Source: Acidobacteriota bacterium (GTDB lineage: Bacteria > Acidobacteriota > Blastocatellia > Pyrinomonadales > Pyrinomonadaceae). From it: DNA of 64,000 nucleotides. Position 1 is the stretch's first letter. Every line of letters starts with the position of its first letter. Position numbers and translations under genes: made by a program. This document shows, piece after piece, positions 1 to 64,000 of the stretch. The stretch is from NCBI GenBank assembly GCA_029557535.1, contig JAKQII010000013.1:1-64000 (forward strand), given 5' to 3'. Below the pieces are notes generated by a model. That model worked only from the letters and a program-made list of their open reading frames with translations, was not told the origin of the DNA and did not search any database.

Positions 1-1721
1 CCGCCATGCTCGCCCGCGCCCGGCCCAATGTCCACCAGATAGTCCGCGGCCAGCATCGTCTCATCATCGTGTTCCACGACTACGACCGTGTTGCCGATGT
101 CGCGCAGGTTCTGGAGGATCCTGATGAGCCGCGAGTTGTCGCGCGGATGAAGACCGATCGAAGGCTCGTCGAGCACGTAGAGCGTGCCGACGAGGAGGGA
201 CCCGAGATTTGTCGCGAGCTGGATCCGCTGCGCCTCGCCGCCCGAAAGTGTGGAAGCAAGCCGGTCGAGAGTGAGGTAGTCGAGTCCGACATCGACCATG
301 AACTTCAGTCGGCGCCGAATCTCGATCAGCAGCCTGTCGGCGATCTTTTCGCGTTCAGGCGTCAATTCGAGCTCCTCAAAAAATCTCGACGCGTCCCTGA
401 TCGACATCGCCACCGTTTCCGGCAGCGATTTTCCTCCGATCCTGACCGCGCGGGCTTCCTGCCGCAGACGGCCGCCGCGGCATTCGGGACAAACCGTGTA
501 GCCGCGGTATTTCGCAAGGAAAACCCGGACATGGAGTTTGTACTTCTTGGTTTCCAGCCATTCGAAAAAGCCGGCAACGCCGCGCCAGCTGTTTTCGCCT
601 TCAAAGATCGCCCGCTTTTGAGCTTCGGTCAGCTCACCGAATGGCACGGAAGTATCTATCTCCGCGCTTTTGCAATATGAAAGAAGCGCTTTGAATGCCC
701 AGGCGTATTGCGGGCGACTCAACGGTTCGACAGCGCCGTCCAAGATCGAGAGGTTCTCGTTCGGAACGACAAGCGAATAATCGACGCCGATCGAATTCCC
801 GAATCCCTGACAGGTCGGGCAGGCGCCGAACGGCGAGTTGAAGCTGAACAGTCGGGGTTCCGGTTCTTCATAGACCGATCCATCGTTCTTGCAGACAAAC
901 GCGTCCGAAAAGTTGAGTTCAACCGCGCCGTCGCCGGTCCGGATTGTTGCCGACGAGGTTTCGCGGAAACAAATCTCCAGCGAATCCACGAGCCGAACGC
1001 GGATCGACGGATCGGCTTTCAAACGATCGATCAGGACAAAGGTATTTTCGAAATTGTCGAAGTCGTAATCTTCCGGCGTCTGAAGATCGATCACCTTGTC
1101 CTCACGCATCAGTCGCGAAAATCCGTTCTGCATCAACTGAAGAATCGCCGCGCTGACCTTGATGCGCCGGGTTTTTTCCCTCGACGCTTCGCCCCTGACC
1201 TTCGCCTTCGAGTCTGCGGATAAATCCTCGCGGATCGGAAAAAGCACGTAGAATCGCTCGTTCGGCGGGAGTTTGGCGAGAATGTCATCCGCGGAAGACT
1301 CAGGCGAGTCCTTTTTGACCTCCGTTCCGCAGGCTTGGCAAAAGGTCTGTCCGACGCGGGCGAAGAGCAAGCGGAGATAGTCGTAGATCTCGGTCTGCGT
1401 CGCGACCGTCGAACGCGGATTCCGAGTCGAGTTCTTTTGCCGGATCGCGATCGCGGGTGCGATCCCGACGATCTCGTCGACGTCGGGCTTGTCCATCCGC
1501 TCAAGGAACTGCCGCGCATATGCCGAGAGCGATTCGACGTATCGGCGTTGGCCTTCGGCGTAGATCGTGTCGAACGCGAGGCTCGATTTTCCGGATCCCG
1601 AAACGCCGGTGACGATGGTCAGTTTATTGACAGGAATCGAAAACGAGATGTCCTTGAGGTTATGGACGCGAGCACCGCGGACCTCGATGCTTTCTTCCTT
1701 TATTTTGGCGCCGGACTGCAT
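1..1721 (-). CDS. uvrA: Excinuclease ABC subunit A (UvrA), C-terminus beyond the window edge
   Basis: Minus-strand translation from ATG at 1721: [82 protein letters not shown]... through ...[38 protein letters not shown]...; Walker A, ABC signature and Zn-finger Cys present. Confidence 0.97.
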
Positions 1722-1821
1722 AGACGAAAATTCTCTTGATTGCGAAAAACTTCATTCTAACAAATGCCTGCCGGACGGGAAAACAGGGAACAAAACTTGT
1801 AGCGTCTGATATATTTACGGT

Positions 1822-2613
1822 ATGCGCACGAAATCTTTCACCTTTCTGATCGTCGTCGCGATCGGGATCGCATCGTGCTCGATGCAGACCGTCGAAAGCC
1901 GAAAAATGACGGATGCTCCACTCGTCAATCCGTCGGACGAGCCGGTGCCCGTGATTGTCGAGCTTTTTACCTCCGAGGGCTGTTCGAGTTGTCCGTCGGC
2001 TGAACGCAATCTTGAATTCCTTGCGCGCGAACAGCCCGTCCCGGAGGTCGAGATCATTCCCCTTGAACTTCATGTCGATTACTGGGACCGGCTCGGTTGG
2101 AAAGACCCGTTTTCGTCGGCGATCTTCTCGTCGCGTCAGGAATACTACGGTGAACGATTCAAACTCGGTTCGGTGTACACGCCGCAATTCGTGATCGACG
2201 GGGCGTTTCAGGCGTCCGGTAACGATTCTGGCGCCGCGGCGAAATTCATCATGCAGGCTTCGAAAGGACCAAAGGCGTCGGTGACCACGGTTGTCGAAGG
2301 CGAAAGGCTGCGGATCGGGATCGAGAATATGCCGAAACACGAGACTTCGAGCGTATTCGTTGCCGTTTATGAAGACGGGTTGTCACGTGATGTCTCGGCC
2401 GGCGAGAATTCGGGACGTACCCTCCGGCACAATTCTGTCGTCCGCCGATTGACCGCGATCGGGTCGATTGCGGCAGACAAATCCGATTTTTCGGCGGAGT
2501 ACGTCCTTGCACTCGATCCCGAATGGAACGGGAGGACCTTGGGTTGTGTGGTGTTTATTCAGGAAAATGCCTCACGTCGGATCCTCGGCGCCGTGAAAGT
2601 CAAGATCGGATGA
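1822..2613 (+). CDS. DUF1223-family secreted thioredoxin-like protein
   Basis: 263 aa; VELFTSEGCSSCPSAE motif and HVDYWDRLGWKDPFSS, typical of DUF1223; N-terminal lipoprotein-like signal. Confidence 0.8.
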   Translation: MRTKSFTFLIVVAIGIASCSMQTVESRKMTDAPLVNPSDEPVPVIVELFTSEGCSSCPSAERNLEFLAREQPVPEVEIIPLELHVDYWDRLGWKDPFSSAIFSSRQEYYGERFKLGSVYTPQFVIDGAFQASGNDSGAAAKFIMQASKGPKASVTTVVEGERLRIGIENMPKHETSSVFVAVYEDGLSRDVSAGENSGRTLRHNSVVRRLTAIGSIAADKSDFSAEYVLALDPEWNGRTLGCVVFIQENASRRILGAVKVKIG

Positions 2614-2659
2614 GCGGCCGACTTGGTCGAGGGTTACAGGCGGCCGGCGAAGAATTCGG

Positions 2660-2688
2660 TTGACTTATTTGTGTGCGTTCACAATAAT
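2660..2688 (+). promoter_or_regulatory. Putative sigma70-type promoter upstream of the PqqD/8-Cys gene A
   Basis: TTGACT (2660-2665), 17-bp spacer, AATAAT (2683-2688); pattern match only. Confidence 0.4.
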
Positions 2689-2738
2689 TAGAGGTGCCAG
2701 CTTCCGGCATCACTTTAATACCCCTTAAGGAGAGATCG

Positions 2739-3293
2739 ATGAGATCTGACGTTTTCGCAAAACGCCGAGATGATGAAGTTGTTGTGCAGGAACTCGATGG
2801 CGAGTTCTTGGTTTACGATCTGAGAACGGACAAGGCATTTTGCCTGAACGATACCTCGTCGGTCGTGTGGAACGCGTGTGACGGCAAACGGGACCACGAA
2901 CAGATTCGTTCCGTTGTCAGTGCACAGCTTGGTTCGGAGATCGGTCAGGACGTCGTCTGGCTCGCGCTGCAGCAGCTGTCGAAAAACGGTCTGATCGACG
3001 GCGGGGACGTCGAGGCTCCCGTGGAGTTTGCCGGATTGTCGAGACGTCAGCTGATGAAACGGATCGGGCTTGCAACAGCCGTCGCGTTGCCGGTCGTCGC
3101 ATCGTTGGTTGCGCCGACCGCCGCGCACGCTTCGTCGTTGTGTATGACGGGCACTTCATGTTCATGCCCTGGCGGAACCCCGATGGGTTCGAGTTGTCCG
3201 AATACGACGTGTCGAAACTCCCCGAGCGTTCCCACCGGAAGCTGTCTATGCAGCCCCAATCCGCCGGGACCTGCGGGCCGGACTTGCGTGTAA
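2739..3293 (+). CDS. PqqD-domain protein with internal Tat-like signal and 8-Cys C-terminal peptide (paralog A)
   Basis: AAGGAGA at 2727-2733 precedes ATG 2739. PqqD-like EFLVYDLRTDKAFCLNDTSSVVWNACDGKRD; SRRQLMKRIG + hydrophobic stretch + APTAAHA/SS; tail with 8 Cys. Confidence 0.8.
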   Translation: MRSDVFAKRRDDEVVVQELDGEFLVYDLRTDKAFCLNDTSSVVWNACDGKRDHEQIRSVVSAQLGSEIGQDVVWLALQQLSKNGLIDGGDVEAPVEFAGLSRRQLMKRIGLATAVALPVVASLVAPTAAHASSLCMTGTSCSCPGGTPMGSSCPNTTCRNSPSVPTGSCLCSPNPPGPAGRTCV

Positions 3294-3371
3294 CCAATGC
3301 CTTGTTTTGATCTTCCGGCCGTTTCTTGGATCCGCAGTCACTTAGTGAGGTCACGTTTCGATTAGGCTCAA

Positions 3372-4607
3372 GTGTTTGATTTCGCGTTTAACCCCTTGAT
3401 CGACATTCACGATGAGGGCGGTGAGGCTCTTCATCTGGTTGCGCCGAAACCCGGCGCGGGTCTTCAGTCATACGAACTGAGAAGATCGGCAAATGCCGGT
3501 CTTTTTGATTTTTTCGAAAGCGTCGCGCGGACCGGAATGCTTGACGACGGGCTTCTTGATGACCTTGATCCGGACGAATTCGAGCTTCTCCGCAGTCACG
3601 GATTCATTCTTCGGGCAAACGCGCTTCCGGAACAGCCGCTTTTCGCGGCGTTGCTGACTGATGTCGATGAATTTGCGGACGACATTGCAGAGCCTGACCT
3701 GATCATCAACCCGACGTTCCGATTCATTAACGTTGAACCGGCGCATATGCGGTCGTGGATGCACGACCGGCGCCACTCCGGACGGCCGTCAGCCTGGATC
3801 ACCAAACCCGTTACCGGGATCGAGCTTGGTTATTGGCTGAGTCACCGGGAAGCCGCACTCGTCTCTCAATTCGTCGCCGGAGATAGTCCCCAAGTAAGCC
3901 TTGATCCGGCGCTGAAACGCCGGTTGCTTTCGGCCGGGATCCTCACGAGCGTCGCCCTGTTGGAGTCCGATGCTGCCGCAGCTTCCGAATGGATTTCCGT
4001 GGCGAAATCGAATTATGAGCTGAACGGATATGCCGTTCTGCGCGATCTTGTCCCGCGAGCGCAGTCTGAGGCGATGAAGAGATACTATCGAAATTATGTT
4101 GCCGACGGGTTCATGCCCTTCGATGACGCTCAGAGCGAGCGTTATTACCAGCACAATGAGCCGCTCGCGAGGACCTTTCACGGGAATTTCACGAAGCTGA
4201 TGAGCCTTGTCGTCGGAAGCGGCGTGATCCCGTCATACGTTTACGCCGGGTCATACATTGCCGGATCAGCGCTGACCCCGCATGTTGATCGGGCGCAATG
4301 CGAATTCAGCATCTCGATGCAGGTCGATTTCTGCCCCGACATCGATCGAAATCCGTCGCCTTGGGGATTGTTCCTGAAACAAGGGGCAACCGTCGATGCC
4401 GCGCACTGCGCCGATCGGCACGAGGATTATCCCGCTGACTCGCAAGAGCGGGATTCAAACCCCGTGGTCTATCTCTCGAACGGCGACGCCGTGATTTATA
4501 AAGGATGCGAGCTCGTGCATTACCGGTATCCGTTGGCAGACGGCTGCGCATCGACCTCGTTGTTCATGCATTACGTGCCGGTCGATTTCGGCGGCGATCT
4601 GGATTAG
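3372..4607 (+). CDS. 2OG-Fe(II) oxygenase-like protein with uncharacterised N-terminal half
   Basis: GTG start; C-terminal half has HxD (TPHVDRAQCEFSISMQVDFCPD) and distal His (GCELVHYRYPL) spacing typical of double-stranded beta-helix oxygenases. Confidence 0.6.
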   Translation: MFDFAFNPLIDIHDEGGEALHLVAPKPGAGLQSYELRRSANAGLFDFFESVARTGMLDDGLLDDLDPDEFELLRSHGFILRANALPEQPLFAALLTDVDEFADDIAEPDLIINPTFRFINVEPAHMRSWMHDRRHSGRPSAWITKPVTGIELGYWLSHREAALVSQFVAGDSPQVSLDPALKRRLLSAGILTSVALLESDAAAASEWISVAKSNYELNGYAVLRDLVPRAQSEAMKRYYRNYVADGFMPFDDAQSERYYQHNEPLARTFHGNFTKLMSLVVGSGVIPSYVYAGSYIAGSALTPHVDRAQCEFSISMQVDFCPDIDRNPSPWGLFLKQGATVDAAHCADRHEDYPADSQERDSNPVVYLSNGDAVIYKGCELVHYRYPLADGCASTSLFMHYVPVDFGGDLD

Positions 4608-5452
4608 TCGTTCTGCTTCTCTGCCATCACCGAATCGAGAAGGGAAACGATCGCGGGAGCGCACTCGACCGCTTCGCCGCGCGTCGAACGGACAGTGATC
4701 GCGGTACGTGCAACTTTCGTGAGGACGTCGACGGCGAATTCCGGCACGCGCCGGATCGGTATTGTGTTTCGGAGCAGTTCGATCACGCAATTTGCCGGAG
4801 ACAGGCGGCGCGGCCGCCAATTGCCGCCTGATTTGTATTTTGCGAACACGATCAACGCGACGGGAATGCCGTTCTCTCCTGAAGTGCCTCCGATCTCGTC
4901 GATCGATTTGTCAGTTTGTCGGAATTTTCCGGCGGGACGGATCGAAAGCGGTTTCGGACATGGATGTACGAGACCGTCGCCATCGAAAATCGCGTACTCG
5001 TCCGAATAGTATACTGCGCCCAACTTGACCAATTCCGCAGTAAGCGTGGTCTTTCCCTGGAGGCTCCGGGCCGGGATCACGATCGCCTTCCCATTCCATG
5101 CCACAACACCCGCGTGGACAAAGAGCCGATCGACGGCGTGCTCGGCAATATGTAATCGAACGTGCGTCAAGAGAAACTTCCACACCATGCTTCGCGCCGT
5201 CCTGAACAGAATCACCTTTCGGTTCAATACCAAAGTGTCCTTTCGTCCGACGTATCTCACGAGCGCGTATTCAAAGTCAGGGACGTGCTTATCATTCGAG
5301 AAAGCTTGATTCGGGAACGTTTCGGTGACAAACCGCAAAAGCTCACCGATCGCGTCTTCGTCGTTGGTCACGAACGAGATCCCGACTCCGAAAATGCTGA
5401 ATGCATGTCGGAATTCAAGCTGATCGATGGTCCTTTGGAGTCGGGGATGCAT
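4604..5452 (-). CDS. HPr-kinase-like P-loop protein (copy A)
   Basis: [63 protein letters not shown]; homologous to 6483-7313; start chosen at MHPRLQ (the ORF is open to 5512). Confidence 0.75.
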   Translation of the reverse strand: MHPRLQRTIDQLEFRHAFSIFGVGISFVTNDEDAIGELLRFVTETFPNQAFSNDKHVPDFEYALVRYVGRKDTLVLNRKVILFRTARSMVWKFLLTHVRLHIAEHAVDRLFVHAGVVAWNGKAIVIPARSLQGKTTLTAELVKLGAVYYSDEYAIFDGDGLVHPCPKPLSIRPAGKFRQTDKSIDEIGGTSGENGIPVALIVFAKYKSGGNWRPRRLSPANCVIELLRNTIPIRRVPEFAVDVLTKVARTAITVRSTRGEAVECAPAIVSLLDSVMAEKQND

Positions 5453-5505
5453 TATCGTGACTTGGGTGAACGTCGCCTTCGCGCGAGGACTCAGTTTTGA
5501 CCGTT

Positions 5506-5772
5506 TCACCAACGGACATCATATTTTACAAACGTTTCGCGCCACGTGCCTTCGCCGACCAGCGGCAACGATCCATCATAAGTGAGCGGCGTCTCCAACG
5601 AACAGGATTTCCTGTAAGTACGGCCGCTCGGCGAATATATCGTGAGGACGATCTTATCCTCCCTCGTGGCGGAGATCGCGCCTGATCTCCAGTCGAGCCT
5701 GCACCGTACCAAGACCCGGGCGCCTACAGGCAGGTCGCAAAGTCTCATGTTAGGGGAATGGGCTACCGACAT
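5506..5772 (-). CDS. Small hypothetical protein, start uncertain
   Basis: ORF ...MRLCDLPVGARVLVRCRLDWRSGAISATREDKIVLTIYSPSGRTYRKSCSLETPLTYDGSLPLVGEGTWRETFVKYDVRW; lies between two HPrK/PqqD cassettes. Confidence 0.5.
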   Translation of the reverse strand: MSVAHSPNMRLCDLPVGARVLVRCRLDWRSGAISATREDKIVLTIYSPSGRTYRKSCSLETPLTYDGSLPLVGEGTWRETFVKYDVRW

Positions 5773-5927
5773 TGCCTTGAGATTGATATCTTGAAGACCA
5801 CGTGTCAAGAGCACGAGGGCCGACGTGACCCGCCGACAATCGAAAGATTTGACATGATATTCGGCTGCATGGCATCCTTTTGAAGGTGATCGATGCCGAA
5901 TCCGCAGCAGAATCAGTATTTCCAAGA

Positions 5928-6476
5928 ATGAACATCACTCCACGAAGCAGATCCGAAGCGATCATTGTCCAGGAAGCCGGGAATGAACTCTTGGTCTATG
6001 ATCTGAACGAACACCGAGCCTATTGCTTGAACGAAGTCTCCGCCGCGGTTTGGAAGTCGTGCGACGGACGCCGCGACATCAAAGAAATCGCGAGGTCGGC
6101 AGGCAACGACTATGGAGCAACGCTCGACGAGGACTTGATCGTGCTGGCTCTCGATCAGCTAAGGCGCGCGGAATTGGTAGACGATGCGCCTAAACTGGCC
6201 GATCGGTTCCCGGCGGTCAGCCGGCGAGAGATAATCAGGCGCATCGGCAAGGCGTCATTGGTCGCGTTGCCGGTTCTCACTTCGCTCGTTGCGCCAACGG
6301 CAATTCACGCCAATTCGCTTTGCATGACCCTTGTGGGCGGGTGCACGTGCGGTCTTGGCGACAATCAACCGTCCGGTATGTTTTGCGTGCCGTCCGGTTT
6401 CGGGGCAATGGCTTGTGCCGACACCAACTGCAGGTGCCTCAGCATGGGGTTCGGCGCCGACGATTGTGTGCCGTAA
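5928..6476 (+). CDS. PqqD-domain protein with internal Tat-like signal and 8-Cys C-terminal peptide (paralog B)
   Basis: ELLVYDLNEHRAYCLNEVSAAVWKSCDGRRDIKEI aligns with paralog A; SRREIIRRIGKASLVALPVLTSLVAPTAIHA/NS; tail with 8 Cys. Confidence 0.8.
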   Translation: MNITPRSRSEAIIVQEAGNELLVYDLNEHRAYCLNEVSAAVWKSCDGRRDIKEIARSAGNDYGATLDEDLIVLALDQLRRAELVDDAPKLADRFPAVSRREIIRRIGKASLVALPVLTSLVAPTAIHANSLCMTLVGGCTCGLGDNQPSGMFCVPSGFGAMACADTNCRCLSMGFGADDCVP

Positions 6477-6482
6477 TTGCTT

Positions 6483-7313
6483 TCAGCGACCTGTGAGCTG
6501 CTCCAATAGTGCCTCCGCGGCTTCGGTCGCTTCGCCCCGTTTTCCTTTCAAAAAGACTGCACCGGCAACGGCCTTTCCGAGTACCTTGATCGCCCGTTCG
6601 GGAGACGCGCGTATTGGAACCGTGTTTGCGATCAGTGCCATCAGTCCGTCGCCCTTCGTGATTGCTCGCGGTCGAAAGTGGCTGCCCTGAACATATTCCG
6701 ACACCAGGACGGTTCCGACCGGCACCGGGTCGACGGCGACGGTCGCTCCGAGCGACTCCGCGGAGATTTCCACTTGGCGGTGGCCGTCCAATATTCCCCT
6801 CATCGACAAAGTCTTTGGGAACGGACAGGCCCGCCCGAGATTGTCAATGACCGCAAATTCGTCAGACAAGTACTCGGCTCCCCGCTTGACGAGTTCCGCC
6901 GTCAGGGTCGTTTTTCCGCTGTAGCTTTCGCCCGGAAGCAAGACCGCCCGACCGTTCCAAACCACCGCCCCCGAATGGACGAATATGAACTCCCGCGCGT
7001 TTTCGGCGACGGTAAGACGTGCGTGAGAACCAAGGTATGTCAGCGTTCTTTCAAGGTCGGCCCGGTCGATCAAGGTTTCGCCGTTCGAGTCGATCGAGTA
7101 ACCGTCTGTTCCCGACAGGATCGTGAAGCGGCGGTCGATCGCCGTTTCGACCACGATCTGGCGAGAACCCGGAAGCGACTCCGAAACCGCACGACCGATC
7201 CCTTCGCCTATATCGGCAGGTCCTGAAACCTCGACGACTATTCCGAATGCCTCGAATTTGAGTGATTGGAGATGAGCGGACATCCTTCGAAATTCGCAGA
7301 AATCAGGGTTCAT
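6483..7313 (-). CDS. HPr-kinase-like P-loop protein (copy B)
   Basis: [65 protein letters not shown]; canonical Walker A GESYSGKT; starts within the 3' end of lpxD. Confidence 0.78.
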
Positions 7314-8307
7314 TTTGGCCGATTCTTCGCCTGATCTCGCGCAGTTCCTCCCGAAGTCGTCCGATTCCTTTGACCATCGCGTTCTGGCGTTTGTATTCGT
7401 CGAGCGGCTGCACCGGCGTTCCGCACCAGACTCCGGGACGCACGATCTTTCCCGGGAACACGGCCGATTGCGCACCGATGGTCGTGCCGGGCAACAGACG
7501 GACGTGATCGGCGATTCCGACCTGACCTGCAAGGACGCAGTCGTCTCCGATCGACGCACTTCCGGAAATGCCGGTCTGCGAGGCGATGACGACCCGTTTG
7601 CCGATTTGCACGTTGTGCGCGACCTGCACGAGATTGTCGATCTTCGTGCCCTCGCCGATCCGGGTCTCGCCGAGCGCTCCGCGATCGACGCAGGTGTTCG
7701 CTCCGATCTCGACATTGTCCTCAATAACGACGGCCCCGATCTGTGGGAACTGCACGTAACCCTCCGGCCCGCGGACGTATCCGAATCCGTCGGCGCCGAT
7801 CACCGCTCCGGAATGGATGACGCAGTTGTCGCCGATCGCGACGTTGTCGTAGATGGCAACGTTCGCGTGAATGATCGTGCATTTGCCGATCGAAACCCCG
7901 CGTCCGATCCTCGATCCGTCGTGGATCTCGGTTCCTTCACCGACATTCGTGCCGGCGTCGATCGAGACAAACGCCCCAATGAACGACGCCCGGACATCGG
8001 CGTCCTCCGATATCACCGCCGATTCGTGCCTGCCGCTCCGCGAAAGATACGGGTGAAGCGACCTCGCCGCGACGGCAAATGCGAACTTCGGATCTTTCAC
8101 GCGGATGACGTCGCAACTAACATCCGAATCGAAGTCAGGCCGGACGAGCAGACAGCCGGCCGACGTTCCGTCAAATTTCCCGGCGTCGTCAACGAATGCC
8201 AGCTGATCTTCGCCGGCGGTTTCGGGTTTTGCGATCGAACGAATCTCCGCAGTGCCGTTACCGGACAATTCGCCGCCGACCAATTTCGCGATCTCGCGTG
8301 GATTCAT
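7303..8307 (-). CDS. lpxD: UDP-3-O-acylglucosamine N-acyltransferase LpxD
   Basis: [18 protein letters not shown]...; left-handed beta-helix hexapeptide repeats, [43 protein letters not shown]. Confidence 0.95.
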
Positions 8308-8426
8308 AGATTTCTGATATTTGCCGAATTTCTCAAAATTCGCAACCGGTCGGTGGCAACGCCGGGTTGTGTCCCCGAAATACGCGAAAGACCGTCCAGT
8401 CCTGATCTTAGAGTTGGACATTTTTG

Positions 8427-8615
8427 CCCGCGAAATCCGCAAGAAACGCGAAAATCTCTTCGGTTGTCTGTCGGTTTGCCATATCGTTTCGGGTTGCCCG
8501 TCCGGATCACGAGTGTTGCGAAGAAGCGGCTTACTGTCGCGATTGATCAAACATCACACATCCGGACGAGATCTTGAAAGACGGACGTTTTCGCGTATTT
8601 GGCGTGTTTCGCGGG
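8427..8615. repeat. Palindromic intergenic repeat, copy 1
   Basis: Inverted arms CCCGCGAAATCCGCAAGAAACGCGAAAATC (8427-8456) and GTTTTCGCGTATTTGGCGTGTTTCGCGGG (8587-8615); internal TGTCGCGATTGATCAAACATC. Confidence 0.65.
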
Positions 8616-8646
8616 AAATAATTGCGCAGTCCCGTTTGAAGGCGAT

Positions 8647-8934
8647 TCAGGCGTGCTTCTTTTCGGCCTCGTTGACCATCGTTTGCAGGAAATACTCCAT
8701 TCCCTCGATCTCGAATCCATGATCGCGAACAAGTTTAATGAGGATCGGGGCGCCTTCGCTGTCGAGGAAATCGAGATCGGAAAGATCGAACGCGATCTTG
8801 CGGTCGCTGGTCCCGCGCAGGTCCAGTGCGATGCGTTCGAGCAGCGCCGCGTCTTCCGCGGTCATCGAACCCTCGACCCGCAGCACGGATTTTCCGCGGG
8901 TCTCGTCTTCGATTTCGGTGATCGTTGTTGGCAT
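8647..8934 (-). CDS. STAS-domain protein (anti-sigma factor antagonist-like)
   Basis: 95 aa; KIAFDLSDLDFLDSEGAPILIKLVRDHG resembles a STAS core. Confidence 0.7.
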   Translation of the reverse strand: MPTTITEIEDETRGKSVLRVEGSMTAEDAALLERIALDLRGTSDRKIAFDLSDLDFLDSEGAPILIKLVRDHGFEIEGMEYFLQTMVNEAEKKHA

Positions 8935-9113
8935 TGCGTCTATCGTAATCCAAAGATTTCGTTTGTCAATACGATTTTGGTTCCAAATGGTTTAATAAAC
9001 ACGGACCGCAGCCTTGAATTGCCCGGCCGCGGATCACGCGGATCAACTCGGATTGCACGATACGAAGTATTCCCGGCGAAGAACTCGAAACTGTCAGTCC
9101 GTCAGTTGTTTTC

Positions 9114-9139
9114 GATGTTTGATCAATCGCGACGGTAAT
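9114..9139. repeat. Inverted partial copy of the 8.5-kb intergenic repeat
   Basis: GATGTTTGATCAATCGCGACGGTAAT is the reverse complement of ATTACCGTCGCGATTGATCAAACATC (compare 8532-8554). Confidence 0.6.
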
Positions 9140-9577
9140 CGGCCTCTCGCAACAAATCTCGTACTCCTGATCTGGGATCAACACAGATGCGCTAGGGACT
9201 CTGGCCGCGATTGCGTAAAAGATCGCGAGATTTGCTCCGAATGTGTCCGGGCAGGAGAAATCACTTCGCAGCATTTTTCCAGAAACGCTCTGCGAAATAT
9301 CTGCTTCGAACCATTTGAACATTGAAACTTCGCGACCTTGCGTCTTGGCGGGAAAACCCGACCGCTGGCCTAAGGACCCAATGTTCCCGCAAAGGCGCGA
9401 AGGCGCAAAGATCCAGGGCAAACAATTCATCGCTTCGAATACTTCGTTCGGTATCAACAAGAAACGAATCCGGGCAATTCGCCCGGATCCCCGACCAAGA
9501 AAAGAACCGCGGACCCGCAATGCGAATCCGCAGTTTTTCTCCGTTTGACCCACCCCGTGTTCGTTCAGCCCAACTTA

Positions 9578-10120
9578 TCAGTCCTCAAAGCCGCCGCCGA
9601 AACCCCTCGGGCCGTCGGGTCCGCCGAACGGACGACGTCCGCCCGGACCGGGCATACGATCCTTGAAGCGCTCTTCCATCTGCGTCTTGAATTCCGCTGC
9701 CTTCGTCCGCTGCTCCGGCGTCAGGACCGCAAAGATCGCGGCCTTCGTCTTTTCTTTCTCGACGATCAATTGCCTGGTCGTCTCGGCCTGCGCGGCGGCG
9801 ATCCGGTTGACTTCGGCTTCATTGAACGTGCCGTCCGTCCCGAGGTCCTTGATCGCGTCGTGGTTCGTCTTAAGCGACCCCATCAGCGGCTGAACGCGCG
9901 TCTTCGAGTCTTCGAGAATACCCTTGATCTGCGTCTTCTGCTCTTCGCTCAACCCGAGCTTTTCCGCCATGCGGAGAAGACCCGGTCCGCCCTGACCGAA
10001 TCCGCGACCAAATCCCTTACCGAACGGGCGTCCGTCACCGGCGCCCTTCTGCGCGAAAATGAACACGGCTCCCGTGGCCACGAGCGCGACTCCCAAAATT
10101 GCGATGATGATCTTTTTCAT
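9578..10120 (-). CDS. Spy/CpxP-like periplasmic protein
   Basis: MKKIIIAILGVALVATGAVFIFAQ signal; KLGLSEEQKTQIKGILEDSKTRVQPL and FAVLTPEQRTKAAEFKTQMEERF (LTPEQR motif). Confidence 0.8.
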   Translation of the reverse strand: MKKIIIAILGVALVATGAVFIFAQKGAGDGRPFGKGFGRGFGQGGPGLLRMAEKLGLSEEQKTQIKGILEDSKTRVQPLMGSLKTNHDAIKDLGTDGTFNEAEVNRIAAAQAETTRQLIVEKEKTKAAIFAVLTPEQRTKAAEFKTQMEERFKDRMPGPGGRRPFGGPDGPRGFGGGFED

Positions 10121-10217
10121 AACGTCTCCTTGATTGCTTCTGTATGGCTTTTTTTCAGCCTTCACTACATAAGACGATTTTCCGGGACGCCCGAACGTCA
10201 ATTTATCGCGACGTTGT

Positions 10218-10264
10218 GTAAAGAAATGTAAAACCTTGGACGCATCTTCGTAAACTGGCGTAAA
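10218..10264 (+). promoter_or_regulatory. Two CpxR-type boxes (GTAAA-N5-GTAAA)
   Basis: GTAAA GAAAT GTAAA at 10218-10232 and GTAAA CTGGC GTAAA at 10250-10264, start to start 32 bp, in the divergent cpxP-like/cpxR-like region. Confidence 0.7.
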
Positions 10265-10273
10265 ATCAAGGCG

Positions 10274-10966
10274 ATGGACAAGATCCTGATCATCGACGAC
10301 GACGAGGAATTGTGCGTTCTGGTTGCCGAGTATCTCTCCGTTGAAGGCTTCGAATCGGAAGCGGTCCACGACGGCGAGGCGGGACTGAAGGCCGCACTCA
10401 CCGGCGACTACGGGATCGTCATTCTCGATGTCATGCTGCCGAAAAAGAACGGATTCGATATCTTGCGGGATCTTCGCAAGGAATCGACCGTTCCGGTACT
10501 GATGCTCACCGCGCGAGGCGACGACATGGAACGCATCGTCGGACTTGAGATCGGCGCCGACGACTATCTCGGCAAACCGTTCAACCCGCGTGAGCTCGTC
10601 GCCCGCCTGCGCGCGATCCTGCGCCGGGTGCGGGCCGAAAGTGAGCCAAAGGCGGCGGCGCCGGAGACGCTCGCGGTCGATGATCTCGAGGTCTCGCTCG
10701 GGGCCCGCTCGGTCAGGATCAACGGCGAGGAAGTGAGCTTGACGTCGGTCGAATTCGATCTGCTGGCAGCGCTCGCGGAAGACGCGGGCAAGATCGTGAA
10801 GAAGGACGAACTCAGTGTAAAGGTCCTTGGGCGCACGCTTTCGCCGTTCGATCGCAGTCTCGACATGCACATCAGCAATCTGCGGAAAAAGCTCGGCGCC
10901 CGTTCCGACGGTGGCGAACGCATCAAAACCGTTCGGTCAGTCGGCTACATTTACACGGTCGGATAG
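10274..10966 (+). CDS. OmpR-family response regulator (CpxR-like)
   Basis: MDKILIIDDDEELCVLVAEYLSVEGFESEAVHDGEAGLKAAL...VILDVMLPKKNGFDILRDLR; C-terminal winged helix. Confidence 0.92.
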   Translation: MDKILIIDDDEELCVLVAEYLSVEGFESEAVHDGEAGLKAALTGDYGIVILDVMLPKKNGFDILRDLRKESTVPVLMLTARGDDMERIVGLEIGADDYLGKPFNPRELVARLRAILRRVRAESEPKAAAPETLAVDDLEVSLGARSVRINGEEVSLTSVEFDLLAALAEDAGKIVKKDELSVKVLGRTLSPFDRSLDMHISNLRKKLGARSDGGERIKTVRSVGYIYTVG

Positions 10967-10969
10967 GAG

Positions 10970-12346
10970 ATGAATCTCTTTTTCAAGATCTTTTTGTGGT
11001 TCCTTGCCGCGATGGCGATGATGGTCGGCGTCGCGCTCTTTTTCACGTGGACGCTGCAAAGCGATCCGTTCATATCGCGTTTTCAGGGGATCGCACGCAA
11101 TCAGGTCAGGAATCATGCCGGCACCGCGGCCCAGATCTATGAGTCTGACGGACTTCGGGGCGTTCAGGAGTTTCTCGACCGTATCGGCGGTTCGGAGCCG
11201 ATACGCGAGGTCGGCCTCGTCGATGAGAGCCGGGATCTTGTGGTCAACAACGGGATCACGAATCATCGTCACGACGATCTTGTCGAACGCGCTTTCGCGA
11301 GCGGTGAGACCGAAGCTTCGTTCACCGGTACGCCGGAAGTGGTTTTCGCGAAAAGCCTGCAACTGAAGGACGGGCGACGTTTCGTGCTGCTCGCCGTTTG
11401 GAACCGCGTGGTTCCGCCGCCTTTCCTTGGCGAACCGCGTCTCCGTTATCTGCGTCTGCTAGGTCTTTTCTTGACCGCGATGCTCGTTTGCTATGTCCTC
11501 GCGAAGTACCTCTCGTCGCCGATCGTCAAGCTGTCGCAAGCGACCCGCGAACTGGCGGCCGGAAACCTCTCGACGCGCGTCGCCGACAAGATCGGAAAAC
11601 GCCGGGACGAATTTGCCAAGCTTGCGGCCGATTTTGACGAGATGGCGGAACGGATCGAGACTCTCGTGACGAGCGAGAAGCGCCTGACGCGCGACATTTC
11701 GCATGAACTCCGCTCGCCGCTGGCCCGCATGAACGTTGCGCTTGAACTTGCGAAACAAAAAGCGACGCCAGAAAATCTGCCGAACCTCAACCGGATCGAG
11801 ACCGAATCTGAGAGGTTGAACGAGATGATCGGGCGCTTGCTGACGCTGTCGCAGCTTGAAAGCGGATCGATGAACGTCTCGATGGTCAAGCTCGACCTTT
11901 CGCGGCTCGTTCGAGACATCGTTGAAGACGCTGAATTCGAAGCGACGGCAAGAGGGAAGTCGGTGAAGGCCGAAACGATCGACGATTGCCGGATCGTCGG
12001 GAACGAGAATCTCTTGCGAAGCGCGATCGAGAACGTCGTCCGCAACTCTGTGCGCTATACGGCGGATGGGACGTGCGTGGATGTCAGCCTCGCCGTCGTC
12101 GGATCATTTGCCGAGATCGCCGTCGAGGATCACGGCGGCGGCGTCCCAGATGAGGAACTCGACAACCTTTTCCGACCGTTCTATCGTCTTGCGGAAGCGC
12201 GGGAACGCCGGTCCGGCGGCGCGGGGCTCGGACTCGCGATCGCCCGTCGCGCGGTGCTTGCGCACAACGGGACGATCTCCGCGTCAAACAAGAACAGTGG
12301 ATTAAGGGTTTCGATCAAACTGCCCCTGAGCGCCGCGCGTCAATGA
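10970..12346 (+). CDS. HAMP-domain sensor histidine kinase (CpxA-like)
   Basis: N-terminal TM/periplasmic region, HAMP, RDISHELRSPLARMNVALELA H-box, GGAGLGLAIARRAVLAHNG. Confidence 0.92.
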   Translation: MNLFFKIFLWFLAAMAMMVGVALFFTWTLQSDPFISRFQGIARNQVRNHAGTAAQIYESDGLRGVQEFLDRIGGSEPIREVGLVDESRDLVVNNGITNHRHDDLVERAFASGETEASFTGTPEVVFAKSLQLKDGRRFVLLAVWNRVVPPPFLGEPRLRYLRLLGLFLTAMLVCYVLAKYLSSPIVKLSQATRELAAGNLSTRVADKIGKRRDEFAKLAADFDEMAERIETLVTSEKRLTRDISHELRSPLARMNVALELAKQKATPENLPNLNRIETESERLNEMIGRLLTLSQLESGSMNVSMVKLDLSRLVRDIVEDAEFEATARGKSVKAETIDDCRIVGNENLLRSAIENVVRNSVRYTADGTCVDVSLAVVGSFAEIAVEDHGGGVPDEELDNLFRPFYRLAEARERRSGGAGLGLAIARRAVLAHNGTISASNKNSGLRVSIKLPLSAARQ

Positions 12347-12713
12347 ACGACTTCACGCTCAATGCGACGAATGCGAGACAGATCAACGACGTGACGATCT
12401 GAGAGAATGTCGCGAGCGGGCGTTCCGCGGTTCCTCCGAGCAACGCTCCGATCTTCAGGAAACTCGAAACGGTTGCGACGAAGCCGAGCAGTCCCACGAG
12501 CACGGCGGCGTGCATCAGGTGTTTTCGCAGATTCTCCTTGCTCTTCGCGACAACTCCGAGCGCCAAGAGAATGACTCCGAGAACCGCCGGGATCAACGCG
12601 GTCACGACCTTCGCTACCGGCTCGCCGGCGGGAAGCGTCGACGCCGCGTACCCAAATCCGCCCAAACCCAAGAGGATCAGCAGGATCCCGAAAGTGATTG
12701 CTGTTGATGGCAT
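12315..12713 (-). CDS. Small integral membrane protein, hypothetical
   Basis: 132 aa with about four hydrophobic segments; 3' end overlaps the histidine kinase 3' end convergently. Confidence 0.65.
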   Translation of the reverse strand: MPSTAITFGILLILLGLGGFGYAASTLPAGEPVAKVVTALIPAVLGVILLALGVVAKSKENLRKHLMHAAVLVGLLGFVATVSSFLKIGALLGGTAERPLATFSQIVTSLICLAFVALSVKSFIDARRSGAV

Positions 12714-12733
12714 AAGATCTTCCCCAATTCGTA

Positions 12734-13318
12734 TTATTCGCCCATTTCGGACCGCAGCTTATCGGCAAAGTCCTTGTTGAGCGAATCCAGTTTCTTGAGT
12801 TGCTGACGGGCCGCGATCTTGTTGCCAAGCTTGACGTAAGTTCGACCCATGTTGAAATAGGCTTCGGCATTGTTCGGCTCGTAGCCCGGAATTTTGCCGT
12901 ATTCAACAATCGCATTGTCGAACCGGCCAAGATCGAAATAGACGTCGCCGAGCGCCTTCAGTTTCTCGACCGATTTGTAATCGAGCTTTGCGGCCTCCCG
13001 AAGCGGCGCCACCGCCGAAGCTTTGTCCTTTTTGGCGATATAGACCTTCCCGAGAAGGTACTGGGCTTCGGCGTTTTTGGGTTCTTTCGAGACGATCTCT
13101 TTGAGCGCCGATTCAGACTTGTCGAAGTTCTTCGCCTCGAAATCGCGACGTGCTTCCTCGACCGTCGACGTGCTGACCGTTTGTCCGGACGGCGATGAAA
13201 CCGTCGAAACCGTCGACGACGGGGAAGCCGACGTCGGTTTCCGTTCGGCTTGTTTCGCCGAGTAGCAGGCCACGGAACCGATCGCCGCGACTGTCAAAAC
13301 GAGATGAAGTTTTGTCAT
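12734..13318 (-). CDS. TPR-repeat lipoprotein-like protein
   Basis: AEAQYLLGKVYIAKKDKASAVAPLREAAKLD / AEAYFNMGRTYVKLGNKIAARQQLKKL; N-terminal signal with Cys. Confidence 0.78.
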   Translation of the reverse strand: MTKLHLVLTVAAIGSVACYSAKQAERKPTSASPSSTVSTVSSPSGQTVSTSTVEEARRDFEAKNFDKSESALKEIVSKEPKNAEAQYLLGKVYIAKKDKASAVAPLREAAKLDYKSVEKLKALGDVYFDLGRFDNAIVEYGKIPGYEPNNAEAYFNMGRTYVKLGNKIAARQQLKKLDSLNKDFADKLRSEMGE

Positions 13319-13319
13319 T

Positions 13320-15248
13320 CTATTTTATGATCCTCAATCTGATTCCCGAAGGATAGTTCGACGACCGATATACGCGCTCGGTCGCCTTCTGATAATCCGC
13401 CGTGGTTCCAACCTTGTAGTTCGGCATGAACTTCTGCGGGCTTCGCGCCACGAGCGGAAACCAAGTGCTCTGGATCTGAACCATGATCCGGTGCCCTTTC
13501 TTGAACGTGTGCGTCACGCCGGGCATCACGAAATTAAGCGGGGTCGGCGTATTCGGCTTCAGCGCTTCGGGCTTTTCGAACGAATTCCGAAACCTTGCCG
13601 GCATCGGCTCGCCGCGCAGGAGCATTTGGTAGCCACCCGGCTGGAAGACGCTCCACGCCGAGTTTTGCGGCGGTCTGAGACCCTGCGGGTATCGGTAATC
13701 GTCAGGGAAAACATCGATTAGTTTGACGACGAAATCCGAGTCGGTTCCCGATGACGAAATGAAAAGGTTCGGCTCGATATCGCCTGCGACGGTAATGTCT
13801 TCTGTCAGGGGCTCGGTCTGATAAACGAGAACGTCCGGACGGGTCCCGGCGAACCGCTGGTCCTCGGTCATGAAATCGCGCGGATAGTTCTGCGTGATCT
13901 TCTGTGTGTACGGGACCGGGTTCATCGGGTCGGAAACGTATTCGTCGTACGCCACGGCGCGGCCGACCGGTTTCGTGAACGTCAGAGTCCCGGCCGCTCC
14001 GAGATAGATGGTCGTGGGGTTCGCATTCGGCGGATTGAAACCGTCGAACGAACGCCACTCATGGGAGCCGGTGTCGAACGCGTTGACTTCCTTGATCTTT
14101 GAAATGTCGCCCTCGCCTTTGAGGAAATGGTTGAAGAACGGGACTTCCAACTGCGTGCGGTAAAACTCTCCCGTCTTTTCTCCAAAATATGCGGTGCCGA
14201 GCCAATCGCCGTCGTTTCGCGACCAGCCCCCGTGGTCCCACGGGCCGACGACGAGCACATTGAACAGGATGTTCGGATTCTGGCGTTCGATGTGCCGGTA
14301 AGTATTTAGCGCGCCGTAGAGATCCTCGTTGTCGTACCAACCGCCGACCGTCATCGTCGCACACCCGACATTTTTGAGTTTCGGGAGGATGTTGCGGTCT
14401 TTCCAGAACTGATCGTAGTTCGGATGGGCCATCATCTGGTCCCAGAAATCGATCCGTTGTCCGATCGCCGTTTGGTAGTAGTCGGCGACCTCTTTGAGTC
14501 CGCCGAGCTGCATAAATATGTCGTAGCCGTCCGGGGAGTTGCGCCCCTTCCACGGCTTGAGGTAGCTTTGGCCGCTGCTCGTCGGCGTCGGCCGGAATTG
14601 GCCGAAACCGCTGAAGAACGAAAAGTTCTGGGTAAGGAAAAGCGCGCCGTTGTGATGCATGTCATCGCCGTGGAACCAGTCCGAGACTGGCGCCTGCGGC
14701 GAGCATGCCTTGAGCGCGGGATGCGAATCGATCGATCCCGCCGAGGTGTAAAATCCCGGATAGGAAATGCCGTAGGTTCCGACGTTTCCGTTGTTGTTGT
14801 CGACGTTTTTGACGAGCCAGTCGATCGTGTCGTAGGTGTCGGTCGACTCGTCGATCTTTGAATTGTCTGTATTGTCGATGTCCGGCCGGACATCCGCGAA
14901 CGTGCCTTCTGACATCCATTTTCCGCGCACGTCCTGGTAAACGAAGATATAGCCTTCCTTGGCGAACAGCGCGTCCGGACCGAGGCTCGGTTTGAACCTG
15001 TCCGCTCCGTACGGCGCGACGGTGTATGGAGTCCGGTTCAGCAGGATCGGGTATTTGCGCGATTTGTCCTTCGGCTCGTAGATCGACGTGAACAGCCTGA
15101 CGCCGTCCCGCACCGTAATGTAAACCTCGCGCTTGGTGTAGTTTTCCCTGATATAGGCGGAAAGTGCCGATTGCGGTTGGGCCTGGACCTGGAAATACGA
15201 AAAGACGATGGCAAGAACGAAAAGCGGAATGAACCTTTGGAACTTCAT
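13320..15248 (-). CDS. CocE/NonD-family hydrolase (X-Pro dipeptidyl-peptidase-like)
   Basis: 642 aa; REVYITVRDGVRLFTSIYEPKD, GTYGISYPGFYTSAGSIDSHPALKACSPQAPVSDWF, VVGPWDHGGW. Confidence 0.9.
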   Translation of the reverse strand: MKFQRFIPLFVLAIVFSYFQVQAQPQSALSAYIRENYTKREVYITVRDGVRLFTSIYEPKDKSRKYPILLNRTPYTVAPYGADRFKPSLGPDALFAKEGYIFVYQDVRGKWMSEGTFADVRPDIDNTDNSKIDESTDTYDTIDWLVKNVDNNNGNVGTYGISYPGFYTSAGSIDSHPALKACSPQAPVSDWFHGDDMHHNGALFLTQNFSFFSGFGQFRPTPTSSGQSYLKPWKGRNSPDGYDIFMQLGGLKEVADYYQTAIGQRIDFWDQMMAHPNYDQFWKDRNILPKLKNVGCATMTVGGWYDNEDLYGALNTYRHIERQNPNILFNVLVVGPWDHGGWSRNDGDWLGTAYFGEKTGEFYRTQLEVPFFNHFLKGEGDISKIKEVNAFDTGSHEWRSFDGFNPPNANPTTIYLGAAGTLTFTKPVGRAVAYDEYVSDPMNPVPYTQKITQNYPRDFMTEDQRFAGTRPDVLVYQTEPLTEDITVAGDIEPNLFISSSGTDSDFVVKLIDVFPDDYRYPQGLRPPQNSAWSVFQPGGYQMLLRGEPMPARFRNSFEKPEALKPNTPTPLNFVMPGVTHTFKKGHRIMVQIQSTWFPLVARSPQKFMPNYKVGTTADYQKATERVYRSSNYPSGIRLRIIK

Positions 15249-15550
15249 AATGTTGACTCTCGGAAGGGATTTGTACAGTTATTTTCACCTAATCGGATGG
15301 CAAAGACAAAGCCGAAGCATGAATCCGCGGAATCAGATGTTCCGGCTTCGCCTTTGGATAGCCCTCATCGTGCCGCAACGGAGTTGGCCGCGAAGGATAG
15401 ATGTTTCACGCAAAAGGACACCATCGCCAGTGCCGTTCGTGGATAAACGCGCCTTCGAGGGATCAGCTTTCGAACGAGATCGCGAGTTACGGATCGAAAG
15501 ACGCCAAAAGCGCAAAAACTCTTGAGTTGCTTAAACCCGGATAACGGATT

Positions 15551-15690
15551 AGCCGCTGATGAACGCGGATGACGCGGACAACCCATTAAGCCGGATGATG
15601 GCGAATTGCGATTTTGTCGCAATCGACGGCCTAAGTTCAATCAGGTCTACACTTTCTGCGCATATCCGCGTTATCTGCGTAATCCGCGGC
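15551..15690. repeat. Palindromic intergenic element (GCGGAT-rich)
   Basis: AGCCGCTGATGAACGCGGATGACGCGGAC (15551-15579) vs reverse complement of CATATCCGCGTTATCTGCGTAATCCGCGGC (15661-15690). Confidence 0.45.
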
Positions 15691-15805
15691 GAGATCGATC
15701 AACGGCGTTGTGGAGCCGAAGTGTCTATTGCGCAATCTCGGTTAAAGTATGGGAAGTCGTATCCGGTTGCCGGTTTGATCATCAGCATTTCAAAGATGCG
15801 GCATC

Positions 15806-15889
15806 GTGTCGCAATTGATCAAAACCTCAAACATCCGGATAAGGCATTTCGAGAACATTGATTTTCGCGTGTTTGCCGCATTTCGCGGG
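15806..15889. repeat. Intergenic repeat, copy at 15.8 kb
   Basis: GTGTCGCAATTGATCAAAA...CTCAAACATCCGGAT...GATTTTCGCGTGTTTGCCGCATTTCGCGGGAATAATT matches 8536-8625. Confidence 0.65.
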
Positions 15890-15905
15890 AATAATTCCTT
15901 TTGAG

Positions 15906-18710
15906 CTATTTGCGAAGTTCGCCGATCATCCGGGCGATCTCGGATTTCAGATGTTTCGTGACGGCGGCGTATCGTTCCTCGTCCGGCATTTCGCCCGGCG
16001 CGACGTCCTTCGCATAAAACGGCTCGCCGATCATGATCCTGACCTTTGCCGGCCTGATCCGCATCGAGTTTCGCGGCCAGACCTTGTAGACGCCGTCGAG
16101 CGCGACCGGGACGATCGGAAGATCGAGCTCGCTCGCAAGGATCGCCGCGCCTTTCTTGAATTCATGAAGTTCGCCGTCGAAGGCGCGTTCGCCTTCCGGA
16201 TAAATGTTGAGAATACGTCCGTGACGCAGGCCGATCGCGCCGGCCTTCATCGCCTTCATCAAATGCGTGTCGGGATTAACGGGCACGATCTGGATCATCC
16301 GCGCGACCCATTTCATAAAGCGGCTCTCGAAGAACTCGCTCGCGCCGACATGGAAGATCCGGCTGAACACCGAATACGGATAGACCGAACAAAGGACGAA
16401 CGGATCGATGAAGCTCTGATGGTTCGGACAGATCAAGAAAGCGTTTGGAACCATTTGCGATTTGCGATTTGCGATTTGCGATTTTCCGTCGAAAAGCGCC
16501 GTCAGGTTCTCCTTTCCGATCACTTCAAGCCGCGTGAAAAGCTTCCAGAACAGATACCAGCTCTTGACCACTACGAACGCGAACGGCTTGAAGAACGGCC
16601 GTTCACGCAGAACCGGACGAAGCTCGGGGATGTCGTCGTCTGACGTCCGCAGGATCTTGCCCCAGTTGAGGAGCTCGGTCGATACCGCGCCGACCCCGGC
16701 GAATTTCGAACAAAGTTCGATAACGTCGCGTACGCGCAGCGCCTGCGACGCCTGCTCCGCCTCGAACTCGCACGACAGCGCCTGTTCAAGCGCGGCGAAG
16801 ACCTCGGCCCGAGCAAGCGAATCGAGCCCGAGGTCGATCTCGAGGTTCATTTCCGGATGGATCGACTCAATCTCAGGTTTGTTTCGCCGGATCGCCGCCT
16901 GAACGATCGTTCCGGCGGGCGATTCGAGCATCGCCGCGTCCGCCGGCTGGATCTTCCATTCCTTTTCCTGTTTGCGTTCCTTGATCTCGCCGATCGTTCC
17001 GGCCTTGATCTCCTTGAGAAGTTCGAATCGCTTGATCTTGCGCGTCGCGGTGCGCGGCAGCGGTTCGGCGCGGACAATGTATTCGCGGACGCGTTGGTAT
17101 TCAGGAAGATCGCGACCGAGATTGTCGAGGTCAAACCGGATGGCCGTTTGCGAATTCGCGATCTTCTCGCGTTTCAGGTATTCGAAATCCGGGACGACGA
17201 TCGCGACGAGCTTTTCGGCGCCGGCACGGCCGATCGACGGGTCCTCGACGCCGACTACCGCCAATTCCTCGACGAGCGGCGACTTCAGATAGTGGACCTC
17301 GAGATCCTCCGGATGGACGTTCTTGCCGTTCGGGAGGACGATAACATCCTTTTTGCGGCCGACGATGAACAGATGCCCGTCGCGGTCGAACTTGCCGAGG
17401 TCGCCTGACCTGAACCAACCGTCTTTGGTGAAAGCCTCGGCATTCGCGTCCGCGTTGTGATAATAGCCGCTGAAGACCATCGTCCCGCGGATCAGCACCT
17501 CGCCGACGCCCTCCGCGTCCGGCGCGTCGATCTTCACCTCGGCCCCGTGAAGCGGCTTTCCGACGGATCCGACGCGATTGTCATTCGGGTACGTGCCGGT
17601 CGCCGCGCCGGAAGTCTCGGTCAATCCGTAGCCTTGCAGGATCGTGAATCCGAGTTTGTGAAAATCGATCGCGACTGCGGCGTCGAAGCGCGAACCGGCG
17701 GAGATCGCGAGCCGCAGGTCGCCGCCGAAACCGTCGTGGATCGTGCCGAAGAGCCTCGGTCCAAGGTTGACGCCGACGCTGTCGCGCATGAATCCGTTGA
17801 TCCCGAGCATCGCCGAGAAGAGCGCCCGGACCGGCGCGGGTTTCGCCGCGACGGCGTCAAAGATCTTTTTATGGAAGAGATACCACAGGCGCGGAACCGT
17901 CGTCAGGATCGTCGGTCTGAACGCCTTCATCGCCTTTCCGAGTTCATCCGGCGAAAGTTCCTTCAGGTATCCGACCTCGCAGCCAAGCGTCGTCGCGATC
18001 CACATGTTGACGATCTGCAGATACGCGTGGAAAAGCGGCAAAAGACTGAGGATCTTTTCCTCGGGGCCGAGGTTGATCATCTCGTTGATCGCGTCGAGTT
18101 CCGCGACGATGTTGCCATGAGTGAGCGGAACGCCTTTCGGTGTGCCGGTCGTGCCCGAGGTGTACATCAGCAGCGCGATGTCGTCGCCCTTTGCCTTCGG
18201 CGCGAACGACGCAAAATCGGCGGGAACTTCGGTCGCAAGCCAGTCTTCGAGGTGTTCGATTGTGCCGTTCGTCCCATTTCCGTTGACGCGCCACGCGACC
18301 GCCGGGATCGAGCGGCCGAGCCGTTCGCCGATCTCACGGTATCGCTCGATCTGGTTCGGCCCGAGAAAGATCAGTTTCGCTTCGGAATTTTCGATGAAGT
18401 TTGAGACCGTCTCGATCTCACCATTCGGGTCGATCGGCACGACGACCGCGCCGTGATAAAGCGAGCCGAGGTACGCGGACGCCCAGCAAGGATGGTTCTC
18501 TCCGATCAGCGCGACGCGTTCGCCGAATCCGACGCCGCGATCGCCAAGATTGAACGCGACCGCGCGGATCTGCGCCAGGAGGTCAGCGTATGTGTAAACC
18601 TCGTCATCGACGCCGACGATGCGCATCGCGACGCGATCGCCGTGCCGCTCGCAGGAATCGATGAGACGCTCGCAATAAGATTCGGGTTTTACGCTGAAGT
18701 TATAGTCCAT
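15906..18710 (-). CDS. AMP-forming acyl-CoA/ACP synthetase - carrier domain - PlsC-type acyltransferase fusion
   Basis: 934 aa; ALLMYTSGTTGTPKGVPLTHGN, DGWFRSGDLGKFDRDGHLFIVGRKKD; carrier motif DLGLDSLARAEV; C-terminal CPNHQSFIDPFVL and YPEGERAFDGELHEFKKGAA. Confidence 0.9.
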   Translation of the reverse strand: MDYNFSVKPESYCERLIDSCERHGDRVAMRIVGVDDEVYTYADLLAQIRAVAFNLGDRGVGFGERVALIGENHPCWASAYLGSLYHGAVVVPIDPNGEIETVSNFIENSEAKLIFLGPNQIERYREIGERLGRSIPAVAWRVNGNGTNGTIEHLEDWLATEVPADFASFAPKAKGDDIALLMYTSGTTGTPKGVPLTHGNIVAELDAINEMINLGPEEKILSLLPLFHAYLQIVNMWIATTLGCEVGYLKELSPDELGKAMKAFRPTILTTVPRLWYLFHKKIFDAVAAKPAPVRALFSAMLGINGFMRDSVGVNLGPRLFGTIHDGFGGDLRLAISAGSRFDAAVAIDFHKLGFTILQGYGLTETSGAATGTYPNDNRVGSVGKPLHGAEVKIDAPDAEGVGEVLIRGTMVFSGYYHNADANAEAFTKDGWFRSGDLGKFDRDGHLFIVGRKKDVIVLPNGKNVHPEDLEVHYLKSPLVEELAVVGVEDPSIGRAGAEKLVAIVVPDFEYLKREKIANSQTAIRFDLDNLGRDLPEYQRVREYIVRAEPLPRTATRKIKRFELLKEIKAGTIGEIKERKQEKEWKIQPADAAMLESPAGTIVQAAIRRNKPEIESIHPEMNLEIDLGLDSLARAEVFAALEQALSCEFEAEQASQALRVRDVIELCSKFAGVGAVSTELLNWGKILRTSDDDIPELRPVLRERPFFKPFAFVVVKSWYLFWKLFTRLEVIGKENLTALFDGKSQIANRKSQMVPNAFLICPNHQSFIDPFVLCSVYPYSVFSRIFHVGASEFFESRFMKWVARMIQIVPVNPDTHLMKAMKAGAIGLRHGRILNIYPEGERAFDGELHEFKKGAAILASELDLPIVPVALDGVYKVWPRNSMRIRPAKVRIMIGEPFYAKDVAPGEMPDEERYAAVTKHLKSEIARMIGELRK
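16453..16485. repeat. Heptanucleotide tandem repeat (ATTTGCG x4 plus partial) inside a CDS
   Basis: Read directly: ATTTGCG ATTTGCG ATTTGCG ATTTGCG ATTTT; encodes KSQIANRKSQ on the minus strand. Confidence 0.95.
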
Positions 18711-18721
18711 CCGCTTTCCCA

Positions 18722-18809
18722 GATTTCAGGCTGCGCATTTCAAGATTTCAAGCTGCGCATTTCAGGATTTCAAACTGCGCATTTCAGGATTCCAGGCTGC
18801 GCATTCCTG
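18722..18809. repeat. 22-bp tandem repeat, 4 units
   Basis: GATTTCAGGCTGCGCATTTCAA / GATTTCAAGCTGCGCATTTCAG / GATTTCAAACTGCGCATTTCAG / GATTCCAGGCTGCGCATTCCTG. Confidence 0.95.
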
Positions 18810-18879
18810 GAATGCCCCGCTTGGAATGCCCCGCCTGGAATGCTCCGCGTGGAATGTTCCGCCTGGAATGCTCAGCTTG
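18810..18879. repeat. 14-bp tandem repeat, 5 units, abutting the 22-bp array
   Basis: GAATGCCCCGCTTG / GAATGCCCCGCCTG / GAATGCTCCGCGTG / GAATGTTCCGCCTG / GAATGCTCAGCTTG. Confidence 0.95.
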
Positions 18880-18892
18880 GAATCTTGGAATT

Positions 18893-19876
18893 TCATTTCT
18901 TCTTCGGTACCCTCATTTTCAAGGCTTTCGGAATGATCTCGAACGTCGCCGGAAGTTTTCCCGGCAGTTCGCCGTCAACCTCGATATTCACGTCCTCGGA
19001 GGCCGTCACGACGACCTTTTTCGCGTGCGACGCCTTAACTTCCGGCAAAGTCAGATGAGTGCCGCCGTAAAGTTTCCATGCGTTCAATAAAATCTTTCCG
19101 GTTTTGATGTCACCGATATTCACGACGTCGAAAACGCCGTCGGTGAGGCTCGCATTCGGCGCGATCATCATGCCGCCGCCGAAAAACCGTGCGTTGCAGA
19201 CGCAGAAATTCACCGTGCTCAACGGTTTTTCCTCGCCGTCGTCAAGACTGACGCGGACCGTTGTCGGGCCGAGATCGAGAACTTCCTGAAGCGTCGAAAC
19301 CGCGAAGTTTGTTTTGCCGCGAAGAAAGCTCTTCGGGAGCCAGTCGAGGAACCGCGTTTTCTTCACCCGCTCGATGATCGCCGCGGAAAGCCCGAACGAC
19401 GATACGTTCACGAAATACCGGCTAACGGTCTCGCCGTCGAAGTTCTGAAAAGTAACGCGGCCGACGTCGATCGTTTTCGTTTCGCCGGTGCGCAGTTCGC
19501 GCGCGGCTTCCCGTTCGGTGTTCGAGATTCCGACCGCGCGTCGGAAGTCGCCGCCCGTTCCCGAAGGTAAAATTCCGAGTTCGCAACAGCCACCACTTTC
19601 GAGAATGCCGTTCGCGACCTCGTTTATCGTGCCGTCGCCGCCGCACGCGATGATCAGCTTTCGGCCCTGCTCGGCTCCACGTTTGGCGATCTCGGTCGCG
19701 TCTCCCGCGTGCTTGGTGAACGCGACCTGGAAAGGTCCGAAATGAACGCGGAAATCGGCCGCCATCTCGGCCCAGCGATCCTTTGTCGAACCGCTTGCCG
19801 ACTTCGGATTCACGATCAAGAGCGGCAACGCGGCGTTGTCGCCCGACGGCAAGATTGTCTTGTGTCTTTTCAGCAA
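18893..19876 (-). CDS. Diacylglycerol/lipid kinase family protein (YegS/DgkB-like)
   Basis: LLIVNPKSASGSTKDRW, IACGGDGTINEVANGIL, LGILPSGTGGDFRRAVGI. Confidence 0.92.
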   Translation of the reverse strand: MLKRHKTILPSGDNAALPLLIVNPKSASGSTKDRWAEMAADFRVHFGPFQVAFTKHAGDATEIAKRGAEQGRKLIIACGGDGTINEVANGILESGGCCELGILPSGTGGDFRRAVGISNTEREAARELRTGETKTIDVGRVTFQNFDGETVSRYFVNVSSFGLSAAIIERVKKTRFLDWLPKSFLRGKTNFAVSTLQEVLDLGPTTVRVSLDDGEEKPLSTVNFCVCNARFFGGGMMIAPNASLTDGVFDVVNIGDIKTGKILLNAWKLYGGTHLTLPEVKASHAKKVVVTASEDVNIEVDGELPGKLPATFEIIPKALKMRVPKKK

Positions 19877-19961
19877 GATCGGAAGCCGCGAGTTCAGATT
19901 CCCGGAAAGCGATTGCGGATTTTTCGCGGCATCTTCTGTTTAGCGTTTTTCGCGGGTTTAG

Positions 19962-21032
19962 TCAATCGCGATCCGAGGTGCGCGATCGTTTGCGAGCTGC
20001 CGGCCCGGGCGCCTCATTGAGTTGTTTTCGTGTCCGTACCGTTCGATGGGGTGCCGTCGCAACGGCCATCTTAAGCCGCGCACCGGCGAGCGCCGGCGAA
20101 TAGGTCGCGGGCGGGATCGTGTTGTCGTTCGCGACCCGTACCGTCCAAACCGAACCCTTGTCGTTCATCCGCAGGCCGAATGACAGTCTGCCGGCCCCAT
20201 CCTTGTCGATCTCGGCGATCGGGTAAACAATCGTTCCCCAGCTTTGGGATTCGAAATTCTCCATCAGGACACCGTCGTCGAACGTCGACTTGTCGAATGT
20301 CGCAAACGCATTCACCCGTCGGATTTCGCCGACATCGAACTCAACTTCGATACCATCAAACGCCGGCGACGATTCGACCGAGCGGAAATCCAGTTCGGAG
20401 AGAAGCTTTGGATCTGCCAACAATTCGATCTGTTCGCGATCCCTCAGCGCGACGTTTACCGCGAAATTGCGCCCGATGGAGCGGACATATTCCGTCGATA
20501 TCGGAACACCGGACGGGACGGCACGGCCGAGCATGCCGAAATGAACAGGAGCCGCGAAAAGCGATAGCTTCTGTGGTATCAGAACGCCACCCGGGGCGAG
20601 GAATCGTTTTCGCAGATCAACGAAGGAATCGACAGTTTCCTTGCCGTATGCGCTTGAGCCGAAAAGTTCGCTGACGATCACGTCGAATCTTCCGCGCAAC
20701 CGAACGTCGTCGGAACGGCCGTGAATGATCTCGATGCGGTCCGCGACGCCGTTCTCTTGCGCATGTTTGAATATCAGGGGGATCAAAGCCTCCTGCATCT
20801 CGATCGCAACGACTCGCCGTGCACCGAGTTTCGCGGCGAGGATCGCCCAAGTGCCGGCTCCCGAACCGACGTCGAGAAACCTGGTCCCTGCCGAGACGCG
20901 GTTTGTTATCGCACGTGTCAGCAACGCGTTGCGGACTCCGTCGGCAAGCATCGTTTCGTGGAAACCGATTACGCTTGGGAGCGTCGCCGTGAAATGCTCA
21001 TCAGCAAGTTCCTTTTTCGATTTTTTTCTCAT
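19962..21032 (-). CDS. Class I SAM methyltransferase, protein arginine methyltransferase-like
   Basis: TRFLDVGSGAGTWAILAAKLGARRVVAIEM...DVIVSELFGSSAYGKETVDSFVDLRKRFLAPGGVLIPQKLSLFAAPV; PRMT-like SAM fold and beta-barrel-like C-terminus. Confidence 0.65.
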   Translation of the reverse strand: MRKKSKKELADEHFTATLPSVIGFHETMLADGVRNALLTRAITNRVSAGTRFLDVGSGAGTWAILAAKLGARRVVAIEMQEALIPLIFKHAQENGVADRIEIIHGRSDDVRLRGRFDVIVSELFGSSAYGKETVDSFVDLRKRFLAPGGVLIPQKLSLFAAPVHFGMLGRAVPSGVPISTEYVRSIGRNFAVNVALRDREQIELLADPKLLSELDFRSVESSPAFDGIEVEFDVGEIRRVNAFATFDKSTFDDGVLMENFESQSWGTIVYPIAEIDKDGAGRLSFGLRMNDKGSVWTVRVANDNTIPPATYSPALAGARLKMAVATAPHRTVRTRKQLNEAPGPAARKRSRTSDRD

Positions 21033-21340
21033 TGGATCGATCGGCGTGAATCTCTCCGGGCGCAGCGCTGACCCGCGCGTCGGCCTGGCTGAGCAGGCCG
21101 CGGTGAGTCATTCGTCCACGGCCGGATTCCAGACAATTCTGAGTGATTTTCCGCGAATCTCAAAATCCTCAAGACTGGCGACGCCGTGAGGACAGCATGA
21201 GGGCTTCAAAGCGATCCGATCTGAATCGGTCGGAGGGCGACAACATATCGCGAAACTTACGTCCGGACAACATGGACGAATCAGCGCACCAGTTGTTAGA
21301 ATTTACTACGGCTTAACAACTCATCCGAAGGAAAAATAAC

Positions 21341-22762
21341 TTGCGAATTGCCGTTCTTTCCGCGGAAGCGGTTCCATATTCGAAGACCGGAGGCTTGGCT
21401 GACGTCGCGGGCGCATTGCCGAAAGCGTTGCGCCAGGTCGGCGAGGACGCCTTTTTGATCACGCCGTGTTACTGGCAGACGAAAGGCGAGTACCTCTGGC
21501 ACACTGCCGTCCACGATCTCAACGTCCCGTGGCGCGGCGGGATCTATCCGGCCAAGGCGTTCTATTCAGAAGCCAACGGCTCGCCGACGTTTCTGATCGA
21601 CGCGCCGTCGTATTTCCACCGTGATTCGATCTATGGCTACCGTGAGGACTATGAGCGCTTTGCGTTCTTCAATCACGCGGCGCTCGCATTGATGAAGCGG
21701 ATCGGCGTCGCGCCCGACATCGTTCACCTCAACGACTGGCATTGCGGATTCGCCGCGGTCGAGATCGCGCATCTCCGATTTTGGGATCCTTACTGGCGGA
21801 ATGCCCGGACCGTTTTTTCGATCCACAATCTTGCATACCAGGGCGGATTCGATCTCGGCGAACTCTGGAAGTTCGGTTTCTCGTCCGATTTCGAGCGTAA
21901 CGCGTTCGCTTTCAACGGTTACGCTTCGGCGATGAAGGCCGGGCTTTCGGCGTCGGACATGCTTTCGACAGTATCGCGGCGCTACGGTTACGAAATGCAG
22001 ACTGCGGAGAACGGCTACGGTTTGGATTGGCTGCTCAGGCAGCGTTCGAACCGCCTCGTCGGCATCGTCAACGGAGTCGACTTCGATGTCTGGAATCCTG
22101 AGACGGATCCGGCGCTTGCCGCCCACTACAGCAAAGACGACCTCGCGGGCAAGCAAGCGTGCAAACGGGCGTTGCTTGAGGAGTTTTCGCTCCCGGTCAA
22201 TCTCGAACGGCCGATCTTCGCCTCGATCACCAGACTGACGTCGCAGAAGGGGATCGAGCTGATCCAGCAGGTCGCCGGCGAGATCCTCGCGACCGGATCG
22301 TACATCATTTCGCTCGGATCGGGAGATTCTTCATATGAGAACTTCTTCCAGCGTCTGCGCGATCACGCCCCGCGCCAGGTCGGCGTTTTCCGCGGCTACA
22401 ACGAGGATCTTTCGCACAAGATCGAGGCCGGCGCCGATATCTTCATGATGCCGTCGCGGTTCGAGCCGTGCGGCCTCAATCAAATGTACTCGCTGCGCTA
22501 TGGCACCGTGCCGGTCGTCCGCGCCGTCGGCGGGCTCGACGATACCGTCCGCGATTTCGACGCGGTTTCGGGTTTGGGCAACGGGTTCAAGTTCCGCGCC
22601 TTTCGTGCGGACCGTTTCCTCGAAAAGATCTACGAGGCGTTGTTCGCCTACTACGACAAGGACGCTTGGCGGAAGATGCAGCGAAATGGCATGAGCGAAG
22701 ACAATTCGTGGCAGAACGCGGCACGGAAATACGTCGAGCTTTATCGAATGGCTCGCAGCTGA
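21341..22762 (+). CDS. glgA: Glycogen synthase
   Basis: MRIAVLSAEAVPYSKTGGLADVAGALPKAL (TTG start); NGVDFDVWNPETDP; MPSRFEPCGLNQMYSLRYGTVPVVRAVGGLDDTV. Confidence 0.95.
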   Translation: MRIAVLSAEAVPYSKTGGLADVAGALPKALRQVGEDAFLITPCYWQTKGEYLWHTAVHDLNVPWRGGIYPAKAFYSEANGSPTFLIDAPSYFHRDSIYGYREDYERFAFFNHAALALMKRIGVAPDIVHLNDWHCGFAAVEIAHLRFWDPYWRNARTVFSIHNLAYQGGFDLGELWKFGFSSDFERNAFAFNGYASAMKAGLSASDMLSTVSRRYGYEMQTAENGYGLDWLLRQRSNRLVGIVNGVDFDVWNPETDPALAAHYSKDDLAGKQACKRALLEEFSLPVNLERPIFASITRLTSQKGIELIQQVAGEILATGSYIISLGSGDSSYENFFQRLRDHAPRQVGVFRGYNEDLSHKIEAGADIFMMPSRFEPCGLNQMYSLRYGTVPVVRAVGGLDDTVRDFDAVSGLGNGFKFRAFRADRFLEKIYEALFAYYDKDAWRKMQRNGMSEDNSWQNAARKYVELYRMARS

Positions 22763-22764
22763 CG

Positions 22765-23754
22765 ATGACAAGAAAGGCGCTTATCACGGGAATCACGGGA
22801 CAGGACGGGAGCTATCTCGCCGAGGATCTGCTGGCGCGCGGCTATGAGGTCCACGGGCTCGTGCGGCGCGTGGCGCTTGAGGACCCGAAACGCCGGTTCA
22901 CGCGGATCGCGCATATCCTCGACGACATCGTCCTTCACCCGGCGAGCCTCGAGAATTATCCGAGCATTTTTCACGTCGTCAGCAAGACCGATTTCGACGA
23001 GTGCTACCACCTTGCCGCGCAGAGTTTTGTGGCCGAGAGCTTCGCCGACGGATTCTCGACGATGAACACGAACATCAACGGGACCCATTACATGCTCGCG
23101 GCGCTGCGCGAACTGCGTCCCGAATGCCGTTTCTATTTCGCCGGTTCGAGCGAAATGTTCGGAAAGGTACATGAAACGCCGCAGCGCGAAACGACCGTTT
23201 TTCATCCGCGGAGTCCATACGGCATCAGCAAGGTCGCCGGTTTCGATCTGACGCGCAACTACCGCGAGGCGTACCGAATGTATTGCTGCAGCGGAATCCT
23301 TTTCAATCATGAGGGTCCGCGGCGCGGATTCGAGTTCGTCACGCGGAAGATCACGAGCGGAGTCGCGGCGATCAAGTTCGGGCTCGCGAAAGAACTGCGG
23401 CTCGGCAATCTCGATGCGATGCGGGATTGGGGCCACGCAGCCGACTACGTCAAGGCGATTTACACGATGCTCCAGCAGGACGAGCCGGACGATTTCGTTA
23501 TCGCGACGGGCGAAACGCATTCGGTTCGCGAATTCTGCGAGATCGCATTCGAACTTGTCGGTCTCAATTACCGCGATTTTGTCGTCATGGACGAGAAGTT
23601 CTATCGTCCCGCGGAGGTCGAACTGCTGATGGGCGACGCGTCAAAGGCGCGGGAGAAACTTGGTTGGAAACCGCGGTACACATTTCGCGAGATGATCGCG
23701 GAGATGGTCGATGCGGACATTGAACTGATGTCGAGGTCGCTTCGTGAAAAGTAG
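22765..23754 (+). CDS. GDP-mannose 4,6-dehydratase-like SDR
   Basis: MTRKALITGITGQDGSYLAEDLLARGYEVHGLVRR; SPYGISKVAGFDLTRNYREAY; NHEGPRRGFEFVTRKIT. Confidence 0.88.
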   Translation: MTRKALITGITGQDGSYLAEDLLARGYEVHGLVRRVALEDPKRRFTRIAHILDDIVLHPASLENYPSIFHVVSKTDFDECYHLAAQSFVAESFADGFSTMNTNINGTHYMLAALRELRPECRFYFAGSSEMFGKVHETPQRETTVFHPRSPYGISKVAGFDLTRNYREAYRMYCCSGILFNHEGPRRGFEFVTRKITSGVAAIKFGLAKELRLGNLDAMRDWGHAADYVKAIYTMLQQDEPDDFVIATGETHSVREFCEIAFELVGLNYRDFVVMDEKFYRPAEVELLMGDASKAREKLGWKPRYTFREMIAEMVDADIELMSRSLREK

Positions 23755-24775
23755 TCCGGCGACTGCATCGGAAAAGATCAAAGTTCTTTTCATCGAGCGG
23801 AAATTCAATGAGTTTTTCAGTCTCGAGAAGGTTTTTCGCCAGGTCGCGAAGAGCATTCCCGAATCGGTCTTTGAAACCTCGTTCTCGCAACTCCGGTTCC
23901 TGAGCAACACGTCGGGTGTGTTCCGTAACCTCCTCGATTACCGTCCGGAACCGGCGGACATTTACCACGTCACAGGGCATGTGACGTTCATCGCGCTTGT
24001 TCTGCCGCCCGAGAAGACGGTTCTGACGGTTCCCGATCTGGGCGTTCTGCGCGTGCGGCACGGACTGCGGCGGCTGATGGTCAAGAAGATCTTCTTCGAT
24101 TGGCCCGTCCGGCGCGCCGGTTACGTGACGGCGATCTCGCAGGCGACCGCCGACGACATTGTCAAAATGACGGGCTGCCCGCCCGAAAAGGTTCGGGTCA
24201 TCGAGATCCCGATCGACGAAGGCCTTATCAGACTGCCGAAGCCTGTGTTCAACGCCGCGAGGCCGCTGATCCTGCAGGTCGGCGCCGCGCCGCACAAGAA
24301 CCTTCCGAACCTGATCCGCGCGATCGATGGCCTGAAATGCCGGCTGATGATCCTCGGTCGCATCGACGACGAAACGGCGGCGATGCTGAAAGAGAAGGCG
24401 ATCGATTTTGAAAACGAGTTTGAGGTCGGCGAAGACCGGATCCGGGAGCTCTACGCCACGGCCGATATCGTCGCGTTCTGCTCGACCTTCGAGGGATTCG
24501 GGCTGCCGATCATCGAAGCGCAGGCGATGGGGACTCCGGTCGTGACGAGCAATATCGATCCGATGAAGGAGGTCGCCGGCGACGGAGCGCTGCTCGTCGA
24601 TCCGCACTCGCCGGAAGAGATCCGCGCCGCGATCGACCGACTGATCGAAGATTCAAGTCTTCGCGAGAAATTGGTGCTCGCGGGAACCGATAACGTGAAA
24701 CGCTATGAGCCGGCGACGATCGCCGCAAAATATGCGGAGCTCTACCGCGAAGTCTACGGGAATAACCAGCTATGA
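23744..24775 (+). CDS. Glycosyltransferase family 4 protein
   Basis: ILQVGAAPHKNLPNLIRAIDGLKCRLMILGRID...CSTFEGFGLPIIEAQAMGTPVVTSNIDPMKEVAGDGALLVDP. Confidence 0.88.
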   Translation: MKSSPATASEKIKVLFIERKFNEFFSLEKVFRQVAKSIPESVFETSFSQLRFLSNTSGVFRNLLDYRPEPADIYHVTGHVTFIALVLPPEKTVLTVPDLGVLRVRHGLRRLMVKKIFFDWPVRRAGYVTAISQATADDIVKMTGCPPEKVRVIEIPIDEGLIRLPKPVFNAARPLILQVGAAPHKNLPNLIRAIDGLKCRLMILGRIDDETAAMLKEKAIDFENEFEVGEDRIRELYATADIVAFCSTFEGFGLPIIEAQAMGTPVVTSNIDPMKEVAGDGALLVDPHSPEEIRAAIDRLIEDSSLREKLVLAGTDNVKRYEPATIAAKYAELYREVYGNNQL

Positions 24776-26082
24776 TTATCGTGATTATTGGCGCCCAATG
24801 GGGCGACGAAGGAAAGGGAAAGGTTGTCGATCTCTTGGCTGATCGGTTTGACGTGGTCGCGCGCTATCAGGGCGGGCACAATGCCGGGCATTCGGTATAT
24901 GTCGGCGACAAAGCCTTTGTTTTGAGACTCTTACCGTCGGGGATCATCCACGAGGGAAAGACCTGTGTGCTTGGGAACGGCATGGTGATCGATCCGAAGG
25001 CGTTCTTCGAAGAGGTCGATCAAATGACGTCGCAGGGGATTTCGATCACGCCCGAACGACTCAAGGTCTCGTCGAGGGCGCACCTGATCATGCCGTATCA
25101 CCGCGCCCTCGACCATACGTCGGAGGAACGGCTCGGAAACGAAAAGATCGGAACCACGCTGCGCGGCATCGGACCGGCTTATGAGGACAAGGCGGGACGC
25201 CGGGGGATCCGTGTCGCCGACGCGCTTGTCCCCGAACTTCTCAAACTCCGCATCGAGCGCAATCTTGAAGAAGCTAACCGCATTATCGTGCTTTATGGAC
25301 GCGAGCCGCTGCGGTCGGACGAGATCTACGACGAGATCTCCGCGCTCGTCGAGCGTTTGCGTCCTTTCGTTGCGGAAACGTCGCATTTTTTTGCGGAAGC
25401 CCGCAAGACCGACAAGAAGATCCTGCTCGAAGGCGCGCAGGCGACGCTTCTCGACGTCGATCACGGAACGTATCCGTACGTCACCTCGTCGAACCCGACG
25501 GCGGGCGGCGCGGCCGTCGGCGCGGGGATTCCGCCGCACCACATCACGGGCGTGCTCGGGATCGTGCGGACCTACGCGACGCGCGTCGGCGAGGGACCGT
25601 TCCCGACCGAAATGCTCGACTCGGAGGAGCCGATCGCGAATCTGATCAGGCAGCGCGGCAACGAGTACGGGTCGGTGACGAAACGCCCGCGCAGATGCGG
25701 ATGGTTCGACGCCGTCGCGACGCGCTACGCGGCCGAACTCAACGGATTTAGCTCGGTGGCGCTGACGAAGCTCGACGTCCTGGACGCGCTCGACGAGATC
25801 AAGGTCTGTGTCGGGTACGAGATCGACGGTCGCCGGATCGACACGTTCCCGGCCGTCTCGCACGACTTGAAGCGCATCATCCCGATCTATGAAACGCTTT
25901 CGGGCTGGAAGTCCGACACGCTCGGCGTGACCGATGTCAACGATCTTCCGGCAAAGGCCCGCGAGTATGTCGAGTTTCTGTCGAAGTCGATCGGCGTCGA
26001 GATCGGTCTTATCTCAACCGGCCCGGAGCGCGATCAGACGATCATTCTCAGGGACAGCGTCATGGAAAGCTGGTTTGATTGA
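24772..26082 (+). CDS. purA: Adenylosuccinate synthetase
   Basis: MIIVIIGAQWGDEGKGKVVDLLADRFDVVARYQGGHNAGHSV; GTTLRGIGPAYEDKAGRRGIRVAD; ATRVGEGPFPTE. Confidence 0.97.
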   Translation: MIIVIIGAQWGDEGKGKVVDLLADRFDVVARYQGGHNAGHSVYVGDKAFVLRLLPSGIIHEGKTCVLGNGMVIDPKAFFEEVDQMTSQGISITPERLKVSSRAHLIMPYHRALDHTSEERLGNEKIGTTLRGIGPAYEDKAGRRGIRVADALVPELLKLRIERNLEEANRIIVLYGREPLRSDEIYDEISALVERLRPFVAETSHFFAEARKTDKKILLEGAQATLLDVDHGTYPYVTSSNPTAGGAAVGAGIPPHHITGVLGIVRTYATRVGEGPFPTEMLDSEEPIANLIRQRGNEYGSVTKRPRRCGWFDAVATRYAAELNGFSSVALTKLDVLDALDEIKVCVGYEIDGRRIDTFPAVSHDLKRIIPIYETLSGWKSDTLGVTDVNDLPAKAREYVEFLSKSIGVEIGLISTGPERDQTIILRDSVMESWFD

Positions 26083-26295
26083 TTTTAGATTTTTGGACTT
26101 TCGACTTTGGATTGGGCGGCTTCCGTGGCCGTCCTTCTCATATCAGCAAGAAATCACGGGGGAAATGCCCCTCGCATCCGTGTAATAACCCGCGACCGTT
26201 CGACCCCGATCCCTGCATTTTCGTTCGTCCGCATCAGGAACGGCGTTTGCACCGCTATTCTTCGACCCCCGATCACTCAAATCAAGGAGAAGAAG

Positions 26296-27219
26296 ATGTT
26301 GCAAAAAATCGTTCGATTTACGATCGTTCTGATCCTGTCGGCGACGGCGATCGCGGCCAATCAGAAATATCCGCCGGGCATCATGTACAGCACGCTGCTC
26401 AACAACGTGAACGTCAACGCCCGCGGCGGGTGGTTCAAACTCGGAAACCAGATGCAGAACGTCTTCGTCCCGGACGGTGCGACCGGAAAGGCGGTGCTTC
26501 GTCAGGGAATGAGGGAGTTCTGTCACTGGAACTGGGATCTCGATTCGTTTGGTTTGCGCGCCCCGTACAAATTGTTCGGATTCAAACAGCCGCTGAAGCC
26601 TGACGGATCGAACTTTGACGTCAAATCGCTGAAGCTGACCGAGCCGGGCGACTACACGATGGACTTTTATATCGGCGAGAAAAAGTTCTATACCTTCCCG
26701 TTTCGGCTGACCGTGCTTGAACCCGCGAACCCGTTCGACGGTGATCCGCTGTTTTTCACGGAAGGCGCCTGGAATGACTGGGGATACCTCTATTACTACG
26801 ACCTGAACCCCGAGCAAAACCTGATCTGGAAGATATGGCTGCGCGAGAAGGGCTTCAAGAACCCCGATCACAAGGTCGGTGTCCGCGTCACACGTGACGC
26901 CGGCGGCAAGGTCATTTGCCAGAGTCGCGAGAATGTAACGCACAATTTCCAGCATGACTGGGTCCGTTACGAATTCGATATGGTCAACCCGCCGGTTACG
27001 ACCAGCGAGGGCGCACATTTCAAGGCAAAGGACCTGCTCGCGGTCGACGGCGCGTACACGCTGCGGATGACGATCGACGGAAAGGAATACGGCATCTGGA
27101 AATTCGAGGTCGCCGGTGGAAAGCTCAACTACACCGGCCGGACCGAACGCGGCGTCGCGGATACTTTGACGTTCGTTGAAGGCGGCGTCGATGCGTTTTG
27201 GTACGAACGCGTGAAGTGA
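26296..27219 (+). CDS. Secreted hypothetical protein
   Basis: AAGGAG upstream; MLQKIVRFTIVLILSATAIAA signal peptide; 307-aa mature beta-rich sequence with no family recognised. Confidence 0.75.
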   Translation: MLQKIVRFTIVLILSATAIAANQKYPPGIMYSTLLNNVNVNARGGWFKLGNQMQNVFVPDGATGKAVLRQGMREFCHWNWDLDSFGLRAPYKLFGFKQPLKPDGSNFDVKSLKLTEPGDYTMDFYIGEKKFYTFPFRLTVLEPANPFDGDPLFFTEGAWNDWGYLYYYDLNPEQNLIWKIWLREKGFKNPDHKVGVRVTRDAGGKVICQSRENVTHNFQHDWVRYEFDMVNPPVTTSEGAHFKAKDLLAVDGAYTLRMTIDGKEYGIWKFEVAGGKLNYTGRTERGVADTLTFVEGGVDAFWYERVK

Positions 27220-27735
27220 GCGGGGCGGCCGGCGAATCGGGACTGTGCCTTCGACGACGCGCATAATACGGAGTTTGCGGGTCATCGCAGATCTTCCTGG
27301 TTTGATTGATAGCAGAGTTTGTCCAGCGAAAACCGGTGTCATCCCGTCGATCGGTGTCGCACGAAACAGAGTCGGACGACGGGTAACCGTGAAGGAAATT
27401 CTGGATATCGATCTCATCCCGGCGGTGTCGATCGACGGTTCGCCGCGGCCGTGGCCATGTTCACCAGACCGAACAGAAGTCTGATCCAATATGGTCGTTT
27501 TATCCGATGTAATTCCGGACCTTAACCGATATATTGCTGAGAGTCAGTCAGAATTGTGCCGTTTCGGTTTCCCTCGCGGGTATCCAGCTATCAAGATCCT
27601 TGGTCGCTCCGGGCGGAGTGCGGGCCGGGCGTTGCCGGCTCCGGGTCACTTCAAAACTCAATACGTCGGATTCCTTGGCATTCGAGGTTGCAAGGGTTGA
27701 TGTCCGTTGTGCCGATCCCATAACATTCAAGAACT

Positions 27736-28632
27736 ATGTCAGTACCAAAGCTCTCAGTAGTGATCGCATCGTGCGTCGGCGCTCCGTACATCTCGACCTG
27801 TCTAAGATCGCTGGAATCCCAAATTCAGGGTGACGATATCGAGGTTCTGGTGGTTGACCGCGCCGGGGGTGAGATCCCGGACATGATCGAGCGGGATTTC
27901 CCTTGGGCCAAAGTGTTTCGCCGGTTGCCCGGAAACAGCGTTTCCGATTTGCGGTCGTTCGGAATTGAACGGGCAAAAGCCGAATGGGTAGCCATCATCG
28001 AAGAACACAAGGTCGCCAGTGAAGATTGGGTCAGGACGATCCTGCGGTCTACCAACGAAAAGGTGGCGGCGATCGGCGGGGTCGTGGCCGACGCGAATTA
28101 TGAACGACTGACCGACTGGGCGGTCTACTTCACCGAGTACAATTCTTACATGCCGCCTGCGATCCGCAGCCGCACGCAGGATGTTTGCCTGGCCAACTGC
28201 GTTTACCGCAGGGATCTGTTGAGGAAATATTTGCCCGATGCCGGGAGCGGTTACTGGGAAGCGGGCCTCAATCACACTCTTAGCAAAGCCGGCGAGAGCT
28301 TCGTCTGCGAACCCGAGCTTGTCGTTCATCATACCGGACCGTTTAAGTTGGGTTCCTACCTGCATCAGCGATTCCTGATCAGCCGCGCCTTTGCCGGCAC
28401 ACGACGGCAGCACGTCTCAATCGCGTTTCGCGCGGCCTATTTGTTGCTTTCACCGTTCTTGATCCCGCTCTTGTGGGCGAGAACGGCATCGCGGATCTTG
28501 GCAAAACGCCGGCATATCGGCAAATTCCTGCAGGTTACCCCGCTCCTGGTTCCGATAACCGTGACGTATGTTCTCGGGGAATTCGTGGGTTTCATCGCCG
28601 GAGAAGGGGATAGCCTGACAAAGATCGAGTAA
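27736..28632 (+). CDS. Glycosyltransferase family 2
   Basis: LSVVIASCVGAPYISTCLRSLESQ...WVAIIEEHKVASEDWV; two C-terminal TM segments; paralogous to the next gene. Confidence 0.8.
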   Translation: MSVPKLSVVIASCVGAPYISTCLRSLESQIQGDDIEVLVVDRAGGEIPDMIERDFPWAKVFRRLPGNSVSDLRSFGIERAKAEWVAIIEEHKVASEDWVRTILRSTNEKVAAIGGVVADANYERLTDWAVYFTEYNSYMPPAIRSRTQDVCLANCVYRRDLLRKYLPDAGSGYWEAGLNHTLSKAGESFVCEPELVVHHTGPFKLGSYLHQRFLISRAFAGTRRQHVSIAFRAAYLLLSPFLIPLLWARTASRILAKRRHIGKFLQVTPLLVPITVTYVLGEFVGFIAGEGDSLTKIE

Positions 28633-28636
28633 AGCG

Positions 28637-29620
28637 GTGTCTACCAAAAATATAAATAAGAATATTGACGAGCCGCAAATTTCCGTCGTCGTCGCCGTGA
28701 TCGAGGGCGGTCGCTCAGCGCTTGAAAGTTGTCTCGACGCACTCGCGCCGGAGGTTGCGAACACAAAGATCGAATGCATCGTTCCGTTTGACGCGCGTCT
28801 CGACGGCGTTGACGAACTTCAGGCAGAATATTCTTGGGTCAATTTTCTGGATGCCCGCGACTATGTCGACGCCGGGGAATTCGGACAGACGAGCCGCGAG
28901 CATCACGATATCCTGCGGGCGGTCGGTTTGCGGGAAGCAAGTGCGCCGATCGTCGCGCTTGTCGAGGACCACGCTACTCCGACGCCGGGCTGGTGCGCCG
29001 AGGTTCTGGAAGCGCATCGCCGTTCGACGGCGGCCGGAATCGGCGGCGCCGTTGAGAACGGGGTCGACCGGCTATTGAATTGGGCCGTGTATTACTGTGA
29101 TTTCGGGCGGTATCAGAATCCGGTGCCTGAAGGCGCGGTCGAGTTCTTGAGCGACAGCAACGTGTCCTATAAACGTGAAGCATTGTGGAGCGTAAAAGAC
29201 CAGTGGTTCGATGCCTTTCACGAAACTTCGGTCAACTGGGAACTGGCCAGGCGGGGCGCGATTCTGGAACTGAATCCGAAAATGGTCGTGTTCCAGACCA
29301 GGCGGACGCTGAAACCGGCGTTCGCGTTTCGCGAAAGGTATGTTTGGGGACGATCGTTCGCGGGCACCCGTGCGGTCGAAATTTCCACCGCAAGGCGCCT
29401 TTTTTATGGTATGTTTTCCTTCATCCTGCCGTTCTTGCTTACATCGCGGATACTGGTCCGGGGAATTCGCAAAAAACGCCACCTGCGCGAGTTGTTTATG
29501 GCGTTGCCAGTCATTGTTCTGCTCGAATCGTTTTGGGCGCTTGGCGAATTCGTCGGCTATTTGACCGGGCGCGCGGCCGCCACCGCCCACTATGGCGTGC
29601 AAGCGGGTTTCAGGAATTGA
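28637..29620 (+). CDS. Glycosyltransferase family 2 (paralog of preceding gene)
   Basis: ISVVVAVIEGGRSALESCLDALAPE...APIVALVEDHATPTPGWCAEVLEAH; same C-terminal layout; GTG start. Confidence 0.8.
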   Translation: MSTKNINKNIDEPQISVVVAVIEGGRSALESCLDALAPEVANTKIECIVPFDARLDGVDELQAEYSWVNFLDARDYVDAGEFGQTSREHHDILRAVGLREASAPIVALVEDHATPTPGWCAEVLEAHRRSTAAGIGGAVENGVDRLLNWAVYYCDFGRYQNPVPEGAVEFLSDSNVSYKREALWSVKDQWFDAFHETSVNWELARRGAILELNPKMVVFQTRRTLKPAFAFRERYVWGRSFAGTRAVEISTARRLFYGMFSFILPFLLTSRILVRGIRKKRHLRELFMALPVIVLLESFWALGEFVGYLTGRAAATAHYGVQAGFRN

Positions 29621-29632
29621 TCGTTTCACGGA

Positions 29633-30919
29633 TTGCGGGTGTTGCTTTCGTTGTTCAAAAATTTTCTCTCGCTGGCCGGCGCTGAGGTCTTCACGAAAGC
29701 GATAACCTTTGCGGCGTTCGCATACTTGGCGAGGATCCTGGGCGCCGCGGGTTTCGGCTATGTCGAATGGTCGGCGGCGGTCCTGATGTGCACGAGCTTG
29801 ATCGTCGATCAGGGGTTCAGCTCGTATGGTGCGCGGGAGATCGCAAGAATGCCGTCCGCGACACCGAAACTTACCTCCGAGATCGTGACCGCGCGATTCG
29901 GGATGGCGTTGTTCGCCTACGCGGTTGTTGCGTCGTTCGCATTCCTGTTCGTTGGCGACCCGACGATCCGACTGCTGCTTCTGATCTACGGGTTGAGCTT
30001 GTGGGCTTTGCCCCTGTTGTTGCAGTGGGTCTTTCAGGGCCACGACCGGATGAACCTCGTCGCACTCATCGGAATCATCCGCCAAACCGTTTTCGTTGGA
30101 GTCATCTTCGCCTTCGTGCGGAGTGCCGACGATCTGTTGCTGGTCGGGATCGCCGAGACGGCGGCCGTCGCTGCCGCCGCGATTGTCAGCGTCTGGATGT
30201 ACCGCCGGCATTTTCCGGGAACCAAGCGCTTGCGGCCGACGGTCTCGATCAAACTGTTTCGCGAAGGCGCTCCGATCGGGCTCAGCCAGATGTTCTGGAC
30301 TATCAAGATGTTCGGCGCGACCTTGATCCTCGGATTGGTCGCAACCGCCGAAGACACCGGTTATTTCGCAGGTGCGATGCGGATTCTGATCGCGGTCCAC
30401 ACGTTTGTCTGGCTCTATCATTTCAATTTGTTGCCGTCGCTGTCGCGGGCGTGGATTGAAGGCCGCGAAAAGTTCGGCTTGATCGTACGCAATTCAATGC
30501 GGATCGTTGTTCCGATCGGAATTGCCTTTGGAATTGCCTGGATATGGCTGGCGCCGTTTGTGATGAAAACCGCGTACGGACAGGAATTTGCGGCAGCGGG
30601 CGGCGCGCTGCAATGGATGGCGGGCGCGTGTGTCGCCGCGGCGGTGAGCGGACATTACCGATTCGGATTGATCGCGGCGGGATTGCAAACAAAGGAGATG
30701 GTCGTTTCGGCGATCGGTGCGGTCTTTGCGGCCGTTCTCATTCCCGCAGGATATTTTCAGGCGGGAACAAGCGGCGCGGCGGCGGCCTTATGCTTTGCCG
30801 AGATGGTCGTCCTGCTGACTTCGTGGCTGATCGCCCGAAGGGGCCTTTTCGGCCCGAACAACGCGAAAATGCAGCCGAACGACAGCTCCTTCAGAGACTT
30901 GCCGGAGGTGACGCGATGA
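29633..30919 (+). CDS. Oligosaccharide flippase (Wzx-like)
   Basis: FLSLAGAEVFTKAITFAAFAYLARILGAAGFGYVEWSAA; polytopic, FREGAPIGLSQMFWTIKMFGATLILG. Confidence 0.88.
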   Translation: MRVLLSLFKNFLSLAGAEVFTKAITFAAFAYLARILGAAGFGYVEWSAAVLMCTSLIVDQGFSSYGAREIARMPSATPKLTSEIVTARFGMALFAYAVVASFAFLFVGDPTIRLLLLIYGLSLWALPLLLQWVFQGHDRMNLVALIGIIRQTVFVGVIFAFVRSADDLLLVGIAETAAVAAAAIVSVWMYRRHFPGTKRLRPTVSIKLFREGAPIGLSQMFWTIKMFGATLILGLVATAEDTGYFAGAMRILIAVHTFVWLYHFNLLPSLSRAWIEGREKFGLIVRNSMRIVVPIGIAFGIAWIWLAPFVMKTAYGQEFAAAGGALQWMAGACVAAAVSGHYRFGLIAAGLQTKEMVVSAIGAVFAAVLIPAGYFQAGTSGAAAALCFAEMVVLLTSWLIARRGLFGPNNAKMQPNDSSFRDLPEVTR

Positions 30920-32523
30920 GTACGTTCGATCACCCCAAAAATGAAGGGGTCTCCGATCCGGGAGCGGACATTCTGGAAGACACGGACCTGGGTTTCAAGA
31001 ATCGGCAAAGAAAACAGAATTCACAAGAGCCGGCGGCCTGGCGATTCGGGGAGCGGGGGATCGCCGTGCGCCTCTTTCTGACTTGCTGGCTGATCTTCAC
31101 GCTCCACTTCGCAACTAATACGGTGCGCGAGATCTATCCGGCACTGAGCCTTGGAGATCACTTGAGCTTCGACGTTTCGGAATACGCGGGGATGCATCCG
31201 GATATTTTTTCGATCGAGGAACGCGGCACTTTCATCAACAACAACCCGGGCGCTTCGATGATGGGTGCGATACCGTATGCTTTGGCGCGTCCCATAACGG
31301 ATCGGATAATCGCGCGAGTCCAGCAGGAGCGGATGGCAAACCCGCAGGCTCAAGAAGCCGAATACGACACGATTTACCCGATGGCGCGCGAGTTCTTGAG
31401 GGAATCGCGCGCCAGGGGTTTCGACATAAAGTTCGGGCTGGCTGCGGGACTGGCGCAGGCGTTTGTGATGGCCCCGGTATCGGCATTGAGCGTACTCGTG
31501 ATGTTCTGGATTTTGCTGAGGCTTACCGGGAGCACGCGGACGTCCGTATGGCTCGCGTTGCTGTTCGCTTTCGCGACGCCGGTGTTTTACCGGACCGCGC
31601 AGCTCAATCAGAACGTCTTGTTGGCGAGTTTCGCGTTGTTTTCGTTCGCCTTGCTTTGGCGGCCCTGGAAGGCCGATGGCAAGCCGCACTATTTTCTTGC
31701 CGGCGTTCTTGCGGGCTGGACCGTCGTGCTCGATTACAGCGGTCTTGTGGCGGTTCTAGCGCTTTCCGGCTACGCGCTGTCGAAGTGGTTGTCGTTCGCC
31801 GCCGAAGAGCGCCAGGTTCGGGACCTTGGAAGATACGCAGCCGGGGTAACCGTTTGCGCTTTGACCCTGATGGCTTACCAGTTGGTCTGTTTCGGAAATC
31901 CGATCTTGCCGGCGCAAAGCTATATGCCGCCCGCGAATTTCACAGATCAGGGATATCGGGGCTTTTCGGTGCCGAATCTTGACCTTCTGGTGCAGACCGC
32001 CTTCTCGATGCGCTACGGACTGTTTGTTTCTTCGCCGATCTTGCTCCTTTCATTTTTTGCGCCCGCTTGGTTGAACCGAAAGAGCCGGTTGCTTCAAAAC
32101 CGTGAACTGATGTTCATTGTCGCCTTTATCGGTTTGTTCTTTGTATTTTGTTCTGCCAATCAGTACGGCAGAATGCAGTTCAACACGGGCGTCCGGCATA
32201 TCGTTCCGGTCGTGCCGTTCGTCTTTCTGCTCACGGCCAACGCGATCTTGGGGCTACCGAGGATCGTTGCGGTGCTGTTCGGCATCATTGCGACGTATTG
32301 GTCGTGGTGCCTGGTGATGTACCGCGACGTCGAACAAGGGCTGGGCGTCGTTGAATCGATCAAGCGTATTACGCTCGAAGGATTTCAATTGCCTTGGCTG
32401 ACGACGCTGGAACGTATGGGGCTTGTCCAGCACGCTTCCCCGATACCATTGCTCCTTCTCTGCGCGCTGTTGATCTGGGCGCTTTGGACCGTCGGCTCGA
32501 ACCGGCGAAGCATCGAGGCGTGA
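30916..32523 (+). CDS. Polytopic membrane protein, GT-C glycosyltransferase-like
   Basis: MSTFDHPKNEGVSDPG...; many TM helices, TNTVREIYPALSLGDHLSFDVSEYAGMHPDIF; 4-nt overlap with the flippase gene. Confidence 0.65.
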   Translation: MSTFDHPKNEGVSDPGADILEDTDLGFKNRQRKQNSQEPAAWRFGERGIAVRLFLTCWLIFTLHFATNTVREIYPALSLGDHLSFDVSEYAGMHPDIFSIEERGTFINNNPGASMMGAIPYALARPITDRIIARVQQERMANPQAQEAEYDTIYPMAREFLRESRARGFDIKFGLAAGLAQAFVMAPVSALSVLVMFWILLRLTGSTRTSVWLALLFAFATPVFYRTAQLNQNVLLASFALFSFALLWRPWKADGKPHYFLAGVLAGWTVVLDYSGLVAVLALSGYALSKWLSFAAEERQVRDLGRYAAGVTVCALTLMAYQLVCFGNPILPAQSYMPPANFTDQGYRGFSVPNLDLLVQTAFSMRYGLFVSSPILLLSFFAPAWLNRKSRLLQNRELMFIVAFIGLFFVFCSANQYGRMQFNTGVRHIVPVVPFVFLLTANAILGLPRIVAVLFGIIATYWSWCLVMYRDVEQGLGVVESIKRITLEGFQLPWLTTLERMGLVQHASPIPLLLLCALLIWALWTVGSNRRSIEA

Positions 32524-32530
32524 TTTTCAG

Positions 32531-34261
32531 ATGATTCCTTCGGACCGACTTAATAGAATTCTTCTTCCGGTGCTCGGGATCGGGCTGATCTCGCTCGCGC
32601 TCGCGATTCCGAATACCGCCTATGTACGTCTCCTGGCAGGTGATGGCGCTAAAGACCTGAGTTGGGGCGCGCCCTTGTTTCGCGCGTTGTTGTCTTATCA
32701 CGGGTGCCTGCTCGTCGCAATCGGGCTGTACCTGGGAAAGTTTCGTAAAAAGGCCCTGCGGGCCGGCGAAACCAATCGCCCGAACGAGCAAAGAACCTCG
32801 ACCGTTGTCCTCATCTCCCTGTCGGCATTGACGGTTGTCGCGGTCGGACTTCGATTGCCCAACTTGAATTCGGACCTTTGGGTGGATGAGGTACTGACGC
32901 TCGTCGACTACGCCCGGAAACCGCTGGGCGAGATCTTGACGAGTTTCCCGAATCAAAATCAGCATATGCTGTATTCGATCCTCGCACGCGGCGCATTCGG
33001 CATCTTCGGTGAGAGTCCCTGGGCGTTGCGATTGCCGGCGTTGATCTTTGGCACGGGCAGCATTTGGGCGCTCTTCGCCTTGGGCCGCAGGATCATCGGG
33101 ATCAAGCAAGCGCTTTTTGCAAGTGCCCTGATGACGGTCTCTTATCATCATATTTGGTTCTCGCAGAATGCGCGCGGATATACGGGCCTGTTGTTTTTTG
33201 CGCTGCTCGCGACGTGGCTTTGGTTTGAGGCGCTCGAGAAAAACGAATGGCGTTGGTGGCTCGCTTATTCGGCGGCGCTTACTTTCGGTTTGTATGTCCA
33301 TATGACGATGGCGTTTGTCGTCGCCGCGCACGTTTCGGTTTATTTGATCCTCAGGCAATTTCCAAAATTCGGCGGCGACGACGTCGGCGAGATCCCGCCT
33401 GAACGTCGGGCGGGAATCAAACCCATCGCCGCCTGGTTTTTGAGCCTGACTGCGATCGTGCAGTTGTATTCGCTGGCATTGCCCGAATTTTTTCGAACGG
33501 CGCTTCACGAGGAATCGAGAAACTCCGAGTGGACGAATCCTCTCTGGGTCATTACCGAGACATTGCAGAACCTGAGCATCGGATTCGCCGGTATCGCGGT
33601 TGTCCTTGCCGGCATTGGATTCGTATTTTTCGGTTGGATCCGCATATTCAGTAAAAATCGCCGCGCGGCTCTGCTGATGGTGTTGCCGGCGATCTTCGCC
33701 GGCTCGTCGATGCTCGTTCTCGGACATAACCTGTTCCCGCGCTTCTTCTTCTTTTCGATGGGGTTCGGATTGCTGATCGTGATTCACGGATTGTTCGAAG
33801 TGCCGAAGGTCGCTTTGTCGGTTCTTCGAGTACCGCGAAACCGGGATTTTGCGGCCGATCTCGCCGGGGTTGCGCTTTCGGTGCTGATCATTATTGCGTC
33901 GATCACGACGGTGCCGCGCAATTACGCACTGCCCAAACAGGATTTCCAGGGCGCTCGCAAATTCGTGGAAGCGCACCGGCAGCCCGACGAGGCGATTGTC
34001 GCCGTAAGTATCGCCGGCACTATGTACGAAAGGTATTTCGCACCGCATTGGCCGGTTGCAAAAACCGGTGCCGATCTGAAAGAATTTCAGGCGAAAAACG
34101 AGAAATCGTGGCTCGTTTACACTTTATCTCCAGAAATACGTGCATTTCATCCGGATATGTGGCAGATGATCGAAAGCGACTACGAAGTAGTGAAAGTGTT
34201 TCCCGGAACCCTTAACGGCGGAGAGATAGTCGTTTGTCGCAAACGGGTTCCCGGTAAATAG
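32531..34261 (+). CDS. ArnT/GT39-like membrane glycosyltransferase
   Basis: LPNLNSDLWVDEVLTLVDYARKPLGEILTSFPNQNQHMLYSILARGAFGIFGESPWALRLPALIFG. Confidence 0.85.
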   Translation: MIPSDRLNRILLPVLGIGLISLALAIPNTAYVRLLAGDGAKDLSWGAPLFRALLSYHGCLLVAIGLYLGKFRKKALRAGETNRPNEQRTSTVVLISLSALTVVAVGLRLPNLNSDLWVDEVLTLVDYARKPLGEILTSFPNQNQHMLYSILARGAFGIFGESPWALRLPALIFGTGSIWALFALGRRIIGIKQALFASALMTVSYHHIWFSQNARGYTGLLFFALLATWLWFEALEKNEWRWWLAYSAALTFGLYVHMTMAFVVAAHVSVYLILRQFPKFGGDDVGEIPPERRAGIKPIAAWFLSLTAIVQLYSLALPEFFRTALHEESRNSEWTNPLWVITETLQNLSIGFAGIAVVLAGIGFVFFGWIRIFSKNRRAALLMVLPAIFAGSSMLVLGHNLFPRFFFFSMGFGLLIVIHGLFEVPKVALSVLRVPRNRDFAADLAGVALSVLIIIASITTVPRNYALPKQDFQGARKFVEAHRQPDEAIVAVSIAGTMYERYFAPHWPVAKTGADLKEFQAKNEKSWLVYTLSPEIRAFHPDMWQMIESDYEVVKVFPGTLNGGEIVVCRKRVPGK

Positions 34262-34349
34262 AATGAGACAAGCAAAAGGTACCGGCAGATCGAAGACGCA
34301 CCCGTTTGACGAAACACGGGAAAGGAATAATGGATCTCTCAAGAAGAAG

Positions 34350-35321
34350 ATGAACGACGATCATACAATCACGCAGATCAGCGTCATCATCCCGGCCTTC
34401 AACGAAGAACTGGCGGTGCGCGAAGGGATTATCGAGCTGCGCGAAGTTCTCAGATCGTCCGGAATCGAATCGGAGATCATCGTTGTTGATGACGGCTCCA
34501 CCGACAGGACCGCCGCGGAAGCAAAAGCCGCCGGCGCGCGGGTGATTCAGCACCGGAGCAACCGAGGATACGGCGCATCTCTGAAAACAGGGATCATCGC
34601 GGCAACGCATGAAGTGATCGCCATCACGGACGCGGACGGAACGTATCCGGGGAAATATCTTCCCGAGATGCTGAACGAACTGGAGCACGCCGATATGGTC
34701 GTCGGCGCGCGAACCGGTGCGGATGTGAACATCCCGTTGACCCGCCGGCCCGCGAAATGGTTGCTGCGCGTAATGGCAAATTATGTGTCCAACAAGAAGA
34801 TCCCGGATCTGAACAGCGGGTTGCGCGTCTTCCGCCGTGACGTCGCGATCCAGTATTTCGCGATCCTCTCAGACCAGTTCAGTTTCACGACCACGATCAC
34901 GCTGGCGATGCTGTGCGACAACTACGCGGTCACTTATCTTCCGATCGATTACCGCAAGCGGCACGGGAAATCCAAGATCATGCCTTGGGACGCGGGCAGT
35001 TTCGCCGTGCTCATCATGCGCGTGGCGATGCTCTTTCGACCGCTCCGCGTATTCATTCCGATCGCGTTGATCTGCGTTGCCTACGGAATCATCAAGGCGT
35101 CGCTCGATATCACACGCGATCCGAACATTTCGGCGTCGGCGATCCTGGCTTTTATCAGCGCATTGATGATGACGCTGGTAGGAATGCTCGGCGACGCCGT
35201 GGCCACTCGTCTCGGAAGATTCAACCAGCAGTCGGCGATGGGCGTGCGACCGAAGGAATTCGAAATGCCTGATGAACCTGTCGCCGGCGGGGTCGCGTTT
35301 GAAACGCGAGCGCGGAAGTAA
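34350..35321 (+). CDS. Glycosyltransferase family 2 (polyprenyl-phosphate sugar transferase-like)
   Basis: ISVIIPAFNEELAVREGIIELREVLRSSGIESEIIVVDDGSTDRTAAEAKAAGARVIQHRSNRGYGASLKTGI; C-terminal TM pair. Confidence 0.88.
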   Translation: MNDDHTITQISVIIPAFNEELAVREGIIELREVLRSSGIESEIIVVDDGSTDRTAAEAKAAGARVIQHRSNRGYGASLKTGIIAATHEVIAITDADGTYPGKYLPEMLNELEHADMVVGARTGADVNIPLTRRPAKWLLRVMANYVSNKKIPDLNSGLRVFRRDVAIQYFAILSDQFSFTTTITLAMLCDNYAVTYLPIDYRKRHGKSKIMPWDAGSFAVLIMRVAMLFRPLRVFIPIALICVAYGIIKASLDITRDPNISASAILAFISALMMTLVGMLGDAVATRLGRFNQQSAMGVRPKEFEMPDEPVAGGVAFETRARK

Positions 35322-35323
35322 AA

Positions 35324-35893
35324 GTGATGCTTTACCTGCAATTATATCTTTTGGCCGGCTTGGTTCTTCACAAGGCAATCTGGGAAGCGTTGCGGATAAA
35401 AGCCGTTGCGAAGCCGAGAGAACGCCGCTCATTGGGTCTCTCGGCCGTCAAAGCTGCGAAAGTCGCGATCCTCGCAGGGATTATCGTGCAGACGCTTTTG
35501 CCATTCGATCTGTTTTCGATCATCGAGAATTCACTGTACCTGCGCGTTGCCGGAACGGTCATTTACACGATCGGCCTGATCACGGCGATCGCCGCGCGGT
35601 TTCAACTGGGCAATAACTGGGCGAATATCGAAAGCGGTCAGGTCGTCCAGGGTCAGGAAGTTGTCGCACGCGGAATCTACGCGCTCATTCGTCATCCGAT
35701 TTACACGGGTGATCTGTTGTTGCTCTTGGGGCTCGAGCTCGCTTTGAATTCGTGGTTGTTCGTGGGCGTGCTGGCGCTTTCGCCGATCGTTATGCTCAAG
35801 GCCGTCAAGGAAGAAGAGATGCTTGTGCGGGAACTTGCCGGCTACGAAGCCTACCGGACGCGGACGAAACGATTCATCCCGTTTCTGATATAA
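35324..35893 (+). CDS. Isoprenylcysteine carboxyl methyltransferase (ICMT)-family membrane protein
   Basis: GQEVVARGIYALIRHPIYTGDLLLLLGLELALNSWL...EEEMLVRELAGYEAYRTRTKRFIPFLI. Confidence 0.82.
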   Translation: MMLYLQLYLLAGLVLHKAIWEALRIKAVAKPRERRSLGLSAVKAAKVAILAGIIVQTLLPFDLFSIIENSLYLRVAGTVIYTIGLITAIAARFQLGNNWANIESGQVVQGQEVVARGIYALIRHPIYTGDLLLLLGLELALNSWLFVGVLALSPIVMLKAVKEEEMLVRELAGYEAYRTRTKRFIPFLI

Positions 35894-35896
35894 CCG

Positions 35897-37309
35897 ATGA
35901 AAAAACCTCACGTCGCAATTTTGGGTGCTGGACCGGCCGGCTTGGGCGCCGCCTGGCAGCTCCGCAAGCAGGGTAAGGCACGCGTGACGGTTTTGGAGCA
36001 AAAGGAAGCGGTCGGCGGGAATGCCGGAAGCTTTGAACTTGCCGGGCTGAACGTCGACTACGGCAGCCACCGCCTGCATCCGGCGACAGAACCGAACATA
36101 TTACGGGACCTGCAAGGCCTATTGAAGAATGACCTGCTCGACCGCCCGCGCCATGGCCGTATTCGCCTTAAGGGACGCTGGATCCACTTTCCCTTGAAGC
36201 CGCTTGACCTGATCTTTCGACTGCCCGTCTCGTTTGCCGCCGGAGTGGCGATTGACACGGCGAAAAAGTTGGTTCCGAGCAAAAACGGCAACGCGGACAC
36301 GTTCACGAGCGTTTTGCAGAGGGGCTTGGGTGCGACCATCTGCCGCGATTTCTATTTTCCCTACGCGGAAAAAATCTGGGGCCTGCCTGCCAACCAGCTT
36401 TCGGCGATCCAGGCCAGGCGCCGCGTTGCCGCCGGAAGCCTCGGCAAACTCGCCAGGAAGGCGCTTTCTCTGGTGCCTGGCTTGAAATCGCCCGGAGCGG
36501 GAAGGTTCTTTTATCCGAAACACGGCTTCGGTCAGATCAGCCGGGCGATTGCTGACGAAGCGCTGAGACTAGGGGCGGATATCAGACTGGACAGTCCGGT
36601 TAGCCGGATCAAGTTGGGTGAAAAACAAGCAGTGACCTTCGAATCGGGCGGAACCCCGGAAACGCTCGAAGCCGACTTCGTTTGGTCGACGATTCCATTG
36701 ACCGCTCTCGCAAGAGCGATCGAACCGGCCGCTCCGCCGGAAGTTGTCGAAGCGAGCCGGAGTTTATCGTATCGCGCGATGGTCCTGATCTATCTGGTAT
36801 TGAATCAACCGCGATGGACCGAGTTCGATGCACATTATTTTCCGGAAACGGAGATCAAGCTGACCAGGCTTTCCGAACCGAAGAATTACGGTGCGAGCCG
36901 AGATCCCAAGCACTTGACGGTGCTGTGCGGAGAACTTCCGTGCGCGATCGACGACGCTGTTTGGACGGCCTCGGACAATGACTTGGGTGAGCTTGTGCGC
37001 GAATCCGTGGAAAAATGCGGTTTGCCGATCCGGTCCGAGATTCTGAATGTCACTACAAGACGGCTTCCGTACGCATACCCGATCTATGCCCAAGGCTACG
37101 AGCGATATTTCGAGATTCAGGACGAATGGGCGAACGGACTGGATAATGTCCTGACCTTCGGTCGTCAGGGGCTTTTCGCCCACGACAACACGCATCATGC
37201 GCTGGCGATGGCGTACGGGGCGGTCGATTGCCTCGACAACGGAACCTTTGACCGGAGTCGGTGGGAGCAATATCGCAAAGAATTTGCCGAACATATCGTA
37301 GAAGACTAG
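35897..37309 (+). CDS. FAD-dependent oxidoreductase (protoporphyrinogen oxidase / UDP-galactopyranose mutase-like)
   Basis: [57 protein letters not shown]. Confidence 0.8.
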
Positions 37310-37316
37310 AGAGATC

Positions 37317-38708
37317 ATGAAAGGACTCCGGGAGAATTGTGTGTTATTGATCGTTGCCGCTTTTTCGATGTTGATGGTCAATTGCGATCGTTTCTCCCCG
37401 CAGGAGGCATTGATAACCGTCGATCCGAAACTGAAATTCCAGACGATGACCGGATGGGAGGCAACGGCGCAGTCGGGTGAAGCGACGTCTCCGGCCTTTG
37501 AAAAATACAGGAACCAGTTGTTCGATTACGCGGTCGACGGTCTCGGCATCAACCGGCTTCGACTGGAGGTCAGAAGCGGAGAGGAAAATCCAAACAAGTA
37601 TTTTTCAAAACTGAAATCAGGCCAGCTCACGGAGAAAGAATTCAAGAAGAAGCGTTACGAGATCATCAACGACAACGACGATCCCTTTACAACGGAGCTG
37701 AACGGCTTCGATTTCAGCGAGATCGATCTGACCCTTGAGAGGGTCGTCGTGCCGATCAGACAACGACTTGCCAAGCGCGGCGAGTCCTTATTCTTGAACC
37801 TGACGTACGTCGATTTCGGTGAAGGTCGGGGCAATTCGGACATCCGTCACAACACCAACCCCGAGGAGTATGCGGAGTTCATACTCACCGTTTTTCTCCA
37901 TATTCAGAAGAAGTTCGGTTTTGTCCCGGATGCCGTCGAGATCATTCTCGAGCCGGATAGCGGGACAGGCTGGACCGGCAAGGAAATCGGGAACGTTATG
38001 GTCGCGACGGCCAACAGACTGCAAAAACATAACTTCAGGCCGGGTTTCGTCGTCCCGTCCACAAAAAGAATGGACGCGGCGACAGTTTTCTTTGATCAAA
38101 TCGCTGAGGTGCCGGGCGCGTTGGAACACGTGAAGGAGATCTCGTATCACCGTTACGGGGGCGTTTCGACTCAGGCATTGGAGGAAATCGCGGATCGTGC
38201 GCTGAAGTACGAAAAGCAAACCTCGATGTTGGAGAAGATCGGCGCGGATTACGAAGCACTCCACGCGGACCTGAAGATCGGGCGCAACTCGGCGTGGCAA
38301 CAGTATACGATCGGTTTTCCGAACGAACCCGACAACGGGGCCCAGTATTTCCTGATCGACGACAAGGATGTTGAACGCCCAAAGGTTGCCGTCGGCAACC
38401 GTACGGGATTCCTGGGACAGTATTTCCTATATGTCCGGGCGGGCGCGCGGCGAATCGGCGCAGCGACGACGAATCCAAGGCTTGACCCGCTGGCCTTTGT
38501 GAATGCGGACGGCAAGTATGTTGTGGTCGTCAAGGCGGACACCGCCGGTAAGATCGGCATCAATGGAGTTCCGGGCGGGAGTTATGGCATCAGTTACACG
38601 ACAAGCTCTGAGGCAAGAGCAAACATCCCCGAAATCACCATCGCAAACGGGGAAGTGCTTTCAGCGGTGATTCCCGCGGCGGGCGTGATGACTTTGTTTC
38701 AACGATAA
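37317..38708 (+). CDS. Secreted glycoside-hydrolase-like protein (GH30/clan-A-like)
   Basis: Lipoprotein-like signal; FQTMTGWEATAQSG, GINRLRLEVRSGEE, VEIILEPDSG, EISYHRYGG; paralogous to 47947-50376. Confidence 0.6.
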   Translation: MKGLRENCVLLIVAAFSMLMVNCDRFSPQEALITVDPKLKFQTMTGWEATAQSGEATSPAFEKYRNQLFDYAVDGLGINRLRLEVRSGEENPNKYFSKLKSGQLTEKEFKKKRYEIINDNDDPFTTELNGFDFSEIDLTLERVVVPIRQRLAKRGESLFLNLTYVDFGEGRGNSDIRHNTNPEEYAEFILTVFLHIQKKFGFVPDAVEIILEPDSGTGWTGKEIGNVMVATANRLQKHNFRPGFVVPSTKRMDAATVFFDQIAEVPGALEHVKEISYHRYGGVSTQALEEIADRALKYEKQTSMLEKIGADYEALHADLKIGRNSAWQQYTIGFPNEPDNGAQYFLIDDKDVERPKVAVGNRTGFLGQYFLYVRAGARRIGAATTNPRLDPLAFVNADGKYVVVVKADTAGKIGINGVPGGSYGISYTTSSEARANIPEITIANGEVLSAVIPAAGVMTLFQR

Positions 38709-38862
38709 GGTTGGTCCGGACGCCGTGACGCGGCTTCGCATGTCGGTCGATCATCTGTGGCGCGGCCGGAAAGGGCCAGATCGAAATTCGGATTTAATCG
38801 GATTGTACGAATTTATCGTTTGTCGCGCAGGTTTTTTGAGGAATGAGGAATGAGGGATTTGG

Positions 38863-39861
38863 GTGAATAGTCTCGATGCTTACGCCGAGCCATACAAGGG
38901 GGTCAGGGTCCTCGTTCTGGGCGCGGCCGGGTTTGTCGGACGATGGACCGCCCGCAGACTCTGCGCTGCGGGCGCCGACCTCTTTCTGCCGGTGCGTGAC
39001 ATTTCAGCCGCCAGGTTGGTTTTTGACGAGTTCGGTATCTCGGGCAATGTTCACAGATTGGATTTGTTGGAAACAGCCCGAGTCGCTGAGTTTGTCGGTG
39101 ACATACGGCCGGCGGTAATTTTTGACTTGGCGGGTTATGGGGTTGATCGGACCGAGGATTCGGAAGCCATCGCCTTTCGGATCAACGCTCAACTTCCCGA
39201 GATATTATGCTCCGCAATGATGAAATCAGCCGCGGACAACTGGTCGGGGCAAAAAATCGTGCGTACGGGTACAGCGCTGGAATACGGCGCTGCAACCGGT
39301 GATCTTGAGGAAAACTCGACACCAGATCCTACTACAGTCTACGGAAGATCAAACCTCGCAGGTACGCTAAGTCTGAGACATTGGTCCCGAAAGTTCGGTC
39401 AAAAGTGCGTAACCGCGCGTTTGTTCTCGGTCTACGGCGCCGGAGAACACCCGGCACGCCTATTGCCGACCCTGATCAGGTCAAGAGCGACCGGCGAAGC
39501 GGTCGAACTGACGAGCGGTACCCAAGAACGGGATTTTGTTTATGTAGAAGACGTAGCGGAAGGACTTCTACGGCTAGGGCTGATGTCAATTGGGAACTGC
39601 GATATTGTCAATCTGGCAACCGGCGTGCTTACGACTGTCAGGAATTTTACCGAATCGGCCGCCGATGAACTGGGTATTAGCAGAAAACGCCTCAAATTCG
39701 GGGCGTTGCCAACACGACCGGAAGAAATGCGGCACGGCACGGTGTCCGTCAAACGCTTGAAGGACCTGGTCGGTTGGTTACCGCAAACGACGATTGCGGA
39801 AGGAGTGCGCAAAACTTTGGAGTTTGCGCTGAACTCGAACTTTAGTCAATCAGGGACATAA
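38863..39861 (+). CDS. NAD-dependent epimerase/dehydratase
   Basis: VRVLVLGAAGFVGRWTARRLCAAGADLFLPVRD; TVYGRSNLAGTLSLRHWSRKFGQKCVTARLFSVYGAGEHPARLLP. Confidence 0.88.
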   Translation: MNSLDAYAEPYKGVRVLVLGAAGFVGRWTARRLCAAGADLFLPVRDISAARLVFDEFGISGNVHRLDLLETARVAEFVGDIRPAVIFDLAGYGVDRTEDSEAIAFRINAQLPEILCSAMMKSAADNWSGQKIVRTGTALEYGAATGDLEENSTPDPTTVYGRSNLAGTLSLRHWSRKFGQKCVTARLFSVYGAGEHPARLLPTLIRSRATGEAVELTSGTQERDFVYVEDVAEGLLRLGLMSIGNCDIVNLATGVLTTVRNFTESAADELGISRKRLKFGALPTRPEEMRHGTVSVKRLKDLVGWLPQTTIAEGVRKTLEFALNSNFSQSGT

Positions 39862-40018
39862 TTCGGGTATTATCTGATCGAGGACAAACGCGGTTCGATG
39901 CACGAAGCGGACCGTCCTACCGAAGAACTTTTCAGGTAAGAACCCGGAGGCTTGGCTCCGCGACGTTACCGGCGTGCGCAACGGGACGCTTGCGGTGACC
40001 TGAGAGAGATATATAAAT

Positions 40019-42082
40019 ATGCAAATTGTGTTGGCCGATCTGGGACATAATGCGGTGACCGTTTCGTCGGATGTCTATCCGTTTGGCGTCGCCAATCTGG
40101 CGGCCTACGCTCAGGCATATGTGAGTTCCGCGGAATCGTTGGATTTCACAATCGTTCGGGAACCTCAGGATCTGAAGAAACGTCTCGATAAGAACCCGCC
40201 GGATGTTCTTGGACTGAGCAGTTACGCGTGGAATCACGAATTGGCGTATCATTTTGCGGAATACGCCAAGAACCGGAATCCCAATACCTTGACGCTGATG
40301 GGCGGTCCGAACTTCCCGTTGACGGAGGCGGAAGCGGAAACGTACCTCAGAACGCTTCCTGCGATCGATATTGCCGTGCGCGGTCCGACGTACGAGGGCG
40401 AAAGGGCGTTCAGAAATATCATCCAGCGTTTTATCGACAACGGAAGGACGATCGACGGCGTCCGGGAAGCGCCGGTTCCGGGCAATATGTGGATCGACCA
40501 TCGGACTGGCCGGTTCGTTAACGGCGGCGAGATCGAACGCATTCTCGATCTGGACGAGATTCCCTCGCCATATCTGGCCGGCTTTCTCGATCCATTCATC
40601 GCAACGGGCTATTTTCCGATGATGCAGATCGCACGCGGATGCCCGTTCAGTTGTCAATTCTGCAATTCAAGTGTCGTGTCCAACAACAAGGTTTACGCCC
40701 ATTCTCCGGAGAACGTAAAGGCCGATCTCTTGTACGTCGCCGAACGCGTCAAGCCGGAAATTCCGCTTTGTTTCGCTGACGACAACTTCGGAATGTACGC
40801 CCTCGACGAAGAGATCGCCGACTTCATCGCTTATCTTCAGCGTCGGTACAATTTCCCGCAGTATATCCGAACGACGACGGGAAAAAACAAGCACGAACGC
40901 ATCATCCGCGTGATGCGCAAAACCAACGGTGTATTGCCGATGACCTCAGCCGTGCAGTCGCTAAACCCCGAGGTTCTAAAGAACATCAAGCGTTCGAATA
41001 TCAAACTCGAAGCTTATGCCGAGATACAGAAAGAGCTGATTTCGCAAGGGATGCAGTCATACGGTGAACTGATTCTTTGCATGCCAGGGGAAACGAAGGC
41101 CTCGTTTATGAAGTCGGTCGAACAACTCCTCGATTCGGGCGTCAGGCGGATCTCGGCACATCAACTGATGTTGCTCCATGGCGCGCCGCTGAATGATCCC
41201 GAAAGCCGTGAGAAATGGCAGTTCAAAACACGGTTCCGCGTCGTCGCCCGCAATATCGGCGATTATGAGACGGGAGAACCGATTGTCGAGGTCGAGGAAA
41301 TTGTCGTTGAAACACCTACTTTTTCATTTGAGGAGTATTTGGAATCGAGGGTGTTTCACTTGCTATTGACAATCTTCTATTACGAAGGCAACTATGAAGA
41401 GTTCTTCGAACTTGCCGCGCAGCAGGGCATCAAACCATTCGATCTGGTCGTCGGATTGACGAAACGGCTGGGTGACGCTCCGGTTGCTTTTCGCGAGGTG
41501 ATCGACCGGTTTCTTGCAGAAAGCAAGGAAGAACTCTTCGAATCAAAAGAGGATTGCATCGAATGGTCGAAGCAGAATTTCGAAGCCTTGATCGATGGTA
41601 GTCTCGGCGGCAATTTGCTCAGCAAGTACTCGATGATCGGCCGCTTTTACGTTTTTAGCGAAGGGCTGGATTTCCTCGAAACGGCTTTGCGGGAAATGCT
41701 CGCCGGTTCACCGTTTCTTGAGGAACAAACGAAACTGCTCGAATCGGTCATCGGCTATCTGAGGGCAATTCAGCTCTGCGTTCCGTTTGCCGAGTCACTT
41801 ATGGAGACGCCTGAATTGCGAACGCAGTTCGACGTCGAGAGGTGGCGCACTGAGGGGTACCGACAATCCCTGCAGTCTTACCGCTTCGCGAAAACCGAGA
41901 GTTTTGTTACCTCGGTTTCGCCCGAAATCCAGGCAGTGATAACCAACCGGGTCGCGACTTTCGGCGAACATCCTGCGGGTCTTGGGAAATTCACGCGGAC
42001 GATGTTCGCTAAGGACTTGCGTCGCTCGCTCGGCAATCCGAGCGACGGGCTTGAATTTGGAGGTTCGCAATATGAAACCTAA
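40019..42082 (+). CDS. B12-binding-domain-type radical SAM protein
   Basis: N-terminal Rossmann-like domain LADLGHN...FGVANLAAYAQ; ARGCPFSCQFCNSSVVSNNKVYAHSPENV (CxxxCxxC). Confidence 0.88.
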   Translation: MQIVLADLGHNAVTVSSDVYPFGVANLAAYAQAYVSSAESLDFTIVREPQDLKKRLDKNPPDVLGLSSYAWNHELAYHFAEYAKNRNPNTLTLMGGPNFPLTEAEAETYLRTLPAIDIAVRGPTYEGERAFRNIIQRFIDNGRTIDGVREAPVPGNMWIDHRTGRFVNGGEIERILDLDEIPSPYLAGFLDPFIATGYFPMMQIARGCPFSCQFCNSSVVSNNKVYAHSPENVKADLLYVAERVKPEIPLCFADDNFGMYALDEEIADFIAYLQRRYNFPQYIRTTTGKNKHERIIRVMRKTNGVLPMTSAVQSLNPEVLKNIKRSNIKLEAYAEIQKELISQGMQSYGELILCMPGETKASFMKSVEQLLDSGVRRISAHQLMLLHGAPLNDPESREKWQFKTRFRVVARNIGDYETGEPIVEVEEIVVETPTFSFEEYLESRVFHLLLTIFYYEGNYEEFFELAAQQGIKPFDLVVGLTKRLGDAPVAFREVIDRFLAESKEELFESKEDCIEWSKQNFEALIDGSLGGNLLSKYSMIGRFYVFSEGLDFLETALREMLAGSPFLEEQTKLLESVIGYLRAIQLCVPFAESLMETPELRTQFDVERWRTEGYRQSLQSYRFAKTESFVTSVSPEIQAVITNRVATFGEHPAGLGKFTRTMFAKDLRRSLGNPSDGLEFGGSQYET

Positions 42083-42884
42083 CCGTGATGATCCCAAACC
42101 CGACGTTTCGTTCATCGTTCCTTGTTACAACGAGGAGGAAATGGTCGGCTATACGCTGCCGCGTCTTCATTCTGCGTTCGAGAAGGCCGGCTACACGCTC
42201 GAGTTGCTCGCGGTCGATAACGGTTCGATCGACCGGACGGGCGAGATCATCAAGGAACTTGCCAGCCAGCATAGATCGATCGTTCATCATCGCGTTGAGG
42301 TCAATCAGGGCTACGGCTTCGGGGTCATCTCCGCGATCCCGCTCTGTACGGCGCCGTGGATTGGGATAATACCGGCCGACGGACAAGTCGACGCTGAAGA
42401 CGTCGTCCGGCTTTACGAAGCCGTAATTACGACGAACGGTAATGTGTTGGGCAAGGTAAGGCGACGTTTCAGAATGGACGGTCTTTATCGGAAGGTGATC
42501 TCGACCTCGTACAACGCTTTTGTCCGCGCCCTGTATCCCTATCTCGAATCGATCGACGTTAACGGCAGCCCCAAGCTTCTTCCGGCGCCGGTGATCAAAG
42601 CGATGAATCTCGAGTCAAAGGGCTGGCTTCTTGATCCGGAAATCATGATCAAAGCCTATCATATGGGCGTTCACGTGATGGAATTGAATGTTTTCGCGCG
42701 GATGCGCGGCAACGGTGTATCGCACGTCAAACCGGCGACTTGTTGGGAGTTTCTGCAGAACCTGCTGCGATTTCGCTTTTCACGAAGTTGGCGGAAAAGT
42801 TTCAAAATGGTGTCCGGTCAGAATGTCGTTCAAGAGAAGCGGCGTATTGAGCCGTCCGTCACGGGCGAAACCGCGCACCGTTAA
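42072..42884 (+). CDS. Glycosyltransferase family 2
   Basis: [55 protein letters not shown]. Confidence 0.87.
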
Positions 42885-42916
42885 CCTTGCGACGGTCCGA
42901 ACGCAAACTGAAAATC

Positions 42917-44173
42917 ATGAAAGCAGATAACGGGTTTTCTCACACAAGAATGAACTGCCGGGCGTGCGGCGCGGGGGGCCTGCGCCGATTCATCGACCTG
43001 GGTCCGACACCATTGGCAAACTCATTTCTCAATTCAGAGGCGGAGTCGGCGTCGGAAGCATGGTTTCCGCTCGAGGTCCATTTCTGCGAATCGTGCTCCC
43101 TGGTGCAATTGACCGAAGTTGTTGATCCGGAGGTTCTTTTTCGCAACTACATCTACGTGACCGGGACCGCGGACAGTGCCATGGCACACAACCAAGAGTA
43201 TGCGCGGACGCTGATCGATCTCTTGAAGTTACGGCCTGAGGACCTGGTGGTCGAGGTTGCGAGCAACAACGGAAAGCTCTTGCAATGTTTTCAAGCGCAC
43301 GGCGTAAGAGTTCTTGGCGTTGAACCGGCAGAGAATATTGCGACAACGGCAAACAACGCAGGCATTGAGACCGTTAATCAGTTTTTTGATCTCGAAACAG
43401 CTCAGGCAATTCGCGCAAAATACGGAACCGCGCGAGCGGTAATCGGCAATAATGTGTTGGCGCACGTCGATGAAACGGTAGATTTTCTGCGCGGTTGTTG
43501 CTCTCTGATTGCAAGCGACGGGCTGGTCGTGATTGAAGTTCCGTACCTCAAAGAACTTGTCGAACGATTGGAATACGATACGGTCTATCACGAACATCTC
43601 TGCTATTTCTCATTGACGTCCTTGATGCGCTTGTTTGATTCTGCCGCGCTATCGATCATTCGGGTTGACCAAGTCGCGATTCACGGCGGTTCGGTTCGGA
43701 TTTACGCCGGGAAACGGGAACGATTCCGCGAACATTCGGCTGCGGTCCGACAAATGGCGGAAGACGAGCGCAATTCCGGTCTTAGCGATTTTGCGACATA
43801 CCAAAAATTTGCTGAAAAGGTGGTGGCCGCCCGCACGAAGCTGGTTTCATTGCTTAACGACCTGAAAGCGAATGGGAAGTCAGTCGCGGCGTACGGAGCG
43901 CCCGCAAAAGGCAATACGCTTCTTAATTATTGCGGAATCAAAACAGACCTTGTGGCTTTTACAGTTGACAAGAATCCGCTGAAGGTCGGGATGTTTACGC
44001 CTGGATCACATCTGCCGGTGCTGGCTGTCGATAGCCTTTTGAAATACCAGCCCGATTACGTCCTGATCCTCGCATGGAATTTTGCCGATGAGATTATCGT
44101 TCAGCAGGACGAGTATCGGGCCCGTGGCGGCAAGTTTATCATTCCGATACCCGAACCGAGGATAGTAGAGTAA
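42917..44173 (+). CDS. Class I SAM methyltransferase of the NDP-sugar C-methyltransferase type
   Basis: [28 protein letters not shown] zinc-binding N-terminus; [52 protein letters not shown]-terminal domain. Confidence 0.85.
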
Positions 44174-44955
44174 TGAAGGTAGTGATCCTGGCAGGCGGGT
44201 TGGGAACCCGACTTTCCGAAGAGACGGCCGCGCGCCCCAAGCCGATGGTCGAGATCGGCGGCAAGCCGATGCTCTGGCATATCATGAGCCTTTACGCAAG
44301 TCACGGATTCAAGGACTTTCTTGTGGCGTGCGGTTATCGGGGCGATATCATCAAGGAGTATTTTCACGGCTTCGCTTATCGCTCCAACGACTATTTCATC
44401 GACCTGCAGCACGGCACATGTGACATCGTTCAGCGCAACGGTGCAGATTGGCGCGTCGGACTGATCGACACGGGACTCAATACGATGACCGGCGGAAGGA
44501 TTCTGCGGTTGCGAAACTGGCTCGATGACGGGCCTTTCATGCTGACGTACGGCGATGGAGTTGGCGATGTCGACATCCGGGGGCTGCTCGAATTCCACCG
44601 CAGCCACGGCAAGATCGCCACCGTCACCGCGGTACGTCCGCCGGCTCGCTTTGGCGGCCTGGTGCTGGATGGGGACGCGGTCCGCTGTTTTTCGGAGAAA
44701 TCGCAGACCGATGAGGGTTGGATCAATGGTGGTTTTTTTGTGTTTGAGCCCGGCGTGTTCGAGTATTTGAGCAATGATCACTCGATCTTGGAGCGCGAAC
44801 CGTTGGAAGGGTTGGCGGCGGATGATCAACTGCGGGCGTACCGGCACGACGGATTCTGGCAGCCGATGGACACCTTGCGTGAGAAACATGTCTTGGAGAA
44901 CCTTTGGGAGAGCGGAAACGCGCCCTGGGCGACCTGGACCCGGAACAAGATTTGA
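44173..44955 (+). CDS. rfbF: Glucose-1-phosphate cytidylyltransferase
   Basis: [74 protein letters not shown]. Confidence 0.93.
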   Translation: MKVVILAGGLGTRLSEETAARPKPMVEIGGKPMLWHIMSLYASHGFKDFLVACGYRGDIIKEYFHGFAYRSNDYFIDLQHGTCDIVQRNGADWRVGLIDTGLNTMTGGRILRLRNWLDDGPFMLTYGDGVGDVDIRGLLEFHRSHGKIATVTAVRPPARFGGLVLDGDAVRCFSEKSQTDEGWINGGFFVFEPGVFEYLSNDHSILEREPLEGLAADDQLRAYRHDGFWQPMDTLREKHVLENLWESGNAPWATWTRNKI

Positions 44956-45007
44956 AGGTCGGTCATAAAACTGTTGGTAAAGAGGCTGTTCTTGCGGAGA
45001 ATCACTA

Positions 45008-46003
45008 ATGGGCTTTTGGCAAAACCGAAACGTTTTTGTAACTGGGGCGACCGGACTGCTCGGTTCGTGGATGGTTGAGGATTTGTTGAAAAATGGGGCG
45101 AATGTCACCTGTTTGATCCGCGATTGGGTACCCGGCAGTAAATTGATTTCGCAGGGCCTGGTCAACCGCGCAAATATCGTTCACGGGCAGTTGGAAGATT
45201 ACGATCTGATGGTGCGCGCGCTGAACGAATACGAAATCAATACGGTTTTTCATCTCGCCGCGCAAACGATAGTCGGAACCGCGTCCCGGTCGGCGGTTTC
45301 GACATTTGAAGCCAACATTCGCGGAACATGGAGTCTGTTGGAGGCGTGCCGCATCAACAGTAAATTGATTGAAAGAATCCTCTTCGCGTCCAGCGATAAG
45401 GCATACGGTCCGCACGACAACTTACCATATACCGAAGATATGGCTCTGCAGGGGCGTTATCCGTATGACGTGTCGAAATCCTGTGCCGACCTGATCGCTC
45501 AGTCATATTTTCATACATATCAACTGCCGATCACGATTACGCGCTGCGTAAATCTGTTCGGCGGCGGCGATCTTAGTTTCAACCGGCTTGTGCCGGGCAC
45601 GATCGCGTCCGCCTTGCGCAACGAACGGCCGGTGATTCGCAGTAACGGCCAGTTTATCCGCGACTATTTTTACGTCCTCAACGCCGTCGACGGTTACCTT
45701 AAACTGGCGGAAAGGATGCCGGATGCTTCCGTCAAGGGCGAGGCGTTCAATTTTGGCTTCGGCGAGCCGCTTTCGGTTCTGGAACTGGTCGAAGAGATAC
45801 TGAGAATTATGGGAAAGGAATCGCTCGAACCGATAATCTTGAATGAAGCGAGCAACGAGATAGTCAACCAATTTCTGGACTGCACGAAGGCTCAAAGGTT
45901 ATTGGGGTGGGAACCGAAGTACGACCGCGAAGCAGGGCTTCGTCAAACGATCAAATGGTACGAGCAATATTTTGGATTGGATTCAGAAATCAGAACTGTT
46001 TGA
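45008..46003 (+). CDS. rfbG: CDP-glucose 4,6-dehydratase-like SDR
   Basis: MGFWQNRNVFVTGATGLLGSWMVEDLLKNGANVTCLIRDWVPGS; ASSDKAYGPHDNLPYTEDMALQGRYPYDVSKSCADLIAQSY; adjacent to rfbF. Confidence 0.88.
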   Translation: MGFWQNRNVFVTGATGLLGSWMVEDLLKNGANVTCLIRDWVPGSKLISQGLVNRANIVHGQLEDYDLMVRALNEYEINTVFHLAAQTIVGTASRSAVSTFEANIRGTWSLLEACRINSKLIERILFASSDKAYGPHDNLPYTEDMALQGRYPYDVSKSCADLIAQSYFHTYQLPITITRCVNLFGGGDLSFNRLVPGTIASALRNERPVIRSNGQFIRDYFYVLNAVDGYLKLAERMPDASVKGEAFNFGFGEPLSVLELVEEILRIMGKESLEPIILNEASNEIVNQFLDCTKAQRLLGWEPKYDREAGLRQTIKWYEQYFGLDSEIRTV

Positions 46004-46276
46004 GAATTCGTTCGGGCGATGACTCGTTCGGCGGTTGGCCCCGTCGTGAATCGGGCGTGGAGAAGTCCGCGGAGTTTCAGGCAAATCGCTTTTTCTTCAA
46101 CTGTTCCCGTTCGTCTGTTTCGGTCCGAAGACTGTCGGGTGCGCGAAACCTGACCGATTCGCGACCCGTATTTTCGGCAGACCGCACGGTTCCGCGTTCG
46201 AACCCGTTCAGATCAATACCGTAGGCGTCAGCGCAAGGTAGAGTTCCAATTACTCAATTGTTCATTCAGGAACATT

Positions 46277-47236
46277 ATGGCCCAACAACAGTCGACATTA
46301 TCAAATTGCGAAGCGGAATTGCCTGCCAAACATCGCAGGCTGGCACGTTTGCTGTTGACCGCCATGCGTCCTCATCAATGGAGCAAGAATGCATTCGTTT
46401 TCGCTCCGTTGCTGTTCGGCAAGAAGGTGACCGATCTTTCGGCCATCGGCTATGCTTTCTTGGCTTTCGCGGTTTTTTGCCTCCTTTCCAGCAGTCTCTA
46501 TTTATTCAACGATTGGCTTGATTCGGACGAAGACCGAACGCATCCTGAAAAGCGTTTGCGTCCCATAAGTTCGGGCGACCTTCCTGTTTCGGTCGCGCTA
46601 TGCTGTGCCGGAATTCTGTTTGTTGCCGGATTCGGCATTGCGGCAGCGATCGGGGCGAAGTTCTTCTTTCTCGCGGCGTCCTATATTGTCCTGATTCTAG
46701 CCTATTGTCTGCTGCTGAAGCATTTATTGGTACTCGACTGCATGACAATTGCCGCGGGCTTTGTAATGCGCGTCGTTGGTGGCGCTATCGCGGTTCAGGT
46801 AATGCCGACGCATTGGCTGATCGTTTGCGCTTTCCTGCTCGCGCTCTTTCTCGCCTTTACGAAACGACGCCAAGAGCTGTTGACGCTCTCGGGCAATGCG
46901 GCCGCGCACCGGTACGTTCTGGGTCAGTATTCCGTTGAATATGTTGACCGCGTCAATACCATACTCATCGGAGCGGCGATCGTCTGTTACGCGCTCTATA
47001 CGGTGGCCCCGGAAACGGTTGCGAGGTTCGGCACCGATGCCCTGATCTACGGAACGGTTTTTGTAATATACGGAATGTTCCGCTATTTGGCATTACTTGG
47101 AGACTCGGCAAACGGCGGAGATCCCAGCAAAATGCTTCTTCGGGACAAGCCCCTTCTCCTGACGGTGATAGGCTGGGCGGCCTACAACGCGATTCTGATC
47201 TATGGAACTACATTAAGAGGAATGCTGGATAAATGA
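46277..47236 (+). CDS. UbiA-family prenyltransferase, decaprenyl-phosphate phosphoribosyltransferase-like
   Basis: MRPHQWSKNAFVFAPLLFG; LYLFNDWLDSDEDRTHPEKRLRPISSG; AFTKRRQELLTL. Confidence 0.87.
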   Translation: MAQQQSTLSNCEAELPAKHRRLARLLLTAMRPHQWSKNAFVFAPLLFGKKVTDLSAIGYAFLAFAVFCLLSSSLYLFNDWLDSDEDRTHPEKRLRPISSGDLPVSVALCCAGILFVAGFGIAAAIGAKFFFLAASYIVLILAYCLLLKHLLVLDCMTIAAGFVMRVVGGAIAVQVMPTHWLIVCAFLLALFLAFTKRRQELLTLSGNAAAHRYVLGQYSVEYVDRVNTILIGAAIVCYALYTVAPETVARFGTDALIYGTVFVIYGMFRYLALLGDSANGGDPSKMLLRDKPLLLTVIGWAAYNAILIYGTTLRGMLDK

Positions 47237-47284
47237 CGACATTGAGTAGTGTCTGAGATAAAGCAACATCCTTTCCGTGATTTC

Positions 47285-47395
47285 ATCAGGCTCTTCTCGT
47301 CCGCCTCACCGAGCCCGTCCCATGCCACCAGCGTCGCTCAGCTTCACCCCAGCGGTTCTCCCGGTCCAACTCCGTCTCGAAGGTCGTCTCAAACC
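47285..47395 (-). pseudogene. Degenerate N-terminal fragment of an IS transposase
   Basis: Minus-strand translation across frameshifts: TTFETELDRENRW / VKLSDA / VAWDGLGEADEKSLM, matching the FETELDRENRWVKLSDxxPWDELxEAYEKSL pattern of IS5/IS1182-like transposases. Confidence 0.45.
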
Positions 47396-47552
47396 CCTAT
47401 AGCCTGGGTTGCTTCTCATCCCTGAAACGTATCACAAGTGCAAGCCTTTTCCGCCCATTTTCTCTTTTTCCTAACACTATGATCCTGAACTTCTCCGACT
47501 AACCCTCATACCATCAGACAGTTATGGTTTTTTGAAGGGGCTCTAGCGACGT

Positions 47553-47671
47553 TTTATCCCAGATTACGCGTTGGAAGAAAATCTCTGCCCGCGAATCTGC
47601 GCGAATGATCGCGAATAAAGCAGACAACTTGCCCGTTCCGGGCAAAAATCCCTAACGTAATCTGGGTTTAT
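47553..47671. repeat. Inverted repeat pair (TTTATCCCAGATTACG... / ...CGTAATCTGGGTTTAT)
   Basis: 47553-47572 TTTATCCCAGATTACGCGTT vs 47654-47671 AACGTAATCTGGGTTTAT. Confidence 0.5.
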
Positions 47672-47946
47672 TCCCCAAAACTGCACACGTCCAGATTGGG
47701 GATTCTCTGAAATCATGACAGACGGTGGAGGAGAAGAAATGAAACGATCAAGGTTTTACGGAATCGCAGATCGCTGCAATTTTGAGGGGGGGGAGTCAGG
47801 ACGGTACGTGTCAGATATTGCCGCAAGCCCGGGATTTCAAACTCGACCTCTCATATCAACCGCGCCTTGGGTGAACGATGATGGAGTCTCGCGATCTCAC
47901 AACCTCAAAGCCGTTTGTTTCGGAAGTCTGCCGCAGATAGCCTGAC

Positions 47947-50376
47947 TTAGGGATTAGGCGGAGCCAGATAATTGAGATCATAAACCGTAGCCACTCCCGC
48001 GTCAGGCATGTGAAAGGTCACCAACCCTCCTCCGCCAATTGTTTGATTGGCCAGGTCAACATTATAACTCGCCGCGGTCGTGTACTTAATACCATAGGTT
48101 CCGGGTGGCAGGCCTTCAACGACCACCGTTCCACTAGTCGTCGCTTTTATGGGAACAACAAATGTTCCGTTAGCATTCTAAAAAGGCAATCCATCAAATG
48201 AAGCTGAAGAGTTCGTAACGCCTTTCATAACTGCGCCGGGACGAATAAACTTCATATACTGTCGTAAATATTTTGTGCGGCTTCCAATGTTTACTGTGTA
48301 GCTAGGATTCGAGCCGTTGACGTAAAAATACTGGAATCCGTTGTCGGCCTCAGGAAAGCCCAATGCAAATTGTTCCCATGCCGAGACTTTGCCAATTTTC
48401 AGGTCACTGTGCAAATCGAAATATGTCCCGCCGCCGTATTCCGACATTGCGGTCCTTTTGCCGTCGGCTTCTGCCGTATTTCTTAAAAGCTGAAGGTCAG
48501 GATCCGTAATGTCAACGTATCTGTGATAACCGATTTCATCAATATACCCCGCCGCTGCGGCATTGGCCGACTTCAAACTAAGATAAAAGGTCCGGGCTGA
48601 AGGTCCTGAAACAGTTGCGGGGGCCATTATGTATGGTTTCGCGTAACCCGCTGCGACCAGTCTGTTCCTCGCGGCGACAATCATCGCGGCCATCTCGCTC
48701 GGAGATACGTTTGCGGCGTCGTTGTCCGGTTCAAGAAAAATCTCAAGCGCATTCGGTACAAACCCGTATCTGAGATTGAGATGATTCCAGGTCGCTAGGA
48801 TCAGTTCACCATATTCGGCGGGGTTATCAACGTGAAGTTGATTAAGGGTTGAAAAATGGACATACGTGAGTACAAGGAAAAGGGTTTCTCCCCGTGCCTG
48901 CAGTTTTTGCCGCATCGGAAGAACGACTTTGTCGATCTGTCGATCAAGCATCGCCCACTTGAACCCAGAGGGATTAATCGAATTCGGGTCCGCATTGTCA
49001 TTGATCGGAACCCTCCAATTGTCACGAACAGCCTGCCACGTCGGATTGGGCGCATTCTGACCGACCGCAAGAAAAGACCCATAATAGTCCGCTGAATTTT
49101 CCGCAATTCCCGAATGCAAGCCAACACGAACACGGTTGATTCCCAACTCCACATTCGCGTCGAGTACCGTGTTATTCCAATAGTCAACGGACCCGATCAG
49201 CTCGATGATGCCGGTATCACCCGATGCTTGCCAACCCGACATAGTTTGATAGCTGACGTTCGGAACGATGGTAATTCGATTGCCCGTTGTTGGAGAAGCG
49301 GGGGAGTTAAGAGTAACAACTGCCAAGGACGCCGTCCGCGAATTGCCAGATGAATCAAACGATCTAGCCTGAAGCAGATGTTTCCCATTGGAAAGCGTCG
49401 TTGTATTCCAGTTGAATGTGATCAAGGCGTCCGGGATGTTAGGTACTACGTTGCGAGTGCTCAACAACGAACCGTCGACATAGAGTTCAACTCTGTCAAT
49501 TCCAAGATTGTCGCTCGACTGTACGGTCACAGGCACTTGATTGGAAACCCGGACATAGTGTTTTAATCCTTGGATGTTCACCGTCGGTGCAATGTTATCC
49601 GCCGGTGTGGCGTTGACCAATGAAGCGGCTTGCAGAGTGACATTGCCCCAGATATTGTGGGCTGTTTGGACGGTCCATTTGACGGTCAGAGTCTGCCCGC
49701 TTGTCCCGGCTTGATAATTCAGTGTGTAAACCGCAACGCTCGTTGCGCTCGTATTGACCAAGCTCGTATCAACATATGTCGGTGCGCTTCCATCACTTAT
49801 TGAGGCTTCCAACTTGCCGGTTGCTGCAGACACTCCAACATAAAGCTTTAGACTCCTTTGAGTCGTATCGGCCGGGACCGTGATTTGAAAGCCATTGTTT
49901 GGTCCGATTGTGTAAACACCCGTGTCAGTAGTGCTGGCTGCCACGGTCGGTGTCCCGTCACTCCAGCTATAAGTACTTGGATTTTCAGTGAATTGCTGAA
50001 TTGTTCCAGTACCGAGCGGCACAAAGTTACTGATTTGTTGAGTGACGCCGCTTCTGTGATTGAAACTATTGGCTCCCGTGAGTCCCCAATGAGCCCAATC
50101 TGCATTTCCTACCGCGGAAAGATCGACCGTGGTTTGCGGGTTTGTTCTACTGCCAATGAGTACCCCAGTAACAGCAGACGCTTTGGATGCACGCACCGGA
50201 AACAAGTTCTGATCATTTACCAAGAAACCAAATCGATTTCCGTCTTGCGCAAGAACCGGAAAAAGCGCAGCCAAAGAAGCGACACATCCGATCAGGCAAG
50301 ACGAGACTAAAGATCGTCTTAAGTAGAACATAAAGCAGACAGGCACTATTACTTTGTGATTGACTGAAAACACCAC
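47947..50376 (-). pseudogene. Secreted glycoside-hydrolase-like protein with Ig-like domain, interrupted by in-frame TAG at 48178-48180
   Basis: 732-aa ORF 48178-50376 ends ...ASFDGLPF*; the same frame continues NANGTFVVPIKATTSGTVVVEGLPPGTYGIKYTTAASYNVDLANQTIGGGGLVTFHMPDAGVATVYDLNYLAPPNP* and aligns with the C-terminus of 37317-38708. Confidence 0.7.
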
Positions 50377-50882
50377 ACCACCAACTTCCGGACGAGAAAT
50401 TTGTGAGCAATCTCGGAAAGTGATCCGTTTTCAATGACAGGCTGGGAGAGAACCTCCAGATTTCATTGGAACTTATGGCGATATGAAAAGTCAAGACAAA
50501 AAGCGGCACAGGAACAGAGGCCCCCTTTGAAGCAATAGACCAACACTTCAAAAACAGGTCTTGAATATGCGGATGAATCAAACTGCAAGAACCCTGGTCT
50601 TCAAAGAGAAGCCCGGCCTGAAAAGAGGTAGAGTCCGGTTCGGAGTCCCGGTTTAGGCAAGAAAATCAGTACGGATTTTACCGGTGGTGGTGATAAGGAT
50701 TTTCGTTCTTTTCGTAAGTAAGTTTTCGGTTTTCGAATTTGTTTCTTGGTAGCAGTTGCTTTGGAAATGGTGGAAAATGCTCTCAAGTTTGCACGGTTTC
50801 AATAGCCTTCTTTCGTCAAATTCTGAGCGGCAATCGGTCCGCGTAGACGCAGCCTAAGATTGACTGTAACCCAATTCGGCGA

Positions 50883-51614
50883 TCACCCGTTGCGGTATCG
50901 ATAGAAAGTCTTGATGGCGACGAACCAGTCTCGGAGGCCGATCTTCTTGCCCTCGCCCTTACTTCGCGGAAAGTAACTGATCGGAACCTCCTTTATCGAG
51001 CAGCCTTGCGCCAGGATCTTCGCGGAGATTTCGTGATCCAACTCGAAGCCGTTTGTTTGAAGTTCAAGCGGCTCTATGACCTCTCGCCGGAAGAGCTTGA
51101 GCGCGGTCACGGTATCGGTCAGATACCGCCCGGTGAAGACGACGCCCGCGAAACTCAAAGTCTGACCGCCAATGTAGGCCCGCCACGATTGGCCGCGGTG
51201 CTTTCCGCCAAACAGATTGATCAACTTGCCCCGACCGGGGTATTTGAGATAACGACTGCCGTAAACTGCGCCGCACTCTTCCGTCAGGAGCGCCCTGATC
51301 ATCTGTACATAATCATTCGGGTCATATTCAAGGTCAGCGTCCTGGATGATGAGATAGTCGCCGGTAGCGTGTTTGACCCCCGTTTTGACCGCCCCGCCTT
51401 TTCCCGTATTGCGCCGATGCCGGTGAAGGACGACATTCTCGAATGCACGGACCACATCCGCCGTACAATCGGTTGAACGATCGTCGATAACGATCACTTC
51501 CTTGTCCAAGTCGAACTGAGAAAGTTCCACCGCGAGCACCTTCTCCAGTAATCGCCCGATGAACTTCGATTCGTTATACGCCGGAATAACTATTGTCAGC
51601 TTGCGTCTTTCCAT
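50883..51614 (-). CDS. Glycosyltransferase family 2
   Basis: LTIVIPAYNESKFIGRLLEKVLAVELSQFDLDKEVIVIDDRSTDCTADVVRAF; QDADLEYDPNDY. Confidence 0.9.
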   Translation of the reverse strand: MERRKLTIVIPAYNESKFIGRLLEKVLAVELSQFDLDKEVIVIDDRSTDCTADVVRAFENVVLHRHRRNTGKGGAVKTGVKHATGDYLIIQDADLEYDPNDYVQMIRALLTEECGAVYGSRYLKYPGRGKLINLFGGKHRGQSWRAYIGGQTLSFAGVVFTGRYLTDTVTALKLFRREVIEPLELQTNGFELDHEISAKILAQGCSIKEVPISYFPRSKGEGKKIGLRDWFVAIKTFYRYRNG

Positions 51615-52350
51615 TCAGATAACTCTCGATCAAAGCGACGTCGGCCCGATCATTGATACCAACCGATTCGATTTCGGTCCTGACCGAAAACGTCATCACA
51701 TCGGCTTTCCCGGAAAGCCAGACGATGAAGGGAAGAAAATTTCGTTCCTCTGTCCTGTTCCCGACACCCGCCTCCGAAGCGAATCGGGGAAGCAAGTCAA
51801 AATAGGCCTTCCTCGAAAGCGAAAACAGACCGACATCGCCTTCGCCCCGTTCGGGCATTGCGTCGCCCTCACGTCGCTGGAGCAGCCCGACGATCTCGTT
51901 GCTTCGGTTGCGAACCCAGTGGATGTATGGCCGCCCCTTAACGACCGTCGGCATTACGACCCCGCTACTGTCCTCCGACAAAACCGACAATCGTTGAACC
52001 GTTTGCGTTTGAACCGCAATCTGATCGCACCAAGTGATCCAGACCTGGTCGGCTTCCTCATTCAAGAACTCGCCCAGACGGGTTTGCGGAATCAGGATCG
52101 CGTCAAGCATTCCGGTCGGCGTTTCCTGGATTTCAAACTCGATCGGCAGATCAAACTTCTCACAATGGCTTCTCACGGCTGCGACATGGGCCGGGTTCAG
52201 CACCAACACGAAGCGGTCAACGAACGGCGCATAAAGGCGAAACAGGTAATCGATCATTGCCGTCCCGTTGATCGGGAATAGTAGCTTCGGGATCTCCGTC
52301 TGCAGTCTCGAACCTAAACCCGCCGCCGGAACCAAGAGCACTCGCTTCAT
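51574..52350 (-). CDS. Sugar-phosphate nucleotidyltransferase-like protein
   Basis: MKRVLLVPAAGLGSRLQTEIPKLLFPINGTAMIDYLFRLY; ITWCDQIAVQ. Confidence 0.85.
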   Translation of the reverse strand: MKRVLLVPAAGLGSRLQTEIPKLLFPINGTAMIDYLFRLYAPFVDRFVLVLNPAHVAAVRSHCEKFDLPIEFEIQETPTGMLDAILIPQTRLGEFLNEEADQVWITWCDQIAVQTQTVQRLSVLSEDSSGVVMPTVVKGRPYIHWVRNRSNEIVGLLQRREGDAMPERGEGDVGLFSLSRKAYFDLLPRFASEAGVGNRTEERNFLPFIVWLSGKADVMTFSVRTEIESVGINDRADVALIESYLNGKTQADNSYSGV

Positions 52351-53006
52351 AACTCGCCCTTTTCCAACGCTGCCAGCATGGTGCTAATGTCAGGAAAAGC
52401 GCCGATAAACCGCCGGTGATCGATCCTTGCTCCGCTTCGGACCGAAACCGAATACGCCTCTGCCGCAACCGCTGCTTCAAGTCCGGCGTCGCTGTCCTCG
52501 ACAATCAACGTTCGTTCCGCTGACGCGCCTGATCGCTCGATCGCAACGCTGTAAATGTCGGGCGCCGGCTTTCCGGTCATTACGTCGTCGCCGGTCACGA
52601 CAACTGAAAACACCGCGTCCCAGCCAAAACGGCGCAACACCATCTCGGCTGTCTTTCGGGAAGCTCCGGTACCGAGCGCCAGGAGTTGGCCGGCACCCGT
52701 CAGGCGCTGCAGGCACTCGGCACTATCATCAAAGGCGATTTGAGCACTGTTCAAGTGCGTCCGCGCAAGCTCTTGTTTGAATTGCACCCATTCGCCAAAG
52801 CGAGCCGGGTCGACATTGATCCTGGCCCCGTATTCCTCTACCACCTCTCGGGTTTTCCGTCCGGCGATCGACTCATAGCGCGGCCCTGCAATGTCCATCA
52901 ACTTCCACAACTCATTGTAGGCGAGTTCGTGGCAAGGCGACGTGTCCACCAAAACGCCGTCCAAATCGAAGATCACAAGTTCGAAATCCATCACCGGTCG
53001 CCGCAT
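52347..53006 (-). CDS. HAD-superfamily hydrolase (beta-phosphoglucomutase/phosphatase-like)
   Basis: FELVIFDLDGVLVDTSPCHELAYNELW; GTGASRKTAEMVL; KPAPDIYSVAIERSG; IVEDSDAGLEAAVAA. Confidence 0.9.
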   Translation of the reverse strand: MRRPVMDFELVIFDLDGVLVDTSPCHELAYNELWKLMDIAGPRYESIAGRKTREVVEEYGARINVDPARFGEWVQFKQELARTHLNSAQIAFDDSAECLQRLTGAGQLLALGTGASRKTAEMVLRRFGWDAVFSVVVTGDDVMTGKPAPDIYSVAIERSGASAERTLIVEDSDAGLEAAVAAEAYSVSVRSGARIDHRRFIGAFPDISTMLAALEKGEL

Positions 53007-55106
53007 TCAATGTCTGGCTGCCAGACTGTCGGACCTTGAGTCAGACGAACGATCCGTAGAAGTCTCCGAACTGAGTTCACGTCGTCGTTTCCTTGGTCGA
53101 CCGCCAAATGCCGTAAGCAAGGACTGAAGCCCGCCGAGAATCGTCGTCCGCTTAACTTTGGCTGGCGACAGCGGGAAGAACTGAACCGGGGTCTCGAGCA
53201 GGTCTGCCTTATCTTCCAACAGCGCGCACAGTAGTTTCTGATTGAAGTTCGCGGCATCCAGTTCCGTCTCGTCGCTGAGCAGGTATTCCGTTCTAACCGC
53301 CCTGACCGCCGACAGAGTGTCCGAAACATAACGGCCATAGCGTAGCAGGTACAACAAACTCAGGAGGTGGCTGCCGACAAAGCTGACGGCTCCTAGCAGG
53401 AGGTTGTTACGATACCGGAACTTGTACGATTCGAGGATGTCCTTGACCGACAGGCGGCGGCTTCCCCAGACCGCATCCAGCCTCGGGTTTGTCAGCAATG
53501 AAGCAACATTGACGATTTCCTCTCCCTTGTACATTGCTGACGAATCGAACAGAACGACATAATCGAAGCCTTGCCCCGACACTGAATACCGAAGGGCCTC
53601 GGTCACTGATTTTCCATCGGTTCTGACATTGCGAACTTTGAACGGCAAGAGATCTGCAAACGTCGAATCAAGAGAATTCTCGCTGGAATAATAGACCTCG
53701 ATCGAGAGCGGAAGTTCGGAGATGCCGCCCCGGACCGCTTCCAGCATCGTTTGCGTGATCTTGTCGAGCGAATCGGTGTCAAGCAGCCAAACCGCGATTT
53801 TCAGGCCTTTGCCCCGACTTAGGATCGCATTTATGAAAGGAAGGACGATCTTCTCAGCGTCGTGGGTTCCGGTCGTACCTTCTTCGTAATTGCCGATCCG
53901 AACAAGCCGCGGGTCTTCAAGGCTCTCCAGTCTGCCGAGCGGTACGTAAGGTTTGTCGTCACTGGTTTGATGATGATCGTTGAGGAGATAATGGGTGATC
54001 AGACACGGCGTCGGGATCGTTTTCGTGTTTCGATCTTTCAAGTAGTAGACGGCCCGCTCGATAATGTCGACCGCGCTGCTGTCGGGTATTTCGGCGTCCT
54101 CTTGCAAGTTCGTGACAAGGAGTTTCACGGCCCTCAGATTCTTTGCGATCGCCTCCCCCAAACCCGGCGTCAGATACGACGGGAAAAGGCTCGAATGCTG
54201 CGTTCCGGGCGAATAGATAATCAGATCCGCCTCCGCGATTCGATCGAGCAGTCTCGGGTTTACCAGCGGCACGCGGGTGCGTTGTGCGATCAGGCGGCGA
54301 ATTTCCTCGTTCGTGGCGGTGACGGCCCGGGATTCTTCCTCGGGCGTCAGGATCCGGTCAAACAGGTAAATGTCCTTGATGTGGTTGCGCCGTGTGGAGT
54401 CGACAATATCTGCTTCTGTTGAGAGTAGTTGGTTCTCTTGACTCAGGGCCACAAGGCACGCATTCTCGCCATCGGTAACGTTTTCAATAAGACCTTCAGG
54501 CAAACCCAACAGCGAGCAGTAGTCTGTGATGGCATCATTGAAGTTACGCTTTGTTTCCAGGAAACACCCGGCAAAGACGATGTTTCCAAGCGCGCAATCG
54601 CCGAACGAAAATGCCCGGTCCTTGGCTAAAAATTCGCTCTCAAAACGACTGAGACGCGCACCCACGTTCCGTTTCGCCCGTTCGTCAAGGCGTTCCAGTT
54701 TTTCCTGCAGTTTGATCTGCCAATCAGCTTCCGGCGCTTCCGGTCGGCCGGACAGGAGCCGCAGAACGGCAAGCCCTTCGTCACTCGAGCATTTGTCGGG
54801 CAAGCGAATATCAAGCAGATCGATTAATTCGCTCTGGCAGGTTGCGAGTTCGCGCGCCATCCGGGACGCGTTCTTCCGAAAATCCGAAGGGCCAAGGCTG
54901 TCGCCGAGGAACCGACGAATCTCGCCCGTCGATTTGCCGTCATCATAGCCGTTGACTGCAAGCGTCAGTTTGACTTGAGGGTGATTGATGAGTTGCCGCG
55001 ACAACACGCGGGAGCCTCTTCCGCCCGAAAACAGGACGACCTTTACGACAGTCTGCCCTTGATTCGGCGCTCCTGCAAGCGATGGTTTTGGTACTGGACT
55101 TTTCAC
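53007..55106 (-). CDS. CofD/YvcK-like domain fused to a GT2-like domain
   Basis: GTG start at 55106 with AAAGGAG upstream; VVKVVLFSGGRGSRVLSRQLINHPQVKLTLAVNGYDDGKSTGEIRRFLGD; C-terminal VVLFDSSAMYKGEEIVNVASLL...WGSRRLSVKDILESYKFRYRNNLLLGAVSFVGSHLL...VSDTLSAVRAVR. Confidence 0.75.
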   Translation of the reverse strand: MKSPVPKPSLAGAPNQGQTVVKVVLFSGGRGSRVLSRQLINHPQVKLTLAVNGYDDGKSTGEIRRFLGDSLGPSDFRKNASRMARELATCQSELIDLLDIRLPDKCSSDEGLAVLRLLSGRPEAPEADWQIKLQEKLERLDERAKRNVGARLSRFESEFLAKDRAFSFGDCALGNIVFAGCFLETKRNFNDAITDYCSLLGLPEGLIENVTDGENACLVALSQENQLLSTEADIVDSTRRNHIKDIYLFDRILTPEEESRAVTATNEEIRRLIAQRTRVPLVNPRLLDRIAEADLIIYSPGTQHSSLFPSYLTPGLGEAIAKNLRAVKLLVTNLQEDAEIPDSSAVDIIERAVYYLKDRNTKTIPTPCLITHYLLNDHHQTSDDKPYVPLGRLESLEDPRLVRIGNYEEGTTGTHDAEKIVLPFINAILSRGKGLKIAVWLLDTDSLDKITQTMLEAVRGGISELPLSIEVYYSSENSLDSTFADLLPFKVRNVRTDGKSVTEALRYSVSGQGFDYVVLFDSSAMYKGEEIVNVASLLTNPRLDAVWGSRRLSVKDILESYKFRYRNNLLLGAVSFVGSHLLSLLYLLRYGRYVSDTLSAVRAVRTEYLLSDETELDAANFNQKLLCALLEDKADLLETPVQFFPLSPAKVKRTTILGGLQSLLTAFGGRPRKRRRELSSETSTDRSSDSRSDSLAARH

Positions 55107-55110
55107 ATCA

Positions 55111-56403
55111 TCAACTCCTTTCCGCCGGGCGCGCCCAGTGCGGGCCACGAAAGCTTCGAAAGAACTCGCGCCGGTAGATCAACAGGAACATAAGCATCAG
55201 CCACAGCGGACTGCTCTTGAGCAATCCGACGGCAATCAATTCGGGTACCGTATCGAAGCTCAAATGGGCGTTGACGAAGGAAATCAGAACCGTATTCTGA
55301 CCGACGGACGCCGCAAAGATCGACGCTAAGAGAAAACGGGCTCCGGTCGATAGTGTAAGACTAATTGCCAAAAGATACGCAAGCGGGAGGAACAATAGCG
55401 CAAGGTAGTGTTCCCACACCGTCTGGGAGATCATCAGGCAGAACGTGACGGACATCAGGATATCGAACTGGCGCCGGGCCGCCGTCGTCCAGTTCTCTGA
55501 GCGGCTCAGCCTAAACATTACACCGAACAGGAAAACAAACAGGACCTTCAAGACGATCACCGATGCCCCGACAATCGGCCCGCCGATCGGCGGATCCGCC
55601 AGGAGCTTGAGATTCTCTCCGGTGACAAATAGCGAGCTGTTATAAAGCCAAGGATAGCCTTTTGTCATACCTTGAGACATCAAGACAAGAAACTTCACGT
55701 GGACGTCCCATCCAAGTATCAGAAGGGAAGCTACGGCAAATGCCGCAAAAACTGCAACTGCCTCGCGAACGAACTTCCATCCCGAAACCAAGCAGAGTGG
55801 AAACAGCACGAAGACAAATGCCGGCTTGATCAGCACGGCAAGGGCGATACATACCGCCGACAACCGGAATCGTTCTTTCGAGTGGCAAAACAACGCGATC
55901 GTAAAAAGCAGAAAAACCGTTGGGGTGGTCTGGCCGCCGATTCGATAGATCGCCCAAAACGGCTGATAAAGCAAGACGGCTCCGGTGAAGAGCGCGGCGA
56001 ACCTCCAAGGATCCGGGATTTCGTTCCCGGAAAAGAACCAGCGGTAATTACGGAAAAGCAGCCAAAGAGCGATCAAACACGCCGCCGCGTTCTGAACCTT
56101 GAAAACAAGCAGCGCTCTGTCCGGAGAAAAAAGGCTCAGAGGGGCATAAAGCAGCGCAGATATCGGAGCTCCCCAAAAAGACAGCTTCCCCTGCGGCGGC
56201 TCTCCGGCGATCAGGCTTTCGGACTCGTACAGATCAGCAATCTGCCAAACCGCGACCCGCCGGCCCGTGTCGTAGAAGTTGGCGAAATCCCATCCCAGGC
56301 CCGCCGGAACCACTGTCCCCACGAGTGTGGCGAATCCGATCAGGATCAGGAAAACGATCGTTATCGGGCGATATCGGGATGCGTTGTCTCGGCTTTGTGT
56401 CAT
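55111..56403 (-). CDS. GT87/DUF2029-like polytopic membrane protein
   Basis: GLGWDFANFYDTGRRVAVWQIADLYESESLIAGEPPQGKLSFWGAPISALLYAPLSLFSPDRALLVFKVQNAA. Confidence 0.82.
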   Translation of the reverse strand: MTQSRDNASRYRPITIVFLILIGFATLVGTVVPAGLGWDFANFYDTGRRVAVWQIADLYESESLIAGEPPQGKLSFWGAPISALLYAPLSLFSPDRALLVFKVQNAAACLIALWLLFRNYRWFFSGNEIPDPWRFAALFTGAVLLYQPFWAIYRIGGQTTPTVFLLFTIALFCHSKERFRLSAVCIALAVLIKPAFVFVLFPLCLVSGWKFVREAVAVFAAFAVASLLILGWDVHVKFLVLMSQGMTKGYPWLYNSSLFVTGENLKLLADPPIGGPIVGASVIVLKVLFVFLFGVMFRLSRSENWTTAARRQFDILMSVTFCLMISQTVWEHYLALLFLPLAYLLAISLTLSTGARFLLASIFAASVGQNTVLISFVNAHLSFDTVPELIAVGLLKSSPLWLMLMFLLIYRREFFRSFRGPHWARPAERS

Positions 56404-56458
56404 ATTGCCTTCGCGGCGTTTGATGAGATCGGATTACTCGCTCGAATCGAACGGTTGT

Positions 56459-58747
56459 TTATCGGCCGCCCGGCGGCTCGCGTTCGAGCAGGACGTCCGC
56501 TGACACCGGCCCTTCGGCGATTTCGAAACCGGCATTTGTCCTTGACGGGCCGTCGACGATCCAAACGGGACGATCGCGGTAGACTTTCAGTACTTGGTGT
56601 CGCAAGTCAGGATTCTCATCAAATGCGAAGACCGGCGAACCGGCCTGAAGATCGATCGGATTGTAGATCGCAGCCGAAGCAAAGTCCGGAAACCGTTTGC
56701 CCCGAATCAGCACAAGACTCCTGCCGAAATTGTACGTTTTCGCGAGGTCAATGATATCAGGCCTCATCCTCAGGTACCGATGATACTTGTCAATTGCACG
56801 CCACGGAAGGAAATTGACAAGCGCCATCAGAGAGAGCAGCGCGACAGCAATCAAAACTCTCGAACCGGCAAGCGACACGCCTGGTTCGTTCTTTAACCGA
56901 TCAATAAGACATTCCGCGCCACGTACGCTCAAAACGACTAAGGGGACTATCATCAAAAACCAATAGCGGGCCGCAAAATCCGGACCACCGCTAAACCAGT
57001 AGAAGCAGTGCGCAATGAAAACACCGATCAAAAGCGCGGCCATCAGGAGGTCACTGCGACGCAGCCTCTCTGAGAAGCATAGAAAAATGACGAGAATCAA
57101 CGATCCTGTCGCCCAACCGAAAAGTTCGGTATTGATCGCCGCCGTGTTCAGGTTGGCGTTGATTAACGCTTCAAACGGACTGTGGCCCGGATACGGATCG
57201 ATCGGCCAGCCGGCACCGCGTTCGGGTCCAAAACCCATTGCGTTGCTGTTGACGCCCATATACTTGTCGGCCCAGACCATTATCGGAAACTTGGTCGGAC
57301 TTCCGGTCAGCACATAGTTGTAGCAGAAGATGATCGCACCGACGGTTCCGCAACCCGCGATCCAGGCAGCGATTCCGGGCAACTTCAGTCGGTTGCCTCC
57401 CAGACCGACGACCCAAAGTCCGATCAACACCCCGATGATCGCGCCTTCCAATGGACGAATCAATCCAACCATTCCAACCGCCGCTCCGCTGGCCAACGCC
57501 CAAGAGATGCTGTCGTTCCTTCGGGCCCGGAGCATCGCAACCGCGGCGGCCAACCCAAACGCCAACGACGAGGTATGGGTCATAAAGCTCATTCCAACCA
57601 GAATGAACCACGGCGACGCGGTCAAGAGGATGGCCGTCAACAGCGCGGTCCGGCGATCGTACAGTTCCTGAACCAATACGTAAGCCAATATCACGGAAAT
57701 TCCGGTCAAGACAGGGTTCACAAGCCAGTCAGCGTTGAGGAACACTCCGATCGCCAGCACAAGCGGCCAGCCGACCGGCGGAGTGGCGTACCAACGCGTG
57801 GCGTCGAAATCGAACAGATCCAGATTGAATGCGGGAAGTACCGAAGGGGTCGGCATCCAAAGAGCACCGGTTGCCAGGTAGCGGGCATGGTAAAGATAAG
57901 CGACTTCATCCCCAAGGTGCGGGTGGCGTTCGTATGAAACAAAACTCAGAAGCGCCGACAGCGCCGCTGCCAGTATTCCAAGCAGGATGACGAGTAACTT
58001 GGTCCGGCTGATTCCGAAAGTTCCCGTACCGTTCAGCCTGGCCGCGAAGCTTCTCAAAGAGGCGAGTACGGAATTCGGAAGGCTCCAGGCGACGAGCAGG
58101 ATATTGATCAAATTCAAGGTTTGGACGAAAGTTGCGAAAATGACCTCTTGGACGTAGTAGCCGGTGTCGCGCGAAACCGTCGTGCCGGTCAGAACAAAAG
58201 CCAACGCGATCGCGCTTAACTGCCAGAACCTGAAATTTCGGGTAAGCCATTTGAACACCAACGCAAATCGGTTCCGGAACCCGACTGATACGGCAATCGT
58301 CTGAAATGCCAGGGTCGCCAGCAACCACGGCGAATCCGAAATCAAAGTACCGACGAGCCGATAATGCGCGTATCGAATCTCAATCCCGGCAACGATCATC
58401 TGCAATGCCACTGCCTGTCCAACCACGCCCAATGCCAACCAAGCGGCGGCAGTCTTCCATTTTGTGGAAACGCCGAATCCAAGAACGCCCAACGCGACAG
58501 CAATCGCGATAGGAAGACAGACCGTGCCGCGAAGGGCCCCTTCGGCATCGCGAAAATACGGTGCCAATAATCCCCAAGCGGCACTGCCCGCTGCGGCAGA
58601 CCAAAGCAACAACCGAAACGGGCCAACTGAAAACGAAACGTCGAGCGCCCCATCGAGGGTTCCGAGTTCCGACGATGACTCGTCGCCGACTCGACTGTTC
58701 CGATCCGTGTTACTTCTCATTCGAACCTTGGCTCGCCTCCGGGGCAC
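56459..58747 (-). CDS. Polytopic membrane glycosyltransferase-like protein (GT39/GT-C-like)
   Basis: 762 aa; HPHLGDEVAYLYHARYLATGALWMPTPSVLPAFNLDLFDFDATRWYATPPVGWPLVLAIGVFL; many TM segments. Confidence 0.75.
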   Translation of the reverse strand: MPRRRAKVRMRSNTDRNSRVGDESSSELGTLDGALDVSFSVGPFRLLLWSAAAGSAAWGLLAPYFRDAEGALRGTVCLPIAIAVALGVLGFGVSTKWKTAAAWLALGVVGQAVALQMIVAGIEIRYAHYRLVGTLISDSPWLLATLAFQTIAVSVGFRNRFALVFKWLTRNFRFWQLSAIALAFVLTGTTVSRDTGYYVQEVIFATFVQTLNLINILLVAWSLPNSVLASLRSFAARLNGTGTFGISRTKLLVILLGILAAALSALLSFVSYERHPHLGDEVAYLYHARYLATGALWMPTPSVLPAFNLDLFDFDATRWYATPPVGWPLVLAIGVFLNADWLVNPVLTGISVILAYVLVQELYDRRTALLTAILLTASPWFILVGMSFMTHTSSLAFGLAAAVAMLRARRNDSISWALASGAAVGMVGLIRPLEGAIIGVLIGLWVVGLGGNRLKLPGIAAWIAGCGTVGAIIFCYNYVLTGSPTKFPIMVWADKYMGVNSNAMGFGPERGAGWPIDPYPGHSPFEALINANLNTAAINTELFGWATGSLILVIFLCFSERLRRSDLLMAALLIGVFIAHCFYWFSGGPDFAARYWFLMIVPLVVLSVRGAECLIDRLKNEPGVSLAGSRVLIAVALLSLMALVNFLPWRAIDKYHRYLRMRPDIIDLAKTYNFGRSLVLIRGKRFPDFASAAIYNPIDLQAGSPVFAFDENPDLRHQVLKVYRDRPVWIVDGPSRTNAGFEIAEGPVSADVLLEREPPGGR

Positions 58748-58750
58748 AAA

Positions 58751-60460
58751 TCAATGGGCTACTTGATAGACGAGGATCTTGAAGCCGGACACCGGCTCGT
58801 CCCGGTAGACAAGCCGGAATTCCGGCGGCAGACCGCTCTCGTCCGGCGGAAAGGCGTTGGGCGTCAGCTTCAATCGCCGCTGGCTGAATATCAGATAATC
58901 TACTTTCTTCCGTTTGGCATAATCGAGCACCGTCTGGAGATCTTCATTGGGCAAGAAAAGGTGTCTGCCGCCTGCATAAAACGCTGGTGTCGCGGACACC
59001 GACATTACAACCGGAGGGTCGGCAGCGGTGTCTTTTATCCACAATCCTGCCTGTTTTTCCTCAGTCGGCGAATCCCCAAAAGTCCCGCGTTCATTCAAGC
59101 TGAATACCGATGGCGCAACAAGCGCGATAAGCACGACGACGAGGCAAACCTGGATCGACAACGGTCGGATGCGACGGCTCGTCCTCAGGACCTTAAACAA
59201 CGATTCTGAGGTCCAATCGCCAAACTCAACGATTCCTTTGACGGTCCAGGCGATCAGGATCGGAACCAGCGGATAAACATAACGCAATTCGACGACGGTC
59301 AGGGCATAACCGAGCAGCATGAAGAGAAAAAAAGAAATCAAATACAATTCCCTCGCAGCGCGAAATCGGGTCCACGTTCTGTAGAAGAATCCAAAGATGG
59401 CGAGGAATATGAACGGGTAGGGCAATAATGCGGGCAAATAGTCCCTTAACTGTTTTCGAAACAACGATATTACCCAAGGTATAGTTTCGCTCAGGTCAGT
59501 ACGGAGTTTCGACAAAGTGAACGCGCGCGGAGAAGTTGAATCGGAAACGGGCGTTGGCGGACTTGACTGCGTCGGCGATTCAATTTCATACATATCGCCC
59601 CAGATCCTGTCCTGCATTGTCAATTGCCTGTCGTTGTCGATTTTGAGGAACCCTTCATCAATATCGTCCATTCCGGGAAGGTGCGAATTGACCATGATCT
59701 TTTGGCTAATGGTCAATTGCCCCGTCTTCTTATAGAGGAAAACAACATAGGGCAAAAAGAAGATCGAAAATCCCAAAAGCAGGGTCAAGAGGCCTGCGGC
59801 ATATCGCCGGCCTCCAACTTTTTTCCGAAAGAACCTTGCGACGGATGTTAGAACAAGAAACAACCCGAAAAGGCCAATTGCTTCTGGTTTCGTCAAGTAG
59901 GCGGCTCCCCAGAGAATCCCGGTGATGAAAAACGCCTTTGCCGTTCCATCGCGCAAGGCGATCCAGCCGGTCAGGATCGCGGTGATGAAGATCAGCGAGT
60001 AAACGGATTCGCTCATTACCCAGTTTGACGCTCGCAGCAGCGCCGGATGGATGACGATCAACACAGTTCCCAGCAAAGCCGGTGTTCGACCGTAAAAAGT
60101 GCGGATCAGATAGTACGAAGGCAGAACCAAGAGTGTCCCGGCGACGACCGAGACGAATCTTGCCGCAAACTCGAGGTCGTTAAAGAACAGAGAGGAAATT
60201 CCGACGAGCACCGAATACAGGGGGGACCAGTATCCGCTGATCCCGCCCGCAAGATCGCCCGAGGCCAGCCTCTTGCCGAGAGTGGCATAGTAAACTCCGT
60301 CTCCGTTGATGACCTGATCGGTCGGGAGCGAAACAAATCGAATGACAAAGGCAGCGACGACAGAAGCGAAAAGGACAAGACCTTCGTGCGCATGCGTACG
60401 CCGGAAAGTCCGACTTCGACCCTCATTGAGCGGGTTGCTAGTGGATGGGCCCCGATCCAT
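58751..60460 (-). CDS. ArnT/GT39-like membrane glycosyltransferase
   Basis: PTDQVINGDGVYYATLGKRLASGDLAGGISGYWSPLYSVLVGISSLFFNDLEFAARFVSVVAGTLLVLPSYYLIRTFYG. Confidence 0.83.
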   Translation of the reverse strand: MDRGPSTSNPLNEGRSRTFRRTHAHEGLVLFASVVAAFVIRFVSLPTDQVINGDGVYYATLGKRLASGDLAGGISGYWSPLYSVLVGISSLFFNDLEFAARFVSVVAGTLLVLPSYYLIRTFYGRTPALLGTVLIVIHPALLRASNWVMSESVYSLIFITAILTGWIALRDGTAKAFFITGILWGAAYLTKPEAIGLFGLFLVLTSVARFFRKKVGGRRYAAGLLTLLLGFSIFFLPYVVFLYKKTGQLTISQKIMVNSHLPGMDDIDEGFLKIDNDRQLTMQDRIWGDMYEIESPTQSSPPTPVSDSTSPRAFTLSKLRTDLSETIPWVISLFRKQLRDYLPALLPYPFIFLAIFGFFYRTWTRFRAARELYLISFFLFMLLGYALTVVELRYVYPLVPILIAWTVKGIVEFGDWTSESLFKVLRTSRRIRPLSIQVCLVVVLIALVAPSVFSLNERGTFGDSPTEEKQAGLWIKDTAADPPVVMSVSATPAFYAGGRHLFLPNEDLQTVLDYAKRKKVDYLIFSQRRLKLTPNAFPPDESGLPPEFRLVYRDEPVSGFKILVYQVAH

Positions 60461-61487
60461 TAATTTCTTCCCCTTTGTTGAACATGAGAATTCGCGGAAG
60501 TGCATACCGGAACCAGCTCATGACGAATGTAACCCCGCTGTAAAAAAAGTAGAAAATCAACCATGGAAAGGTCATTAGGGCGAAGAGCATTCCGTTTCTC
60601 GCGGCAAAAAAACGCAATATCTTCCGGTTGAGAATAGCGATTGCGAGCAGGTTGAGGATAGGCACGAACAATAACCAAGGCTTCCACAAGACAAATGGCA
60701 GAATCAACAGCGACAAAGCGACGAAAACCGAGCTCCATCGGTCGCCGGTCTTCAGGTTCATATCGTTTATCATCCCTTGGCTCGTCAGGATCAGCTTTGA
60801 CCAGGGAGCGGCTCGGCAGAAGATCTCCGTTTTCACCAGCGATGTCGCCGTCCATTTCTTCAAGTGCTTCGCTTGAATGTTCCGATCGAGCAGTATGCGG
60901 TATCCGGCGGACTTTAGTCTTAGGCCGAGTTCAATGTCTTCGATCGAGGGAACGGCAAATTTTTCACTATCGAATCCTCCGATCGACGCAAAGACCTCGC
61001 GACGAACCGCACCCAATCCCGCCCAGAACGTAGACGCCTCCGGATTTGAAATCTGATGAACGAAATGATGCTGGAGGTTCTTGTATTGTGAAAGAAAGTT
61101 CTTTTCGGCCGGCGAATCGTCATACGAACCGAACACTGCCGCGATCTTCGGATCACGACGAAACGCATCCACCGCCTTCGATATCGTATCGCTTTTGACA
61201 ACAACATCGGCATCCACGAATAGCAGTATCTCGCCGTTAGCCTTCTTGGCCGCCAGATTCCGTGCCGCGGCCGGGCCCGATTGGCGACGGTCGGACCCGA
61301 TCAACGTCGCACCCTTTCGGCGACTGATTTCCGCGCTGTCGTCCGTTGATCCATCGTCAACGACGATGACCTCGAAGTTTGGGTGATCAGAGTTGAACAG
61401 CGCGTCAAGAGACAGTTCCAGAAACCTGCCTCCGTTAAAGACAGGGACGATCACCGAAACCTCAGGTTGCTTAATTGGATTCGACAC
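60438..61487 (-). CDS. Glycosyltransferase family 2
   Basis: EVSVIVPVFNGGRFLELSLDALFNSDHPNFEVIVVDDGSTDDSAEISRRKGATLIGSDRRQSGPAAARNLAAKKANGEILLFVDADVVV. Confidence 0.92.
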   Translation of the reverse strand: MSNPIKQPEVSVIVPVFNGGRFLELSLDALFNSDHPNFEVIVVDDGSTDDSAEISRRKGATLIGSDRRQSGPAAARNLAAKKANGEILLFVDADVVVKSDTISKAVDAFRRDPKIAAVFGSYDDSPAEKNFLSQYKNLQHHFVHQISNPEASTFWAGLGAVRREVFASIGGFDSEKFAVPSIEDIELGLRLKSAGYRILLDRNIQAKHLKKWTATSLVKTEIFCRAAPWSKLILTSQGMINDMNLKTGDRWSSVFVALSLLILPFVLWKPWLLFVPILNLLAIAILNRKILRFFAARNGMLFALMTFPWLIFYFFYSGVTFVMSWFRYALPRILMFNKGEEINGSGPIH

Positions 61488-61493
61488 AACGAC

Positions 61494-62630
61494 TCAGGAG
61501 TTCTCAACGCGACGGTCGGCCGCAAGCGGGTCTCGCGAATTTGCTTTTGATCTTCTTGACCCGATCAGCGCGCGGGTCAATTGAATCGGCTGAAAAACGA
61601 TGCTCGACCACATAAAAATCTCATTGGTGCAGTAACAAGCTTTCGCCTTGATCTGAGCCCGCAGCTTTTGCGCTTCTTCGGAATCCCAAATCTCAAAGAA
61701 ACCGGCCTTTCGAAGATTCCCGATTGGAAAATGCTCTTCGCAAACGCTGACATCGCCGTTCGCGTAAACCACGCCCGTTAAGATTCCGGCTTTACAGGGA
61801 ATGAACTGCGTCTCCGATTCTATGGTTTTCACTTTTGCCCATTGCAGCATCGGTTCCACGCTCGAGCCAAATCGGCTCGTTTCTCGGTCCTGCCAAACTT
61901 CCGCAACGTGTTGGTAGAGTTGCTTGTACTTCTCGAGCTGCGGTCCCTGGAGTGAAGGGTTCTTCCGATCGCCGCGAATGATCGCAAGATTGTGATGCTC
62001 CATCGCCGGACAGTTGTCGTGCAGGTATTCCGTCAGCTTCCACGCCTCATCCATGTTCTCGCTCATCGCAACGGTGTTGGCGTGGATCCGAAGGCGCCGA
62101 TCTTCCTTTTGAAGCTCGGCGAGCATTTCGTACGTTTCCATCGCTTTTTCGAAGGAACGGGGATTGCCGCGAAAAGTATTGTGATATTCCGGCATTCCGT
62201 CGAGTGACAACTCGCAAACGAAGAGATCAAACGAGTTGTTTGACAGGACTTTTCGCAACGCTTTTTCCGTTCGTTCCGTGAAATAGCCGTTGGTCGGAAC
62301 GTAGATATTCTTAACGTTGTTGTTCTTGATGAAGAGGGTGCATATTTCTCCGAATTCCTGATTGATGAACGGTTCACCGCCCGAAAGATTGAGATTTTCG
62401 AAATCGCCAAGCTCGAGCGACAACTTCTCGAATTCATTGAACTTCAAATCGTCGCGTTTGTTGAGTTCCTTCCAGTAAAAACAATGTTCGCACGTCAGAT
62501 TGCAGATCGAATTGATGAAAATGATCATGAACGGCGGCGTTTGTCGATCACGATATCGGACCGCCTCCATCGACAACCTTGCGTGTCGGCTGATTCTTGA
62601 TACTACGGACATAAAACGGTAATCCTCCAA
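61494..62630 (-). CDS. Radical SAM protein with SPASM-like C-terminus
   Basis: [16 protein letters not shown] (CxxxCxxC), [13 protein letters not shown]-terminal [29 protein letters not shown]...KACYCTNE. Confidence 0.92.
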
Positions 62631-62640
62631 AAAAACGCCG

Positions 62641-63408
62641 TCATAGCGAAAATGCTGCCTTAAGATCGCGGAGCCTTTGCCGAAATGCCAGGTAACGATC
62701 GAACCCCTTTGTCGGAAGCCTGTCGAACGTTCCGGGCTTGGATAGATAGTAGGCGTCGATCCGTTCCAAGTCGAGGCGATCGCTTTTGGGTCCGACCTTC
62801 CCGAGATCCGTTGAACACCCCGTCTCGTGACCGGTCGCGGCGATCTCTCTTATCCTCGCGTTTGATCTTCCAAACGGATACGCGAAGCTCGTGACGTCAC
62901 GGCCGAGGGAATTCTCGATGGTCGACTTAGAATCGTTGATTTCGCGTTCAGCCTGATCCAAGGGAATTCGTGTCAAGTCGGGATGCGTGCACGTGTGGTT
63001 TCCGAACTCCACGCCGAGTCCTGAAAGCTCCTTGATCTTGCTCCACGACAGAACTTTACTTCTCGGAAAACTCTTCGGGTTGCCGCTCCAATCATTGTGT
63101 CGTCCGCAAAAATCAGTTACCAGGAAGACCGTTGCCCGAAAGCCGTTCTCCTCCAAAACCGGAAACGCCGCGGTATAAAAGTTCTCGAATCCGTCATCGA
63201 ATGTCAGTGAAACCGTCCTCGCAGTTAACGGTTTGCCCTCCTGCAGGGCCGCGGCCAACTCACGGATCGTGATCACTGTGAAGCCGGCGCGGCGCAACGA
63301 TTTCATCTGTTCACGAAAGGACTTCAGCGGTGTGGAAATGACCGAACCGCTATCGTCGATTGAATGGTACGTCAGAATCGCGCATCCGACGGAATCGTTT
63401 GATCTCAT
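62641..63408 (-). CDS. Polysaccharide deacetylase (NodB-like)
   Basis: [60 protein letters not shown]. Confidence 0.93.
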
Positions 63409-64000
63409 ACAAATGGATGCGTGTGTTTCGTCGTGGCCCCTTGCCCTTCCGGAGTCTTCTCCTTTTTCTGAATCCGGAGACGATCGATCAAGCCCAGGTA
63501 TTTTTCGAGATGTGCTTCCTCGTTCCAGAGCCTTGAGTAAGCGTCATAACCCTTTTCGCCAAGCTGATCCCTCAATTCCGGATCGGCCGCTAATCTTTGA
63601 ATCGCCGCGATCAGTTCATCCTCATTTTCGTAAATGATTCCGCCGCCGCTGTCTTCGACGACTTCGGGCAAAGCGCCCAGTTTGTTGGTGATCACCGGCG
63701 TCCGAAAAGAAAAAGCCTCGATGATGATAATTCCGAAGGTCTCGTAGCAAATTGACGGAACGATAACCGCGGTTGCGGCGGTGTACAGTTCCTTCAGTCG
63801 TTCTTGGTCGACGGGACCAAGAAATTCAATATTCGGGATCCCCGCGGCTTGCTCCCGAAGCGTCTCTTCGTACCCGCCGCCGCCGGCAATAACGAGCCTA
63901 TGTTCGGGATGGTCTTTGAAAACGGGAATCAAATTCTGAACTCCCTTGATATATTCAAGACGTCCGACAAACAGAAAATACGGCGAAGTGGCTCGCGCCG
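63405..64000 (-). CDS. Glycosyltransferase family 4, N-terminus beyond the window edge
   Basis: RATSPYFLFVGRLEYIKGVQNLIPVFKDHPEHRLVIAGGGGYEETLR...SICYETFGIIIIEAFSFRTPVITNKLGALPEVVEDSGGGIIYENED; frame stays open to the window end. Confidence 0.93.
   Translation of the reverse strand, partial: ARATSPYFLFVGRLEYIKGVQNLIPVFKDHPEHRLVIAGGGGYEETLREQAAGIPNIEFLGPVDQERLKELYTAATAVIVPSICYETFGIIIIEAFSFRTPVITNKLGALPEVVEDSGGGIIYENEDELIAAIQRLAADPELRDQLGEKGYDAYSRLWNEEAHLEKYLGLIDRLRIQKKEKTPEGQGATTKHTHPFV

Follow-up and report, generated by a model that had tools for sequence, protein, structure and literature searches.

Cysteine-rich peptide precursors with a built-in RRE domain and a predicted Tat signal are consistently paired with HPr-kinase-like enzymes in Acidobacteriota

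Introduction

HprK-type kinases phosphorylate precursors of the paeninodin type as well as LppA, and hexoses are added to phosphorylated pseudomycoidin by a nucleotidyltransferase (PMC8498205, PMC13381572). The paeninodin and pseudomycoidin lasso clusters combine, like the family described here, an RRE, an HPrK-like kinase and a nucleotidyltransferase, and the RRE fold found here is nearest to that of lasso B1 proteins. They differ in that our cassettes have neither lasso cyclase nor B2 protease, the RRE is fused to leader and core, a Tat signal stands in place of the ABC exporter, the tail is presumably disulfide-rich and the C-terminal Ser is mostly missing. The lpp clusters of Bacillota likewise contain an RRE, an HprK-like kinase and an NTP transferase without lasso cyclase; the lpp kinase phosphorylates its precursor and the loci are often rich in glycosyltransferases (PMC13381572). 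Their RRE is discrete, however, and is accompanied by an SpI-like peptidase and an MsbA-like transporter, whereas here RRE and precursor form one chain with a Tat signal. A further parallel is offered by the prochlorosins (one ProcM, many precursors), which also have a conserved leader, a hypervariable Cys-containing core and many copies per enzyme, although the enzyme differs, and in our family the Cys number is even and no lanthionine synthetase was seen. Here we analyse two cassettes within a 64,000-nucleotide stretch of acidobacterial DNA (the window) and their counterparts in related genomes.

Gene arrangement of the two cassettes

Re-checking the gene coordinates of both cassettes in a first-pass annotation of this DNA showed them to be right. 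Precursor A (2739..3293, plus strand, 184 aa), with AAGGAG 5′ of its ATG, is followed after 79 bp on the same strand by a gene (3372..4607, 411 aa) whose 2OG-Fe(II) oxygenase-like product has an additional stretch at its N-terminus, and both are convergent with the gene for HprK-like kinase 1 (4604..5452, minus strand). Precursor B (5928..6476, plus strand, 182 aa) converges in the same way with HprK-like kinase 2 (6483..7313, minus strand), whose stop codon lies 7 bp from that of the precursor. Such a convergent layout is atypical, the two genes being mostly co-directional in relatives. The cassettes had been described as duplicated, and the two precursors do share one architecture: an RRE/PqqD domain (aa ~15-86 in A, ~12-84 in B), a twin-arginine signal (aa ~100-131 and ~97-129, respectively) and an 8-Cys tail. 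A recent tandem duplication is nonetheless ruled out by identities of 44% between the precursors (aligned part) and 33% between the kinases.

As first proposed, this is no standard lasso cluster: profile searches found neither a B2 protease (PF13471) nor an Asn-synthetase-like cyclase among the cassette genes, the sole PF13471 gene of the genome lying on another contig (C245), and lasso cluster identity was rejected on that ground. The PF14907 nucleotidyltransferase is also absent from both window cassettes, and the genome's sole copy is on contig C183.

RRE domain, signal and tail of the precursors

The assignment of the precursor N-terminus to the PqqD family is borne out by profile and by structure. 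PF05402 (gathering score 23.4) is matched by precursor A at 25.8 bits, by precursor B at 31.8 bits and by all 64 family members scanned. The AlphaFold model of precursor B (pLDDT >90) has the βββ-ααα topology of an RRE, with strands at 12-17, 20-25 and 30-34 and helices at 36-44, 51-62 and 68-80, and Foldseek places the lasso RREs TbiB1 and FusB1 on top, then CteB, TruD and SuiB, its matches including 5v1u/5v1v and 6jx3. The domain is acidic, with a mean net charge of -5.6 and a negative value in 97% of members. TIGR04353 gives a weak match in 12 of 64 precursors (best E 3e-4) and none for the window proteins. The precursors themselves carry this RRE domain, with leader binding as its predicted role.

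Both precursors show the Tat signal and eight Cys read in them at first pass, and the signal ends in AxA, the signal/tail junctions (slash) being SRRQLMKRIG...PTAAHA/SS in A and SRREIIRRIG...PTAIHA/NS in B, each ahead of the 8 Cys. The twin Arg is invariant (64/64 members), and a Tat-like core and an AxA-like site are found in 140 and 154 of 155 members, respectively. With RR motif, hydrophobic segment and AxA site the features of a Tat substrate are present; Tat signal profiles score at or marginally under cut-off, and the hydrophobic segment, at a mean hydropathy of 1.79, is borderline for a membrane helix. TatC is present, and Tat export of the precursors is predicted. A P-x3-S/T-x3-P pattern lies within the signal in 136/155 members.

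The tails contain up to 22 Cys, in even number in 152 of 154 precursors. No lanthipeptide synthetase was recognised among the recurrent neighbours of the precursors, and together with the even Cys number this makes disulfides likelier than thioethers, so that lanthionine-type chemistry was rejected. The tail type of precursor B (C-CxC-C-C-CRC-CVP) recurs in L163, L105 and L112. A knottin-like pattern, C-x5-7-C-x4-8-CC-x2-5-C-x3-8-C, fits 31/155 tails, a likeness to knottin/ICK and Dickkopf-like disulfide-rich peptides, from which the present tails differ in being bacterial, fused to RRE and Tat signal, and near-uncharged (K 0.5%, R 1.6%, D 2.6%, E 1.1%); Toxin_12, Omega-toxin or Dickkopf_N matches were weak and confined to single members. 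A C-terminal Ser, the lasso kinase site, ends only 8 of 155 members, and the specificity of the kinase must therefore differ here.

HPr-kinase-like and oxygenase-like partners

The two minus-strand genes, annotated early on as HPr-kinase-like, are predicted by fold and motif to encode HPrK/PEPCK-fold kinases with intact catalytic motifs. In the HPr-rel-A system of NCBIfam (TIGR04352, TIGR04353) the same kinase superfamily occurs beside a PqqD-family protein, but our kinases match TIGR04352 (kinase 1, E 2.4e-17, 63 bits; kinase 2, E 3.6e-13, 49 bits) under its curated cut-off of 200. Kinase 2 also matches PF07475 weakly, and its model has the HPrK/PEPCK fold (pLDDT 92.5; Foldseek PEPCK and HprK/P, prob 1.00). 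In kinase 1 the H, the P-loop GKT, SDE and the Arg are conserved. Across 43 kinases H113, G133-K134 and S150-D151 are invariant, and the motifs were aligned to 1ko7.

For the 3372..4607 product, membership of the 2OG-Fe(II) oxygenase superfamily, with putative hydroxylase activity, is indicated by distant relationships: the protein itself had no direct profile match to 2OG families and a PDB profile search returned nothing convincing, while PF13532 is matched (E 4e-5) only in its distant homologues. The HxD...H motif is kept, H304xD306 being invariant and the distal H lying in ELVHYR/EFTHWR in every member complete to there. In two further genomes homologues adjoin precursors: that of G040 follows its precursor by 94 bp on the same strand, and another lies beside a precursor in G029. 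The link with precursors recurs in three genera. It is a minor accessory; of the first-pass interpretation, which is partly supported overall, the two points whose failure would have refuted it, PqqD/RRE membership and the conserved kinase partnership, stood, and the oxygenase kept its superfamily and its recurrence but a lesser part.

Family distribution and gene neighbourhood

A set of 157 distinct precursor sequences was collected from relatives, mainly Acidobacteriota (Pyrinomonadaceae/Blastocatellia), plasmids contributing a single weak match (Gemmatirosa kalamazoonensis, 31% identity). The usual operon runs kinase, precursor, PF14907 nucleotidyltransferase; this third canonical partner did not figure in the first-pass annotation. 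A kinase gene lies within 2 kb of 68/157 precursors and is co-directional in 63 of these 68. The co-occurrence in relatives that had been called for was found: 34 genomes have both precursor and kinase, 24 have neither, and one of each kind is discordant (58/60 concordant; Fisher test without phylogeny correction). Judging from these sequences, Acidobacteria of soil and water possess an extensive family of Cys-rich peptides, predicted to be exported, with a consistently paired HPr-kinase-like enzyme, which probably modifies them.

In each of two genomes, G029 and G040, at least 35 precursors whose tails are hypervariable lie scattered, alongside one true kinase; nucleotidyltransferase matches in G040 are weak only. 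Most scattered precursors have no kinase nearby. Identity in these two genomes is 0.53-0.58 in the signal, 0.43-0.48 in the RRE and 0.15-0.16 in the tail outside Cys. These one-kinase expansions, the even Cys number and the knottin-like tails had likewise been overlooked at first.

Proposed pathway and alternatives

We favour, at a probability of roughly 0.6, a RiPP-like pathway whose precursor unites RRE, Tat leader and disulfide-rich core in one chain, is phosphorylated by the kinase in the cytoplasm and is exported by Tat. Architecture, predicted folds, catalytic motifs, even Cys number, operon, co-occurrence and one kinase per many precursors are directly supported. The RRE domain would dock the HPrK-fold kinase, which would phosphorylate a Ser/Thr of the precursor's own chain, making the precursor the kinase substrate; we infer both site and chemistry. 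In many species the PF14907 nucleotidyltransferase could elaborate the phosphate, cf. pseudomycoidin, and in cassette A the oxygenase may hydroxylate the tail. Guided by its RR signal, the chain would then pass through Tat, with cleavage at AxA, the RRE remaining on the cleaved leader and the tail folding with disulfides into a putative secreted or cell-surface peptide. A single kinase would serve many tails in trans.

The same features could be read differently if the PqqD domain were a built-in proofreading chaperone of the chain's own Tat signal, kinase and nucleotidyltransferase switching its hold via RRE or signal, and the tail receiving disulfides only. Separate REMP chaperones such as DmsD and TorD proofread the Tat signals of redox enzymes; RRE and signal are conserved here while the tails share Cys only, and the P-x3-S/T-x3-P pattern, unusual for signal peptides, might be a common kinase site for all tails. 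We find this unlikely: RREs are known as docking modules of modifying enzymes, not as Tat chaperones, and a switch has no obvious need for a nucleotidyltransferase. The latter and the kinase might instead have glycans or lipid carriers of the neighbouring polysaccharide locus as their main substrates, the precursor being an accessory or the acceptor protein. Glycan-type genes (WecA-like, glycosyltransferase, UDP-GlcNAc-epimerase-like) indeed flank 39/54 loci with kinase and nucleotidyltransferase and 0/52 with neither, yet the lpp RiPP clusters sit in glycosyltransferase-rich loci too, kinase presence follows the precursor across genomes, and the window cassettes are ~15 kb from the window's polysaccharide genes, which leaves this account improbable.

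A ToxR-like membrane regulator, with a cytoplasmic winged-helix DNA-binding domain, a single membrane helix and a periplasmic Cys-rich sensor, would fit the winged-helix relatives among the Foldseek matches (ToxR, prob 0.84) and the borderline hydrophobic segment. The acidic domain and the RREs as best structural matches disfavour DNA binding, and neither the invariant RR with AxA nor tails that are hypervariable across 35 or more paralogues suit a sensor, so that we give this very little weight. That precursor and kinase are functionally unlinked, chance or hitch-hiking neighbours, would agree with the scattered copies that have no kinase beside them and is strongly disfavoured by proximity, operon and co-occurrence. 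An lpp-type RiPP was rejected as well, the RRE being fused to the precursor and no SpI-like peptidase or MsbA-like transporter being recognised among the recurrent neighbours, a list scanned by eye.

Within the RiPP-like pathway, a more specific proposal, to which we give slightly less than even odds, is a new RiPP class of Acidobacteriota with self-docking precursors, phospho or phosphoglyco groups added by a single promiscuous HPrK-fold kinase, alone or together with the PF14907 transferase, and Tat export, by which some genomes would secrete at least 35 different cysteine-rich mini-proteins. We found no description of an RRE-Tat-core fusion in the open-licence literature. If correct, every precursor would bear its own recognition element, a separate RRE protein would therefore be unnecessary and any tail could be plugged in. 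The family would also be an unusual case of small disulfide-rich peptides exported by Tat, a large untapped source of bacterial knottin-like scaffolds and a simple two-gene test bed for substrate choice by HPrK-fold kinases and PF14907 transferases, an open question in lasso and lpp pathways.

Between the two cassettes lies the gene for a conserved small protein, P0004 (5506..5925, minus strand), whose conserved portion is the C-terminal ~85 aa. Homologues stand next to precursors in three genomes (G003, G019, G051). Because P0004 is present in 42/98 relatives, precursor-free ones included, it is probably a neighbour and not part of the system.

Precursor and kinase genes of the window

All genes described in the first-pass annotation were found at their positions. 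Both plus-strand genes, precursor A (2739-3293) and precursor B (5928-6476), carry the PqqD domain, Tat signal and tail ascribed to them, namely an N-terminal domain that exceeds the gathering score of PF05402, an SRR... signal running to A-x-A and a tail with 8 Cys. The minus-strand genes taken for HPr-kinase-like (kinase 1, 4604-5452; kinase 2, 6483-7313) do match HprK-related kinase A, but far below the curated cut-off. The kinase 2 model (pLDDT 92.5) resembles both PEPCK and HprK/P, as expected because these have a common fold, and the catalytic His, P-loop Lys, Ser-Asp and one Arg are unchanged across the 43 kinases compared. The two cassettes are paralogous, as the proposed duplication implied, but identities of 33% (kinases) and 44% (precursors) make them old paralogues and rule out a recent copy. 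A small conserved minus-strand gene lies between them (5506-5925, conserved in its C-terminal ~85 aa); homologues occur in 42 of 98 relatives, some of them devoid of precursors, and this family adjoins a precursor in genomes G000 (that of the window), G003, G019 and G051.

In the AlphaFold model of precursor B (64 sequences), three strands then three helices (pLDDT >90) come first; the RR signal then forms a helix, and the tail is modelled with low confidence. The N-terminal domain as modelled thus has the arrangement by which a RiPP recognition element (RRE) is defined in print, three strands then three helices (PMC12710340). Top Foldseek matches were lasso-peptide RREs, TbiB1 (5v1u/5v1v, E ~2e-4, probability 1) and FusB1 (6jx3), followed by the RREs of CteB, TruD and SuiB. 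Elsewhere in G000, contig C292 (2751-3008, plus strand) encodes an 85-aa RRE of this family that stands alone, with neither Tat signal nor tail.

Precursor family and its partners

We gathered 157 distinct precursor sequences. The family is present in 51 of 98 relatives' genomes and in 27 of 297 genomes of a phylum sample, mostly of the same class; most named contigs belong to Acidobacteriota MAGs (Pyrinomonadaceae, Blastocatellia, Chloracidobacterium, Aridibacter), and one to a Gemmatimonadetes MAG. Tails of ~54 aa, 16% Cys and nearly no charge, with an even Cys number in 152 of 154 (even cases range from 4 to 22), bear the marks of disulfide-bonded exported peptides, judging from sequence; 31 of 155 show inhibitor-cystine-knot-like spacing.

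A kinase lies within 2 kb of the precursor in 68 of 157 cases, co-directional in 63 of those, and most often (39 cases) the genes run kinase, precursor, nucleotidyltransferase. This last partner contains PF14907 in 16/16 members scanned and keeps the KG, DxD and DxH motifs. Over 60 genomes (47 genera; kinship ignored), the conserved co-occurrence anticipated for the HPrK-like gene is borne out in 58, with 34 having both precursor and kinase and 24 neither; of the two discordant genomes, G033 is only 71% complete and G015 has a stop codon inside the kinase. The corresponding counts for precursor versus nucleotidyltransferase are 34/1/4/21 (same genomes, kinship again ignored). Since genome G040 has only weak nucleotidyltransferase matches and both window cassettes have none, it is the kinase that is more tightly linked to the precursor. 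The sole G000 nucleotidyltransferase of this family is on contig C183, in a third cassette (5162-7547, plus strand) ordered precursor, kinase, nucleotidyltransferase.

Genomes G029 and G040 each hold at least 35 precursors, dispersed across the genome, and one true kinase (G040 adds a marginal second match, E 6e-7). Mean identity among these precursors is 0.43-0.48 in the RRE and 0.53-0.58 in the signal, and 0.15-0.16 in the tail outside Cys. Conserved RRE and signal, variable tails and one kinase for many precursors recall the prochlorosins, in which a single promiscuous enzyme acts on many precursors (PMC10783134).

The 2OG gene

Profile searches with the presumed 2OG oxygenase gene (3372-4607, plus strand) found no direct family match. 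The assignment is supported through its homologues: HxD is unchanged throughout, all sequences that reach the distal H position retain it, and distant homologues match PF13532. Among the other relatives, close homologues are confined to three (G029, G040, G051); in the first two they directly follow a precursor and share its strand, as in the window. The product is plausibly an accessory hydroxylase; tails beside 2OG genes contain Pro-Gly-rich stretches, and therefore our guess would be prolyl hydroxylation. Distant 2OG oxygenases with another N-terminal region, possibly another RRE-like fusion, were seen in genomes lacking precursors (L222, 5663-7003, minus strand; L223, 4655-6178, plus strand).

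A putative modification pathway

The RRE-Tat-core system is real and conserved, a variant of RRE/HprK/nucleotidyltransferase peptide modification in which the modification itself is putative. We found no description of this fusion in the open literature. Paeninodin-type precursors are phosphorylated by HprK-like kinases, and a lasso nucleotidyltransferase adds hexoses to phosphorylated pseudomycoidin (PMC8498205). In lpp clusters, comprising RRE, HprK, NTP transferase, SpI peptidase and MsbA-like transporter, the kinase phosphorylates LppA (PMC13381572). Here, by contrast, RRE, leader and core form one chain, and a Tat signal with AxA appears to stand in for the peptidase/transporter pair. The RRE would dock the kinase, which would phosphorylate Ser/Thr, with further modification in many species; the chain would then be exported via Tat, its tail freed by signal peptidase and disulfides formed. 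A C-terminal Ser is scarce (8/155), and an alternative phosphorylation site may be P-x3-S/T-x3-P in the hydrophobic segment of the signal (136/155; e.g. window 3090-3120 and 6270-6300), a possible modification or peptidase site.

Genomic context

Like lpp clusters, which sit in glycosyltransferase-rich loci (PMC13381572), loci with kinase and nucleotidyltransferase are often among polysaccharide genes (39/54, many adjoining tsaB-rimI), as against 0/52 of loci with neither. An ancestral cassette therefore seems to have been kept vertically at one site, precursors spreading afterwards. The window has a polysaccharide-type region at ~22000-47000, with group 1 and 2 glycosyltransferases and a PMT_2 protein adjoining adenylosuccinate synthetase. 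On G000 contig C245 (3235-3964, plus strand), a separate lasso-like fragment encodes a discrete RRE (B1), a PF13471 B2 and the apparent start of an Asn-synthetase-like gene.
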